Source: Gammaproteobacteria bacterium (GTDB taxonomy: Bacteria > Pseudomonadota > Gammaproteobacteria > JAADGQ01). Taken from it: 53,780 bases of DNA. The translations under genes were made by a program, and so were the position numbers. Below the pieces are notes generated by a model. That model saw only the letters and a list, made by a program, of their open reading frames with translations, ran no database searches and was not told the origin of the DNA. The stretch covers positions 1 through 53,780 of the forward strand of contig WFXF01000004.1 of NCBI GenBank assembly GCA_015490755.1. Reading direction: 5' to 3'. Within the stretch, counting starts at the first letter, position 1. The number at the start of each line of letters is the position of its first letter. Of the stretch, positions 1 through 53,780 are shown in pieces.

Positions 1-19
1 CTCTATTTAAAAAAACAAA

Positions 20-76
20 CAGACTCCGCAAATACCCACACAAATTACTTTATCTTGATTCAATTTTTTAAAGAGC
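20..76 (-). promoter_or_regulatory. rRNA leader with boxA-type antitermination site
   Basis: Reading the minus strand, GCTCTTTAAAAA (76-65) matches the boxA core of rrn leaders (E. coli TGCTCTTTAACA). It is followed by a stretch containing TTGTGTGGGT, resembling the TCTGTGTGGGCACTCG that follows boxA in the E. coli rrn leader. Together with the promoter at 133-167 this places a 16S rRNA gene to the left of position 1. In known systems boxA recruits NusB/NusE for antitermination; that function here is inferred from similarity. Confidence 0.65.
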
Positions 77-132
77 CAGGATACAACAGACTTTACCTCC
101 ACATCGGTAACAAACCGCCTTATCCCCAAAGA

Positions 133-167
133 GATGCGCATTCTACACCACTTTCTTCTTTCGTCAA
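133..167 (-). promoter_or_regulatory. rRNA operon promoter (rrn P1-like), reading off the left edge
   Basis: On the minus strand a -35 TTGACG (167-162) and a -10 TAGAAT (145-140) are separated by 16 bases. The -10 is followed by a GC-rich discriminator GCGCATC (139-133), the type seen at stringently controlled stable-RNA promoters. The DNA upstream of the -35 is very AT-rich and could act as an UP element; it overlaps the end of the small gene ending at 183. The boxA-like leader just downstream supports the assignment. The 16S gene itself is outside the window, so the call is an inference from promoter plus leader. Confidence 0.72.
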
Positions 168-182
168 CATGTTTCTTTAAAT

Positions 183-386
183 TTATTTAATGCCTTTGTT
201 TCTCAAAGCCATTGCTCGACTACTAATTTCTTCAACGCTTGCATCTTCGCCTAAATCTTGACGCCACTCAGTATAATCAAACGGCTCCCTCTGGATAAGC
301 GCAATAAACTTTTCCATTTCGATATCACCAAGATATTTTGCAAGAATTTGAACACCTTTTACTTTTACCTCTGCATCAGAAACCAT
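183..386 (-). CDS. small protein of unknown function (67 aa)
   Basis: The frame can be extended upstream to 467, but that would run through the terminator hairpin of the neighbouring porin and add a Cys-rich implausible N-terminus. The ATG at 386 is preceded by AGAAGGGG at good spacing, so I take it as the start. The product is mostly helical in appearance, begins MVSDAEVKVKG and contains IALIQREPFDYTEWRQ followed by SVEEISSRAM. I do not recognise a named family. It resembles the small acidic proteins that often sit alone or beside toxin-antitoxin genes, but no partner is adjacent. It stops about 15 bases upstream of the rrn -35 box. Confidence 0.6.
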   Translation of the reverse strand: MVSDAEVKVKGVQILAKYLGDIEMEKFIALIQREPFDYTEWRQDLGEDASVEEISSRAMALRNKGIK

Positions 387-430
387 ACCAACAACCCCTT
401 CTGACAAACAACAACAAAATATCACCCACA

Positions 431-459
431 AAAAAACCGGGCACAAGGCCCGGTTTTTT
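431..459 (-). terminator. bidirectional intrinsic terminator after the porin
   Basis: A six-base-pair stem CCGGGC (437-442) / GCCCGG (448-453) with a five-base loop is flanked by six A and six T, so it ends in a U-tract on either strand. It lies 25 bases past the porin stop codon on the minus strand and upstream of the small gene at 386. Confidence 0.85.
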
Positions 460-483
460 GTCAGCAATTAAATTACCGAAGAC

Positions 484-1410
484 TTAGAAAGTTGCGATGA
501 ACTCAGCACCTAAAGTATCTGATTTATCTGTACCATTATCACCACTTCTCCATTCAACAGCAACCAGTAGATTTTCCGCTGCCTGATAAGAACCATACAA
601 TGTTGTAGATGACTCTTCAGTAAAAACTGCATTACATGTAGCACCTGACGCGGCATCACTACAAGCACTATAACGAACCTTAGCACCAAAGTTATTACCG
701 AAGTCATAGCCTGCCCAAACATCAAAAACAGAATCCAGAAGCTCATCAGGAACTAAATAATCAAAACCTATTGTCGCGCCCTGAATTGCATAACTTGCAT
801 TGATATCTAGAACATTTTCAACACCAGTCGCCTGAGTCACATAACCCAACTCAAGGTCCAAACCAGCAATAGGCGAACTATTCACGACAAACGCAACTGA
901 ATTCTCTTCAGGCGCATGTTGAATATCATTTAAAGCAGCAACAGTTACAGTTGCAACCCCTAGATTAGCCGCAACCGCAACACCCGCAATATTATTACCA
1001 TCTAAAACAGTCTGATTATCAAGCGCTCTATACACCATACTGCTTGAAGTGAAGTTTTTATCCGGAGCATCTTCAGCTTCTTGACCAATTGGATTATTAA
1101 ACACACCACCGATAAATGTAACGGTATCTGTTAAACCCCAAGCAAAAAGTGCTTGCTCAATATTTGCACCGGCAGAACCAGCAGGATCCAAAAACAAGTC
1201 AACATCAACGCGAGTAGTCACAGCGCCAACAGTTTTGATGAAATCAACCTCACCATTAGCACCAAACAGCATTTCATTAGCTGGATTCGCATCATCAGTA
1301 ATACCTAAAGTGATATCAGCAAAACCACTGACTGAAGCGCTATCCGCTTGAGCAGCCATAGGAGCAGCGAATGCAGCCGCAACAGAAAGAGCAATTAATT
1401 TTTTATTCAT
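484..1410 (-). CDS. outer-membrane beta-barrel (porin-like) protein
   Basis: The start is set at the ATG at 1410, preceded by TTGAGGA at seven bases; an in-frame codon five residues earlier is less likely. Residues 1-23 form a classical signal peptide (MNKKLIALSVAAAFAAPMAA then QADSAS). The rest is rich in alternating hydrophobic and polar residues with many Gly, Asn and Asp, as in amphipathic beta-strands, and the last residue is Phe, the usual C-terminal signal for BAM-dependent insertion. At 308 residues it is short for a general porin. The substrate is unknown. Transcription ends at the strong hairpin at 431-459. A 14-base inverted repeat (1447-1460) lies in its leader. Confidence 0.75.
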   Translation of the reverse strand: MNKKLIALSVAAAFAAPMAAQADSASVSGFADITLGITDDANPANEMLFGANGEVDFIKTVGAVTTRVDVDLFLDPAGSAGANIEQALFAWGLTDTVTFIGGVFNNPIGQEAEDAPDKNFTSSSMVYRALDNQTVLDGNNIAGVAVAANLGVATVTVAALNDIQHAPEENSVAFVVNSSPIAGLDLELGYVTQATGVENVLDINASYAIQGATIGFDYLVPDELLDSVFDVWAGYDFGNNFGAKVRYSACSDAASGATCNAVFTEESSTTLYGSYQAAENLLVAVEWRSGDNGTDKSDTLGAEFIATF

Positions 1411-1561
1411 GTCCGAAATCCTCAATTAAAAATTCAGTTTCATAAAAGACTGGAGAGTCTGAGGACATTTAAACCCTATTTTTGTAAAAATGCAACATTT
1501 TTCTCACAAAAACCACAAACACACTTTTTTGTTGCAAAAAAGCAACGGCAATAATTACTAC

Positions 1562-1981
1562 TCAACGAACCAACAGCGCCGCTGCCACACTTCGCCCATC
1601 CTGCACCAATATATTATAGGTGCGACACGCCGCAGATGTTCCCATAAACTCCACACCAATACCTGCATTAATAAGTGGCGCAATGATCTGCGCATCAGGA
1701 ATATGGCATTCCTCACCTGTACCCAGCAACACCAGCTCTGGCCTTAATTCACATAACTGCTCTATATGCTCTGCTCGCAATTCACTCATACATTGCGGCG
1801 ACCAGTCATCAATAATACGGTTCGATAACACGATAGCGCTTTGTTGCAACTTCACCACCATATCTTCTGGTGAGAGCCCCTCGCCTTTCATTTTGGAACG
1901 TGGCAAACCCACCACCAAACCTTCCCTGGAATAGCGCCGAATGAAATATACATCCCCATCAATTTCACGATTAAACTGCAT
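1562..1981 (-). CDS. Mth938-like domain protein
   Basis: The 139-residue product matches the Mth938/Xcc1710-like family (DUF498/DUF598), a small single-domain fold with no settled biochemical role; a eukaryotic homologue is a complex I assembly factor. The conserved core is visible as ELVLLGTGEE followed by the PL-INAGIGVEFMGT-AACRTYN-L segment and a C-terminal RSVAAALL. Length is normal. It is transcribed alone, divergently from the HepT/MntA pair, with a weak ribosome binding site (GGGG) before the ATG at 1981. Family assignment is secure; function is not. Confidence 0.85.
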   Translation of the reverse strand: MQFNREIDGDVYFIRRYSREGLVVGLPRSKMKGEGLSPEDMVVKLQQSAIVLSNRIIDDWSPQCMSELRAEHIEQLCELRPELVLLGTGEECHIPDAQIIAPLINAGIGVEFMGTSAACRTYNILVQDGRSVAAALLVR

Positions 1982-2059
1982 AATAAAGCCCCGAGTCCCA
2001 AACCAGTTGCAAATAAAAGCTTTGAGACCAAAATATCAAAACAAAAAGAGAGGTAAACT

Positions 2060-2110
2060 ATGAGCGATCATAGCGTAAAAGGTGCAATTAAAGCATCACA
2101 CAACGATTGA
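2060..2110 (+). other. possible 16-codon leader ORF upstream of hepT
   Basis: A short frame MSDHSVKGAIKASHND begins at an ATG preceded by AGAGAGG seven bases upstream and ends at a TGA (2108-2110). It lies between the divergent Mth938-like gene and hepT, and ends before the predicted hepT promoter, so it is not an obvious hepT leader peptide. It may be the remnant of a displaced gene. Evidence is only the good ribosome binding site. Confidence 0.25.
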
Positions 2111-2116
2111 AACCGT

Positions 2117-2146
2117 TTGAACAGGGACAAAAAGACACGTTAGAAT
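2117..2146 (+). promoter_or_regulatory. sigma-70 promoter for hepT-mntA
   Basis: TTGAAC (2117-2122) and TAGAAT (2141-2146) are separated by 18 bases. The hepT start codon follows at 2180 with AGGA about eight bases before it. Confidence 0.55.
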
Positions 2147-2179
2147 ATATGAATATTACAAAATCATCAGGACATAATC

Positions 2180-2599
2180 ATGCAAGAGGATATTCGATGG
2201 ATTCAGCGCCTCAGTAACTGGGAACGTGCATTACAGCAATTACGTCTATTCATGGCGCAAGATGAACTGAATCATTTTGAAGAGCAAGGTTTGATTCAAT
2301 GCTTTGAGTACAACCATGAACTTGCATGGAAAATACAAAAAGATTTTTTAGAGGCTCAAGGCGTTACAGAATTGTTTGGATCAAAAAATGTCGCACGCAA
2401 GGCTTTTGAGGCAGGGTTGGTTGATAACGGTGCAGTCTGGATAGCGATGATTGAAAGCCGTAATTTAGCTTCTCATACTTATAATCAGGAAACCACCGAT
2501 AAAATCGTAAGTTTGATTATTGGTTCTTATTATGATGCCTTTGAAACCTTATTCAAAAGACTCACAGAACTTGCCGAGCTGCAAACGCATGACAGCTAA
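2180..2599 (+). CDS. hepT: HEPN-domain toxin, HepT/HI0074 family
   Basis: This 139-residue all-helical protein belongs to the HI0074 nucleotidyltransferase-substrate-binding family, now understood as HEPN ribonuclease toxins of MNT/HEPN modules. The diagnostic R-X4-H-X-Y motif is present as R94, H99 and Y101 (SRNLASHTYN). In characterised pairs the Arg and His form the RNase site, and the Tyr is the residue adenylylated by the MntA partner to neutralise the toxin. It has its own promoter (2117-2146) and overlaps the downstream mntA by 11 bases, which implies translational coupling. Gene order, length and motif are all typical, so the toxin looks intact even though the antitoxin frame is damaged. 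Confidence 0.88.
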   Translation: MQEDIRWIQRLSNWERALQQLRLFMAQDELNHFEEQGLIQCFEYNHELAWKIQKDFLEAQGVTELFGSKNVARKAFEAGLVDNGAVWIAMIESRNLASHTYNQETTDKIVSLIIGSYYDAFETLFKRLTELAELQTHDS

Positions 2600-2879
2600 A
2601 CTTTCTCAATCCGGCCTGTCACGAAACACGATTCATAATATTCGACAAGCACTGGCGACATTCCCAGAAATAGACAGAGCGATACTCTATGGTTCTCGCG
2701 CCAAAGGTAATTATCGCAACGGATCAGACATCGACTTGGCACTCAATGTGACCACTACCAATAGCCACCAATTACTTCTCAATATCATGGACGTAATGGA
2801 TAATTTAGATACGCCTTACTCACTGGATATCTCTATTAAATCACAAAATTCCAATCCTGACTTATTTAGCACACATTGA
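2589..2879 (+). CDS. mntA: MNT-type nucleotidyltransferase antitoxin, C-terminus frameshifted
   Basis: The ATG at 2589 starts a 96-residue protein with the minimal nucleotidyltransferase signature GS-X10-D-X-D (G35, S36, D47, D49), so the catalytic motif is intact. It would AMPylate the HepT tyrosine. The frame ends early at a TGA (2877-2879). In the neighbouring frame the sequence continues from 2866 as LAHIERVGIEFYNKKQ to a stop at 2923-2925, which is exactly the C-terminal helix expected of HI0073-type proteins. One extra base within 2862-2868 explains this; removing it gives about 111 residues, close to the family length of about 114. It may be a real mutation, a sequence error or recoding. 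Confidence 0.82.
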   Translation: MTAKLSQSGLSRNTIHNIRQALATFPEIDRAILYGSRAKGNYRNGSDIDLALNVTTTNSHQLLLNIMDVMDNLDTPYSLDISIKSQNSNPDLFSTH

Positions 2880-3055
2880 ACGAGTGGGCATTGAATTTTA
2901 CAATAAAAAACAGTTCAAAACGTGATAGAGCTTTCTTTATCTCAAGTTTCGGAGTTACATGTTAATTGAAACAAGTGATAACATAGCGAACTTTTGAAAA
3001 CCATCAAAATAGTCAAAATAATAAAGCAACACGATTTAGAAGACAGGTTACTGAC

Positions 3056-4267
3056 TTGATAGACGAATTTTCCAGAATAAAACGACTTCCCCCTTATGTA
3101 TTCAATATCGTTAATGATTTGAAAGCGAAGGCGCGTGCACGTGGTGAAGATATTATTGACTTTGGTATGGGTAATCCTGACCAGCCTACACCCAAGCATA
3201 TCGTAGACAAATTGACTGAAAGTGCGCAAAACGATACCACTCACCGCTACTCTATATCCAAAGGCATACCAAGGCTGCGCAAAGCGATCTGTAACTGGTA
3301 TGAACGTCGTTATGAGGTTGAGTTAGACCCTGAAACTGAAGCCATTGTAACCATCGGTTCTAAAGAAGGTCTTGCACATCTATCCTTAGCAACAACCGGA
3401 CCCGGTGATGTTGTTCTGGTTCCCAATCCATCCTACCCAATTCACCCTTATGGATTTATTATTTCAGGTGCGGATGTGCGGCATGTCGCGTTAACACCCG
3501 ACAATGACTTTTTTGCCGAACTTGAAAAAGCGATCAAAGACTCCTGGCCTCGCCCTAAAATGCTGGTGCTTAATTTTCCCAGCAATCCAACCACACAATG
3601 CGTTGAGTTAGACTTTTTTGAAAAAGTCGTCACTATTGCCAAAGAGCATAATATTTGGGTGGTTCACGATTTAGCGTATGCAGACATTGTCTTCGACGGC
3701 TATGTTGCGCCATCCATATTACAAGTGCCGGGAGCAAAAGATATTGCTGTCGAGTTTTTCACACTGTCAAAAAGCTACAATATGCCGGGCTGGCGTGTCG
3801 GCTTTATGTGCGGAAACCCAACCTTGGTCGGTGCATTAGCACGCATGAAATCTTATCTGGATTACGGCATGTTCACCCCGATTCAAGTCGCTGCCATCAA
3901 CGCACTCGAAGGTCCTCAAGAGTGCGTTCAGGAAATTGCCGAACTCTACCGCGTACGCCGTGATGTACTGTGTGATGGTTTAAATCAGGCCGGCTGGGCT
4001 GTTGAAAAACCTAAAGCGACCATGTTTGTCTGGGCTCGCATCCCGGAACAGTATCAAGAGATGGGCTCACTCGAATTTTGCAAAAAGCTTCTCGGTGAAG
4101 CAAAAGTGGCTGTTTCACCCGGCATTGGCTTTGGCGATTATGGTGATAAATTTGTCCGCTTCGGCCTGATTGAAAATGCACACCGCACACGACAAGCGAT
4201 TCGTGGCATTAAGGAGATGATTCGCAACGATAACAGAGCGGCAAGCGCCGCAGGAGATGCACCTTGA
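3056..4267 (+). CDS. alaC: alanine aminotransferase, AlaC family
   Basis: The 403-residue product is a class I/II PLP-dependent aminotransferase that aligns over its whole length with E. coli AlaC, which makes alanine from pyruvate with glutamate as donor. Visible features include the N-terminal RLPPYVF motif, [12 protein letters not shown] (35-46), NPSYPIH (124-130), the cofactor-contact HDLAYAD (204-210), and the PLP lysine K239 in TLSKSYN. Translation appears to begin at a TTG (3056) before [14 protein letters not shown], which gives the family N-terminus; no better ATG exists. Its stop overlaps the TTG start of hom by four bases (TTGA), so the two are translationally coupled, the common arrangement in gammaproteobacteria and betaproteobacteria. 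Confidence 0.92.
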
Positions 4268-5574
4268 AACCGGTAAAAATTGGCCTGCTAGGCATGGGTA
4301 CTGTAGGCGGCGGAACTGTCACAGTTCTAACTCGTAACAATAATGAGATCACACGTCGCGCAGGCCGTGGTATTTTGGTCGCACATGCAGCGGTACGTGA
4401 CATCAATCGCGCTCGACCTGACAGCGCAACAGATGTCATATTAACAACCGACCCTTTTGAAGTGGTCAACAATCCCGAGCTGGATATTATTGTTGAGCTC
4501 ATCGGTGGCTATGATCTGGCGCGTGAACTGGTATTAAAAGCCATTGAGAATGGCAAGCACGTTGTCACTGCAAACAAGGCATTGATCGCCGTTCATGGCA
4601 ACGAAATTTTTGCAGCCGCCCAAAAAAGAGGGGTGACGGTTGCATTTGAAGCGGCTGTGGCGGGCGGCATTCCGATCATTAAAGCAGTGCGCGAAGGATT
4701 AGCGGGCAACAGCATTGAGTGGATGGCTGGCATCATCAATGGCACCGGCAATTTCATTTTGACTGAAATGCGCGACAAGGGCAGTGATTTTTCTGATGTT
4801 CTGGCAGAAGCTCAGCGCTTGGGTTACGCAGAAGCTGATCCAGAATTTGATGTCGAAGGTATTGATGCCGCACATAAATTAACCATTCTTGCTTCTATCG
4901 CTTTTGGTGTTCCGTTGCAATTTGACAAAGCTTATACCGAAGGTATCAGTAAAATTACAGGCGATGATGTCAATTATGCTGAAGAGCTGGGCTACCGCAT
5001 CAAACACCTTGGAGTAACCCGCCGCACTGAAGAAGGCATTGAGCTGCGCGTGCATCCAACGCTAATTCCTGAGCGACGATTAATTGCCAATGTCGATGGC
5101 GTTATGAACGCCGTTTTGGTTCAGGGGGATGCTGTGGGGCCAACTTTGCATTACGGCGCAGGCGCAGGCGCAGAAGCCACCGCTTCGGCTGTGGTTGCTG
5201 ATCTGGTTGATATCGTTCGTGCATTAACAACCGACCCTGAGAATCGTGTCCCTCATTTAGCTTTTCAGCCCGATGCGCTGTCTGATTTACCCATTTTACC
5301 AATGGAGTCAATAGAAACTGCCTACTATTTACGAATGCAAGCCACTGACCAACCGGGCGTGCTGGCGGATATCACTCGCATTTTAGGTGATCTGGAGATC
5401 AGTATTGAAGCCATTTTACAAAAAGAGTCAGCTAATAACGCCCTGCACGTTCCAATCATTTTACTCACACACCGTGTACGTGAAAAACAGATGAATGATG
5501 CACTCAAACAGATTGAAGCGTTAGCCAGCATCCGTGGCAATGTGACACGCATCCGCCTTGAACAGCTCAGTTAG
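4264..5574 (+). CDS. hom: homoserine dehydrogenase
   Basis: This 436-residue enzyme reduces aspartate semialdehyde to homoserine in the threonine/methionine pathway. The N-terminal Rossmann motif [12 protein letters not shown] (7-18) binds NAD(P), K105 in VTANKALIA and the [10 protein letters not shown] segment form the catalytic centre, and a C-terminal ACT domain begins around residue 355 ([14 protein letters not shown]), suggesting feedback control by threonine. The start is a TTG at 4264 that overlaps the alaC stop. It is the monofunctional form, not an aspartokinase fusion. In related genomes thrC follows directly; here a BrnT/BrnA pair intervenes. Confidence 0.95.
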
Positions 5575-5600
5575 CTTGTGAACGCAAAAGGCATGCATAG

Positions 5601-5609
5601 TGCTATAAT
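5601..5609 (+). promoter_or_regulatory. extended -10 promoter for brnTA, probably leaderless
   Basis: TGCTATAAT (5601-5609) is a perfect extended -10 element. No -35 at normal spacing is obvious. Transcription would start about seven bases beyond the hexamer, at or next to the A of the brnT ATG (5616), so the mRNA would have essentially no 5' leader and no ribosome binding site is seen before that ATG. Confidence 0.5.
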
Positions 5610-5615
5610 TGACGA

Positions 5616-5888
5616 ATGAAGAGGTACGACTGGAATCGAGAGAAAAACGAAATTCTAAAGAACGATAGAGGCATATCTTTCGAGGAGATCGTCTTTCATA
5701 TTGAAAGTGGTGATGAGCTGGACGTATATCCACATCCAAATCAAGATCGCTACCCAAACCAGTTGATTTCTGTCGTTGCCATAAATAGCTACGCTTATTT
5801 GGTTCCGTATGTTGAATCGGACAACGGTATTTATCTAAAAACGATTATACCTAGCCGCAGAGCAACAAAAAGGTATATTGGAGGATAG
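5616..5888 (+). CDS. brnT: BrnT-family toxin
   Basis: The 90-residue product fits the BrnT family of RelE-fold ribonuclease toxins: an N-terminal YDWNREKNEILKNDRGISFEE segment (typically F/Y-x-WD-x-x-K-x-x-x-N-x-x-KHGISFEEA), a central strand region containing a Y-LVPY motif, and a C-terminal IIPSRRATKRYI helix. In characterised pairs BrnT blocks translation and is neutralised by BrnA. It is followed two bases later by a CopG-like antitoxin gene, the standard toxin-first order. It is placed between hom and thrC, where most relatives have nothing. The His of the usual KHG is Asp here (NDRG), so activity may be altered. Confidence 0.75.
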   Translation: MKRYDWNREKNEILKNDRGISFEEIVFHIESGDELDVYPHPNQDRYPNQLISVVAINSYAYLVPYVESDNGIYLKTIIPSRRATKRYIGG

Positions 5889-5890
5889 TT

Positions 5891-6184
5891 ATGAGCCAGT
5901 ACAAACTAGACCAGGAAGAGCAAGAGATCCTGGATGCATTTGAATCAGGAAAAATGCAACCCATTACAAATGCAAAGACAGAGATCGAAAAGCATAGGAA
6001 ATATGCCACTGAAACCTTCAAGAAAGATAAAAGAGTAAATATTCGTATTGCAAGTCGAGATCTTGCTACAATTCAAAAACTAGCGATACAGGAAGGTATT
6101 CCATACCAAACATTAATAGTGAGTATCTTGCATAAATTTGCGGACGGAAGGTACATTGATAAACAGGCTATCAAGGCCGATTGA
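5891..6184 (+). CDS. brnA: BrnA/CopG-family antitoxin
   Basis: This 97-residue protein matches the COG5304-type antitoxins paired with BrnT. Its N-terminal half is an acidic, Lys-rich linker (LDQEEQEILDAFESGKM), and the C-terminal half carries a ribbon-helix-helix DNA-binding region beginning RVNIRIASRDLATIQKLA and continuing GIPYQTLIVSILHKFADG. Such antitoxins cover the toxin and repress their own promoter. The ATG is two bases after the brnT stop. An 83-base gap without an obvious terminator leads to thrC, so read-through from the upstream operon and from the brnTA promoter could both supply thrC. Confidence 0.82.
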   Translation: MSQYKLDQEEQEILDAFESGKMQPITNAKTEIEKHRKYATETFKKDKRVNIRIASRDLATIQKLAIQEGIPYQTLIVSILHKFADGRYIDKQAIKAD

Positions 6185-6267
6185 GTCAAACTGTTTCTTC
6201 AGTGACTGCTCTACTCTTAATCCCCGACCATCTTGTCAAAAAATAAAAGCCTAAAGGAAAATCAACC

Positions 6268-7353
6268 ATGCCATTCAGACCTCGTTACACAGGGCTTATT
6301 GATAAATATCGTGATCGTCTGCCCGTTCATGATGATACGCGTATTATCAGCTTAGGCGAAGGCAATACGCCTCTGGTACGCCTGCACAATATCCCTAAAT
6401 CTCTCAATAAAGACGTTGATATCTACATCAAATATGAAGGCTTGAACCCGACGGGCTCTTTCAAAGATCGTGGCATGACCATGGCGGTCACCAAAGCGGT
6501 GGAAGATGGCAGTCAAGCCATCATCTGCGCTTCAACTGGAAACACATCCGCTGCCGCTGCCGCGTATGCCGCACGCGCGGGAATTACTGCTTACGTTTTA
6601 ATCCCTGACGGAAAAATTGCTCTCGGAAAGTTGGCGCAAGCCATGATGTATGGCGCGGTTATCATTCAAATTAAAGGTAACTTTGATGCCGGCATGCAGT
6701 TAGTTAAAGATGTCGCAGATGAAGCCCCCGTCACCATTGTTAACTCTATTAATCCATTTCGGATTCAAGGCCAAAAAACCGCTGCATTTGAAATTATTGA
6801 AGAGCTAGAGTGCGCCCCTGACTTTCACTGCCTGCCTGTCGGAAATGCAGGGAATATCACTGCCCACTGGATGGGTTACAGTGAATATAAGGAACACGGC
6901 ATCGTCAATACCTGCCCCCGCATGGTCGGTTATCAAGCTTCCGGTTCTGCGCCTTTCATGCGTGGCGGCCCTGTTGCAGAGCCTGAAACCGTTGCAACGG
7001 CCATTCGCATTGGCCACCCACAAAGTTGGGATAATGCCTGGACTGCACAAAAAGCATCGAATGGCTGGTTTGATGAGTGCAGTGATGAAGAGATTCTTGC
7101 AGCCCAAAAGTTATTAGCACTTAAAGAAGGAATTTTTTGCGAACCCGCTTCAGCCACTTCGTTAGCTGGTGCGATGCGCGATATTAAAAGTGGTAAAATT
7201 CCTGAAGGGAGTAAAATTGTCTGCACTCTGACTGGCCATGGCTTGAAAGATCCCGATACAGCAATTTCACAAAGTAAAACACCGCTTATTACGATTGACG
7301 CTACTCTGGATTCAGTTAAACATGCCATTTTGGATAACATGGCAAAATCATAA
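6268..7353 (+). CDS. thrC: threonine synthase
   Basis: The 361-residue enzyme converts O-phosphohomoserine to threonine using PLP. The PLP lysine is K66 in NPTGSFKDRGM, the phosphate-binding loop is CASTGNTSAAAAAYAA, and PVGNAGNITAHWMGY lies further on. The length fits the shorter class I-like bacterial threonine synthases that cluster with monofunctional hom. AAAGGAAAATCAACC before the ATG supplies a good ribosome binding site. Its stop overlaps the hpt start by one base (TAATG), coupling threonine synthesis to purine salvage genes. Confidence 0.95.
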   Translation: MPFRPRYTGLIDKYRDRLPVHDDTRIISLGEGNTPLVRLHNIPKSLNKDVDIYIKYEGLNPTGSFKDRGMTMAVTKAVEDGSQAIICASTGNTSAAAAAYAARAGITAYVLIPDGKIALGKLAQAMMYGAVIIQIKGNFDAGMQLVKDVADEAPVTIVNSINPFRIQGQKTAAFEIIEELECAPDFHCLPVGNAGNITAHWMGYSEYKEHGIVNTCPRMVGYQASGSAPFMRGGPVAEPETVATAIRIGHPQSWDNAWTAQKASNGWFDECSDEEILAAQKLLALKEGIFCEPASATSLAGAMRDIKSGKIPEGSKIVCTLTGHGLKDPDTAISQSKTPLITIDATLDSVKHAILDNMAKS

Positions 7354-7907
7354 TGCCAATTTCACCACAAGAAGCTCATACCGTATATCAAGATGCAGAT
7401 TGCCTGTTTTCGCAAGAGCAGGTCAACCGTACGCTTGATCAGATGGCTGATGCGATTTCCGCTCAATTATCTGATCAAAACCCACTGGTTCTATGCGTCA
7501 TGAACGGTGGATTGATTGTTACCGGTGCATTGTTACAACGTCTCGATTTTCCACTGCAAATCGATTATCTGCATGCAACCCGCTATCGTGACAACATACA
7601 TGGTGGAGACATTGAATGGCGCGTAAAACCCGAACATTCACTAAAAAATCGTACTCTTTTACTGATCGACGACATTCTTGATGAAGGCCATACTTTAGCC
7701 GCAGTTGTAAAGAGTTGCCTGCAAGCGGGAGCAAAAAATATCCATACGGCTGTGCTGGTAGAGAAGATTCATAACCGCAAACAGGGTATTAGTGCCACTT
7801 TTTGTGGGCTGGAAGTGGAAGATCGCTATGTATTTGGCTTTGGTATGGATTATAAAGGTTATTTGCGCAATGCGCCTGGTATTTTTGCGGTAAAAAATAG
7901 TGTCTGA
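7353..7907 (+). CDS. hpt: hypoxanthine-guanine phosphoribosyltransferase
   Basis: This 184-residue type I phosphoribosyltransferase salvages hypoxanthine and guanine with PRPP. The PRPP-binding signature LLLIDDILDEGHTL spans residues 102-115, the flexible-loop region lies near HATRYRDN (74-81), and CVMNGGLIVTGAL (48-60) is the pyrophosphate loop. The C-terminal YVFGFGMDYKGY is characteristic of bacterial Hpt. It overlaps both neighbours: one base with thrC and eight with the downstream phosphorylase. The pairing makes sense because the phosphorylase is predicted to release hypoxanthine, the substrate of Hpt. Confidence 0.9.
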   Translation: MPISPQEAHTVYQDADCLFSQEQVNRTLDQMADAISAQLSDQNPLVLCVMNGGLIVTGALLQRLDFPLQIDYLHATRYRDNIHGGDIEWRVKPEHSLKNRTLLLIDDILDEGHTLAAVVKSCLQAGAKNIHTAVLVEKIHNRKQGISATFCGLEVEDRYVFGFGMDYKGYLRNAPGIFAVKNSV

Positions 7908-8640
7908 ATTAGCAATTATCGGCGGCACTGGGCTCACAGAGCTCAGCAGTCTCGAAATTATCCGCCACGAGATGGTCAATACACCCTTTGGTGAACCTTC
8001 TGCGCCATTTGTTCATGGTCGCCTATGTGGAAAAGAGGTCGTTTTTTTAGCTCGGCATGGCAGCGGTCACACCATCCCTCCTCATAAAATCAACTACCGC
8101 GCCAACCTCTGGGCACTTCATGACATTGGCGTAAAACAGATTATTGCCGTAGCGGCTGTGGGCGGCATCACTCCCCATACAACTCCCGGCAGGATTGTAA
8201 TTCCTGATCAAATCATTGACTACACCTATTCGCGTCACCACACCTTTTTTGAAGAGCAACTCTCACATGTAACACATATTGACTTTACTCACCCGTACAG
8301 CCCGGCACTGCGTAATTTACTGATTCAAGAGTGCAAGTCACTTGGAAACAATGCTTATACTGAGGGTGTTTATGCGGCAACACAGGGGCCACGACTGGAA
8401 ACTGCGGCTGAAATAAAGCGTCTGGAGAGTGATGGCTGCACTATTGTCGGCATGACGGGAATGCCGGAAGCCGCACTCGCACGAGAGCTTGAGCTGGAAT
8501 ATGCCGCATGTACTGTTGTTGCGAATCTGGCGGCGGGCAAAGGTGACGACAGTATCTCCATGACTGATATTGAGCGAGTGCTACTGACAGGCATGGAGGA
8601 TGTTCGAAAATTATTGGAGAACGTTATCCCCCTTACCTAA
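7900..8640 (+). CDS. S-methyl-5'-thioinosine phosphorylase (MTAP/PNP family)
   Basis: A 246-residue nucleoside phosphorylase with the family motifs GGTGLT (5-10), RHGSGHTIPPHKINYRAN, GVYAATQGPRLET and GMTGMPEAALARE. Where MTA phosphorylases have an Asp reading the 6-amino group (the DYD region), this protein has VVANLAAGKGDD with an Asn, as in 6-oxopurine enzymes. With its hpt neighbour this favours the Pseudomonas PA3004-type role: methylthioadenosine is deaminated to methylthioinosine, which is split to hypoxanthine and methylthioribose phosphate. The start is a GTG at 7900 inside the end of hpt. Family is certain; the MTI preference over MTA is inferred from one residue and context. Confidence 0.82.
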   Translation: MSELAIIGGTGLTELSSLEIIRHEMVNTPFGEPSAPFVHGRLCGKEVVFLARHGSGHTIPPHKINYRANLWALHDIGVKQIIAVAAVGGITPHTTPGRIVIPDQIIDYTYSRHHTFFEEQLSHVTHIDFTHPYSPALRNLLIQECKSLGNNAYTEGVYAATQGPRLETAAEIKRLESDGCTIVGMTGMPEAALARELELEYAACTVVANLAAGKGDDSISMTDIERVLLTGMEDVRKLLENVIPLT

Positions 8641-8674
8641 ATTTCAATCCTGAATTCAGAAAAAATCAACTATT

Positions 8675-9403
8675 ATGAAAATTGAAAAAGAACTTTATGC
8701 TGGCAAAGCTAAATCCGTATTCACGACCGATGACCCGGATTTACTGATACTGAACTTTCGCGATGACACCTCCGCTTTTGATGGTAAAAAGGTCGAGAGC
8801 CTTTCACGCAAAGGTGCTGTAAATAATCAATTTAATGCATTTATCATGCAAAAACTCGAAGCAGCAGGCATCAAAACACACCACGAAAAACTGCTATCGA
8901 GTAATGAATCCGTTGTCAAGAACCTTGAAATGTTCCCTGTTGAGTGCGTCGTTCGCAATATTGCAGCGGGCAGCATTTGCAAACGCCTGGGCGTGGAAGA
9001 AGGAATCACACTCACACCACCCACTTTTGAGTTTTTTCTAAAGGATGATGAGCTGGGCGATCCGATGATTAACGAATATCATATTCGTTCATTTGGCTGG
9101 GCCAAAGATGAGCATATCGAGCAAATGAAAACCCTCACTTTTCAAATTAACGATGTTCTTACCCAACTCTTTCGGGAGGCTGGTTTATTATTGGTTGACT
9201 ATAAACTGGAGTTTGGTCTATTCCAGGGCGAAGTCATATTGGGCGATGAATTTACACCGGATGGCTGCCGACTATGGGATGTTGAAACCCGAAAAAAACT
9301 GGATAAAGACCGCTTTCGCCAGGGATTAGGTGATGTTATCGAAGCTTATGAAGAGGTTGCGACTCGTTTAGGTATTGAGTTCTTAGGAACGTTCACGAAA
9401 TAA
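8675..9403 (+). CDS. purC: phosphoribosylaminoimidazole-succinocarboxamide synthase
   Basis: The 242-residue product is SAICAR synthase, the step of purine synthesis that joins aspartate to CAIR using ATP. Recognisable elements are the N-terminal [32 protein letters not shown] and the C-terminal LVDYKLEFG and [13 protein letters not shown]. The length matches E. coli PurC (237). It follows the phosphorylase by 34 bases on the same strand, so it probably shares the transcript, adding de novo synthesis to the salvage genes. It converges on mltD over a short gap holding a palindrome. Confidence 0.96.
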
Positions 9404-9465
9404 CTTTTGCAACTATGGCGTAGAAGTGATGAAGTGCACGTTCCTTAAAGTAACAAACAACCAGA

Positions 9466-9485
9466 TTAAGCCCGGCCGGGCTTAA
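9466..9485. terminator. perfect palindrome between convergent purC and mltD
   Basis: TTAAGCCCGG followed by CCGGGCTTAA forms a 20-base perfect palindrome containing the mltD stop codon. As RNA it would fold with an eight-base-pair stem and a GGCC loop. The minus-strand continuation is moderately T-rich (TGGTTGTTTGTT), so it may terminate mltD transcription and perhaps purC; there is no uninterrupted U-tract. Confidence 0.5.
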
Positions 9486-10872
9486 CCCAGACAACCACCT
9501 GTTGCCCAAGACGCAATATGCTTTTTCTGGAAAGTTTGTTCCAGTCTACAATCTTGTTCACACTCACATTATAGGCCTTAGCAAGGTCCCATAGTGTATC
9601 GCCCCGGCTCACTACGTGAACTACCTTCTGCCCAGATTCCTGAACACTTACTGGCACCATTAACATTTTTCCGGCACGGATTTTACTACTCTCAAGGCGA
9701 TTCACTTGACGTAACAGTGAAGCACTTATCTGATATTTTTGAGCAATGTGCCCCAAAGTTTCACCCGAACGAATTTTATGCTGCGCCCAGCGCACATGTT
9801 GCTCTTTTGGTATGGCCGCAAGCTTTTCTTTGAATTTTTCAATCTTATCAACCGGTAAAAGCAAATCATGCTCACCGCCCGGGTTTGTCGCCCATCGTTT
9901 AAAGGCCGGGTTTAAACGGCGAACCTGTTCAAGTGGAACGTTAGACAAGCTGGCCACTAGTGCAAGGTCAATTTGATCATCTATTTTCACTTCAGAAAAA
10001 TAGCGACTGTTTTCGATATCTATCAGCTTAATACCATAATGATCAGGGTCCGCAATAATTTGACTTAATGACAATAGCTTTGGAATATAATTTTTTGTCT
10101 CGACAGGTAAGTTTAGAGCCCAAAAGTTTTGCTCTTTTCCTTCTTGCTTATTTTTTCTCAATGCCTTACGAACATTACCTTGACCTGCATTGTAAGCGGC
10201 CAGAGCCAACAACCAATCACCATCAAAGGTCTTATGTAGTTTTTGAAGATAGCCCAAGGCTGCTTGTGTTGAAGCCTTCACATCACGCCGCTCGTCATAC
10301 CACCAGTTCATCTCCAAACCATAATGGCGTGCCGTTGCAGGCATAAACTGCCATAAGCCGGAAGCAGAAAGGTGAGAATGAGCCAAAGGTTGATAAGCAC
10401 TCTCAATTGCAGGAAGCAGAGCTATTTCAAGTGGCATGTTACGCTTTTCTATTTCATCAACAATATAATAGAGATAGGGCGCTGCCTGTTTTGCCAGTCG
10501 CTCCATATGAAGTGGTCGATCTGTAAACCACTTGATATTTTTTTGAACTTCAGGGTGCTCGTAATCCACCAAAGAGAATCCGGAACGCATACGTGACCAC
10601 AGACTTAATAGTGGAGCAACTGCGGGCTCATCAACCGTTATATTTATCTCTTTTGCAACCACTGGAGTATTATGATCACTGCATTGCTCTATTCCTGCAG
10701 GCCGTTCACTCGGCCATGGATAAACGCTTGATCCCGTTCTTGTTGGCGAGATAATGTCATCCACTGATTCATGCAGCAGATCAGAAGTTTCAAGAGAGGT
10801 CAGATAGTGCTGACTGCACCCCGTAATAGCGCCGAGAAAAATACCGCTGATTAAAACTTTTGAACGCAACAT
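9466..10872 (-). CDS. mltD: membrane-bound lytic murein transglycosylase D
   Basis: I place the start at 10872, giving MLRSKVLISGIFLGAITGC with an ITGC lipobox, so the mature protein is a lipoprotein; a longer frame to 10959 overlaps gloB and hides the signal. The catalytic SLT domain shows the Glu in ALLPAIESAYQP, then SASGLWQFMPATA and ALAAYNAGQGNV. Two LysM peptidoglycan-binding repeats close the protein (KIRSGETLGHIAQKY and VVSRGDTLWDLAKAY). The enzyme cleaves glycan strands to anhydromuropeptides in the periplasm. It follows gloB by 43 bases, a neighbour pair common in gammaproteobacteria. Confidence 0.92.
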   Translation of the reverse strand: MLRSKVLISGIFLGAITGCSQHYLTSLETSDLLHESVDDIISPTRTGSSVYPWPSERPAGIEQCSDHNTPVVAKEINITVDEPAVAPLLSLWSRMRSGFSLVDYEHPEVQKNIKWFTDRPLHMERLAKQAAPYLYYIVDEIEKRNMPLEIALLPAIESAYQPLAHSHLSASGLWQFMPATARHYGLEMNWWYDERRDVKASTQAALGYLQKLHKTFDGDWLLALAAYNAGQGNVRKALRKNKQEGKEQNFWALNLPVETKNYIPKLLSLSQIIADPDHYGIKLIDIENSRYFSEVKIDDQIDLALVASLSNVPLEQVRRLNPAFKRWATNPGGEHDLLLPVDKIEKFKEKLAAIPKEQHVRWAQHKIRSGETLGHIAQKYQISASLLRQVNRLESSKIRAGKMLMVPVSVQESGQKVVHVVSRGDTLWDLAKAYNVSVNKIVDWNKLSRKSILRLGQQVVVWVKPGRA

Positions 10873-10915
10873 AGCGTAAGCACTCCGTACTGCTGATACT
10901 ATTATTAAAAGCATA

Positions 10916-11680
10916 TTATTGCGTATCTTTCCAAAACCGGAGCACCATAAAGACCTCATTGTCTGTACTCAAACGCTTACCGGCGAAAGCTTCTGCAGCG
11001 GCAACAACTTCTGGAATATGACAGCGTAAAAAAGGATTTGTCGCTTTCTCCAAAAGCAAGGTTGAAGGTACCGTAGGCTTACCTTCAATCTGAACCCTAT
11101 ATGCACTCTTCAATCTACTTTGAATAGCGGCATTATACGGCTCAATTTTTGCGGCAAAGTTCAAATTTTTAAGAGTGTATTCATGAGAGCAATAGATAAG
11201 GGTTGAATCAGGTAGTGTGGCTATTTTTTGAAGTGAAGAGTAAAGCTGCTCCGGTGTGCTATTAAATATTCGTCCGCATCCAGCACCAAACAAGGTATCG
11301 CCACAAAATACCTCGCCATCTCCATAATAAGTAATATGACCCGCCGTATGCCCTGGAGTATCAAGCACTTTAAAAGGGCGCTCGACACCAGAGATATTTA
11401 TAACATCACCTTCGATAACCGGATGGCTCAACCCTGGAATATGTTCAATAGTTGAGCCATAAACCGGGATATCATACAACGCCAACAAATCTGAAATACC
11501 ATCGATATGATCATGGCAGCCATGTGTAATAAATATTGCAACAGGTATTAGAGAGAGTCTGTTTAATTTGTCAATAACCGGCTCTGCTTCTCCAGGATCA
11601 ACAACAATAACTCTGGAGCTGTATTTCTCACTACGAATCAACCAAATATAGTTATCTGAAAACTGGGCATATAACTGCAT
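10916..11680 (-). CDS. gloB: hydroxyacylglutathione hydrolase (glyoxalase II) with altered metal motif
   Basis: This 254-residue metallo-beta-lactamase-fold enzyme hydrolyses S-lactoylglutathione in methylglyoxal detoxification. The usual T-H-x-H-x-D-H motif reads T52 H53 G54 C55 H56 D57 H58: the second metal-1 histidine is a cysteine (codon 11518-11516, TGC). The remaining ligands are present: H111 in DTPGHTAGH, D128 in FCGDTLFGAGCGR and H166 in CSHEYTL. The C-terminal GloB domain is complete. Cys can bind zinc, so activity may survive with altered metal use; H56 could also shift into the role. It sits between a DUF3426 gene and mltD. Confidence 0.9.
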   Translation of the reverse strand: MQLYAQFSDNYIWLIRSEKYSSRVIVVDPGEAEPVIDKLNRLSLIPVAIFITHGCHDHIDGISDLLALYDIPVYGSTIEHIPGLSHPVIEGDVINISGVERPFKVLDTPGHTAGHITYYGDGEVFCGDTLFGAGCGRIFNSTPEQLYSSLQKIATLPDSTLIYCSHEYTLKNLNFAAKIEPYNAAIQSRLKSAYRVQIEGKPTVPSTLLLEKATNPFLRCHIPEVVAAAEAFAGKRLSTDNEVFMVLRFWKDTQ

Positions 11681-11700
11681 AAGTCGTTGCTGAAAACAGG

Positions 11701-12780
11701 CTATAAAAAATTAAATTCAAAGTTTACTGCATCCCTGCCTGGATCTACAATTTCCAAAAGCACCTGAGCAGAAACTTTAGGTGATATTCCCGCTTCAATT
11801 GACTCTTTATTCACCAGATATTCATAGGGGTAAAATTGACGGCTCACAACAACCTGCTGCTCAATATCAGAAAGTACAAGTTCCAGGATAGGGTAGGGTT
11901 GAATAAAAGGGGCATTATTAATATAAGTAGCACTGACAACCAGTGCATTCTTTACATTTGTGTGTCCTTGCACACTTTTATGCAGCAACTGAATTTGATC
12001 AACAGATTTTTTCAGCGGGATGCTGCACCCTAATACCGAACACATCGTTTCCAGCGGCGCTCTCAAGCCATCGTGTTCAGCCAATTGATTGCGCGCAGCA
12101 TAAACATACTGAAAAGCAAGAAGAGCAATCATGACAACAATTGCAACACTCCAGCCCAGAGTATTCGATCCGGACTCCCTTGATACAAACTCATCTGCAT
12201 CATCTTCCAGTTTATCCAGCAAAGATTCTGAAATTTCCAGTTTTTCAATACTATCTTTTTTTTCGGGTTTTATATCATTATTTTCTATAACTTCTGGTGT
12301 GGGCGAATTTTTCAGCAGAGAAAAAGCACCCTCAATCAAAGGGGGTGGTGTATCAGTGATGTTCTCCTGGCTTTTTACTTCCAATGCTGGAGCTTTATTT
12401 AATATTTCACACTCTTCGTTGATCACTGTCTCAAGATCAATATCACCTTTTTCACCGTTGATACTTTCATCATTGGCACCCCACTGGCTATCATTTTGAA
12501 CAGAAATATCAACCCATTCAGGCTCGTTAGTTTCAGTTGATGCAATTAATTCATCACTCAAATCATGGCTAATCAAAGGAGGTGCTTTTTTATTTAATTG
12601 TGGAACATTATTACCCACATCGACATTCGACACAGCATCACCAACTTGTTCATCATGCAAAGTTTCAAGCGCATTGAACTCTTTTTTACACCGGCCACAA
12701 TTAACTACACCCAATGCTACTTTTAGCTGGGAAATATCTATTTCAAAACGAGATTCACAGTGCTGACATTGCGTAAACAT
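11701..12780 (-). CDS. zinc-ribbon and DUF3426 membrane protein
   Basis: A 359-residue protein in three parts. Residues 1-38 form an MJ0042-type zinc ribbon (CQHC near 6 and CGRC near 28). A long acidic low-complexity linker rich in Glu, Asp, Ser and Asn follows. A single membrane helix lies around residue 210 (WSVAIVVMIALLAFQYVY), and the C-terminal DUF3426 domain would be on the far side of the inner membrane. The family has no established function; some members sit near prmA or fis, here it is upstream of gloB. It begins 64 bases downstream of ntrC. Confidence 0.85.
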   Translation of the reverse strand: MFTQCQHCESRFEIDISQLKVALGVVNCGRCKKEFNALETLHDEQVGDAVSNVDVGNNVPQLNKKAPPLISHDLSDELIASTETNEPEWVDISVQNDSQWGANDESINGEKGDIDLETVINEECEILNKAPALEVKSQENITDTPPPLIEGAFSLLKNSPTPEVIENNDIKPEKKDSIEKLEISESLLDKLEDDADEFVSRESGSNTLGWSVAIVVMIALLAFQYVYAARNQLAEHDGLRAPLETMCSVLGCSIPLKKSVDQIQLLHKSVQGHTNVKNALVVSATYINNAPFIQPYPILELVLSDIEQQVVVSRQFYPYEYLVNKESIEAGISPKVSAQVLLEIVDPGRDAVNFEFNFL

Positions 12781-12844
12781 AAAGCGCTCCAGGTAAACAG
12801 CAAGGCCATTTTACGCGATATTGATGCCACCCGCAAAAAAGGAG

Positions 12845-14257
12845 TTACCCCTCTAATCCGAGCTCTTTAATTTTCCGTGTCAGAGTATTACGCCCCCAAC
12901 CCAACAGCTTTGCGGCTTCTTGTCGACGACCCCGAGTATGTTGCAGTGTCGTTTCCAGCATAATGCGCTCCAGTGCCGGGATCGCTTCGTTGACCAGGTC
13001 TGTTTGACCCGACTTCAAACTGTACTCAACCCACTCACGAAACTCACTTTCCCAACAGGGTGACTGTTTACCGCGCTCTATTTCACGAACTTCGCGTAAT
13101 TGTGCTGGCAAATCATCCTGATGAATCACTTTCCCCGGTGTCATCACGGTCAGCCAGCGACACGTATTTTCAAGCTGGCGAACATTACCGGGCCAGTCAA
13201 GATGACTTAAAAAATTCTCTACATCTTTATCAAGTACTTTTGCTTCAACATCAAGTTCGGCCGCACTTTTTTTCAAAAAAAATCGGGCTAGCTGAGGAAT
13301 GTCTTCCTTGCGTTGATGCAAATGCGGGATTTGAATTCGGATCACATTCAAGCGATGAAACAGATCTTCACGAAAACGTCCATCTTTTACACGCTGCTCC
13401 AGATCTTGGTGCGTTGCTGCAATAATACGCACATCAACTTTAACCGGTGTGCGCCCTCCCACACGATAAAACTCACCATCGGCCAATACACGTAACAGGC
13501 GCGTTTGCAACTCGGCTGGCATATCCCCGATCTCATCGAGAAACAGCGTGCCACCATCGGCTTGCTCAAAACGCCCCTGACGTTGATTTTGCGCCCCTGT
13601 AAATGCTCCCCGTTCATGGCCAAACAGCTCAGACTCCAACAAATCACGAGGAATTGCTGCCGTATTTAATGCGATCATCGGCTTGTTTGATCGTGGACTA
13701 TGACGATGCAACGCACGAGCTACCAGCTCTTTACCCGTTCCTGAGTCACCTGTAATCAAAACAGTCACATGAGAACGTGCCAGACGACCGATCGCTCGAA
13801 AAACTTCCTGCATTGCGGGCGCTTCACCAATAATGTCGGGTACTTTAGAGTCAGACAAAGATTTTTGTGCACTTCTCTTTTGCCGCCGCTGATTAACAGC
13901 TCGCCCTGCCAGCTCTATCGCATCATCAATATCAAATGGTTTGGGCAGATACTCAAAAGCCCCTTTTTGATACGTCGATACGGCACTATCCAGATCAGAA
14001 TGAGCCGTCATAATAATCACGGGCAGATCAGGATACTGTTCACTGACTCTATCCAGCAACGTCAAACCATCCATTCCAGGCATTCGTATATCAGAAAAAA
14101 TGGCATCCGGTTGAGATAACACCAATTGATCCAGCATATCCTCTGCATTTTCAAAGCAACGAACAGAAAAATTGGCACCGCCCAGTGCACGCTCCAAAAC
14201 CCAGCGAATAGAGTCGTCGTCATCAACAACCCAAATCGTGCTTGCAACTTTAGCCAT
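12845..14257 (-). CDS. ntrC: nitrogen regulation response regulator NtrC (NR-I)
   Basis: The 470-residue protein has the three NtrC domains in order: receiver with phosphoacceptor D56 ([11 protein letters not shown]), sigma-54-interacting AAA+ domain with Walker A GDSGTGKE, the GAFTGA loop and Walker [13 protein letters not shown], and a C-terminal Fis-type helix-turn-helix ([20 protein letters not shown]). It activates sigma-54 promoters under nitrogen limitation. Its ATG overlaps the ntrB stop by eight bases. No glnA lies upstream, unlike in enterics. Confidence 0.96.
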
Positions 14258-15314
14258 TCAAATTCTCCAAGGGTAATAACAGAGTAAAAGCTGTTTTACC
14301 TGGCTCACTTGCGCACTCAATCAAACCTCCATGTTGATTCACTAATGATTGTGCGATAGAAAGCCCAAGCCCGGTTCCATCGGCTCGGCCGGTAATCATA
14401 GGAAAAAAAACTTTTTCCAGCATCTCTTGCGAAATGCCAGGTCCATTATCAACAATATCAATTCGCAGCACCAGTTTATGCTGTTGATGACCAATATGAA
14501 ATTGGCGGCAGGCACGGGTTTTTATAATAATCCGCCCACTTCCTTCCAGAGCTTGTGCTGCATTTCGAATCACATTCAGTAATGCTTGAATGAGCTGATC
14601 TGAATCACAGAGCAAGTCCGGGATACTTGGATCATAATCACGCTCAATAGTCATTCCCCGGGAAAATTCAGGTTCTGCTTCTACCAGACGGCTCACATGC
14701 TCCAAAAGCTGATGAATATTCACACGCTCTCTTGAAGGCAAAGTATTTGGTCCCAGCATACGGTTTATTAAATTACGCAAACGATCGGCTTCACCAATAA
14801 TAATTTGCGTATACTCTTTCAGTGAAATATCTTCAAGCTCTCTTTCGAGCAATTGGGCTGCACCACGCAATCCACCCAGTGGATTTTTGATTTCGTGCGC
14901 CAATCCCCTCACCACATCATGGCTGGCTTGTTGTTGTGCCAGCAAGTTGGCCTCTTTGGTGACTCTTAAATGGTGATCAATCTGCTGCAACTCCATTATC
15001 AGTGTTTGGTTATCATCCACTTTATCCGCAGGTGTGACTGTGCAATCGACAGTTATGCTTTGTAAATCAAAACTGCAAAAAATAACTTCTCGCTCAGTAA
15101 AGCGCTGGCCACTATCGAGTGTATGTTGCAGTATATTAATCAAATCGGTAACTTCGGGTAAAAACTGCTCAAGCCGATACCCTTTGGCTTGTCTGATACT
15201 CACGCCCAGCATCACCTCAGCCGCTGAATTCATAAACACAACTTCAAGCTGCGAATCGAATAGTATGATGGCAGTGCTCTGATGCTCTACAATGGTGTGT
15301 TGAATATTTCCCAA
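14250..15314 (-). CDS. ntrB: nitrogen regulation sensor kinase NtrB (NR-II)
   Basis: A cytosolic 354-residue histidine kinase/phosphatase with an N-terminal PAS domain (residues about 5-100), the phosphoacceptor H140 in VRGLAHEIKNPLGG, and a C-terminal ATPase domain with N (NVIRNAAQAL), G1 (DIVDNGPGI) and G2 (GTGLGLSIAQSLV) boxes. It controls NtrC phosphorylation in response to PII. Translation probably starts at a TTG (15314), the codon that gives the family N-terminus. The gene begins 14 bases after the speE stop, so it appears to share a transcript with speE and nikR. Confidence 0.95.
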   Translation of the reverse strand: MGNIQHTIVEHQSTAIILFDSQLEVVFMNSAAEVMLGVSIRQAKGYRLEQFLPEVTDLINILQHTLDSGQRFTEREVIFCSFDLQSITVDCTVTPADKVDDNQTLIMELQQIDHHLRVTKEANLLAQQQASHDVVRGLAHEIKNPLGGLRGAAQLLERELEDISLKEYTQIIIGEADRLRNLINRMLGPNTLPSRERVNIHQLLEHVSRLVEAEPEFSRGMTIERDYDPSIPDLLCDSDQLIQALLNVIRNAAQALEGSGRIIIKTRACRQFHIGHQQHKLVLRIDIVDNGPGISQEMLEKVFFPMITGRADGTGLGLSIAQSLVNQHGGLIECASEPGKTAFTLLLPLENLNG

Positions 15315-15328
15315 TCTTTAGAACCAGG

Positions 15329-16180
15329 CTAAATAAATTCAGCAAAAAACTCAGGCTGAGCAAGTGCGGCTTGATGAATCTCAGCATTATAATAACGTGT
15401 AGCAAAGGGTTTGTTTTTTGCGTTTTCCCGCCTGAACTCCGTCAATACTGACGATTTACTCGCTAATGTCGCACTCCACCAACCGGAAGGGTAAACGCAT
15501 TGAGGAAAATTCAGCGTATGTATGCAAGAAAAACCCGCGCCCTGCATTGCATGATGCATATCTGCAATAATTTTCTGATGAAACAGAGGGGATTCACTTT
15601 GCTGAACAACGATGCCATCATCCGTCAGAACACGAAAACAGTCACGATAAAATGCTTTGGAAAAAAGCCCTTTTGCAGGGCCGACAGGGTCGGTGCTATC
15701 GACGATGACAATATCGAAACTTGCTGCCTGTGCATCTTTCATCCATTGAATACCATTACCAAAATAGAAGTGAGCACGCGGATCACTGTTAGATTCACAC
15801 AGTTCAGGAAAATATTGTTCCGAGAGGCGCGTCACCTGTTCATCAATCTCAACCTGCCAAGCCTCTTCAACACATGGGTGTTTTAAAACCTCACGCAACG
15901 TACCGCAATCACCACCGCCGATCACAAGCACTTTTTTTGGAGATGAGTGAGTAAATAGAGCCGGATGAGAAAGCATTTCGTGATAGATAAAATTGTCACG
16001 CGTCGTCAGCATGACAAAGCCATCAATGACCATCAAATAGCCAAAATGCTCGGTATCGTATATCTCTATATGTTGATAAGGCGTTTTTTCATCATGCACT
16101 TTATGCCGAACTTTTATTGAAAATGCAGCGCCATCATCTTTGAACTCTTCGGTAAACCACTGTTTATCACGGATGATCAT
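15329..16180 (-). CDS. speE: spermidine synthase
   Basis: The 283-residue enzyme transfers aminopropyl from decarboxylated S-adenosylmethionine to putrescine. Family motifs are visible: YQHIEIYDTEHFG near the N-terminus, MLSHPALFTH, the nucleotide-binding VIGGGDCGTLREVLKHP, and the catalytic Asp in IVDSTDPVGPA. The length is close to E. coli SpeE (288). No speD lies beside it. Its start is inside the end of nikR (14-base overlap), an unusual partner for a polyamine gene. The by-product methylthioadenosine could feed the methylthioinosine/hypoxanthine salvage genes at 7353-8640. Confidence 0.95.
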   Translation of the reverse strand: MIIRDKQWFTEEFKDDGAAFSIKVRHKVHDEKTPYQHIEIYDTEHFGYLMVIDGFVMLTTRDNFIYHEMLSHPALFTHSSPKKVLVIGGGDCGTLREVLKHPCVEEAWQVEIDEQVTRLSEQYFPELCESNSDPRAHFYFGNGIQWMKDAQAASFDIVIVDSTDPVGPAKGLFSKAFYRDCFRVLTDDGIVVQQSESPLFHQKIIADMHHAMQGAGFSCIHTLNFPQCVYPSGWWSATLASKSSVLTEFRRENAKNKPFATRYYNAEIHQAALAQPEFFAEFI

Positions 16181-16631
16181 GTTTGTGCCCTTGATGTGAG
16201 TGATCCCCGCCAGATGAAGGCATCATCTCCCCTGTCGTTGCCATCGTTAAACGGCCATATTTCACACCGCGAATACTGGCTAACTGATCCGAAAGCTCTT
16301 GCAATTGCTTTCCCTGACCTTTAACCACCAAAACCTCCAGGCAATTATTATGATCCAGGTGAACGTGCAAAACAGAGATAATATCACCAACAAAGGAGTG
16401 CTGAATATGTGTCAGGTTTGAAGAGAGATCTCGCGAGTGATGATCATATACGATTGTAATCGTGCCGACCGTCTCCTGTTCTGTCCCCCACTCTTCCTGA
16501 ACCATTCGCTCACGAATCAGATCACGAATGGCTTCAGAGCGGTTGTTATAGCCTCTTCTTTTAATAAGGTCATCAAAATACTCTAACAAATCACCACTAA
16601 TCGATACACCAAACCGAACCAGATCACTCAT
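16167..16631 (-). CDS. nikR: nickel-responsive regulator NikR
   Basis: This 154-residue regulator has an N-terminal ribbon-helix-helix DNA-binding region (VRFGVSISGDLLEYFDDLI, then NRSEAIRDLIRERM) and a C-terminal ACT-like nickel domain. All four high-affinity nickel ligands are present, offset by two from E. coli: H78, H89, H91 and C97 (VLHVHLDHNNCLEV). The C-terminus adds a His-rich tail (GGDHSHQGHKHDHP) that could bind extra metal. No nickel transporter, urease or hydrogenase gene is in the window, so its targets are elsewhere. AGAGGTGATATAA precedes the ATG; the gene starts 12 bases after the large oxidoreductase. Confidence 0.93.
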   Translation of the reverse strand: MSDLVRFGVSISGDLLEYFDDLIKRRGYNNRSEAIRDLIRERMVQEEWGTEQETVGTITIVYDHHSRDLSSNLTHIQHSFVGDIISVLHVHLDHNNCLEVLVVKGQGKQLQELSDQLASIRGVKYGRLTMATTGEMMPSSGGDHSHQGHKHDHP

Positions 16632-16643
16632 TTATATCACCTC

Positions 16644-19600
16644 TTACAACAGTATGCGTTCAATGCCACCTTGCTGCGTTTTATTAACGAAATCCTTTTG
16701 CCACGCCTCACCCAGAAGGTATTTAGCCAATTCCACTACAATATAGTCGGTCGTCACGCCCGTCTCATCGCCGTATCGAGACAAGCCTTGCTGACATGCA
16801 GGGCATGATGTCAACACCTTGACCTTGCCTTTTGCTGCATGTGGTTGCCCCGTCAATTCTTTGATGCCTTTCTGCAACTCCTCCTGTTTTCGAAAACGAA
16901 CTTGCGTCGAAATATCAGGCCGTGCGATGGCAAAAGTACCGGCTTCACCACAACAGCGATCGCTCAATGCCACAGGCTGCCCCATTAATGAACTTGCCAC
17001 TTCCAGTGAGTTATGGATTTTCATAGGGGTATGACACGGTTCGTGATAGAGGTATTGCACACCCGTCTCACCTTCAAACTTCACGCCTTTTTCCATTAAA
17101 AACTCATGAATATCCAGCAAGCGACAACCTGGAAATATCTTCTCAAACTCATATTTCAACAGTTGATCCATGCATGTACCACATGAAATGATCACTGTTT
17201 TAATATCCAGATAATTCAGTGTATTGGCAATGCGGTGAAACAGCACTCGATTATCTGTGCTGATCTGCTGCCCTTTTTTCTCATCTCCTGATGATGTTTG
17301 CGGGTAACCACAACAGAGGTATCCGGGTGGAATCACCGTCTGCACTCCCACATCAAACAGCATCGCTAACGTGGCCAGAGCAACCTGACCAAACAGGCGC
17401 TCAGAACCGCAACCCGGAAAATAGAAAACAGATTCACTATCTGCATCAATCTTGTCTGGATCACGCAAAATTGGCACGACTTTACTATCTTCTAGACCCA
17501 GCATTTCACGGGTTGTTTTTTTTGGTAATTGACCCGGCAATGGTTTTTTAACCAGATGAATCACTTGCCTTTTAAGTGACATCGGCTTTGTGGTTGCTTC
17601 AGGCAAGAGCTTTCTTTGTTTGCCTTTTGGCCCAAGTGCGTTATAACCCAGACGCTGCGCAGCATAGCCTCCCAAAATTACAGATTTATGCATAAATCTG
17701 ATCGTCGCGGGCTTGGTTGCATTAAGATAAGAGATCCCCAGCTTTGCATTTAAGGTGGTCTTACGCTCGCCATGTGCTTTCAAAATTTTACGCATACGAA
17801 CCGTCACATCACCAAAATCAATATTGACCGGACAAGGTGGAAGGCAGCGATGGCAAATCGTACAGTGATCCGCCAGATCATTCATCTCTTCAAAGTGCCG
17901 TTTGGAAACACCACGCCGTGTCTGCTCTTCATAGAGAAACGCTTCGATAATCAGACCCGTCGCTAAAATTTTGTTACGTGGTGAATAGAGCAGGTTAGCG
18001 CGCGGCACATGCGTTGTACATTCGGGTTTGCATTTGCCGCAGCGCAGACAGTGACGAATATCATCATTCAGCGCGCCCAATTCGCTGGCTTCCATAATCA
18101 ACGCTTCTTGCTGCAACAGACGCAACGAAGGCGTATAGGCATCATCCAGCCCCGAGCCTTTCATCAACTTTCCGCGATTAAAAATGCCTTTGGGATCGAT
18201 CGCCTGTTTATAGTCAGCAAAAGCACTCACACTGCTTTCATCCAGATACTTCATTTTGGTCAGACCAATGCCGTGCTCACCGGAAATCACGCCACCCAGT
18301 GCTGTTGCCAACGCCATTACACGATCAACAATCTGATCAGCTTCGTGCATCATTTTGTAATGATCGGAGTTGACCGGAATATTGGTATGCACATTGCCAT
18401 CCCCGGCATGCATGTGCGTCGCAACAAACAGGCGACCTGAGCGCCACTGTTTATGAATCGCATCCAGTTTATCGTGCACTGCTTCCAAAGCGAAACCGCT
18501 GAAAAATTCCTTCAATGGTTTTTCAACTTCTTTGCGATAAGAGATGCGAACGCTACGCTTTAATAACAAGTTTATCAGGCTCTCATCGAAGTCCAGATCA
18601 CCATGTAACGTTTTATCAAACAACTCTGGAAAATTGATCACAGGCGCGTCAAAATTTTCGAGAAATTTCAACCAACGCTGCTGTACCTTAAACAGATGCT
18701 GAAGTGCCGCCTCTTTTTTTGCAGCAACAATGGCATCATTTTCCGAACTGGCCTCATAATCTTTGGCTGTGACTAATTCAGGCATATCGCCTTCAAGATA
18801 CTGGATCACAGCGTTCAGTGTGTTGAGCTTGTTTTTAATGGAGTATTCGATATTGATGCGTTCAATACCTTCGTTATATTCAGCCAATCGCGGCAGAGGT
18901 ATGACCACATCTTCGTTAATTTTAAACGCATTGGTGTGTGCAGCAATTGCAGCGGTACGACCGCGATCTAACCAAAACTGCCGACGCGCCTCCGGGCTGA
19001 CGGCAATAAAACCTTCCGCACCCCGCGCTGCCACTTGACGAACCACTGAAGAAGCGGCCTCGGCCACACTATTTTCATCATCACCTGAAATATCTGCCAA
19101 CAACACCATTTTAGGCAGTCCGGAACGTGTACTTTTATTGGTATAGCCCACTGCCTGCACATAGCGTTCATCCAGGTGCTCCAGCCCGATCAGTGAAACT
19201 GCATCATGTTGATCCAGATACTCATTAATCTCTACAATCGCAGGCACTGCCGCTCCCAGATCATCACCAAAAAACTCCAGACAAACCGTGCGAATAAACC
19301 TGGGCATACGATGCAGCACAAACACCGCCGAAGTGATCAGACCATCGCAGCCCTCTTTTTGTACACCCGGCAAGCCGCCCAAAAATTTATTCGTCACATC
19401 TTTGCCCAAACCACTTTTACGCAGTTCAGTGCCCGCAATACGGATGACTGATGGCTCTCTTAATACTTTTTTACGATCAGGAGAGCGGTAAGTCACGCGA
19501 AACTCAACCCACTCTTCGAGATGAATTTTCCCCAGATTATGATTTAAGCGCTCAACATCCAGCCACTCGGCATCAGGTGTCACCATCCGCCATGACACCA

Positions 19601-20492
19601 GATTATCCAGCGTTGTACCCCACATCACTGCCTTTTTGCCACCGGCATTCATGGCGACATTACCACCAATGGTTGAAGCATCCTGGGAGGTCGGATCAAC
19701 CGCAAAAACCCACCCGCCGGATTCAGCTCGCTGCGCCACACGCCGCGTCACAACACCCGCTTCTGCTCGCACCGTCGCAACAGGCGAGGTCACGCCATGA
19801 AGCTCGCTCATTTGAACTTCAGACAATGCTTCCAGTTTTTCAGTGTTAATCACAGCGCTGTCTGTATACAGAGGCACAGCCCCGCCGGTATATCCTGTGC
19901 CGCCACCTCTTGGAATGATGGTCAGCCCCAGTTCAATACATGCCTTGACCAGAGCAATCACTTCATCTTCGCTATCGGGGCACAGCACAACAAAAGGGTA
20001 TTCAACACGCCAGTCAGAAGCATCCGTCACATGAGCCACACGCGCCTGACCACTGAAATCAATATTATCTTTACGTGTAATATGTGCCAGACGTTTTAAC
20101 GTGAGTTTACGTAAAACCCGTTGCTCTTGAATCTGTTTTTCAAATAGCAGAACCGCATCACGCGTCGCATCGACCAGACCCAGTGCCAATGGGTTTTTAT
20201 CCGCCCATGCCACAATTTGATCCAGCCGATGATGCAAGGCATGGTTCAAAGATTCCCAGCGTTTGGGGCTCTCTAACAGATCATCCTGAATAAACGGATT
20301 ACGAGACACCACCCACATATCGCCCAGTACTTCAAACAGCATACGTGCTGAACGACCCGTTTTACGAGAATCCCGCAACTGGTTAAGCACATTCCAATGC
20401 GCCTCACCAAGAAAGCGAATCACAATTTCACGGTCACTAAAAGAGGTATAGTTGTAGGGTATCTCGCGAATACGAGTGGTACGATCAGTCAT
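16644..20492 (-). CDS. giant FAD-linked oxidoreductase with Fe-S and CCG domains (DUF3683)
   Basis: A 1282-residue multidomain protein. The N-terminus resembles DUF3683; a GlcD/VAO-type FAD domain follows around 170-330 ([37 protein letters not shown]), then an FAD-oxidase C-terminal domain ([25 protein letters not shown]). Two 4Fe-4S motifs ([11 protein letters not shown] and [12 protein letters not shown]) and two CCG domains ([12 protein letters not shown]...LCCGYPQ and YHEPCHTP...CCGEAG) complete it, so flavin, Fe-S and heterodisulfide-reductase-like modules are on one chain. This suits oxidation of a 2-hydroxyacid such as D-lactate into the quinone or Fe-S pool, but the substrate is inferred only. 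It heads the minus-strand directon, 12 bases before nikR. Confidence 0.85.
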
Positions 20493-20583
20493 GAAGCTTT
20501 GCAGTGCGTTTATGATAAATAAGAAGGCCAGTGTAGCATGCTATCCTTGAAAAATAGCATCATAGATAAAGCAACTATTTTAC

Positions 20584-20790
20584 TCAATATTTATAGTTAT
20601 TTAACTCACTGGCGGAATGATCCAGATCTGGATTTACAAGCTCTTCACCCGCAATTGCATGGCTACCATCAGCCCATTTACCCAGATCAATCAACTGACA
20701 CCGCTCAGAGCAAAACGGACGCCATAACTCATCGGCAGACCATATTATTTTTTTCTGACAGACAGGGCAAGAAACTTCCTTATTATTCAT
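20584..20790 (-). CDS. yacG: DNA gyrase inhibitor YacG
   Basis: A 68-residue zinc-finger protein with four Cys ligands in the family pattern, C8, C11, C27 and C31 (CPVC then WRPFCSERC), followed by [15 protein letters not shown]. In E. coli YacG binds GyrB and blocks DNA binding by gyrase. The start at 20790 is chosen because its ATG overlaps the zapD stop in the compact form ATGA; an upstream codon four residues earlier lies inside zapD. Normal length and typical neighbour. Confidence 0.93.
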
Positions 20791-21542
20791 AGCATGCAAC
20801 AACTGAGCTGAAACTCAATATTTTCTGATGACTTTTCAGAACGTTCACTGAATGAAGCCTTCATAAAATTCACACTGAAACGGTGTTTACCACCACTCAT
20901 TTCCGTGTAATAAGGTGAACTCTCTGGCAACAAAATACGAATCAGTTGAGTACTGGTATCAGGGGTATATTGAAAAAAACCTGATTCTGCTATTTTATTT
21001 TGCGGCGTACCACTGTTACGAATGGTACGTAAAATTAACTCTATCGCTTGCCGTATCACATCAAACCCTTGCTGCCATTGTAGTAAATCCTGCCTGCGGC
21101 GCTCTGAAGGCTGCATCAACCAAAAGTGATAAATAGGTAAGTCAGAAACACAAGAGCCTCCTGTCATGCAACCTTTTTGCTGAATTGCATTGAAAAACTC
21201 ATTACGCTGCGGCCCCTGCTGAGAAGGCAAAACGTATAACCGCTTCGCTAAACGCTCAAACTCTTTTAACGTTTTATCGAGCTGCTCTCGATTCACTTCA
21301 GGGCTTTTTACCAATTTACCTAAAGTAGCGATCTGCCTATCAAGTTCTTTAACAATTTCAATTTTAAGATCCGAACGAGAAAACAGAGCCTTAACATCAA
21401 GAATGCCCGACAAAACAGCAGCACTATCCCAAGAGCTCCCACCCCGTTCGTGGTAACTCATCTGATCAAATAGGGATTCAAGGCGAAGAAAAACCCTTAT
21501 GCGTTCACTTATGGGTTGCTCATAAACAATATATTTTGGCAT
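20787..21542 (-). CDS. zapD: cell division protein ZapD
   Basis: The 251-residue protein matches ZapD (YacF), a cytosolic factor that cross-links FtsZ filaments at the division ring. Features include the N-terminal [16 protein letters not shown], the FDQMSYH helix, [15 protein letters not shown] in the middle and the C-terminal beta domain. It overlaps yacG by four bases. In many relatives coaE and pilD precede this pair; here the preceding gene is a sulfotransferase-like gene, so the cluster has been split. Confidence 0.94.
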
Positions 21543-21718
21543 GTAAAATTTTACCAGTACACCTGAAGCTTACTAATCCCTCAGAAAAAACTATCAAAAG
21601 GGTAAAATCCCCTTGACAAAACCGAACTAAATCATAACTGAATCCGAACTTAATTAAAAATCCAAGCCTGTTTATCTCTAACCACCCGATGAATTTTCAC
21701 AAAAAACAGATAATATTT

Positions 21719-22198
21719 CTAAGGGATACGATATTTTGCACGCCTAAATTCAGGAGCCAAATAGGCCAAAACTTCATCAATCCTGTCATTCAACTCTTCT
21801 GTATAAACCTGTTTGAAACTAACATCCGTCTTTTTCAGATAGTCACGCAACGTCTGGCTAATCTCTTCATAGGCCTGTTCAACCGGATAGTTCATATTTT
21901 CACGTTGCGCCTGTCTCTGCATGGAAGCAAATAGCGCTTTTTTATCGCGTCGATCGAGCACTAACAAAGCTGTAATATTTTCTGGGTCAACCTGGCTGAG
22001 TTGCGCTGGCCAGACCTTTTGAATCTGGCCAGCTTTAGGCTCACCATACATTTCATAATAACCTTTATGATTTCCAGCCTTCGGTGTTAATACCTCGTTT
22101 ACGAATGCGACACCATTCACCGGAAACCCCGCCTTGACGCATTGCTGCATTACGAATGAAGTTCCACAGCGAGGGCCCATAGCAGTAACGATTCTCAT
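21719..22198 (-). CDS. P-loop protein, sulfotransferase-like
   Basis: The protein begins MRIVTAMGPRCGTSFVMQQC if started at 22198 (159 residues); starts at 22222 or 22291 are possible and none has a clear ribosome binding site. The opening strand and GPRCGTSF loop resemble the phosphosulfate-binding loop of sulfotransferases, and HKGYYEMYGEP recalls their GYFE segment. The short length and absence of a clear 3'-phosphate motif leave the enzyme activity open. It stands alone on the minus strand between zapD and a DUF4143 ATPase, in a segment that looks accessory. Confidence 0.5.
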   Translation of the reverse strand: MRIVTAMGPRCGTSFVMQQCVKAGFPVNGVAFVNEVLTPKAGNHKGYYEMYGEPKAGQIQKVWPAQLSQVDPENITALLVLDRRDKKALFASMQRQAQRENMNYPVEQAYEEISQTLRDYLKKTDVSFKQVYTEELNDRIDEVLAYLAPEFRRAKYRIP

Positions 22199-22337
22199 AA
22201 ATCGTATACTACAAAATTTCATCTGGTTATGCCAAAAGTGTAATGGTCTATTTGATCTGTAAAACGTGCATAGAGAGCCAACAATTTTCAAGAGCTCTTC
22301 GAATCAAGCAAATAAACCAAACCGTGAAACTTTAGCT

Positions 22338-23591
22338 TTATGTAAGTAGCCATGCTGCTGGAAGTGCAGTAATTGCGCCATCATCCCAAGTCTGAATACG
22401 TGTGTCATTTGATACAAGTAAGGTATGCAATAAAGGCTTATCCAAAATATCAGCAAGCTTACGCAGATGTTTTGCATCAGATGATGATATATGTTGGCTC
22501 TTCTTTATTTCAACCGCAATATAGCCTTCTTCAAGCTCCAACAATAGATCAACTTCTCTACCGTCTAGTGTGCGCAGGTGATAGCACTCAATAAGTAGTC
22601 GACTATTTTTAATCTGCTTAAAAAACTCTGAAACAACTGCACTTTCAAACTCTCCACCTGTTAACTCTCCTGATCGTGATAACAGTACACGCTGGATTCC
22701 AGGATCAAGAAAGTGGACTTTAGGTGATTTGGACAAGCGTTTATTTTGATTACGAAACCAAGGAGGCAGCAGGATCATTTGATAGCTGAGCTCCAAATAA
22801 TTAATGAATCGTTTGGCAGTAATATTCGTAATGCCCGCCTGCTTTGCCAGTGTGCTGATGTTCAGCAGCTGAGATGTTAATGAGGCTAAGGTTTTTTGTG
22901 CACGAACAAAAGGCTCCAGCTCCCGGAGATTGGCAAGGTCACGAATATCGCGTTGCAGGTAGGTACTAATATAGTCATATAACCAGTCACGTTTCTCTGC
23001 ATGTTCCAGTGAATCATCAACAATAGCGGGCATGGAGCCATAATTCAGGTATTTTTGAAATTCAGCTTCGGCTTGCGCATAACGTTGATCCATTTGTGGA
23101 ATCCCTTTAAAGCAGGCTGTATTAACTGGATCATTAAGAAACTGTATCAATTTGGACGGTTTAATCTCATCACTCCATGAAGAGGTTAACCTTTCTGGCA
23201 ATGTTAGTGGGTAAAGTTCAATTAAAGCGACTCTACCAGCAAGGCTCTCCTTAACTTGTTCCAGTAACAGAATTTGACTGGAGCCTAATAAAACGAAGCG
23301 TGCATCAGGAAATTGGTCATAAACTGCTTTTACGGATTCAACCAATTGAGGTAGTTTTTGGATTTCATCCAAAATAACAATGGGGTATTGCTCATACCAC
23401 TGAGTGGCAGACAAAACTGCAAAGTCTGGTCGGGTAACAGGATCATCAAGGGATATATAGTCAAAATCAGGAAAGAGCTCTTTTACGAGTGTTGTTTTTC
23501 CGGTTTGCCGAGCCCCCGTCAATATAGTGATACGACCAAATTTTGATTCGGACTTTTTTCTTAGAAAATCATATACAGCTCTATTTACCAT
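22338..23591 (-). CDS. AAA_14/DUF4143 family ATPase
   Basis: A 417-residue protein with Walker A GARQTGKTTLV (residues about 25-35), a Walker B strand IVILDEIQKLP, the sensor region FVLLGSSQILL, and a C-terminal DUF4143 domain with a PD-(D/E)XK-like nuclease-fold core (GGEFESAVVSEFFKQ, DGREVDLLLELEEGYIAVEIKKS). This family is widespread in bacteria and archaea, frequently horizontally transferred, and its function is not established; links to defence or mobile DNA have been proposed. It is monocistronic, and its upstream region carries a perfect inverted repeat over the likely -10. Confidence 0.85.
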   Translation of the reverse strand: MVNRAVYDFLRKKSESKFGRITILTGARQTGKTTLVKELFPDFDYISLDDPVTRPDFAVLSATQWYEQYPIVILDEIQKLPQLVESVKAVYDQFPDARFVLLGSSQILLLEQVKESLAGRVALIELYPLTLPERLTSSWSDEIKPSKLIQFLNDPVNTACFKGIPQMDQRYAQAEAEFQKYLNYGSMPAIVDDSLEHAEKRDWLYDYISTYLQRDIRDLANLRELEPFVRAQKTLASLTSQLLNISTLAKQAGITNITAKRFINYLELSYQMILLPPWFRNQNKRLSKSPKVHFLDPGIQRVLLSRSGELTGGEFESAVVSEFFKQIKNSRLLIECYHLRTLDGREVDLLLELEEGYIAVEIKKSQHISSSDAKHLRKLADILDKPLLHTLLVSNDTRIQTWDDGAITALPAAWLLT

Positions 23592-23606
23592 AACAAAACA
23601 AATTAT

Positions 23607-23643
23607 AGCGTAATATTTTTATATTACTATACAATATTACGCT
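23607..23643. promoter_or_regulatory. inverted repeat over the promoter of the DUF4143 ATPase gene
   Basis: AGCGTAATATT (23607-23617) and its exact complement AATATTACGCT (23633-23643) are separated by 15 bases. On the minus strand one arm adjoins a TATAAT hexamer (23606-23601) located 9 bases before the ATPase start codon. The arrangement looks like an operator covering the promoter, most simply for autoregulation, but no dedicated repressor gene is adjacent. Confidence 0.5.
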
Positions 23644-23685
23644 AAAAACAAATTTATCAACAATCCAGGCTATGAATTTCTGGCT

Positions 23686-24045
23686 TCATTGACTCTCTTC
23701 AAGTTTTTTCTTATCCGTTTTTGTGAGCTTACTTACCACCAAGTGGTATGACTCACTCGACAAATCACGAATCATCTCCCCCGATAGATCTCCATTTAAA
23801 GAAATTGTAATCCAATGCTTTTTATTCATGTAATAACCGGGGATAACTGAATCAAACTGACTCACCAGAACCTCACCATCAGCGGGTGAGCATTTTAACG
23901 TAACTCGTGGTGTCTCTTCCTGCTGAGATACAAGAGCAAACATTTTTCCCATCACCTTAAATACCAAAGCTTCTGGGCCAAATGGATAACCTCCTTCAGA
24001 GCCTTTAAATTTTGAAAGGTACTCTTCGATCTCTTTTTTTTTCAT
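23686..24045 (-). CDS. MmcQ/YjbR family protein
   Basis: A 119-residue protein with the YjbR fold: an N-terminal GSEGGYPFGPEALVFKVMGKMFALV, a LKCSPADGEVL strand-turn, and the defining PGYYMNKKHWITISLNGDL region. The family folds like a DNA-binding CyaY-like domain, but no firm function is known. It sits between the nor cluster and the DUF4143 ATPase on the same strand, 36 bases downstream of norD in gene order, and may simply be transcribed from read-through. Confidence 0.85.
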   Translation of the reverse strand: MKKKEIEEYLSKFKGSEGGYPFGPEALVFKVMGKMFALVSQQEETPRVTLKCSPADGEVLVSQFDSVIPGYYMNKKHWITISLNGDLSGEMIRDLSSESYHLVVSKLTKTDKKKLEESQ

Positions 24046-24081
24046 TTAAAACCTCTACATTTAATTGATATAGCTTAATGC

Positions 24082-25917
24082 CTAACCCGTCAAACGCGCA
24101 TAAAGACCTAATATTTTTTGCGGAAGCTCCTTCGGATCACGCACCACGACATAGCCGTTTTTACCAAAAATATGTGGCAAGTAATCATCGGCTTTGTGAT
24201 CAATCGTAATACAGAAAGGAATCAAGCCTTGCTGCTTGACCTCCAAAATTGCCTTGCGAGTATCCTCCACACCATAGCGACCTTCATATTTGTCCAGATC
24301 ATTTGGCTTGCCATCGGTCAGAATCAGCATCAGATGTTTCGTTGCCGCTTGCTTGCTGAGAATATTCCCTGAATGACGGATGGCTGCACCCATTCGTGTG
24401 TAGTAACCGGGACGAATCGCCTGAATATGCCCCCGCACCTGATCGTTATATCTCTCTTCAAACTGTTTGAGATGATAAAAACGCACCTGCTCCCGCTTGC
24501 GAGATGAGAAGCCATATAGAGCATAACGATCACCACATGCGGAAAGAGCTTCCGAAAAGAGCAGCAGAGTATCGCGAATCACATCAATCACACGCTGCTC
24601 ATTGTTGACAGCGGCATCCGTAGAGAGTGACAGATCAGCCAGCATCAAGGTGACGATATCACGCTGATTTTGACGCAGATCACGATAGAGCCCTGACTCC
24701 TCCGCAGCTGTGGCTGTTTTACACGAAATATAGTGATCCAGATAGGCATCCATATCCAGCTCGCTACCATCCTTTTGGCCGTGCAACCAAATACGATTTT
24801 GTACCAGCGCAGAAAACTGCCCTCGCAAGCGACGTGCCACACGCTGCAACGCTTCTGACAATGGCCTGGGTTCTGAATCACGCGGTAACATCGGACGAAT
24901 CACACACTGATCCGGCAACATTTTTTCTTTGCGCCAATCCCACTCGGGCAGAGTGACTTCGCCCGCCAAGGGAACATCGTCATACTCCGCAGATGGCAGA
25001 TCCAGATCAAGCCGTAAGCGTGATGCACTCGTCTTTTGATCACGCGCGATAGATAAAACATCCATATCGGCCGCTTTTTGAGCGGCCTCTTCATCTTCGT
25101 CATCATCGGTGGCGCGATTGACCTTGATGTATTCAGCCCAGCTGAAAATATTTTCCCAGCGAACAGTGATCAAGCCATCTTCACCATTCGGCATCTCCAC
25201 CTGTTCGGCCTGATAACGGTGCTTTTGTTGACTCTCTTTTGCTTCGCCTTCGGGGCTGGATTCATCGTCATCACTCTCGGCCGGTTCGTGCCGCCGTTGA
25301 ATTATTTCATTCAAATCGGGATATAACCAGATATAAACCGGCTGAGGCGAATGCTTTGCTTTTGGCAAGTATTCCCGACTTCCTGGCTCCGCCAGTGCGG
25401 CCCAAATAGCGCGCTCCTGATCGAAATCTTCTTTTGATAGATGCTCGGGTAAAACTCTTCGCTTTAACTCCGCTTCGGCCAAACGAAGGTAGCGTTGACG
25501 CATACCAGGGTACTGCTGCAATATCTTCAAGCTGCGTTGCTGGTTATCAACAAACCAGTCTCTCTTTTCTACAATATCCACAGCCGCCAGCGCTGCCAAC
25601 CAGAAATAGAGGTCACGATTCAGATCACTCGAAGGGTAGAGACAAAGCTTTTCTGGCAACCGCAAGGTCTCCTGGTCACGCCACGCCAGCGCCGCTTTTT
25701 TATGACTGCCAGCAACTCGCTGTAACCAGTGTCGCTGAGCGCCATGCTCTCTTGGAGTCGCCGCTTCTATCTTAAGCCCTCCATCTCCTCCCAGTGCCCG
25801 AAACATGATGGAGATCGGTTTTGTGACTCCTGACAGATAAACAGCCGCTCCAGGGTAGCTATTTTGAGCATGACGAGTAATCAGACGATGCCAATATTTT
25901 CCAACAGCTTCTTCCAT
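24082..25917 (-). CDS. norD: nitric oxide reductase activation protein NorD
   Basis: The 611-residue protein carries a C-terminal von Willebrand factor A domain (from about residue 420) with the MIDAS motif DLSLST near LADLSLSTDAAV and a downstream LILTDGKPNDLD. With the AAA+ protein NorQ it forms a chaperone pair that activates nitric oxide reductase, probably by inserting the non-haem iron. The middle of the chain is acidic and poorly conserved. AGGGGGCACTGT precedes the ATG. It is last in the norC-norB-norQ-Fe-S-norD order, 24 bases after the ferredoxin-like gene. Confidence 0.93.
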   Translation of the reverse strand: MEEAVGKYWHRLITRHAQNSYPGAAVYLSGVTKPISIMFRALGGDGGLKIEAATPREHGAQRHWLQRVAGSHKKAALAWRDQETLRLPEKLCLYPSSDLNRDLYFWLAALAAVDIVEKRDWFVDNQQRSLKILQQYPGMRQRYLRLAEAELKRRVLPEHLSKEDFDQERAIWAALAEPGSREYLPKAKHSPQPVYIWLYPDLNEIIQRRHEPAESDDDESSPEGEAKESQQKHRYQAEQVEMPNGEDGLITVRWENIFSWAEYIKVNRATDDDEDEEAAQKAADMDVLSIARDQKTSASRLRLDLDLPSAEYDDVPLAGEVTLPEWDWRKEKMLPDQCVIRPMLPRDSEPRPLSEALQRVARRLRGQFSALVQNRIWLHGQKDGSELDMDAYLDHYISCKTATAAEESGLYRDLRQNQRDIVTLMLADLSLSTDAAVNNEQRVIDVIRDTLLLFSEALSACGDRYALYGFSSRKREQVRFYHLKQFEERYNDQVRGHIQAIRPGYYTRMGAAIRHSGNILSKQAATKHLMLILTDGKPNDLDKYEGRYGVEDTRKAILEVKQQGLIPFCITIDHKADDYLPHIFGKNGYVVVRDPKELPQKILGLYARLTG

Positions 25918-25941
25918 ACAGTGCCCCCTGTTCCTGACCTG

Positions 25942-26862
25942 TTATTTAAAGTGAGTCGGCGCTTGCCGATTTGACTGCGCACTGCTCTCATCACCTTGTC
26001 GCCAGTGTAATAAACTTTCACCTGGCGCTTGCACTTTTTCACACGCATCAATACAGCGAGCACACTGTGTACAGGTAAACATATGGCGTTTATTCTTGCG
26101 AGGTTGCAATCGCATGGGGCAAGTATTGTCACACGCTTGAGTACACGTTTTACACGCGTCACCCCGATCTCGGTCAAAAGTCACAACCAAAGCACGATCA
26201 TTCATCATCCAGGCCAAACTCTGAAACAACCCCACCGCGCAACCAAAGCGACAGAACAGATGCCGGGCCAATAGAAATTCCAGACTAAACAATAGTGTCG
26301 CCACACCAATAAAAAGCCCTTGATTACGGGTTAATTCACCTGACAAAAGGTTCGAATAGATCATTGCCGGAGGCAACAGGTAGGTCAGTAAAACGACGGC
26401 CCACAGAAATGAAAACCCAATAATAGCCAAACCCGTCCAGTACCAATAAAACCCTCTCTCAGGATAAGTGGTTCCATCCGACTCGGTTTCAGGTAACTTT
26501 TTATTGTCCCACAAACTGGGACGACCGCTGGCTCGGCGCATCAAAGAATTAATCATCTCTACCACAGAAAAGTGCGGACATAACCAGCCACAATAGAGCC
26601 GCCCATATCTCCATGAAATCCAGATACCACCGCCGACAAAAAGCACGAGCGGTAAAAATCCTAATGTAATAATTTTTAATACGGCAGCAGTGGCAGTCAG
26701 CTCACCTTGCGTCAGCGCGGCTAATCCAAACTCCCAGTTCATCCCCAGAAAAATAAAGTGCCCCTTGAGCAGATCAAGGCGAAAAAGATCCAACGGTGGT
26801 GCCAACAAAAAGAGTAAAAAGAAACCAGACCGAGTCCACCCTCTGAGGCGTTGAAGCTGCAT
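25942..26862 (-). CDS. NapH/CcoG-like membrane 4Fe-4S protein
   Basis: About 306 residues with four or five membrane helices and two cytoplasmic cysteine motifs characteristic of the NapH/NosR/CcoG group: CGWLCP after the second helix and CRFGCAVG after a later one, then two 4Fe-4S motifs (CKTCTQACDNTCP and CTQCARCIDACEK). Such proteins pass electrons at the membrane or assist metal-centre assembly. It lies between norQ and norD with only 9 and 24 base gaps, so it is part of the nor transcript. An ATG (26862) is preferred over a TTG one codon earlier. Its partner in NO reduction is inferred from position. Confidence 0.85.
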   Translation of the reverse strand: MQLQRLRGWTRSGFFLLFLLAPPLDLFRLDLLKGHFIFLGMNWEFGLAALTQGELTATAAVLKIITLGFLPLVLFVGGGIWISWRYGRLYCGWLCPHFSVVEMINSLMRRASGRPSLWDNKKLPETESDGTTYPERGFYWYWTGLAIIGFSFLWAVVLLTYLLPPAMIYSNLLSGELTRNQGLFIGVATLLFSLEFLLARHLFCRFGCAVGLFQSLAWMMNDRALVVTFDRDRGDACKTCTQACDNTCPMRLQPRKNKRHMFTCTQCARCIDACEKVQAPGESLLHWRQGDESSAQSNRQAPTHFK

Positions 26863-26874
26863 CAACAGTGCGCC

Positions 26875-27693
26875 TTATTCACCCAGACAGGCATCCACCA
26901 CTTCCATCAAACCTGAAATCGTCTCCAGATCATCGGTCAGCGGTTCAACAATGGCCGCTCTGCAAGCCTCTTTTAAATTCATGCCAGATTGAATCAGGCT
27001 GCCGCAATAAACCAGCAAACGTGTTGAAACACCCTCTTCCAGATCATAACCATCCAGGGCACGCAGTGCTTTTGCCAAATCAACCAACTGCCTGGACTTC
27101 TCTTCTGGAAGCCCTGACTCCTGATGAACAATTCGCACTTCCAGACCGGCTTCAGGGTAATCAAAACTTACTGCCAAAAAGCGCTGGCGAGTGCTGGGCT
27201 TCATCCCTTTTAACAGATGCTGATAACCTGGGTTATATGAAACCACTAACATGAATTCATCGGGCGCATGAAGCAGTTCACCTGTGCGCTCAAGGGGTAA
27301 AATCCGGCGGTCATCCGTTAATGGATGAAGAATCACGGTTGTATCCTTTCGTGCTTCAACCACCTCATCGAGATAACAGATCGCCCCTTCCCTGACCGCT
27401 CGTGTCAAAGGGCCATCACACCAGACGGTTTCGCCATCACCGATCAAATGCCGCCCAACTAAATCTGCAGCGGTCAGATCATCATGGCAAGCCACGGTAT
27501 AAAGTGGTCGCCCTAACTTTGCGGCCATATGCTCAACAAAACGGGTTTTACCACAACCTGTAGGGCCTTTAATCAAAAGTGGTAATTTATTCTTATAGGC
27601 ATGCTCAAACAAGGTGACTTCGTTCGCTTGAGCTTTATAAAACGGAATTTGTTTAACATCACTGCTGCTTAATGCGCTCACTTCACTCAACAT
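26875..27693 (-). CDS. norQ: nitric oxide reductase activation ATPase NorQ
   Basis: A 272-residue MoxR-type AAA+ protein of the CbbQ/NirQ/NorQ group. Walker A is GPTGCGKT (43-50), Walker B with acidic residues is AICYLDEVVEARKDT, and the C-terminal half carries sensor motifs (VVSYNPGYQ) and the CbbQ C-terminal region. It powers activation of NorCB together with NorD. AGGAG stands nine bases before the ATG. It is separated from norB by 63 bases that include a terminator-like hairpin. Confidence 0.95.
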   Translation of the reverse strand: MLSEVSALSSSDVKQIPFYKAQANEVTLFEHAYKNKLPLLIKGPTGCGKTRFVEHMAAKLGRPLYTVACHDDLTAADLVGRHLIGDGETVWCDGPLTRAVREGAICYLDEVVEARKDTTVILHPLTDDRRILPLERTGELLHAPDEFMLVVSYNPGYQHLLKGMKPSTRQRFLAVSFDYPEAGLEVRIVHQESGLPEEKSRQLVDLAKALRALDGYDLEEGVSTRLLVYCGSLIQSGMNLKEACRAAIVEPLTDDLETISGLMEVVDACLGE

Positions 27694-27708
27694 GTCACAC
27701 GCTCCTAT

Positions 27709-27738
27709 GAAAAGAAAGGGGGCGTGAAATACGCCCCC
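27709..27738 (-). terminator. intra-operon intrinsic terminator between norB and norQ
   Basis: On the minus strand GGGGGCGT (27738-27731 read as complement) pairs with ACGCCCCC over a five-base loop, giving an eight-base-pair GC-rich stem at 27718-27738, followed by CTTTCTTTT. It lies after the norB stop and before norQ. It would end most norCB transcripts and let a fraction continue into norQ, matching the need for more structural subunit than activator. Confidence 0.7.
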
Positions 27739-27756
27739 AATATGATCCTCTGTTGA

Positions 27757-29157
<1,401 letters not shown>

Positions 29158-29592
29158 TTAACCCTGAATATTGGGTGGCCAGTTATTGGTATTAATCTCA
29201 GAAGTCCACTTAAGGAATTGTGCAATACCCTCCAGCTCCTCTTCTGTCAGATTAAACTGCGGCATACTACGGCGACCCGGTACGCCTTCAACGGGACGAC
29301 TCTTAATCATCACTTTTATGGCTTCGGTACTATGCCCCAGACGTTGATAGACATTCCCAAGTTCAGGCGCAAAATAGGCTCCTTCACCCAATATTGTATG
29401 GCAACCCACACAGTTATTGTCCTCCCAGACTTTCTTGCCCAGAGCCACCTCCGGGGTAATATTTTGGCGATTGTCACGTTCGGGCAGTCGCTCCATGGTG
29501 TCAACAGTCAATCCAACAAACAGCAAGAATGAAAACAGTCCGCCGCCGATGAAGATATTGCGAGCCATGGATTTAGTGAAAGGTTCACTCAT
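29158..29592 (-). CDS. norC: nitric oxide reductase cytochrome c subunit
   Basis: The 144-residue subunit has one N-terminal membrane anchor (residues about 11-30) and a periplasmic cytochrome c domain with the haem motif CVGCH at 61-65 and a distal methionine in GRRSMPQFN. It passes electrons to NorB. The start at 29592 is preferred over 29631 because AGGAGAAGGAT precedes it and the product begins MSEPFTKSMARN like other NorC proteins. It is the first gene of the operon behind the FNR/DNR-type site. Confidence 0.95.
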   Translation of the reverse strand: MSEPFTKSMARNIFIGGGLFSFLLFVGLTVDTMERLPERDNRQNITPEVALGKKVWEDNNCVGCHTILGEGAYFAPELGNVYQRLGHSTEAIKVMIKSRPVEGVPGRRSMPQFNLTEEELEGIAQFLKWTSEINTNNWPPNIQG

Positions 29593-29629
29593 ATCCTTCT
29601 CCTTTTGTGTATTATTGTATTGTTTAAGC

Positions 29630-29671
29630 ATTTAACTGCATCACCAGGCTTTTCTCCTTGACCTAGATCAA
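29630..29671 (-). promoter_or_regulatory. class II FNR/DNR-type promoter for norCB, shared with the divergent regulator
   Basis: TTGATCTAGGTCAA on the minus strand (29671-29658) is one base from the FNR/DNR consensus TTGAT-N4-ATCAA. Its centre lies 32 bases from the centre of a TTAAAT -10 (29635-29630), the spacing expected when the activator sits at -41.5, so transcription of norC should start near 29623. On the plus strand the same site is centred about -41.5 from a possible start near 29706, ahead of the divergent regulator, with a weaker -10. Confidence 0.75.
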
Positions 29672-29724
29672 GCGCTATCGGTACAAACATCAATATCCAT
29701 TAAAGATATTTGAGGTATTTAAAG

Positions 29725-30408
29725 GTGGAATGGAATAAAACAGACATAGAGCAGCTATACAACTCATCCTTATTCTCAGGGCTGGACGAACAGCAACTAA
29801 AACAAGCCCTGAAAAATACCCAAATCAAAAGAATGAAAAGTGGTGAACAACTCTTTTCCCAAGGCGAAGATGCCAATCATTTTTTCTGGTTAAAAGCAGG
29901 TCTAGTCAAAATCTATCGCCTCTCTCCGGCAGGAGAAGAGAAGGTGATCGAAGTGGCCAGACCAGGTCAAACTTTTGCCGAAGCCATCATGTTCGCTGGC
30001 AAACCCCGTCACTACCATGTCAGTGCAGATTTTATAGAAGGCGGTGAAGTCTGGTGCTTTTCAAATCATGATTTCAAAGAAATTTTAAGGCACTCCGTAG
30101 ATACATGTTTTCACCTGATGACCAATATGAGCAGGCGCCTGCACAAACATATTAACGAGATCGACCGATTAACATTGCAAACGGCCACGGATAGAGTGAT
30201 TAACTATCTATTACTGAACATGCCTGAAAATAACGATGAAATTCACCTTCTAACATCCAAGCAGATGCTTGCTGCGCAGCTCTCTATAAAACCGGAAACA
30301 CTCTCTCGAACACTGCGAAAGCTTAATAATGAAGGATTGATCAAGACAGAAGGAAACGTGATCAGAGTATTGAACCTTGAAGCATTGCATAAAAAAGTGG
30401 AAGTATAG
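29725..30408 (+). CDS. Crp/Fnr-family regulator, Dnr-like
   Basis: The likely start is a GTG at 29725 with GAGG nine bases upstream (227 residues); a TTG at 29710 adds five residues without a binding site. An N-terminal cyclic-nucleotide-binding-like sensor domain (about 20-140) is followed by a long dimer helix and a helix-turn-helix (KQMLAAQLSIKPETLSRTLRKL). The N-terminal cysteine cluster of FNR is absent, which with the position beside norCB points to an NO-responsive DNR/NnrR type acting through haem. The ETLSR recognition helix matches proteins that bind TTGAT-type sites such as the one at 29658-29671. Confidence 0.85.
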   Translation: MEWNKTDIEQLYNSSLFSGLDEQQLKQALKNTQIKRMKSGEQLFSQGEDANHFFWLKAGLVKIYRLSPAGEEKVIEVARPGQTFAEAIMFAGKPRHYHVSADFIEGGEVWCFSNHDFKEILRHSVDTCFHLMTNMSRRLHKHINEIDRLTLQTATDRVINYLLLNMPENNDEIHLLTSKQMLAAQLSIKPETLSRTLRKLNNEGLIKTEGNVIRVLNLEALHKKVEV

Positions 30409-30458
30409 CCTTTTAAAAAGCAATAACTTTAATCTTTAAAAGCGACCAAAAGACAGGC

Positions 30459-30487
30459 TTGATACTCAACATCAATCTGACCATAAT
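30459..30487 (+). promoter_or_regulatory. sigma-70 promoter for vapBC
   Basis: TTGATA (30459-30464) and CATAAT (30482-30487) are separated by 17 bases, 38 bases before the vapB start codon, with CAGGGA as ribosome binding site. Confidence 0.55.
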
Positions 30488-30525
30488 AAAGATTCTTACT
30501 ACAATTCTTACCAGGGAATAAACGT

Positions 30526-30783
30526 ATGTTAGCTGCTACAGTAAAACTCTCAAGCAAAGGTCAAGTTGTCATCCCAAAGGATATTCGTGATTCACTACAT
30601 TGGGGAGTGGGTGTAGAGCTGGTTTTGTTGACAACAGAGCATGGCATTATGTTGTCAACAAAACCACCTGAAAAGAAAAAGCTTTCAGCAAAATCTCTAC
30701 GTGGATTTTTACAACATACAGGTGAACCTGTTTCAACCAAACAATTATGTAAGCCAGTAGAGTATGACAATGATCGCTTTTGA
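30526..30783 (+). CDS. vapB: AbrB/MazE-type antitoxin VapB
   Basis: An 85-residue protein with an N-terminal swapped-hairpin SpoVT/AbrB domain (TVKLSSKGQVVIPKDIRDSL) followed by a flexible toxin-binding tail (SAKSLRGFLQHTG). Such antitoxins neutralise the PIN toxin and repress their own promoter. It has its own likely promoter and overlaps vapC by up to 20 bases. Placed between the Dnr-like regulator and a porin, it looks like an accessory insertion. Confidence 0.88.
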   Translation: MLAATVKLSSKGQVVIPKDIRDSLHWGVGVELVLLTTEHGIMLSTKPPEKKKLSAKSLRGFLQHTGEPVSTKQLCKPVEYDNDRF

Positions 30784-31159
30784 CACAAACTTATTAGTAC
30801 GCATCGCTGTTAATGATGACCATCGGCAAGCTGAAATTGCAGAGCAATTACTTGACTCAAATGAAGTGTTTATTTCACGGACAGTGCTATTAGAAACTGA
30901 GTGGGTATTACGTTCAATTTATAAAAAATCATGTGGTGATATTGCTACGTTTTTTGAAAATGCCTTGATGACTAAAAACCTTGTGATAGAAAACTCTCTG
31001 GAAGTGGGTCATGCCCTTGAGTGGTATAAATTAGGTGCTGATTTTGCAGATGCTATACACCTTTGTATTTGTGGAGAAAACATACTCCATACCTTTGATG
31101 CTGGATTTTGTAAGGCAGCTCATAATCTACACATAACACCAGCGCTTAAAGTTTTATAA
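30764..31159 (+). CDS. vapC: PIN-domain ribonuclease toxin VapC
   Basis: The 131-residue protein has the four conserved acidic residues of PIN nucleases: Asp in IAFDTNLLVR near the N-terminus, Glu in LLETEWVLRS, Asp in GADFADAIHL and Asp in HTFDAGFCK. VapC toxins typically cut initiator tRNA or 23S rRNA. The start may be at 30764 or at the second ATG (30770); both are inside the end of vapB, so translation is coupled. All catalytic positions are intact. Confidence 0.9.
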   Translation: MTMIAFDTNLLVRIAVNDDHRQAEIAEQLLDSNEVFISRTVLLETEWVLRSIYKKSCGDIATFFENALMTKNLVIENSLEVGHALEWYKLGADFADAIHLCICGENILHTFDAGFCKAAHNLHITPALKVL

Positions 31160-31188
31160 CCGCAACCTTTTTATTAAGATGCGGTTAT
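31156..31188. terminator. hairpin between convergent vapC and porin genes
   Basis: ATAACCGCA (31156-31164) pairs with TGCGGTTAT (31180-31188) over a 15-base loop. The left arm includes the vapC stop codon. On the plus strand it is followed by an AT-rich run containing TATTTTTTATA. It probably serves as the terminator for one or both convergent genes; the loop is long for a strong intrinsic terminator. Confidence 0.5.
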
Positions 31189-31212
31189 AAAAATATTTTT
31201 TATAAGATGACA

Positions 31213-32418
31213 CTAAAACGTTGCCTGCCCCATCAACCATAACTTATCAGTATCCGTAGCATATGTATCTGCACTATAGCTTGCATATTTCGCCAGGAGT
31301 TTATAGTTTTTACTAAACTTCTTAATTGCAACAAGATCAATTTCAGAGCCGTACTTATCACTGCTATTGTCAGCACTGAAGTTACGATAAACAGCCATCA
31401 GCTTCACACCACTGACCTTGCCACTGATTGAAAAAGAGAGATCAACCAGACCATCTTCTGGTGTGACCAAAAACTTATCGGCCCAACCATTCATCGCATG
31501 CTTTGTTGCCAGTGGCGTACCAAATGCATAAGTTCCATCACCACCCAGCACCTCATAACCTAATTTTGCGGTAATACCTGATGCCTTAACACCGAATTCA
31601 CCCAGAAAGTAATCTGCATCAATCGTACTAGCACCGTCTTTATAAGAACTTTGAGATGCAAACTCAGCGGTGTAAAGCAGTTTGATCACCTCGGCAACTT
31701 CCGTATCACCCGTAAAACGCAGACCTAACGTTGAGTTAGACTCAGTAGGCGCATCAGTTAACTCAAGGAAATACCCATAACCCGTGACCTTACCTATAGG
31801 CAAACCAGAATATGATGCATTGACTAAATGGGTTTTTGTATCAGTATCACCGCCAGTAATCGTATTTACATTGTTAACATAACCATAAACAATAGTTGTA
31901 TCTGTTAACGAAGTATTAACGACGGTCAATGCATCAAAAGATTGTGCATTTTGACGCCAGCCGACATTACCAATAAAACGGGCGTTATCAAAAATAACTT
32001 CTTGCCGACCCAATTTAACAGTGGTACCAGCCATGTTATAAGCCAAATAACTTTGGTTAACTTCGCTCGTCGCCGGATCGGCAACAACAGGATAATTCTT
32101 CTTTCCATTCGTTTTGCTGTTGAAATCATCAACCAGCGCCTTTACATGCTCTCCCTGCATAAAAAGGCTGAACCCCTGAAAATCACCTGTTTTATAAGAT
32201 AAACGAGAGCGTAGAGTCATGGCATTTGCTTTATCACTGATTCCCGTTTGATCAACACTTTCATAACGTAAACGAAAATCAACAGTCGCTTTGCCAGAGC
32301 TCATCGCATCCGCGAAAGGGTCGGCTTGCACCGACTGCATATAGCCCACAGTTGTCAGACCTATTATTGCACTGCCCACCAGCGCTTTACTCAATACAAC
32401 ATTTAGTGATTTTTTCAT
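31213..32418 (-). CDS. outer-membrane porin (Opr/alginate-export-like)
   Basis: The start at 32418 has AGGGAACAGAG before it and gives a typical signal peptide (MKKSLNVVLSKALVGS... ending near SVQADPFADAM); an upstream frame to 32448 is less likely. The mature part (about 370 residues) shows repeated amphipathic strands, the opening TVDFRLRYESVDQ and a TVKLGRQEVIFDNARFIGNVGWRQN segment typical of AlgE/OprD-type barrels, and a C-terminal Phe (LMGQATF). The substrate is unknown. It is monocistronic, converging on vapBC. Confidence 0.8.
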   Translation of the reverse strand: MKKSLNVVLSKALVGSAIIGLTTVGYMQSVQADPFADAMSSGKATVDFRLRYESVDQTGISDKANAMTLRSRLSYKTGDFQGFSLFMQGEHVKALVDDFNSKTNGKKNYPVVADPATSEVNQSYLAYNMAGTTVKLGRQEVIFDNARFIGNVGWRQNAQSFDALTVVNTSLTDTTIVYGYVNNVNTITGGDTDTKTHLVNASYSGLPIGKVTGYGYFLELTDAPTESNSTLGLRFTGDTEVAEVIKLLYTAEFASQSSYKDGASTIDADYFLGEFGVKASGITAKLGYEVLGGDGTYAFGTPLATKHAMNGWADKFLVTPEDGLVDLSFSISGKVSGVKLMAVYRNFSADNSSDKYGSEIDLVAIKKFSKNYKLLAKYASYSADTYATDTDKLWLMGQATF

Positions 32419-32597
32419 CTCTGTTCCCTGCTCATTAACAATCAACACACAGGTAAGAGCAAAAAATATACCAGAAATTTTAATTCTTATTTTTCAAGAT
32501 GTTATCAACAACAAATAAAAACATAATCTGATTTTTATTCATTTATGCACCAACATGACCTTTCAATGCGCCTTGATGTGTCAAAAATATGCCTCAT

Positions 32598-34547
32598 TCA
32601 GGATCGCGAATAAAACATCGGCCCACCCCGGAACGGGGCAAATCCTGTACCAAAAATAATTCCTGCATCCAGCAGGTCAGAATCTTTGACAATACCTTCC
32701 TCCAAACAAGCATGGGCTTCATCCAGCAGACGTTTGATCAAACGTTGCTGCACATCATGAATCGTCGCATCACTGGCTTTACAGCGTTTTTTCTCTATTT
32801 TTCCTTTTTTATATTGATAAAACCCTTGTCCCGTTTTTCGACCCAAATGACCCGATTTAACCAGTTCAGCCAACCGGTCCGGAACTTTAGCCTGCAACTG
32901 CTCAGACAAAATTCCCGCTACGGAATAACAGATATCCAGACCAACCGTATCCGCCAGTTCAACAGGCCCCATCGGCATTCCAAAATCAAGCGCCGCTTCA
33001 TCAATCACTTCAGGTGCAACCCCTTCTGATTCCAAAGTCACCGCTTCCAGCAAGTACGGCATCAATACACGATTCACTAAAAACCCCGGTGAACTTTTCA
33101 CCGGCAAGGGCAAACGATTGATATGACGGGTCAATGCCGCCGCTTGCAGCGCAGCCTCAGGATCAGTTAACGCTCCACTCACGATCTCAACCAGCTGCAT
33201 TTTGGCCACAGGATTAAAAAAGTGCAATCCGACCAATCGTTCAGGATTCTCCAGTGCTTCCCCTAATACTTCAAGCGGAATACTGGAGGTATTGGTCGCA
33301 AGTAGAGCCCCTTTCTTCAACTGTGGCTCTATTTCACGAAACAGTGACTGCTTCGCATCCACATCTTCAAAAATGGCTTCAATCACAACATCTGCACGAG
33401 ATAAGCCTATGCCCTCCATGTCAGGCCTTAACCGCTCCAGAGCTTCGGTGATTAAACGGGGTTGTTTCAGGCGCTTCTTAAATAAGCCATGCGCTCGTTG
33501 CATCACACGCGCCAGCGATTCATACTGACGATCCTGTATCGTGACATGCAGACCACAAAGTGCGCACCACGCCGCAATATCGCCACCCATCACACCGCCG
33601 CCAATAACGTGAATATATTTAGGGGTAAATAGTGATTTTTTGCCTTGTGACTTAAGTTGCTCTTGCAGAAAAAAAACACGCACTAAATTTTGTGCGGTTT
33701 CACCAATAATCAAGCGAGCCACTGAAGCCGCCTCTTCACGCATCATCAGCTTTTTATCACCACCATACTGATCCCATAAATCAATCAACGCATAGGGTGC
33801 GGGGTAATGCTCAGGTCGAACACGCTTTTTAACTTGCCGCCGCAATATCAGAGCCAACAACTGCCGCGCAGGTGAATAATTTGTCAACATTTTCCAGCCA
33901 CTTGCTTTGCTGACAGCAGGTTGCTGCATGATGATCTGACGAGCCGCTCGCTGTAACTGGCGCTGTGGCACAGCCGCATCCACCAAACCCATTTTTTTTG
34001 CGCGGCGCGCATGAACGGCTCGACCGCTCAGCATCATATTCATCGCCGCAGGTGCACCCACCAAGCGAGTCAAACGTACTGATCCACCAAAACCGGGGTG
34101 AATTCCCAGGAGCACTTCAGGCAAACCCAGCTTTGTTTTAGGGTTTTCATCTGCAACGCGGTAATCGCAGGCCAATGCCAACTCCAGACCACCTCCCAGA
34201 CAAAACCCGTGAATCAGTGCCAAAGTCGGAATATTCAACCGCTCCAGACAGTTAAATACCGCTTGCCCATGACGGATAAGCTCTAATGCCTCCTCATAAG
34301 TTTTAATCTCTTTAAACGCATTGACATCCGCACCCGCAATAAAACCACTCTCTTTTTTTGACTGAATGATCAAACCACGGGGTTTTTCTGTTTGAAGCTG
34401 TTTTAACACGGCTTCAAACTCATCCAATACCTCATAGCTCAAGACATTGGTTGTCGCATCCGCCTTATCCAGACTCAACCAGACGATGCCATCATCGTCA
34501 TCCACACGTTGCCAGTGATTATTCTGAAGATTCTCTTTTTCTGACAT
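32598..34547 (-). CDS. fadJ: FadJ/FadB-type fatty acid oxidation alpha subunit
   Basis: A 649-residue bifunctional enzyme: an N-terminal enoyl-CoA hydratase domain (about 1-190; GADVNAFKEI and LGLPEVLLGIHPGFGGSVRL) and a C-terminal 3-hydroxyacyl-CoA dehydrogenase (Rossmann GGGVMGGDIA near 320; FFNPVAKMQLVEIV; PGFLVNRVL). The start at 34547 follows AGGGGCGAG ten bases after the thiolase stop; a frame to 34622 lies within the thiolase gene. It is shorter than E. coli FadJ (714). Whether it is the FadB or FadJ orthologue cannot be settled by eye. Confidence 0.88.
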   Translation of the reverse strand: MSEKENLQNNHWQRVDDDDGIVWLSLDKADATTNVLSYEVLDEFEAVLKQLQTEKPRGLIIQSKKESGFIAGADVNAFKEIKTYEEALELIRHGQAVFNCLERLNIPTLALIHGFCLGGGLELALACDYRVADENPKTKLGLPEVLLGIHPGFGGSVRLTRLVGAPAAMNMMLSGRAVHARRAKKMGLVDAAVPQRQLQRAARQIIMQQPAVSKASGWKMLTNYSPARQLLALILRRQVKKRVRPEHYPAPYALIDLWDQYGGDKKLMMREEAASVARLIIGETAQNLVRVFFLQEQLKSQGKKSLFTPKYIHVIGGGVMGGDIAAWCALCGLHVTIQDRQYESLARVMQRAHGLFKKRLKQPRLITEALERLRPDMEGIGLSRADVVIEAIFEDVDAKQSLFREIEPQLKKGALLATNTSSIPLEVLGEALENPERLVGLHFFNPVAKMQLVEIVSGALTDPEAALQAAALTRHINRLPLPVKSSPGFLVNRVLMPYLLEAVTLESEGVAPEVIDEAALDFGMPMGPVELADTVGLDICYSVAGILSEQLQAKVPDRLAELVKSGHLGRKTGQGFYQYKKGKIEKKRCKASDATIHDVQQRLIKRLLDEAHACLEEGIVKDSDLLDAGIIFGTGFAPFRGGPMFYSRS

Positions 34548-34557
34548 GATCTCGCCC

Positions 34558-35862
34558 CTAAACTCGTTCGAGCAACATCGCTCCACCCTGCCCGCCTCCA
34601 ATACAGAGACTGGCAATCCCACGTTTAGCCTGGTTACGCTTTAAAACATGCAACAGATGCAGCACAATACGTGCGCCACTGGCACCTACCGGATGCCCAA
34701 GGCTGATACCGCCACCATCGACATTGAGCCGCATTTCATCAATCTCCCCGACAACACTTCGCCGCCCCAGCGATTCACGGCAAAAAACCGGATCTTGCCA
34801 GGCTTTTATACAGGCGATCACTTGCGCGGCAAAGGCCTCATTAATTTCCCAATAATCTATTTTTTCAGGAGTAAAGCGATGGTTTTTTAATATTTTTGCC
34901 ATGGCATAGGTGGGACCTAAACCCATCTGCGCCGGATCAAGCCCAGACCACTGACATTCAACAATTCGCCCCAAAACCGGTAGCTGATATTTTTCAATGG
35001 CTTCCTCACTCGCTAAAACCAGCAGTGCCGCACCGTCCGTCACTTGAGCACTGTTGCCTGCCGTCACCATTCCAAACTTACGATCAAATACCGGCTTCAG
35101 TTTGGCCAGACGCTCCATTGAAGAGTCCCGACGCAGCCCATCATCCTCGTTATAATAGTGGCCTTTGGTATCATAAATTGTTTCGATCTCTTGCATATCA
35201 CCTGCATCCTGTGCCGCTGCCAAACGCTGATGACTGCGCATCGCATAAGCATCCATCGCTTCACGATCGATATTAAAACGCTCGGCCAAAATCTCTGCCG
35301 TTTGCCCCATGGAGAGCCCCACCACATGATCGGTCAAACCTTTTAAAATACCAATAACGGGTACTAAATGTGCGGGTCGCAACATTGCGAGCATCTTCAG
35401 CTTTGCAGAAAATGTACGGGCGCGACTCCAGTCCCCCAGCCAGGCCACCATTGAATTATTCAGCATAACCGGTGCATAGCTCATCGCTTCAACCCCACCC
35501 GCCAATACCAGATCTGAACGACCCGTAGCGATATTCAGTGCAGCACTATCCAGAGCTTGCATGCCTGACGCACAGTTGCGTTGCACCGTCCATGCCGGCA
35601 CATGGTGGCCGCACTGCAACCTCAGCGCCACCACTCGAGCAATATTGACCTCTTCAGGCCCGGACATCACACACCCCAAAATGACCTCATCAAGATCATT
35701 CGGCTCAAAAGGTTGACGAGCCAATAATGAACTTCCTGCTGCCACCGCCAGTGACGAAGCAGTGAAAGCCCCCGGTTTACCTTGCGCTTTTAAAAAAGGA
35801 GTGCGTGAGCCGTCAACAATATAAACAGCTCGACCTGGATAACTGCTTGCTTTTAGTGCCAC
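34558..35862 (-). CDS. fadI: acetyl-CoA acyltransferase (thiolase), FadI-like
   Basis: The 434-residue thiolase has the acyl-accepting Cys in QRNCASGMQALDSAA (near residue 97), the catalytic His in GGGISLGHPVGASGAR and the second Cys in CIGGGQGGAML, with NEAFAAQ between. The N-terminal VDGSRTPFLKAQG and the length of about 435 fit FadI better than FadA (about 387). It forms the thiolase step after FadJ and lies between fadE and fadJ with gaps of 8 and 10 bases, one beta-oxidation transcript. Confidence 0.88.
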   Translation of the reverse strand: MALKASSYPGRAVYIVDGSRTPFLKAQGKPGAFTASSLAVAAGSSLLARQPFEPNDLDEVILGCVMSGPEEVNIARVVALRLQCGHHVPAWTVQRNCASGMQALDSAALNIATGRSDLVLAGGVEAMSYAPVMLNNSMVAWLGDWSRARTFSAKLKMLAMLRPAHLVPVIGILKGLTDHVVGLSMGQTAEILAERFNIDREAMDAYAMRSHQRLAAAQDAGDMQEIETIYDTKGHYYNEDDGLRRDSSMERLAKLKPVFDRKFGMVTAGNSAQVTDGAALLVLASEEAIEKYQLPVLGRIVECQWSGLDPAQMGLGPTYAMAKILKNHRFTPEKIDYWEINEAFAAQVIACIKAWQDPVFCRESLGRRSVVGEIDEMRLNVDGGGISLGHPVGASGARIVLHLLHVLKRNQAKRGIASLCIGGGQGGAMLLERV

Positions 35863-35870
35863 TTTTTACC

Positions 35871-38282
35871 TCACTTTTTCAACTCGCTTGCTGCAAAATC
35901 ATCCACCTGAATCACCAAATTACGCGCCGCTGTTGCAGCCTCTATCAACTGCGCCTCTTCTTCACTCATTAAACTCAACTCAACACATTGAGCGATTATA
36001 TTTTTATGGTCAGAGGGTACTTTTCCTGATTTGATTGCCGCACGCAGTTTTTTCTCTGCAGGCTCTGCAGCGATCACTTTTTGCAAAGTATCTTCAATCA
36101 GCCCTGTGGGTTCATTTAGCTCACTGGCGATAAAAATCCCATGAGTGAGACGATCGCGCGTTTCTGATGGTGAAAGCAGCAACCTTGCGACTTGATGACC
36201 GAGTTTGTCACTGGCTTTGGTATATCGCCTGCCTAGAGGAAATATCAAAATACGCAACAAACATGCGGCAGGTCGATTGGGAAGATTTTTGATAACGCCA
36301 TCAAAACTCTGCTGAATGGTGTAAAAAGCATTTTCACATATCCAGCGGACAATGGGCAGATCCTGCTCAGGGCTGCAATCATCATCAAAACGTTTTAAAG
36401 TGCAAGAGATCAGATAGAGCTGACTCAACACATCGGCAAAACGGGCTGACAGTTTTTCATGACGCTTCAATGCCCCACCCAGAGTCAACATCGCAACATC
36501 TATACTGATTGCAAGTGCTGCACTCATTCGGGTCAATCGTTGAAAATAGCGTTTGGTTTGATTTTTTATCGGCGGTTTAACCCCATAACCATCGCTGATC
36601 CCCAGCAAAAATGAGCGGACCGAATTGCTTAAACTAAAACCTACATGCCCCCATAAAGCCTGATCAAACACCTCAAGTGCACGTTTTTTATCGGGGTCTG
36701 CTGCGGCATGGATCTCGCTTAAAACATAAGGGTGGCAACGAATCGCGCCTTGACCAAAAATAATCATACTGCGCGTCAGTATGTTCGCACCTTCCACCGT
36801 AATTCCTACCGGCACAATCTGATACACACGCCCCATCAAATTGCGCGGCCCCATGCAGATTGCACTACCGCCTTGAATATCCATCGCATCATTCACCACC
36901 TGACGCATACTTTCAGTCAGATGGTATTTAACAATCGCTGAAATTACAGAAGGTTTTTCGCCCTGATCGACCATGCCAGTCGTGGTTATACGCGCAGAGT
37001 CCATCATATAAGTGAGACCTGCAATCCGTGCGAGCACCTCTTCCACCCCTTCAAAATAGCCAATCGGCATATTGAACTGTTTGCGTATCCGCGCATAAGA
37101 CCCTGTCATTCGGCTGGCCAGTTTTCCCGCCCCGGTACTCATTGCAGGCAGCGAGATGGAACGCCCTGCAGCCAGACACTCCATCAACATACGCCAGCCT
37201 TGCCCTGCGCCTTCTGCTCCGCCGATGATCCAGTCCACAGGAATAAAAACATCTTTACCGCTATTGGGGCCATTTTGAAAAACAGCATTCAGTGGAATAT
37301 GGCGACGACCAATCTCAATACCGGGAAGATCGGTACGAATCAAAGCACAGGTAATCCCCAGCTCCTCTTCACCTCCCAGCAAATGATCGGGGTCATATAA
37401 CTTAAAGGCCAATCCCAATAAAGTCGCAACGGGCCCTAACGTGATATAACGCTTTTGCCAGTTGAGACGAATTCCAAGCACCTCTTTGCCTTCAAATTCA
37501 CCACGACAAATCACTCCGGAATCTGGCATTGCGCCTGCATCACTGCCCGCTTCCGGCCCAGTCAGAGCAAAACAGGGGATCTCTTCACCCCGAGCCAGAC
37601 GGGGCAGATAATAGTCTTGTTGAGCTGAAGTGCCGTAATTGAGCAAGAGTTCGGCAGGCCCCAGAGAGTTGGGGACCATCACTGTCACAGCGGCACTCAC
37701 GGAGCGGGTCGCCACTTTCATCACTACTGACGAATGCGCCAATGCTGAAAATTCCAAACCACCAAAGCGCTTGGGAATAATCATCCCGAAAAAACCATTT
37801 TTCTTGATGAACTCCCAGACTTCAGGAGGCAGATCACGATACTCTTCTGTCGCTTTCCAATCGTCGATCATTTGGCATAAATCTTCGACGGGGCCATCAA
37901 TAAATGCCTGCTCTTCTTGAGTTAATCCAGGTAAGGGGATACTCAGTAATTTTTCCCATTTTGGGTTGCCACTGACCAATTCAGCATCCCAACCCACCGT
38001 GCCTGCCTCCATGGCTTCACGCTCAGTTTGAGACAGACGAGGTAAAATTTTGCGGAACAACCCTAAAATTCGATCACTGATCAGTGATCGACGGCAAGAA
38101 ACAATATTCAGTGAAGCAACAGCCAGGAAGGGAATCCATAATGAAAACGGTATATCACCAATCGCAATCGAAACCATAATCAAAACAAGCCCGACCGATA
38201 GACTCCAGATACGTAACGATGTACGCCAATAAAGCAAAGCGATAGAAAAGGTAACAACCACTAACCACAACACACTTGTCAT
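35871..38282 (-). CDS. fadE: acyl-CoA dehydrogenase FadE
   Basis: An 803-residue protein of the long FadE type (E. coli 814), which introduces the double bond in the first step of beta-oxidation. Two or three hydrophobic N-terminal segments (residues about 1-65) suggest membrane association. The catalytic core includes PKRFGGLEFSALAHS, CFALTGPEAGSDAGA and QRYITLGPVATLL-like flavin-binding stretches; a DUF1974-type C-terminal region follows. It leads the fadE-thiolase-fadJ operon, 37 bases after the YiiX-like gene. Confidence 0.95.
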   Translation of the reverse strand: MTSVLWLVVVTFSIALLYWRTSLRIWSLSVGLVLIMVSIAIGDIPFSLWIPFLAVASLNIVSCRRSLISDRILGLFRKILPRLSQTEREAMEAGTVGWDAELVSGNPKWEKLLSIPLPGLTQEEQAFIDGPVEDLCQMIDDWKATEEYRDLPPEVWEFIKKNGFFGMIIPKRFGGLEFSALAHSSVVMKVATRSVSAAVTVMVPNSLGPAELLLNYGTSAQQDYYLPRLARGEEIPCFALTGPEAGSDAGAMPDSGVICRGEFEGKEVLGIRLNWQKRYITLGPVATLLGLAFKLYDPDHLLGGEEELGITCALIRTDLPGIEIGRRHIPLNAVFQNGPNSGKDVFIPVDWIIGGAEGAGQGWRMLMECLAAGRSISLPAMSTGAGKLASRMTGSYARIRKQFNMPIGYFEGVEEVLARIAGLTYMMDSARITTTGMVDQGEKPSVISAIVKYHLTESMRQVVNDAMDIQGGSAICMGPRNLMGRVYQIVPVGITVEGANILTRSMIIFGQGAIRCHPYVLSEIHAAADPDKKRALEVFDQALWGHVGFSLSNSVRSFLLGISDGYGVKPPIKNQTKRYFQRLTRMSAALAISIDVAMLTLGGALKRHEKLSARFADVLSQLYLISCTLKRFDDDCSPEQDLPIVRWICENAFYTIQQSFDGVIKNLPNRPAACLLRILIFPLGRRYTKASDKLGHQVARLLLSPSETRDRLTHGIFIASELNEPTGLIEDTLQKVIAAEPAEKKLRAAIKSGKVPSDHKNIIAQCVELSLMSEEEAQLIEAATAARNLVIQVDDFAASELKK

Positions 38283-38319
38283 GACAATTCTCCGATAAAT
38301 TTAATAAATTTCGGAACTG

Positions 38320-39222
38320 TTATTTCGCGCCTTCAACACCATTTTTGTCAAGTTTTTTACTATCTTTTTTAACTTTTACTTCCTTGGTCTCACTAACAGG
38401 TGGTTCAGGTGGCGTAAAACAATCACCAACATCATTACAAATAGTTCCCTCCTGATCCCACGGCAATTGACGATAAAAGGCCAGTTCATCGAACCCCATA
38501 AAGGGATATTTAATGATGTCAAAGTAAGGCGAATAATCAAAGTCACATGGCTTGGCCAGACGAGAATTGCGCTGATACATATGCATATGCCCATGGCCTG
38601 ACGGTTGAATCACAGGCAAGATAGGAAAATGAACGCTTGAAAAAGCTTCCGCAATCATGGAAGAGCAGACCGTACGTGTCTGTTCGCCTGCATTATGTTC
38701 AAACAAAGTGGAGCGCCAACGGCGAGGTAAAATTGAGTAAGGGAAAATAAATCGGGCAAGGTCAAGAAGCTGGCGTAAATCATATTTCATACCAAGACGC
38801 TCGGCAGCATATTTCACCACCCTGTTCGCATCATCAAAAGAGATCGCTTTGGGGCGACAAATACGAAGATGCTCCGAAGAGTATTTATTCAAAGGTCTGA
38901 CAACTGTATCCTCTCCCAATAACGCTTCGATAATTAATTGGTCACCAGGGCTGCCAAAATAGTATTTTTCAATTTGTCTTCGTACCGATTCGTCTTCAAT
39001 ATCGTGTAAACGACCAATATAAAGCGCCGAATGCGTCCATGGACTATGAGTAATATTTTTTATCACTTCACTGACACGGCTGTGACCTTCCACCAGCAAT
39101 ACATCAGCCGGACGTAATTCGTGGCAAATACGCTTAAAATCAGACAGCGGCACTCCACCACTTCCTATATCTTTATTCAGCCACTGAGTTGCTCTGCCAA
39201 TCAACCAGCGTTTAAGCCCCAT
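38320..39222 (-). CDS. YiiX-like permuted papain-fold (NlpC/P60-related) protein
   Basis: About 300 residues. RPADVLLVEGHSRVSEVI and SPWTHSALYIG near the N-terminus provide a candidate catalytic His, and QTRTVCSSMIAEAF near residue 205 a candidate catalytic Cys, in the circularly permuted order of YiiX/YebB (DUF830) proteins. The C-terminus is a charged Lys/Glu tail. No signal peptide is obvious. Members of this superfamily act on lipids, peptides or amides; the substrate here is unknown. The start may be the ATG at 39222 or a GTG at 39246. Its position upstream of fadE makes an acyl or lipid substrate plausible, but that is inference. Confidence 0.65.
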   Translation of the reverse strand: MGLKRWLIGRATQWLNKDIGSGGVPLSDFKRICHELRPADVLLVEGHSRVSEVIKNITHSPWTHSALYIGRLHDIEDESVRRQIEKYYFGSPGDQLIIEALLGEDTVVRPLNKYSSEHLRICRPKAISFDDANRVVKYAAERLGMKYDLRQLLDLARFIFPYSILPRRWRSTLFEHNAGEQTRTVCSSMIAEAFSSVHFPILPVIQPSGHGHMHMYQRNSRLAKPCDFDYSPYFDIIKYPFMGFDELAFYRQLPWDQEGTICNDVGDCFTPPEPPVSETKEVKVKKDSKKLDKNGVEGAK

Positions 39223-39588
39223 TCGATACACCGTGCACTCAATCACCCCGCATATTTAACATTATATATGGACGTTATTAAAGCATTAGAGTCCAAAAAA
39301 CCATTAAAGTTGCTTCTCGCCATGCTCACTGGTGGGGCAAAGGGGCATGTATTTTTGCTCCGCAAAAAAAGTCATCCGGTGGTGACCTCAATACTTGCCA
39401 TGATGCATTTCGGTCTGCTGCCTTCCAGACGCTCCAGTCTGTCGGCTAGACTTTGAGCAGATGGGACTTGTATTTTTTTCAATACGCACACTGGGTAACA
39501 CTAACCAATTTCATCCCGTCTCTGGGAATCCCGAGGCTCCGAGTTTATCTCGGCACAAAGAGCGTATTGTTATATTTTTGCTCTTTAT
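39223..39588. other. intergenic region without a supported gene
   Basis: This stretch of about 365 bases lies between the YiiX-like gene and the HigA-like gene. It holds an open 62-codon frame on the plus strand (39268-39456) that starts MDVIKALESKKPLKLLLAML but has no ribosome binding site and becomes Arg/Ser-rich at its end. Short inverted repeats are present, such as CAGAC/GTCTG and AGTCT/AGACT around 39413-39450. Composition is more GC-rich in 39310-39470 than in the flanks. It may be the debris of an insertion, but no element ends or transposase fragment could be recognised. Confidence 0.4.
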
Positions 39589-39894
39589 TTACATGAGCAC
39601 ATCAATGCCCTTTCTCTCTACTATATCAAGTAACTTTCTTGATGCGCCTGCTGGCTTTTTACTGCCACCTTCCCACTTTTGAATGGTTGATGGACTAACA
39701 TTAAAAACACTTGCAAGGGCTGCTTGACTTAACTTTAACCTTTTTCTTATTGAAACAATTTGGTCAGGTGAATATTCTTTAATTTCTGGCAAACATAATT
39801 TTTCAATATTCTTCATTGTAATATCATCAACCAGGCCACTTTTATTCAGATCTCTAACAGTGCTGGTAATTGATTCTGATATTGAATTTCTCAT
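39589..39894 (-). CDS. XRE-family antitoxin, HigA-like
   Basis: A 101-residue protein with a C-terminal Cro/CI helix-turn-helix (IVSIRKRLKLSQAALASVF, then VSPSTIQKWEGGSKKPAG) and a short N-terminal helical region. It overlaps the upstream RelE-type toxin gene by four bases (ATGA). The toxin-first order and the C-terminal HTH fit HigBA-type modules, in which HigA binds the toxin and the operator. A matching inverted repeat lies at 40292-40309. Confidence 0.88.
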   Translation of the reverse strand: MRNSISESITSTVRDLNKSGLVDDITMKNIEKLCLPEIKEYSPDQIVSIRKRLKLSQAALASVFNVSPSTIQKWEGGSKKPAGASRKLLDIVERKGIDVLM

Positions 39895-40262
39895 AATGAT
39901 TCCACCTCAATAAAGTCACTCTTTTCAATCGCTACTGATAATTGTTTTGGTGATAGTTTTACTAGAACTTTTGCGAACTCTTTTAAAGCCATAAGTTCTT
40001 GGAAGCTTAGGTTGGATTTTTCGTTTTTTGAAAATCCATGTATGAATATGGCTAGATCACCTTCTTTATAGCAAATAATCGTTCTTCCACTGCCACTTTT
40101 TCCCTGACCTTGAAACCGAATACGCTTCTTTACGAGATATCCACCTAAATCCGCTTCAAAGCTTCCTTTTCTAACTTCGTCAAGGGCATCTGATAATTCA
40201 TTGATGGGAAGTTTTCTTTTTTTAACCCACTTTGCAAAATGCCTTGTCATTAGCTTTTTCAT
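39891..40262 (-). CDS. RelE/HigB-type toxin
   Basis: A 123-residue protein matching the RelE-like family PF06296: TRHFAKWVKKRKLPINELSDAL at the N-terminus, then GSFEADLGGYLVKKRIRFQGQGKSGSGRT in two parts and a strand-rich IICYKEGDLAIFIHGFSKNEK. Members cleave mRNA on the ribosome. The ATG at 40262 is preferred to a TTG at 40268. No strong ribosome binding site is seen. Transcription comes from the AT-rich region before 40262 that carries the inverted repeat. Confidence 0.85.
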   Translation of the reverse strand: MKKLMTRHFAKWVKKRKLPINELSDALDEVRKGSFEADLGGYLVKKRIRFQGQGKSGSGRTIICYKEGDLAIFIHGFSKNEKSNLSFQELMALKEFAKVLVKLSPKQLSVAIEKSDFIEVESL

Positions 40263-40291
40263 GCACAAACTTTAGCACTAAGTGATATAGA

Positions 40292-40309
40292 TTTCAATGT
40301 TAATTGAAA
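40292..40309. promoter_or_regulatory. probable operator of the HigBA-type pair
   Basis: TTTCAAT (40292-40298) and ATTGAAA (40303-40309) form a perfect inverted repeat with a four-base spacer, 30 bases upstream of the toxin start. Position and size fit binding by the HTH antitoxin dimer. Confidence 0.5.
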
Positions 40310-40352
40310 CTGGGAAATAATTTTTTATAAATATAACATGAAAATAGTGTGT

Positions 40353-40381
40353 TTGACCCTTCAAAGGGGGCTGCGTATAGT
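40353..40381 (+). promoter_or_regulatory. sigma-70 promoter for pdxA-rsmA
   Basis: TTGACC (40353-40358) and TATAGT (40376-40381) are separated by 17 bases. The predicted start is about 33 bases before the pdxA TTG codon. Confidence 0.65.
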
Positions 40382-40421
40382 TCGAAATTATAGTTATACG
40401 GAATAACAAGGATATATTTTT

Positions 40422-41411
40422 TTGAAAATAAAACGCTTAGTCATGACCCCCGGCGAACCCGCAGGTATTGGCCCTGATTTATGTATCCAGGCAGCGCAAA
40501 ACAATTTTGATGTTGAACTGATTGCAATTGCTGACCCTGACATGCTCGTTGCCCGCGCTGCATTGCTGAATCTACCTTTGCAATTAACTACATTTGATCC
40601 AACTAAACCCGCCGAACCACACTGCTCTGGAATACTGAAAGTGCTGCCCACACCACTTTATGAAAAAACCGTATGTGGCTTACTCAATTCCAATAACTCT
40701 AGGTATGTACTGGAATCAATCGCTCATGCGGCTCAAAGCTGCATGGATGGTATGTTTGATGCGATGGTCACGGGACCGATACATAAAGGGATCATCAACG
40801 AAGCGGGCATTACATTCAGTGGCCACACTGAATTTCTTGCAGAACAGTCTAACACTGAGCAAGTTGTGATGATGCTCGCCACAGAAGGATTGCGCGTTAC
40901 ACTGGCCACTACCCATTTACCATTAAACAAAGTTAGCCAAGCCATTACTCAGAGCAGTTTAGAGCAAACGATTAGAATTATTTATCATGATCTAAAAAAA
41001 TATTTTGGTTTAAATAAACCTAACGTATTAGTCTGCGGCTTAAACCCTCATGCAGGTGAAAATGGCCATATGGGTATGGAAGAAATTGAAGTAATCATGC
41101 CTGTTCTGGAAAAGTTACGCCAAGAAGGTTTCAGCCTTGAAGGGCCATTGCCTGCCGATAGCCTGTTTACACCACATTATCTAAAACGTGCTGATAGCGT
41201 ACTCGCGATGTACCACGATCAAGGGCTACCAGTGCTCAAACATATGGGTTTTGGCCATGCCATAAATGTTACACTCGGCCTGCCTTTTATTCGTACCTCA
41301 GTGGATCACGGAACTGCGCTCGATTTAGCAGGAAAAGGCACAGCCAATATAGGTAGTTTAAAAGTCGCAATTCAAACGGCGGTTGAGATGATCAATCATT
41401 CACAAACCTAA
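40422..41411 (+). CDS. pdxA: 4-hydroxythreonine-4-phosphate dehydrogenase
   Basis: The 329-residue enzyme oxidises 4-phosphohydroxythreonine in pyridoxal phosphate synthesis. Features are the N-terminal MTPGEPAGIGPDL, the DAMVTGPIHKG segment, the metal-ligand GHTEFLAEQ, and the C-terminal YHDQGLPVLK and IRTSVDHGTALDLAGKG. The start is a TTG at 40422 with AAGGA nine bases upstream; the next ATG would remove the first strand. It is followed 25 bases later by rsmA, the normal gammaproteobacterial order. The usual surA upstream is missing; the HigBA-like pair is there instead. Confidence 0.95.
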   Translation: MKIKRLVMTPGEPAGIGPDLCIQAAQNNFDVELIAIADPDMLVARAALLNLPLQLTTFDPTKPAEPHCSGILKVLPTPLYEKTVCGLLNSNNSRYVLESIAHAAQSCMDGMFDAMVTGPIHKGIINEAGITFSGHTEFLAEQSNTEQVVMMLATEGLRVTLATTHLPLNKVSQAITQSSLEQTIRIIYHDLKKYFGLNKPNVLVCGLNPHAGENGHMGMEEIEVIMPVLEKLRQEGFSLEGPLPADSLFTPHYLKRADSVLAMYHDQGLPVLKHMGFGHAINVTLGLPFIRTSVDHGTALDLAGKGTANIGSLKVAIQTAVEMINHSQT

Positions 41412-41435
41412 ATAATAAGGTCATTCATTTACATA

Positions 41436-42239
41436 ATGCAACATCGAGCACGCAAACGGTTTGGACAAAACTTTCTCCGTGACCCCCTGGTCATTCAAAA
41501 AATTATCACCGCCATCTCCCCTCAAAAAGACCAGCACCTTGTCGAGATTGGCCCCGGCCAAGGCGCTATTACAGAGCCTCTGTTAGAAGCGACCGGGCAA
41601 CTTGATGTCATTGAACTCGATCGTGACTTAATACCTATCTTGCAGAAAAAGTTCAGACAATTTTCGGGCTTGAATATCCATCAAGCCGATGCGCTTGGGT
41701 TCGATTTTCGTACACTGATTGGTAATGATAATGATCAGCGGCTGCGTGTGGTCGGCAATTTACCTTACAATATTTCCACACCACTGATTTTTCATCTGCT
41801 GAAACAGATTGATATCATTCAGGATATGCACTTTATGCTGCAAAAAGAGGTAGTTAATCGTATGGCTGCCGCTCCTGGAAACAGAAGTTATGGCCGTTTG
41901 AGTGTGATGATTCAATATCATTGTCAGGTACAAACACTGTTTAATGTGCCACCCGCATCATTCACGCCAGCACCCAAAGTTGATTCTGCCATTGTGCGAT
42001 TAGTGCCGCACAAAATGCCACCTGTCGAAGTTGATGATAAACAGACCTTTCAACAAGTTGTCACCCAATCTTTTGGACAACGGCGTAAAACATTGCGAAA
42101 TAATTTAAAACCATTATTAAGCAGTAAACAAATCGAAACTCTTGATATTAACCCGGGGTTACGCCCGGAAGTTTTAACACTACAGCAGTATGCTCAATTA
42201 AGTAATGCAGTAAGCACCCTGGAAACCAATGAAAAATAA
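41436..42239 (+). CDS. rsmA: 16S rRNA dimethyladenosine transferase RsmA (KsgA)
   Basis: The 267-residue methyltransferase dimethylates two adjacent adenosines near the 3' end of 16S rRNA. Motifs are the N-terminal RKRFGQNFLRD, the SAM site LVEIGPGQGAIT, the IELDRDLIP acid loop, the catalytic NLPYNIST and the C-terminal FGQRRKTLRNNL. Length is normal. Transcription ends at the hairpin at 42251-42287; apaG and apaH, frequent followers, are not present. Confidence 0.97.
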   Translation: MQHRARKRFGQNFLRDPLVIQKIITAISPQKDQHLVEIGPGQGAITEPLLEATGQLDVIELDRDLIPILQKKFRQFSGLNIHQADALGFDFRTLIGNDNDQRLRVVGNLPYNISTPLIFHLLKQIDIIQDMHFMLQKEVVNRMAAAPGNRSYGRLSVMIQYHCQVQTLFNVPPASFTPAPKVDSAIVRLVPHKMPPVEVDDKQTFQQVVTQSFGQRRKTLRNNLKPLLSSKQIETLDINPGLRPEVLTLQQYAQLSNAVSTLETNEK

Positions 42240-42250
42240 CTCACCCCATA

Positions 42251-42287
42251 AAAAAAGCGCAACAAAATAAATCTGCTGCGCTTTTTT
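42251..42287. terminator. bidirectional terminator between rsmA and the LolA-like gene
   Basis: AAAAAAGCGCA (42251-42261) pairs with TGCGCTTTTTT (42277-42287) over a 15-base loop. The A and T runs at the ends provide a U-tract for both convergent transcripts. Confidence 0.8.
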
Positions 42288-42312
42288 ATTTCTTAATTTG
42301 CACCTTTAAAGT

Positions 42313-43143
42313 TTAACGTTTATAACCACGCTTTAATGTTCTGTCTTTAAAAATACTATCCTTTAAACCCACGTTAATATCAACATCTTTGACTGTAAAA
42401 ATTGATGTATGACCGTTTTGAACATTCACTACATCCACCTTATCCCAAACCCATGCTTTATCAACTTGCTGCCATTTGATAAATTGTTTTTTCAGCAGGC
42501 CACCTTTTACATCATAATAGTCGATTCTATTTTTGACACAGCCATCAGGAGTTTCTGCTTTTTTAAACCATGAAACTCGTTTGCTATAGAGTGGATTACT
42601 CTCTTTAGGTATGCTTTCTACAACATAATATTCTTCACCATTCCGTGTATCCATTCGCAAAAATTTATGCTGATCTTCATCCAGCTTTCTTAAGCTAATA
42701 TCACTATAAGTCAGGTCTGATCCCATAAATGCATCACCAGGGTCACGAATCGAGACACGACGAATTTTCCGTAGCGCAGGCAAATAAATCCATTGGTCTG
42801 CATTTTTACCTGCATCAGAATCGTACGCCCAACGCATAAAGGCAGAGCCTTTGGCATCTGCCGGATATTCTGTAAAAAGTAGCATTTTTTCAAGGACATT
42901 GTCATCACCATGGTAATCTTTCCACAGCCTTAAAAATACTTTCTTTTTTTCATTGCCATTTTTATCTTTTAATATGATGGTCAATTGAGTGCGTTGGTCC
43001 GCACCGGGATATTTGTAGTTACATTGCTCTACAATCTGTTCACCACTCAGAATATCGTCAACAGCTTTTTTTTCCTGTGCGACAGCGTTACTCCCTAACA
43101 AGCCAACCAGTAAAAAAGCTGAAAAATATTTCATGCCATCCAT
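42313..43143 (-). CDS. outer-membrane lipoprotein-sorting-like (LolA-fold) protein
   Basis: A 276-residue secreted protein: signal peptide MDGMKYFSAFLLVGLLGSNAVAQ, then the LolA-like domain of PF17131 (outer membrane lipoprotein-sorting protein), with ILKDKNGNEKKKVFLRLWKD, SAFMRWAYDSDAG, DQWIYLPALRKIRRV and FMGSDLTYSDI in order. Proteins of this family bind a hydrophobic ligand in a half-barrel and usually accompany RND/MMPL lipid exporters, none of which is next to it here. AGGAGG at eight bases fixes the ATG at 43143. It follows an unknown secreted protein whose leader shares AGGAGGTTTA. Confidence 0.82.
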   Translation of the reverse strand: MDGMKYFSAFLLVGLLGSNAVAQEKKAVDDILSGEQIVEQCNYKYPGADQRTQLTIILKDKNGNEKKKVFLRLWKDYHGDDNVLEKMLLFTEYPADAKGSAFMRWAYDSDAGKNADQWIYLPALRKIRRVSIRDPGDAFMGSDLTYSDISLRKLDEDQHKFLRMDTRNGEEYYVVESIPKESNPLYSKRVSWFKKAETPDGCVKNRIDYYDVKGGLLKKQFIKWQQVDKAWVWDKVDVVNVQNGHTSIFTVKDVDINVGLKDSIFKDRTLKRGYKR

Positions 43144-43254
43144 ACACTAAACCTCCTGGATAATTCGATAATCAAAATGACAGCTTTTTCTAAGATACCA
43201 AGACTAAGAAAAAAGTTTCATTCATCACAAATTAATTCAAAAACACATCCAAAA

Positions 43255-43282
43255 AAAAAGAGAAGGCTAACCTTCTCTTTTT
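43255..43282 (-). terminator. intrinsic terminator after the unknown secreted protein gene
   Basis: AAAAAGAGAAGG (43255-43266) and CCTTCTCTTTTT (43271-43282) form a 12-base-pair stem with a CTAA loop. On the minus strand the stem runs into a T-rich tract. It separates the gene ending at 43318 from the LolA-like gene, although some read-through is possible. Confidence 0.85.
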
Positions 43283-43317
43283 CACACAAAAAACTGATAT
43301 GGTTGAATTGGTTTTAA

Positions 43318-44175
43318 CTAGCTTCCAGCATTACCATGAGGTCCAGATGCACCTGGCAACTGAGGTGCTGTACCAAACTCAGTATTCAGATCACTCGCTG
43401 CACTCCAATCCCATGTTTGAACAGTAAAGCTGTAATCATCAACTTTTGCGTTGTTCTGATCAATCACTGATTCATATGAAAAATCTGCTGCCGCAGTACC
43501 CAGAGTTCCACCCAAATCAACCGTCTGACCAATCCATACTACAGTTAGCTCTTCACCCGCATTCCAGGTGATACCACTATCCATCGTACCCGCAGTTCCA
43601 TTAGCACTTGCTGCCGGCTTTTGTTTATAAATAAAAGACTGTTCAAATTCAGAACCTACAGTGTTGTCATCAATATCCTGGATAATATCAATCTCTATAC
43701 CGGAGCCGCCTGCAGCACCCCAGCCAGTATTAACGTCAACCGTTGAGATAAAATCGCCTTGTGCGACACTAGAGCTGTTTGTAACCTGGCGACTCGCAAT
43801 TCCGTTTGGACCACCATCTTTCACGAAATTTTCCATCCAAAAGTCTTGTGAGCTCGAGGCACCTGCAGTCGTTTGAGACAATTCGTCGGTAATAATTGTC
43901 CAGAAATAAGTATCTGAGCCATCATTAGCTGTCATCTGGATAAATCCATCACCAGTTACAATCACGGCACAAGAGGAAAATGTGGTAGGACAGGGAGCAG
44001 AGCCTGTTGCATTGCCCGAGCCGTCTACACCTTGAATAATACCATTACCGTTACCATCGTCAGTCAAATACCATTGACCATAGTTCGTGGGTGGAGCTGC
44101 CATAACCGCGAATGGTAGTACAACAAGAGCGACTGAACCTAAGATAGGCAGTGCTTTGATTTTATTAATAAACAT
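43318..44175 (-). CDS. secreted protein of unknown function
   Basis: A 285-residue protein with a clear signal peptide (about residues 1-27, ending VMAAPPTNYGQ). The mature chain is acidic, rich in Gly, Asp, Asn, Ser and Thr, and predicted to be mainly beta, with TYFWTIITDEL, GSGIEIDIIQDID and ELTVVWIGQTVDLGG as likely strands; the two Cys near residues 62 and 68 could form a disulfide. No family is recognised. There is no lipobox, anchor or membrane helix after the signal. AGGAGG nine bases before the ATG and a strong terminator suggest high expression. The N-terminal APPTNYGQWYLTDDGNGNG looks like a calcium-binding-like Asp/Asn loop, an impression only. Confidence 0.75.
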   Translation of the reverse strand: MFINKIKALPILGSVALVVLPFAVMAAPPTNYGQWYLTDDGNGNGIIQGVDGSGNATGSAPCPTTFSSCAVIVTGDGFIQMTANDGSDTYFWTIITDELSQTTAGASSSQDFWMENFVKDGGPNGIASRQVTNSSSVAQGDFISTVDVNTGWGAAGGSGIEIDIIQDIDDNTVGSEFEQSFIYKQKPAASANGTAGTMDSGITWNAGEELTVVWIGQTVDLGGTLGTAAADFSYESVIDQNNAKVDDYSFTVQTWDWSAASDLNTEFGTAPQLPGASGPHGNAGS

Positions 44176-44412
44176 TATAGTAAACCTCCTACAACCTTCA
44201 AATTACAAATAGCTACACAACAAAGTTATCCGTAACTTAAATGGTAAATACTACGGATGCCCAGATTAAAAAACCGACACCGAGACCTAAAAGAAACTAC
44301 CATACTGGAGTCGAAAAAGTCAAAACCCCGCACTTATACAAGCCCCCTCATTCTTCACAAAAAGCCAAATTAAAGAGCCTTACCATTTTTATCGGCCAAC
44401 GTTGAAAAACTC

Positions 44413-45408
44413 TTAATATTGGCGTGCTACAAAAACAGCTCCCAACAACCCAACGTGAGAGTTCAATATTAATTTAACCGGGATATTTTCCAATAAACCT
44501 GTCATTTTATTTTTATTATTAAACGCTTGCATAAATATATTCTGGCGCATCCACTCAATAATTTTGGGGGCAATTCCACCCGCGATATAAAGCCCACCGT
44601 ATGGTAGCGTTGTTAATGCATAATTGCCTGCAACTGCACCATAAACTTCAACAAACAATTTCAGTGACTTTTCAGCCAAAATATCGCGATGCTTTTTTGC
44701 AAAACAGGTAATCATTGCGGCAGGATTATTGCTTTTCATTTTTTCACGTAAATCTGCACTCTCCTTATCAGGCTCCAAATCACGTATAAAGGAATAGATA
44801 TTAAATAATCCACGGCCTGAACAGACCGATTCAATAGAGACCCGCTCACCCTTCTGTAGCAAATAGTTCAACAGTTCAACTTGAAGCAAACTGCCTGGAG
44901 CAAAATCAGCATGGCCACCTTCTGCAGGTAGTATCTGATATCTGTTTTCATGAGAAACAATCTGCCCCATTCCCAAGCCTGTTCCTGCACCTATCACAGC
45001 TTGATGCCCATGCACCACTGCTTTTCCTTGCTGAAGTACAAACAGATCTTTTTCTGCCAGGCAACCTATTCCATGACAAACAGCAACAAAATCATTGATC
45101 AAACGTACAGGTGCGCCATTAAAAATCTGACTTAGGGCAATGCTGTCCAAATTCCATAACAAATTTGTAACCCGAGCCGTTTGGCCATCAACACCATCAT
45201 AAACAGGCCCCGCCACTGCAATGCACACTGATCCAATAGACTCTCGAACACTGCCACTTAATGATTCAAGAAAAGTCGCCAATAAAGCATCAAAAGTGGC
45301 ATAGCGAGATGACTCAAAAGAGAGAGTGTTAATTTCTTGACCTTGAGCAGAGTCATAAACCTGCAAAAGCGTTTTAGTCCCTCCAATATCCCCCGCTAGC
45401 ACAACCAT
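44413..45408 (-). CDS. glk: glucokinase
   Basis: A 331-residue glucokinase of the proteobacterial Glk family. The ATP-binding LAGDIGGTKTLLQV opens the protein, CIAVAGPV and LINDFVAVCHGI follow, VIGAGTGLGMG supplies the second phosphate loop and the PAEGGHADFAPG motif carries the sugar-contacting Glu and His. It phosphorylates glucose to glucose-6-phosphate. The downstream partner in the pathway, pgl, is 24 bases upstream in transcription order, so the two form an operon for glucose-6-phosphate metabolism; zwf and edd/eda are not in the window. Confidence 0.94.
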   Translation of the reverse strand: MVVLAGDIGGTKTLLQVYDSAQGQEINTLSFESSRYATFDALLATFLESLSGSVRESIGSVCIAVAGPVYDGVDGQTARVTNLLWNLDSIALSQIFNGAPVRLINDFVAVCHGIGCLAEKDLFVLQQGKAVVHGHQAVIGAGTGLGMGQIVSHENRYQILPAEGGHADFAPGSLLQVELLNYLLQKGERVSIESVCSGRGLFNIYSFIRDLEPDKESADLREKMKSNNPAAMITCFAKKHRDILAEKSLKLFVEVYGAVAGNYALTTLPYGGLYIAGGIAPKIIEWMRQNIFMQAFNNKNKMTGLLENIPVKLILNSHVGLLGAVFVARQY

Positions 45409-45432
45409 CCTTTCCCCTTTAAATTTGCTTTA

Positions 45433-46161
45433 TTATTTTAATAGTTCTGCCGCTGCCTGATCAATCAACCACAACTGCTGTCTGTTTTTAATCTGTTGTA
45501 CGGGAAAAACTGCTTCATTTGCAGTATTACTTAATACTTTACTAACAACCTCTGCTTTATTGCTACCCGCCACCAAAAACAGTAATTGCCGGGCCTGGTT
45601 CAATACCGGGAATGTTAAGCTTACCCGCCACGTTGCTTTATCTTCCACATAAACAGCTGCGACCAACGCCTTATGTTCATGCAAAATATCTGTTTTGGGA
45701 AATAGTGATGCGGTATGTCCATCAGGCCCGACACCTAACAAGATCAAATCAAACTCAACTTCGCCGTTCACACCTGAGGGTAGACAGTCACGGAGCTGTT
45801 GTGAATAATCAGTCGCAGCACTATGTACATCACTGCACTCAGCTTTAATACGATGAATTTGTGATTCAGGGATTGGCACATGCCTTAGTAATGCGTCATA
45901 CGCCATTCTGTAATTACTCTCTTTATGATCAGGAGGCACACTGCGTTCATCTCCAAAATAGATATGCACTTTTCCCCATGGAACGGTTTCGGCATACTCA
46001 GGCGTTGCCAATAGCTCATAAAGCGCCTGAGGTGTAGAGCCTCCAGAAAGAGCGACATGAAAAGCACCCTGTCTGGCCACTGCTGTTCGTGCTGAAATTA
46101 AAAAGAAGTTAGCCGCCGCCTGATTGAGAGCCACTAATTCTGAATATTTTTTTATTTCCAT
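45433..46161 (-). CDS. pgl: 6-phosphogluconolactonase
   Basis: The 242-residue DevB-type lactonase hydrolyses 6-phosphogluconolactone in the pentose phosphate/Entner-Doudoroff entry. Signature segments are HVALSGGSTPQALYELLA, VHIYFGDERSVPPDHKESNYRMAYDALL in two parts, DLILLGVGPDGHTASLFP and the C-terminal VAGSNKAEVVSKVL. It leads the pgl-glk transcript and diverges from cyaA over 155 bases. A small hairpin (TATCG/CGATA) is visible in that gap but no firm regulator site. Confidence 0.94.
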   Translation of the reverse strand: MEIKKYSELVALNQAAANFFLISARTAVARQGAFHVALSGGSTPQALYELLATPEYAETVPWGKVHIYFGDERSVPPDHKESNYRMAYDALLRHVPIPESQIHRIKAECSDVHSAATDYSQQLRDCLPSGVNGEVEFDLILLGVGPDGHTASLFPKTDILHEHKALVAAVYVEDKATWRVSLTFPVLNQARQLLFLVAGSNKAEVVSKVLSNTANEAVFPVQQIKNRQQLWLIDQAAAELLK

Positions 46162-46316
46162 ATCTATTCTTTATCCAAGCAATAAGTTCCAATATTTTCA
46201 ATCGTTCAAATTTCTATCGTATCGAGCGATAAAAAAGTTTATAAGCTTATTCCATACCATGTCGATACTGATCATCATACAACAGTAAAAAATTGATCAG
46301 GGAAAAACAGTTAACA

Positions 46317-49142
46317 ATGGAGATATTGGCCGCCAAAAAACGCTTTATGGCATTAAACCGTGAACGTTTGGCGCGTGCTCATGCTTGCCTTAGCCATAAA
46401 CAGCAATCCTTTCTGGAAGTTTTACCTTTGCTTTTCCACACAAACCACCCGGCCTTTCCTGGTTTTATATCAAAATCCACACCCAAAGGAATTTCTGACT
46501 ATACTCCCACAAAAAAAATACTTGATATCGCAAAAAACCTGGCCCGAAGCTTCGAATATAAAAAAAGAGCCCTGTCACACTATGAGATCTACTCTCTTTT
46601 TCTTATGGGCAGTAGTGGCACGGTTGCATATTCAAAAAAGAGTGACTTTGATATATGGGTATGCCATAGCAAACAAATTGAAGCTGACAAACTTGATGAA
46701 TTACAACAAAAAGCCAAGGCTCTCGAAGAGTGGGCTATTACATTTGACCTGGAAGTCCATTTTTTTCTGGTTGAACCTGAATCTTTTCGCCAGGGCCATA
46801 CAGAGCAACTCTCATCCGAGAGCAGCGGTAGCGCACAATACCATTTATTGCTAGAAGAGTTTTATCGTACCAGTCTGCTCTTGGCTGGCCGTTACCCTAT
46901 TTGGTGGCTGATCCCACCAGGTAAAGAGCATGAATATGATAAACAGGCCCAACATCTGATCAAACAACGCTTTGTTGCTGAAAATGAGTGTATTGATTTA
47001 GGCGGCATCGATTTTATCCCGTCAGAAGAGTTTTTTGGCGCGGCACTGTGGCAACTATACAAGGGCGTTGATTCGCCTTATAAGTCCGTCCTCAAAATTT
47101 TACTCATGGAAATATATGCCAGTGAATATCCCAACATTGACCTTCTCTCTGCTCGTTTTAAAAGTGCGATCTACAGTGGCGTTACACAGCTCGATAAAAT
47201 TGACCCTTATGTCATTTTAATCAAAAAAATTGAAGAATACCTGGAACAACGTCAAGAAAAAGAGCGCTTACAACTTGCTCGTCGCTGTTTTTATTTCAAA
47301 GCTAACGAACAGCTCAGTAAAACTATCCCATCCAGACAGGAAGGGTGGCGCTACCAACTACTACACAACCTGGTCACCACATGGGGTTGGACACAACAAG
47401 AGATCAAGGTACTCGATGAACGTAACTCCTGGAAAATAGTAAAAGTTCAGAAAGAGCGTGAAATTCTGGTGGGCGAACTCACTCGTAGCTATCAATTTCT
47501 CTCGGAATTTGCACGCAAACATGCAAAAGAGGCCAATATCAGTCAACAAGATATGACCATTCTGGGTCGAAAACTGTATGCAGCGTTTGAACGAAAAGCT
47601 GGAAAAGTTGAAATCATCAATCGTGGTATTGCTCCAAACCTATGGGAAAGCCAATTAAGCTTTTATCAAAAAAGCGGACAAAACCAGCAATCGCAATGGT
47701 TGCTTTTCACTGGCCAGATCACAGCCACAGAAATTGAAATCACCCCACCTATAAAACGTGGGCGAAATCTTTTTGAACTCATAACCTGGTGTTTTTTTAA
47801 CCGCTTACTGGATGCACGAACCGATATTACCCTCAACGCCCCCAACAGCCCGCTAACGATCAAAGAACTGCAACTCATTATTAATGCACTTGAAGATCAT
47901 TTTTTCAGCAAAACCTTAACGGACGCCTCTTTTGAAGCATTAATGCAGCCCGCAAAGATAAAAAAATCACTTTTATTCATTAATTTGGGCATTGATCCAA
48001 TGGAGTCGCGTACACGTGAAGGTATCCATTTGACCAGCGATCGAACAGACTCTCTTAGTTACGGCGGCCTTCATGAAAATTTAGCGATTCATTTTGATCA
48101 AGTAACACTCACGAGCTGGAAAGAAGTTCAGGTTATCTGCCATCGCACAAAAGAGCTCGGCTTACTCGATAGTTTATGCCAATACATAAACCAGGGGGTT
48201 CCAGCAAAAAAAGAGGCACCACCTTCAATTGAAACATATTGCTTCACGCCCACAAGAGGCATTGCAATTAGCAAACGAATCAATGACCTGTTTAATGATG
48301 TTGTTAAATGTTTCTATGGTCCACATGCCGAAGCAGCACGCTACCTGTTTATTGCAAGCCAAACCCACTATGTACTCAAACTCAAAAATAACACTCTACA
48401 ATATGAGGTATTAGAAGACACTAAAATGCTATTACCCTTCCTGGAACAAGAGTCCAGTCAGTTCAGCCCGGTTGTTTTTGACAGACATGTACTCACTACT
48501 AGTCCATTGCCCATACTCTACCTTATTAATGAACCCAGTACAGTGCAGCTCTTTTTTCAAGAGAGTGACAATGAAATTTCCGTATTTATACTGGACGAAC
48601 GAGGCAGCTTATATCAGCAACGCGAGAGTTACTTCAGCCTTAAAAGCATGTTGAGCCAATATAAACTTTTTATTGATTCAGTCATCGATAGGCAGCGCTT
48701 CCAGTATTCTGAAGATGAAATCAAAGACCTTGCGACCACATTAAAGTGTTACCAGATCGATAAAACCAAAGAAAACGGGTTTCAAATTATCCCACGCAAC
48801 ATCAATCACTTAAACCGTGCTCAAGGCTACTTCAACATGCAGGTGATTGTTGAAGCAGATGAACACAACCAGGCAATATTTACCTTTTATTGTGACGGAC
48901 AAGAGTTCAGCTCATTGGAATTTGGCCAGGCACTGTATGACAAAGTCGCCGCTTACGTACTCAAAAAGCGCCAAAGCGGCCTTGCTTATCCCATCTATAT
49001 TACTGACCTGGATGTCCCCAGATCACTGCTCGGCGGACAAGCTGAATATGCTCAAACCATTCACTTTTTAAATTACAAAAAACAGGTGGAAAGTAAACTC
49101 AATGAAGCTTTGGAGCTATTAGCAGTACCTTCTGATCGCTAA
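46317..49142 (+). CDS. cyaA: class I adenylate cyclase
   Basis: A 941-residue cytosolic enzyme making cAMP from ATP, aligning with enterobacterial CyaA along its length. The nucleotidyltransferase-type catalytic motif GSSGTVAYSKKSDFDIWV is near residue 105, with FHLDLGGIDF-like and SLWQLYKGVDSPYKSVLK stretches in between and a C-terminal regulatory half. I prefer the ATG at 46317; an in-frame TTG at 46293 would add eight residues. The Crp/Fnr protein in the window is Dnr-like, so the cAMP receptor must be elsewhere. hemC follows on the same strand, whereas in enterics cyaA and hemC diverge. Confidence 0.95.
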   Translation: MEILAAKKRFMALNRERLARAHACLSHKQQSFLEVLPLLFHTNHPAFPGFISKSTPKGISDYTPTKKILDIAKNLARSFEYKKRALSHYEIYSLFLMGSSGTVAYSKKSDFDIWVCHSKQIEADKLDELQQKAKALEEWAITFDLEVHFFLVEPESFRQGHTEQLSSESSGSAQYHLLLEEFYRTSLLLAGRYPIWWLIPPGKEHEYDKQAQHLIKQRFVAENECIDLGGIDFIPSEEFFGAALWQLYKGVDSPYKSVLKILLMEIYASEYPNIDLLSARFKSAIYSGVTQLDKIDPYVILIKKIEEYLEQRQEKERLQLARRCFYFKANEQLSKTIPSRQEGWRYQLLHNLVTTWGWTQQEIKVLDERNSWKIVKVQKEREILVGELTRSYQFLSEFARKHAKEANISQQDMTILGRKLYAAFERKAGKVEIINRGIAPNLWESQLSFYQKSGQNQQSQWLLFTGQITATEIEITPPIKRGRNLFELITWCFFNRLLDARTDITLNAPNSPLTIKELQLIINALEDHFFSKTLTDASFEALMQPAKIKKSLLFINLGIDPMESRTREGIHLTSDRTDSLSYGGLHENLAIHFDQVTLTSWKEVQVICHRTKELGLLDSLCQYINQGVPAKKEAPPSIETYCFTPTRGIAISKRINDLFNDVVKCFYGPHAEAARYLFIASQTHYVLKLKNNTLQYEVLEDTKMLLPFLEQESSQFSPVVFDRHVLTTSPLPILYLINEPSTVQLFFQESDNEISVFILDERGSLYQQRESYFSLKSMLSQYKLFIDSVIDRQRFQYSEDEIKDLATTLKCYQIDKTKENGFQIIPRNINHLNRAQGYFNMQVIVEADEHNQAIFTFYCDGQEFSSLEFGQALYDKVAAYVLKKRQSGLAYPIYITDLDVPRSLLGGQAEYAQTIHFLNYKKQVESKLNEALELLAVPSDR

Positions 49143-49229
49143 AAACATAATAAACGCCAATACTTCCATTTGCCTAATGGCCTCTCAAACCGTAGCATAA
49201 GCATTTTTCGAGAAGAATCATCAAGAGTT

Positions 49230-50159
49230 ATGTCAACAAATACCATAAAAATCGCTACACGCAAAAGCCCTTTGGCGCTTTGGCAAGCTGAACACGTAAA
49301 GTCGCTCCTTCTAAAAGCGCACCCTGAATTAAAGGTTGAGCTGCTAGGTATGAGCACTCAAGGTGATAAAATTCTTGATAGCCCCTTAGCTAAAATTGGT
49401 GGCAAAGGGCTTTTTGTTAAAGAGTTAGAACAGAGCATGCTTGAAGGTCACGCGGATATTGCCGTGCACTCCATGAAAGATGTGCCGGTAGAACTTCCTG
49501 ACGGCCTGCACCTTCCTGTTATCTGTGAACGTGAAGACCCCTATGATGCATTTGTCTCCAACCATTATGCCAATCTTGATGAACTGCCCCAAGGCTCACG
49601 AGTGGGCACATCCAGCCTGCGCCGCCAATGCCAATTAAAAGCACATCGCCCGGACCTGAAAATTCTTGATCTACGCGGCAATGTAAATACACGCCTGGCC
49701 AAACTCGACCGAGGTGATTTTGACGCCATCATACTTGCCGCCGCAGGTTTGATTCGTCTGGAGTTTGAAAGCAGAATCACTTATCGCCTGACCAGCGAAG
49801 AGAGTTTGCCTGCCATTGGCCAGGGTGCCGTTGGTATCGAATGCCGAACAGATGATGCCCGGGTTAATCAACTTATTGCCGCACTGAATCATAATGACAC
49901 GCACACCCGAATTATTGCAGAGCGTGCAATGAATCATCGCCTTGAAGGTGGGTGCCAAGTCCCTATCGCAGGCTTTTCAGAACTGGAAGGCAATCTTCTT
50001 AAAATGCGTGGACTTGTCGGTCAACCTAATGGTTCAACCATTTATCGTGCGGTCATTGAAGGCCCTGCCTCTGATGCAGCCAAACTCGGCGTACAATTAG
50101 CGGATGATTTACTCTCTCAAGGCGCAGGAGAAATTTTGAAATCCCTTTATAATGAATAA
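49230..50159 (+). CDS. hemC: porphobilinogen deaminase
   Basis: A 309-residue enzyme joining four porphobilinogens into hydroxymethylbilane. Key segments are [37 protein letters not shown] in parts, AVHSMKDVP, the [10 protein letters not shown] loop and the cofactor-binding Cys in [13 protein letters not shown] near residue 240. The ATG at 49230 with AAGAG upstream is chosen over an in-frame ATG at 49170 that adds 20 unrelated residues. It overlaps hemD by eight bases. Confidence 0.96.
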
Positions 50160-50928
50160 GAAACCTGATCTGAAAGGGCTAAAAGTATTAATTACACGCC
50201 CAGCCCATCAGGCAGCAGCCACTTGCGACCTAATAGAGCAGCACGGGGGAATCGCTCATCAATTCCCTGTACTGGAAATTTCAGCCACACAAAACCTGAA
50301 AGAGGTCAATACTGTCATATCACATCTTGATGATTTTGATATTGCAATATTTATCAGTCCAAACGCTGTAACCTATGCCTGCAAACTGATCGACCATCCA
50401 CCAAAAGCGTTTCACTCAATCAAATTGGCCGCTGTCGGAAAAGGCACTCAAAACGCCCTGTTACAGTGCGGTTTAACTACTGACATCTTGCCTGCCGATG
50501 AGTATCACAGCGAAGCACTACTGGCGATGCCTGCACTTCATGCAGTAACAGGAAAAAAAATTATTATTTTCCGTGGTGAAAGAGGGCGAACACTGATCGC
50601 AGATACTTTGCGCCAACGTGGTGCCCTGGTAAAGTATGCAGAAGTTTATCGACGCAAACAGCCCCAGGGAAACACACATTGCCTACTGAACCTTAAAATC
50701 GATATGATAGTGGTCACCAGCAATGAAAGCTTGCATAATATATTCAATATGACAATAGAAACTGATAAAAAGTGGCTACTTAATATGCCACTTGTTGTTT
50801 TTAGTCATAGAACCGCTAAACTGGCACAGTCACTCGGATTTATACACCCAGCTAGAATAACGAAAGTCGCTAGTAATGAAGGGCTTATTGAAACTTTAAA
50901 TATGGATGGCATTAAGCCACCAGAATAA
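50152..50928 (+). CDS. hemD: uroporphyrinogen-III synthase
   Basis: A 258-residue protein that closes and inverts ring D of hydroxymethylbilane. The sequence is poorly conserved in this family, but [46 protein letters not shown] and [22 protein letters not shown] are typical, each seen as shorter blocks. Its position between hemC and hemX and the eight-base overlap with hemC confirm the assignment. Confidence 0.92.
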
Positions 50929-50968
50929 TAATAGATAAAAATACAGGGACAGAAAAAAAGGCACTGCT

Positions 50969-52168
50969 ATGACCCATACAGACAAAGCGAAACAACCTGG
51001 CACACCTCCAAAAAAAACATCAGGGCAAGCACCCAAACCACAAGAAAAACATATCGTACCTCCCAGTAAAAAAACTGATACAAAACTTCAAGCAAACAGT
51101 AAAAGCAGTAGCGGCAATATTATTAGCGTACTAGCGCTGCTTGTGTCACTCGCTGTAGCAGTCGCTTGCTATCTTTTATGGCAGCAACTCACTACGATGA
51201 ACACCCAGCTGGGTGAAACACAACATATTGCTCAAAGTGCCAACAACACGATAAGCAGTGCGGCCTCTGCTTCAAGTGATACGCAAAGCACTATTACTCA
51301 AATACAGAGCCAGGTAAAAACACTGGAAAATAAATTATCACAACTTGCTGATAGCGAGCAGCAGGCTTTACAAGAGTTCAAACAGCAACTGGAAACACTG
51401 CAAAGTCAGCAACAAACCATTCAAACATCAGTAGATAGTTTACAAACAACTGCCAGTAACAACAGCAACCCATCAGGGTGGAGCATTTCCGAGGCGCTTT
51501 ACCTCGTCAACATAGCCAACCACAGACTTAACCTGGAAGGTGACATTGACACGGCTATTGCTGCACTAAAAGCTGCTGACCTGCGACTCAAACAAACAGG
51601 GGATCCAAGCCTGCTTGATGTCCGCCGTATACTCGCCAATGAAATCAATGCGCTCAGTTCAGTAGAACTTCCAGATTTGAATGGTATCGCGCTATCGCTG
51701 GATAGCTTGGAAAAAAATGCTGAATCACTTATCATCCCCGACATAGAACCTTCGGATACTTTCAAGTCTGGTATCAATATTGATAATCAATCCAGTACTG
51801 ATTGGCAAGCTGCAGCAAATTCAATCTGGAATGAAGTTAAAAGTCTCGTTTCAGTGCGTCGTGGCGATGACAGTTCCGGTCCTCCATCATTGGCTCCAGA
51901 CCAACGCTTTTATCTACGCCAAAACCTGCGTTTCAAACTTGAAGCCGCACGTATCGCACTACTGCGCAAAGATACTGCCGCTTTTCGCCAAAACCTGAAC
52001 ATCGCACGTGACTGGATTCAAAACTACTTTGTTAGCGACAGTGCTGCTGCTAAAAACATTCTGAACTCTCTGGATCAAATGCAAAATATCGAACTAAAGC
52101 CTGCTTTTCCTGATATTTCAGCATCACATAAAATGCTGCGCGCTCTAAACAAAGGGGAGGCCGCATAA
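50969..52168 (+). CDS. hemX: HemX, membrane protein of the hem operon
   Basis: A 399-residue protein: a Lys/Pro-rich cytoplasmic tail (1-48), one membrane helix (about 50-72, IISVLALLVSLAVAVACYLLW), a coiled-coil rich in Gln, Ser and Thr (75-160) and a C-terminal HemX domain (WSISEALYLVNIANHRLNLEGD onward, in parts). It is often labelled uroporphyrinogen-III methyltransferase, but no SAM-binding domain is present. It may help organise haem enzymes at the inner membrane. The stop codon is immediately followed by the hemY start. Confidence 0.92.
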   Translation: MTHTDKAKQPGTPPKKTSGQAPKPQEKHIVPPSKKTDTKLQANSKSSSGNIISVLALLVSLAVAVACYLLWQQLTTMNTQLGETQHIAQSANNTISSAASASSDTQSTITQIQSQVKTLENKLSQLADSEQQALQEFKQQLETLQSQQQTIQTSVDSLQTTASNNSNPSGWSISEALYLVNIANHRLNLEGDIDTAIAALKAADLRLKQTGDPSLLDVRRILANEINALSSVELPDLNGIALSLDSLEKNAESLIIPDIEPSDTFKSGINIDNQSSTDWQAAANSIWNEVKSLVSVRRGDDSSGPPSLAPDQRFYLRQNLRFKLEAARIALLRKDTAAFRQNLNIARDWIQNYFVSDSAAAKNILNSLDQMQNIELKPAFPDISASHKMLRALNKGEAA

Positions 52169-53428
52169 ATGAAGATTTTGATCTATATTGCTATTGCCCT
52201 TGCCGCTGCGGCAGGTGCCACCTGGATTCTATCCGATGGCCCGGGATATGTACGCATTGACGTACATTCATGGGTGATTGAAACCTCTTTTGCAGTTTTT
52301 TCTGTACTCGTAGTTATTCTGTTCATCACCTGCTATTTTCTACTTCGCCTCATAAGCGGCACATTACGAGCCCCTAAAAAAATTAGCCAATGGAATAAAA
52401 CTCGTAAAACCAAAAAATCACAAAAGAAAACGACAGAAGGGTTAATTGCATTAACTGAAGGCCAGTGGAGTAAAGCCGAAAAGCTATTAACCACAGGGGC
52501 TCGCAATAGTGAAACCCCTCAGCTTAATTATTTAGGTGCTGCACAGGCTGCTGAAGCTAAAGGGCTACCTTCCCGGCGAGAGTCCTATCTTGGTAAAGCA
52601 CAGAGCTGCGATGCAAACAGAGGCGCTGCAGCGGGTATTGCCCAAGCTGAACAACAGCTCAAACAAAAAGAGTACGAGCCAGCACTCACTACGTTGCTGG
52701 AACTGCAAAAATCATCCCCCAAACACCCCCAAATATTAAAGTTGCTGGCAATGCTTTATGTAGAAACGGGCCAATGGGGCAATGCACTGGCACTCGTACC
52801 TCAACTAAGAAAGCGCGAATCTTTAGCCCCCAATGAGCTTGTTGCACTGGAGATAGATATTTGGCATCATCTACTGGAAAATGCAGCACACCAGGATCTT
52901 AGAAAACTCCATGAAATATGGAATCAAATGCCCTCTCGTTTGCACCAGCAAGAAGACCTTGTTTTTGCTTACACACACCGTCTCAATGCACTCGATTCTG
53001 GCCATGAAGCTGAAACACTACTGCGCAAAAGTTTACGTAAACACTGGTCTGAATCACTCATATATGCCTATGGCTTTGTCGAAGGCGCAACCCCTGAAAA
53101 GCAGCTTAAATATGCTGAAAGCTGGTTATCCAAACACCCTGATGATGCAACGCTGTTTTTAACGCTGGGCCGACTCTGTCTAAAAACCAAATCACCAGAA
53201 CAAGCACTAAAATATTTTCACTCAAGCCTTAAAGTTGACGAACGCCCGGAAACATACCAGGAAGCAGGTAATTTATTACTCCAGCAAATGGGAAAAAATT
53301 CAGAAGCCCTGGAGTGTTTTAGAAAAGGCCTTGCTCTCACAATCCGTACCATCGCACAACCTGGGGTATTTACCAAAGCAGAGCCCGTACTGCAAAAGCC
53401 ATCGCAGGTACTTCTTCCACAAGCCTGA
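52169..53428 (+). CDS. hemY: HemY, TPR membrane protein of haem synthesis
   Basis: A 419-residue protein with two N-terminal membrane helices (about 3-20 and 38-62) and a C-terminal array of TPR-like repeats (for example QILKLLAMLYVETGQWGNAL and ATLFLTLGRLCLKTKSPEQA). It is the proteobacterial HemY, unrelated to the Bacillus oxidase of the same name. It begins directly after hemX (no gap) and ends inside the left arm of the hairpin at 53428-53466. Confidence 0.93.
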   Translation: MKILIYIAIALAAAAGATWILSDGPGYVRIDVHSWVIETSFAVFSVLVVILFITCYFLLRLISGTLRAPKKISQWNKTRKTKKSQKKTTEGLIALTEGQWSKAEKLLTTGARNSETPQLNYLGAAQAAEAKGLPSRRESYLGKAQSCDANRGAAAGIAQAEQQLKQKEYEPALTTLLELQKSSPKHPQILKLLAMLYVETGQWGNALALVPQLRKRESLAPNELVALEIDIWHHLLENAAHQDLRKLHEIWNQMPSRLHQQEDLVFAYTHRLNALDSGHEAETLLRKSLRKHWSESLIYAYGFVEGATPEKQLKYAESWLSKHPDDATLFLTLGRLCLKTKSPEQALKYFHSSLKVDERPETYQEAGNLLLQQMGKNSEALECFRKGLALTIRTIAQPGVFTKAEPVLQKPSQVLLPQA

Positions 53429-53466
53429 TTAATTAAGGGCAAACTATAAGTTTGCCCTTAATTAAT
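53428..53466. terminator. perfect long hairpin after hemY
   Basis: Two exactly complementary 18-base arms (53428-53445 and 53449-53466) with a three-base loop follow the hemY stop codon; the core is AAGGGCAAACT / AGTTTGCCCTT. The outer part is TTAATTAAT instead of a plain U-run. It probably ends the hem operon transcript. Confidence 0.7.
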
Positions 53467-53531
53467 CCCACCAAGGAACGGACCAACAATTCAAGTGACA
53501 AATAGTATTATTGAGTTCTTTCGGAGCAAAC

Positions 53532-53780
53532 ATGACGCTTTTCAGCCGTTACAGTACTGTTTTTTTGGCTATTCTTTTTCTGCCCATCACACAACTGTCG
53601 GGTGCAGAGTTTACCGTTAACGATACAACCGATGCTGTTGATTCTGACCTTAAAGATGGAGTGTGCAATAGCAACCCTTGGTCTAGTACCAAATTAAAAA
53701 CAGACAAGGATGCAGCAGGTGAGCTAGCCACATGGAAAAGTAATGCGCAATGTACATTGCGTGCAGCCATTCAAGAAGCC
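53532..53780 (+). CDS. secreted CSLREA-domain-like protein, partial at the right edge
   Basis: The frame is open to the last base (83 codons). CGGAG precedes the ATG. A signal peptide (MTLFSRYSTVFLAILFLP, cleaved near LSGAE) is followed by FTVNDTTDAVDSDLKDGVC and, after a gap, CTLRAAIQEA. This V-N-D-T-x-D-x-x-D-G-x-C...CTLRAAIxEAN pattern is the CSLREA N-terminal module of large parallel beta-helix or Ig-repeat surface proteins. The repeat region and length are outside the window. Confidence 0.75.
   Translation, partial: MTLFSRYSTVFLAILFLPITQLSGAEFTVNDTTDAVDSDLKDGVCNSNPWSSTKLKTDKDAAGELATWKSNAQCTLRAAIQEA

Follow-up and report, generated by a model that had tools for sequence, protein, structure and literature searches.

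The window analyzed here, a 53,780-nucleotide stretch of gammaproteobacterial DNA, carries on its minus strand (10916..11680) a gloB gene for a 254-residue hydroxyacylglutathione hydrolase (glyoxalase II) variant, in whose metal-binding motif a cysteine stands at the place of a ligand histidine. Is this a lapse in a single protein, or a change of the metal site that recurs in the family and is maintained there? In the MBL superfamily, the catalytic metal ligands are regarded as almost invariant, and an excerpt of PMC7785958 describes the habitual ligands as His and Asp only; repeated replacement of a Zn1 ligand departs from that. In the open-access literature, we found no published account of a Cys residue at position 55 of GloB or of a coupling between positions 55 and 139.

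Identity of the protein and of the replaced ligand

The window protein belongs to the GloB family, with a score of 289.6 bits against the NCBIfam equivalog model TIGR03413 (cut-off, 200.8). Its Pfam domains are Lactamase_B and, after the MBL domain, HAGH_C (PF16123; 83.3 bits, cut-off 25). The AlphaFold2 model (pLDDT 96.1, pTM 0.91) was matched by Foldseek to solved glyoxalase II structures with TM scores of 0.95 (8ewo_A), 0.94 (6rz0), and 0.92 (1qh3_A). The fold is common to the canonical enzymes of Pseudomonas aeruginosa (8ewo), Escherichia coli (6rz0), and human (1qh3/1qh5), as are the C-terminal glutathione-binding domain, six of the seven metal ligands, and R137, Y168, R248, and K251, the equivalents of human Lys143, Tyr175, Arg249, and Lys252. 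In contrast, a Cys residue replaces the second His of the motif.

The motif-bearing stretch of the translated open reading frame, AIFITHGCHDHIDGIS, contains THGCHDH at residues 52 to 58 (T52 to H58; 11507..11527, minus strand), and the complete THxHxDH motif of canonical dinuclear glyoxalase II is absent from the protein. The initial annotation had pointed to a Cys at the second motif His and to six remaining ligands in place. Both statements hold, as codon 55 is TGC (11516..11518, minus strand), and H53, D57, H58, H111, D128, and H166 are all found and invariant in a 64-row alignment. In the alignment with human glyoxalase II, C55 corresponds to the ligand His56, H56 to Trp57, and F139 to Tyr145. 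A section of the review PMC9686547 gives His54, His56, and His110 as the ligands of Zn1 and Asp58, His59, His173, and Asp134 as those of Zn2; by that account, the substitution strikes a Zn1 ligand. The accompanying proposal that H56 is a ligand shifted by one residue did not stand: H56 aligns with the nonligand human Trp57, at the variable "x" of the motif, and His is also found at 56 in 16 of 158 relatives that have His55. The other suggestions of that annotation were that the site may bind a different metal or be redox-sensitive.

The window genome is 99.67% complete, in 94 contigs, and encodes one GloB. A second MBL protein in this genome has a canonical THGHLDH motif (L002 1165-1794). The within-order comparison comprises two relatives. 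The GloB protein of a genus-mate is 72% identical to that of the window and has the motif THGHHDH, with codon 55 being CAT, and that of a family-mate has THHHADH.

Distribution and constraint of Cys55

A first survey, mostly class-wide, yielded 123 distinct GloB sequences among the matches listed, with His at position 55 in 115, Cys in 6, Asp in 1, and Gln in 1; two of the six C55 sequences came via a search with a C55-containing peptide. There were at least 150 matches and, among the matches listed, all were read except an incomplete one of genome G309. The set was then enlarged to 184 distinct sequences, 194 before removal of duplicates and contained sequences, with 158 H55, 23 C55, 2 D55, and 1 Q55. 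These counts describe an enriched, nonrandom sample, as the searches deliberately included the families of genomes G073 and G363, along with one C55-containing peptide. Three genomes of family f3 were left out (G403, whose gene is split over contigs, G429, and G431), and two distant sequences (L036 and L044) were excluded before the 182-row tree was built and covariation was counted.

Genus g73 (family f72) contributes nine of the 23 C55 sequences, which are all of its full GloB proteins; no full GloB was obtained from its tenth genome, G202. Another 11 belong to family f3 and two to genus g145, and the last is that of the window. The f3 sequences with C55 and H139 are mostly from genus g4 and include two from Piscirickettsiaceae/Methylophagaceae metagenome-assembled genomes (MAGs). 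The possibility raised at the outset that the motif is common in the clade was thus borne out only in part: the two nearest relatives have His, and Cys55 is fixed in one genus of another family and frequent in a third family. A scan of 369 class genomes with a degenerate DNA pattern identified a C55 GloB in four of them, the remaining 10 of the 14 matches being in frames judged on reading to be non-MBL. The same scan of 398 phylum genomes gave eight matches, with a GloB only in the window's own genome.

The best trees put C55 in four separate lineages. However, approximately unbiased (AU) tests rejected neither the joining of g73 with f3 (P = 0.137) nor that of the window with g73 (P = 0.106), so that four independent gains are not proven and the number of events could be lower.

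All 23 C55 sequences keep the six other ligands as well as R137, Y168, R248, and K251. The median dN/dS was 0.11 for C55-C55 pairs (n = 8) versus 0.13 for H55-H55 pairs (n = 13, leaving out one further control pair with a dS of 0.04). The low ratio between C55 sequences, similar to that of their H55 counterparts, indicates that the C55 enzymes are under purifying selection.

Three other observations concern position 55. One H55 sequence (L183, from genome G395) is nested among C55 sequences, and its residues 55, 60, 139, and 142 are all of the H55 type; this state results from either reversion or recombination. A GloB sequence from a Nitrosomonadales MAG (L035) has Gln at the ligand position (THWQKDH) together with an ordinary F139. 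Lastly, Asp replaces His55 in two sequences (L102 from G363 and L196 from G405), each with Arg139, and both genomes are without glyoxalase I over the cut-off.

Covariation of positions 55 and 139

In a column-by-column comparison of C55 and H55 rows, the strongest difference after position 55 itself was found at position 139. Among 222 rows, the 196 with H55 have Phe (148), Leu (44), Thr (3), or Ser (1) at 139, whereas the 23 with C55 have His (20), Lys (2), or Phe (1). Both D55 rows have Arg, and the single Q55 row has Phe. The last 40 rows were fetched after the pattern had been seen; all of them are H55 with F139 or L139, and they fit the pattern, with no new non-His case among them. The only C55 row with F139 is that of the window, whose codon 139 (11264..11266, minus strand, counted from the start of the open reading frame at 11680) encodes the H55-type residue rather than His, Lys, or Arg. 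The H55 sequence nested among C55 sequences, L183, also has F139.

Parsimony on the 182-row tree gave eight changes at position 55 and six changes between neutral and cationic residues at 139. Each of these six coincides with a change at 55 on the same branch, a result not matched in any of 20,000 random placements. In an 89-row tree built with the trait columns masked, 10 changes were needed at position 55. When only strongly supported branches were considered, five independent pairs remained, in which residue 139 changed in the same way in 3.6 on average and in the opposite way in none; a sign test gave P = 0.125, five pairs being too few for the test to reach 0.05. A simple charge rule, by which a potentially anionic residue at 55 goes with a cationic residue at 139 and the neutral Q55 with F139, fits 25 of the 26 non-His rows, the window being the exception. 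That the neutral Q55 leaves F139 in place agrees with this rule.

Two positions close to the motif also differ between the groups. Asp60 is present in 19 of 23 C55 rows versus 19 of 158 H55 rows. In the window, codon 60 (11501..11503, minus strand) encodes Asp and is Gly in the genus-mate, and C55-D60 changes with H55-G60 within each of two sister pairs, window/L003 and L179/L183. Nevertheless, we rejected D60 as a partner of C55, because only 2 of 16 changes at position 60 coincide with changes at 55, a score reached by 1,769 of 20,000 random placements. His54 is found in 1 of 23 C55 rows versus 134 of 158 H55 rows; with 3 of 21 changes coinciding, a score reached by 515 of 20,000 random placements, a partnership of residue 54 with C55 is suggestive only.

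The window protein shares C55 with the C55/H139 proteins of g73 and f3, which also usually have D60 and seldom His54. In contrast, theirs combine H139 with a changed loop at 140 to 142, whereas the window protein keeps F139. We take residues 137 to 139 of GloB to correspond to Arg163 to Asp165 of human ETHE1, through a shared CGR motif. An excerpt of PMC4383860 says that these ETHE1 residues line the substrate channel. Together with its alignment to the substrate-contacting Tyr145 of the human enzyme, this places position 139 at the border of the active site. We infer that residues 55 and 139 may be in direct contact.

Interpretation of the Zn1 site

We give roughly even odds to an explanation in which the window GloB is an active glyoxalase II variant that uses the Cys55 thiolate as a Zn1 ligand and represents a half-made two-residue switch. 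It would be a normally folded, orthologous GloB with its Zn1-site His55 replaced by Cys, and it would retain glutathione-thioester hydrolase activity with two metals. Zn1 would be held by the C55 thiolate instead of an imidazole, together with H53, H111, and D128, the bridging ligand, and the Zn2 site (D57, H58, D128, and H166) would be unchanged. An anionic ligand at position 55, Cys or Asp, is expected to make the Zn1 site more negative. In the other swapped lineages (C55/H139, C55/K139, and D55/R139), this charge may be balanced by the cation at 139, the place of the substrate-contacting Tyr145 in the human enzyme. The switch is predicted to have two states, one with His at 55 and an uncharged residue at 139, and the other with Cys or Asp at 55 and a cation at 139 (His, Lys, or Arg). 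With C55 and F139, the window protein is read as a half-switched form; lacking the balancing cation, it may have a weaker hold on Zn1 or a slower turnover. Somewhat short of an even chance, in our estimate from these comparisons, is the broader proposal that the two-residue switch constitutes an alternative natural architecture of the Zn1 site, one that can be both gained and reversed and of which the window would have the first half only. The swap at position 55 belongs to a recurrent, selectively maintained ligand change that is accompanied by a second residue, and the window is its atypical case. Points against this explanation are the window protein itself, which breaks the charge rule, the missing glyoxalase I hit in its genome, and the small number of independent pairs on well-supported branches.

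A cysteine ligand in the catalytic site of an MBL-fold enzyme, predicted here, is also found in the B1/B2 metallo-beta-lactamases, whose Cys221 is reported in part of PMC7785958 to aid zinc binding at limiting metal. However, their Cys belongs to motif 4 and is located at Zn2, whereas that of the window is in motif 2, at Zn1. A ligand swap tied to one other residue would represent a natural experiment on stepwise metal-site change in a dinuclear hydrolase, with natural enzymes at each step, i.e., H55/F139 (the genus-mate), C55/F139 (the window), C55/H139, C55/K139, and D55/R139.

Lys or Arg at 139 could not readily serve as a ligand, and there may be no Zn1 at all. In the most serious alternative, which we regard as possible but clearly less probable, the C55 and D55 proteins have lost Zn1 and are mononuclear, with Zn2 only or with a 2-His-1-Asp iron as in ETHE1, and the cation at 139 forms a salt bridge in the empty site. 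The partners found at 139, His, Lys, and Arg, are indeed cations rather than good ligands. According to an excerpt of PMC4383860, the persulfide dioxygenase ETHE1, which shares the MBL fold, has a single iron on His79, His135, and Asp154, and its His81, the human equivalent of residue 55, is present yet not bound to metal. Similarly, the first motif position is not His in the B2 beta-lactamases (NxHxDR, in the part of PMC7785958 concerned). ETHE1 differs from the window GloB in being a mononuclear iron enzyme, and the window GloB gave no ETHE1 family match and has HAGH_C. Loss of Zn1 is at odds with the nature of the replacement, as Cys is a good zinc ligand, not an inert residue, and is present in 23 of the 26 non-His rows, and with the invariance of H53, H111, and D128. 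Moreover, the window GloB has no cation at 139 to fill the site.

The second alternative concerns the window lineage only and involves glyoxalase I. No match to glyoxalase I (TIGR00068) was found in the 99.67% complete window genome, and the usual substrate of GloB may therefore not be made there. The C55 substitution could then be slightly damaging drift after the main pathway had gone, an explanation that we consider unlikely. The window is the sole C55 row with an ordinary residue at 139, and the second MBL protein of the genome, with its canonical motif, is also consistent with drift. Nevertheless, the genus-mate, in whose genome TIGR00068 likewise gave no match, keeps GloB and its His55. 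The whole-gene dN/dS between the two gloB genes is approximately 0.12 (0.189/1.59), and the end branches of the two proteins in the tree are equal (0.20 and 0.21). Every other active-site residue is intact in the window GloB, and three other genomes (G369, G370, and G073) carry both glyoxalase I and a C55 GloB.

Glyoxalase I was detected over the cut-off in 10 of the 23 C55 genomes, and one further genome (G385) has a glyoxalase I fragment of 83.5 bits. Neither of the two D55 genomes has a hit over the cut-off, whereas 15 of 21 H55 genomes from the same two families do. Thus, C55 GloB works beside the full pathway in those 10 genomes. A rule by which C55 marks the loss of glyoxalase I is not supported, given those 10 genomes and the H55 genus-mate without a match to the enzyme. 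The share being lower among C55 genomes, there may be a weak link between C55 and the absence of glyoxalase I.

Lastly, a sequencing or assembly error at codon 55, envisaged in the initial annotation, is extremely improbable, as TGC differs from the genus-mate's CAT at three bases with the frame intact and a further 22 distinct sequences, all from independent assemblies, also have Cys55.

The genomic neighbors of the window gene are those of a housekeeping gloB, like those of the C55/H139 genes of g73 and f3. An SLT/LysM protein (mltD) adjoins gloB in the window, in the genus-mate, and in G073, and the C55 gloB genes of G073 and L033 lie beside a methyltransferase gene and rnhA; the names of the last two genes and of mltD in G073 come from our own reading of the translations. 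In the window, the open reading frame of the lytic transglycosylase (9466-10959, minus strand) taken from its first ATG shares 44 bases with the 3′ end of gloB, and by comparison with the genus-mate, its start is probably some 29 codons further in. Directly upstream of gloB (11701-12780, minus strand) lies a gene for a protein with a zinc ribbon and DUF3426, and a similar open reading frame is adjacent to gloB in the genus-mate.
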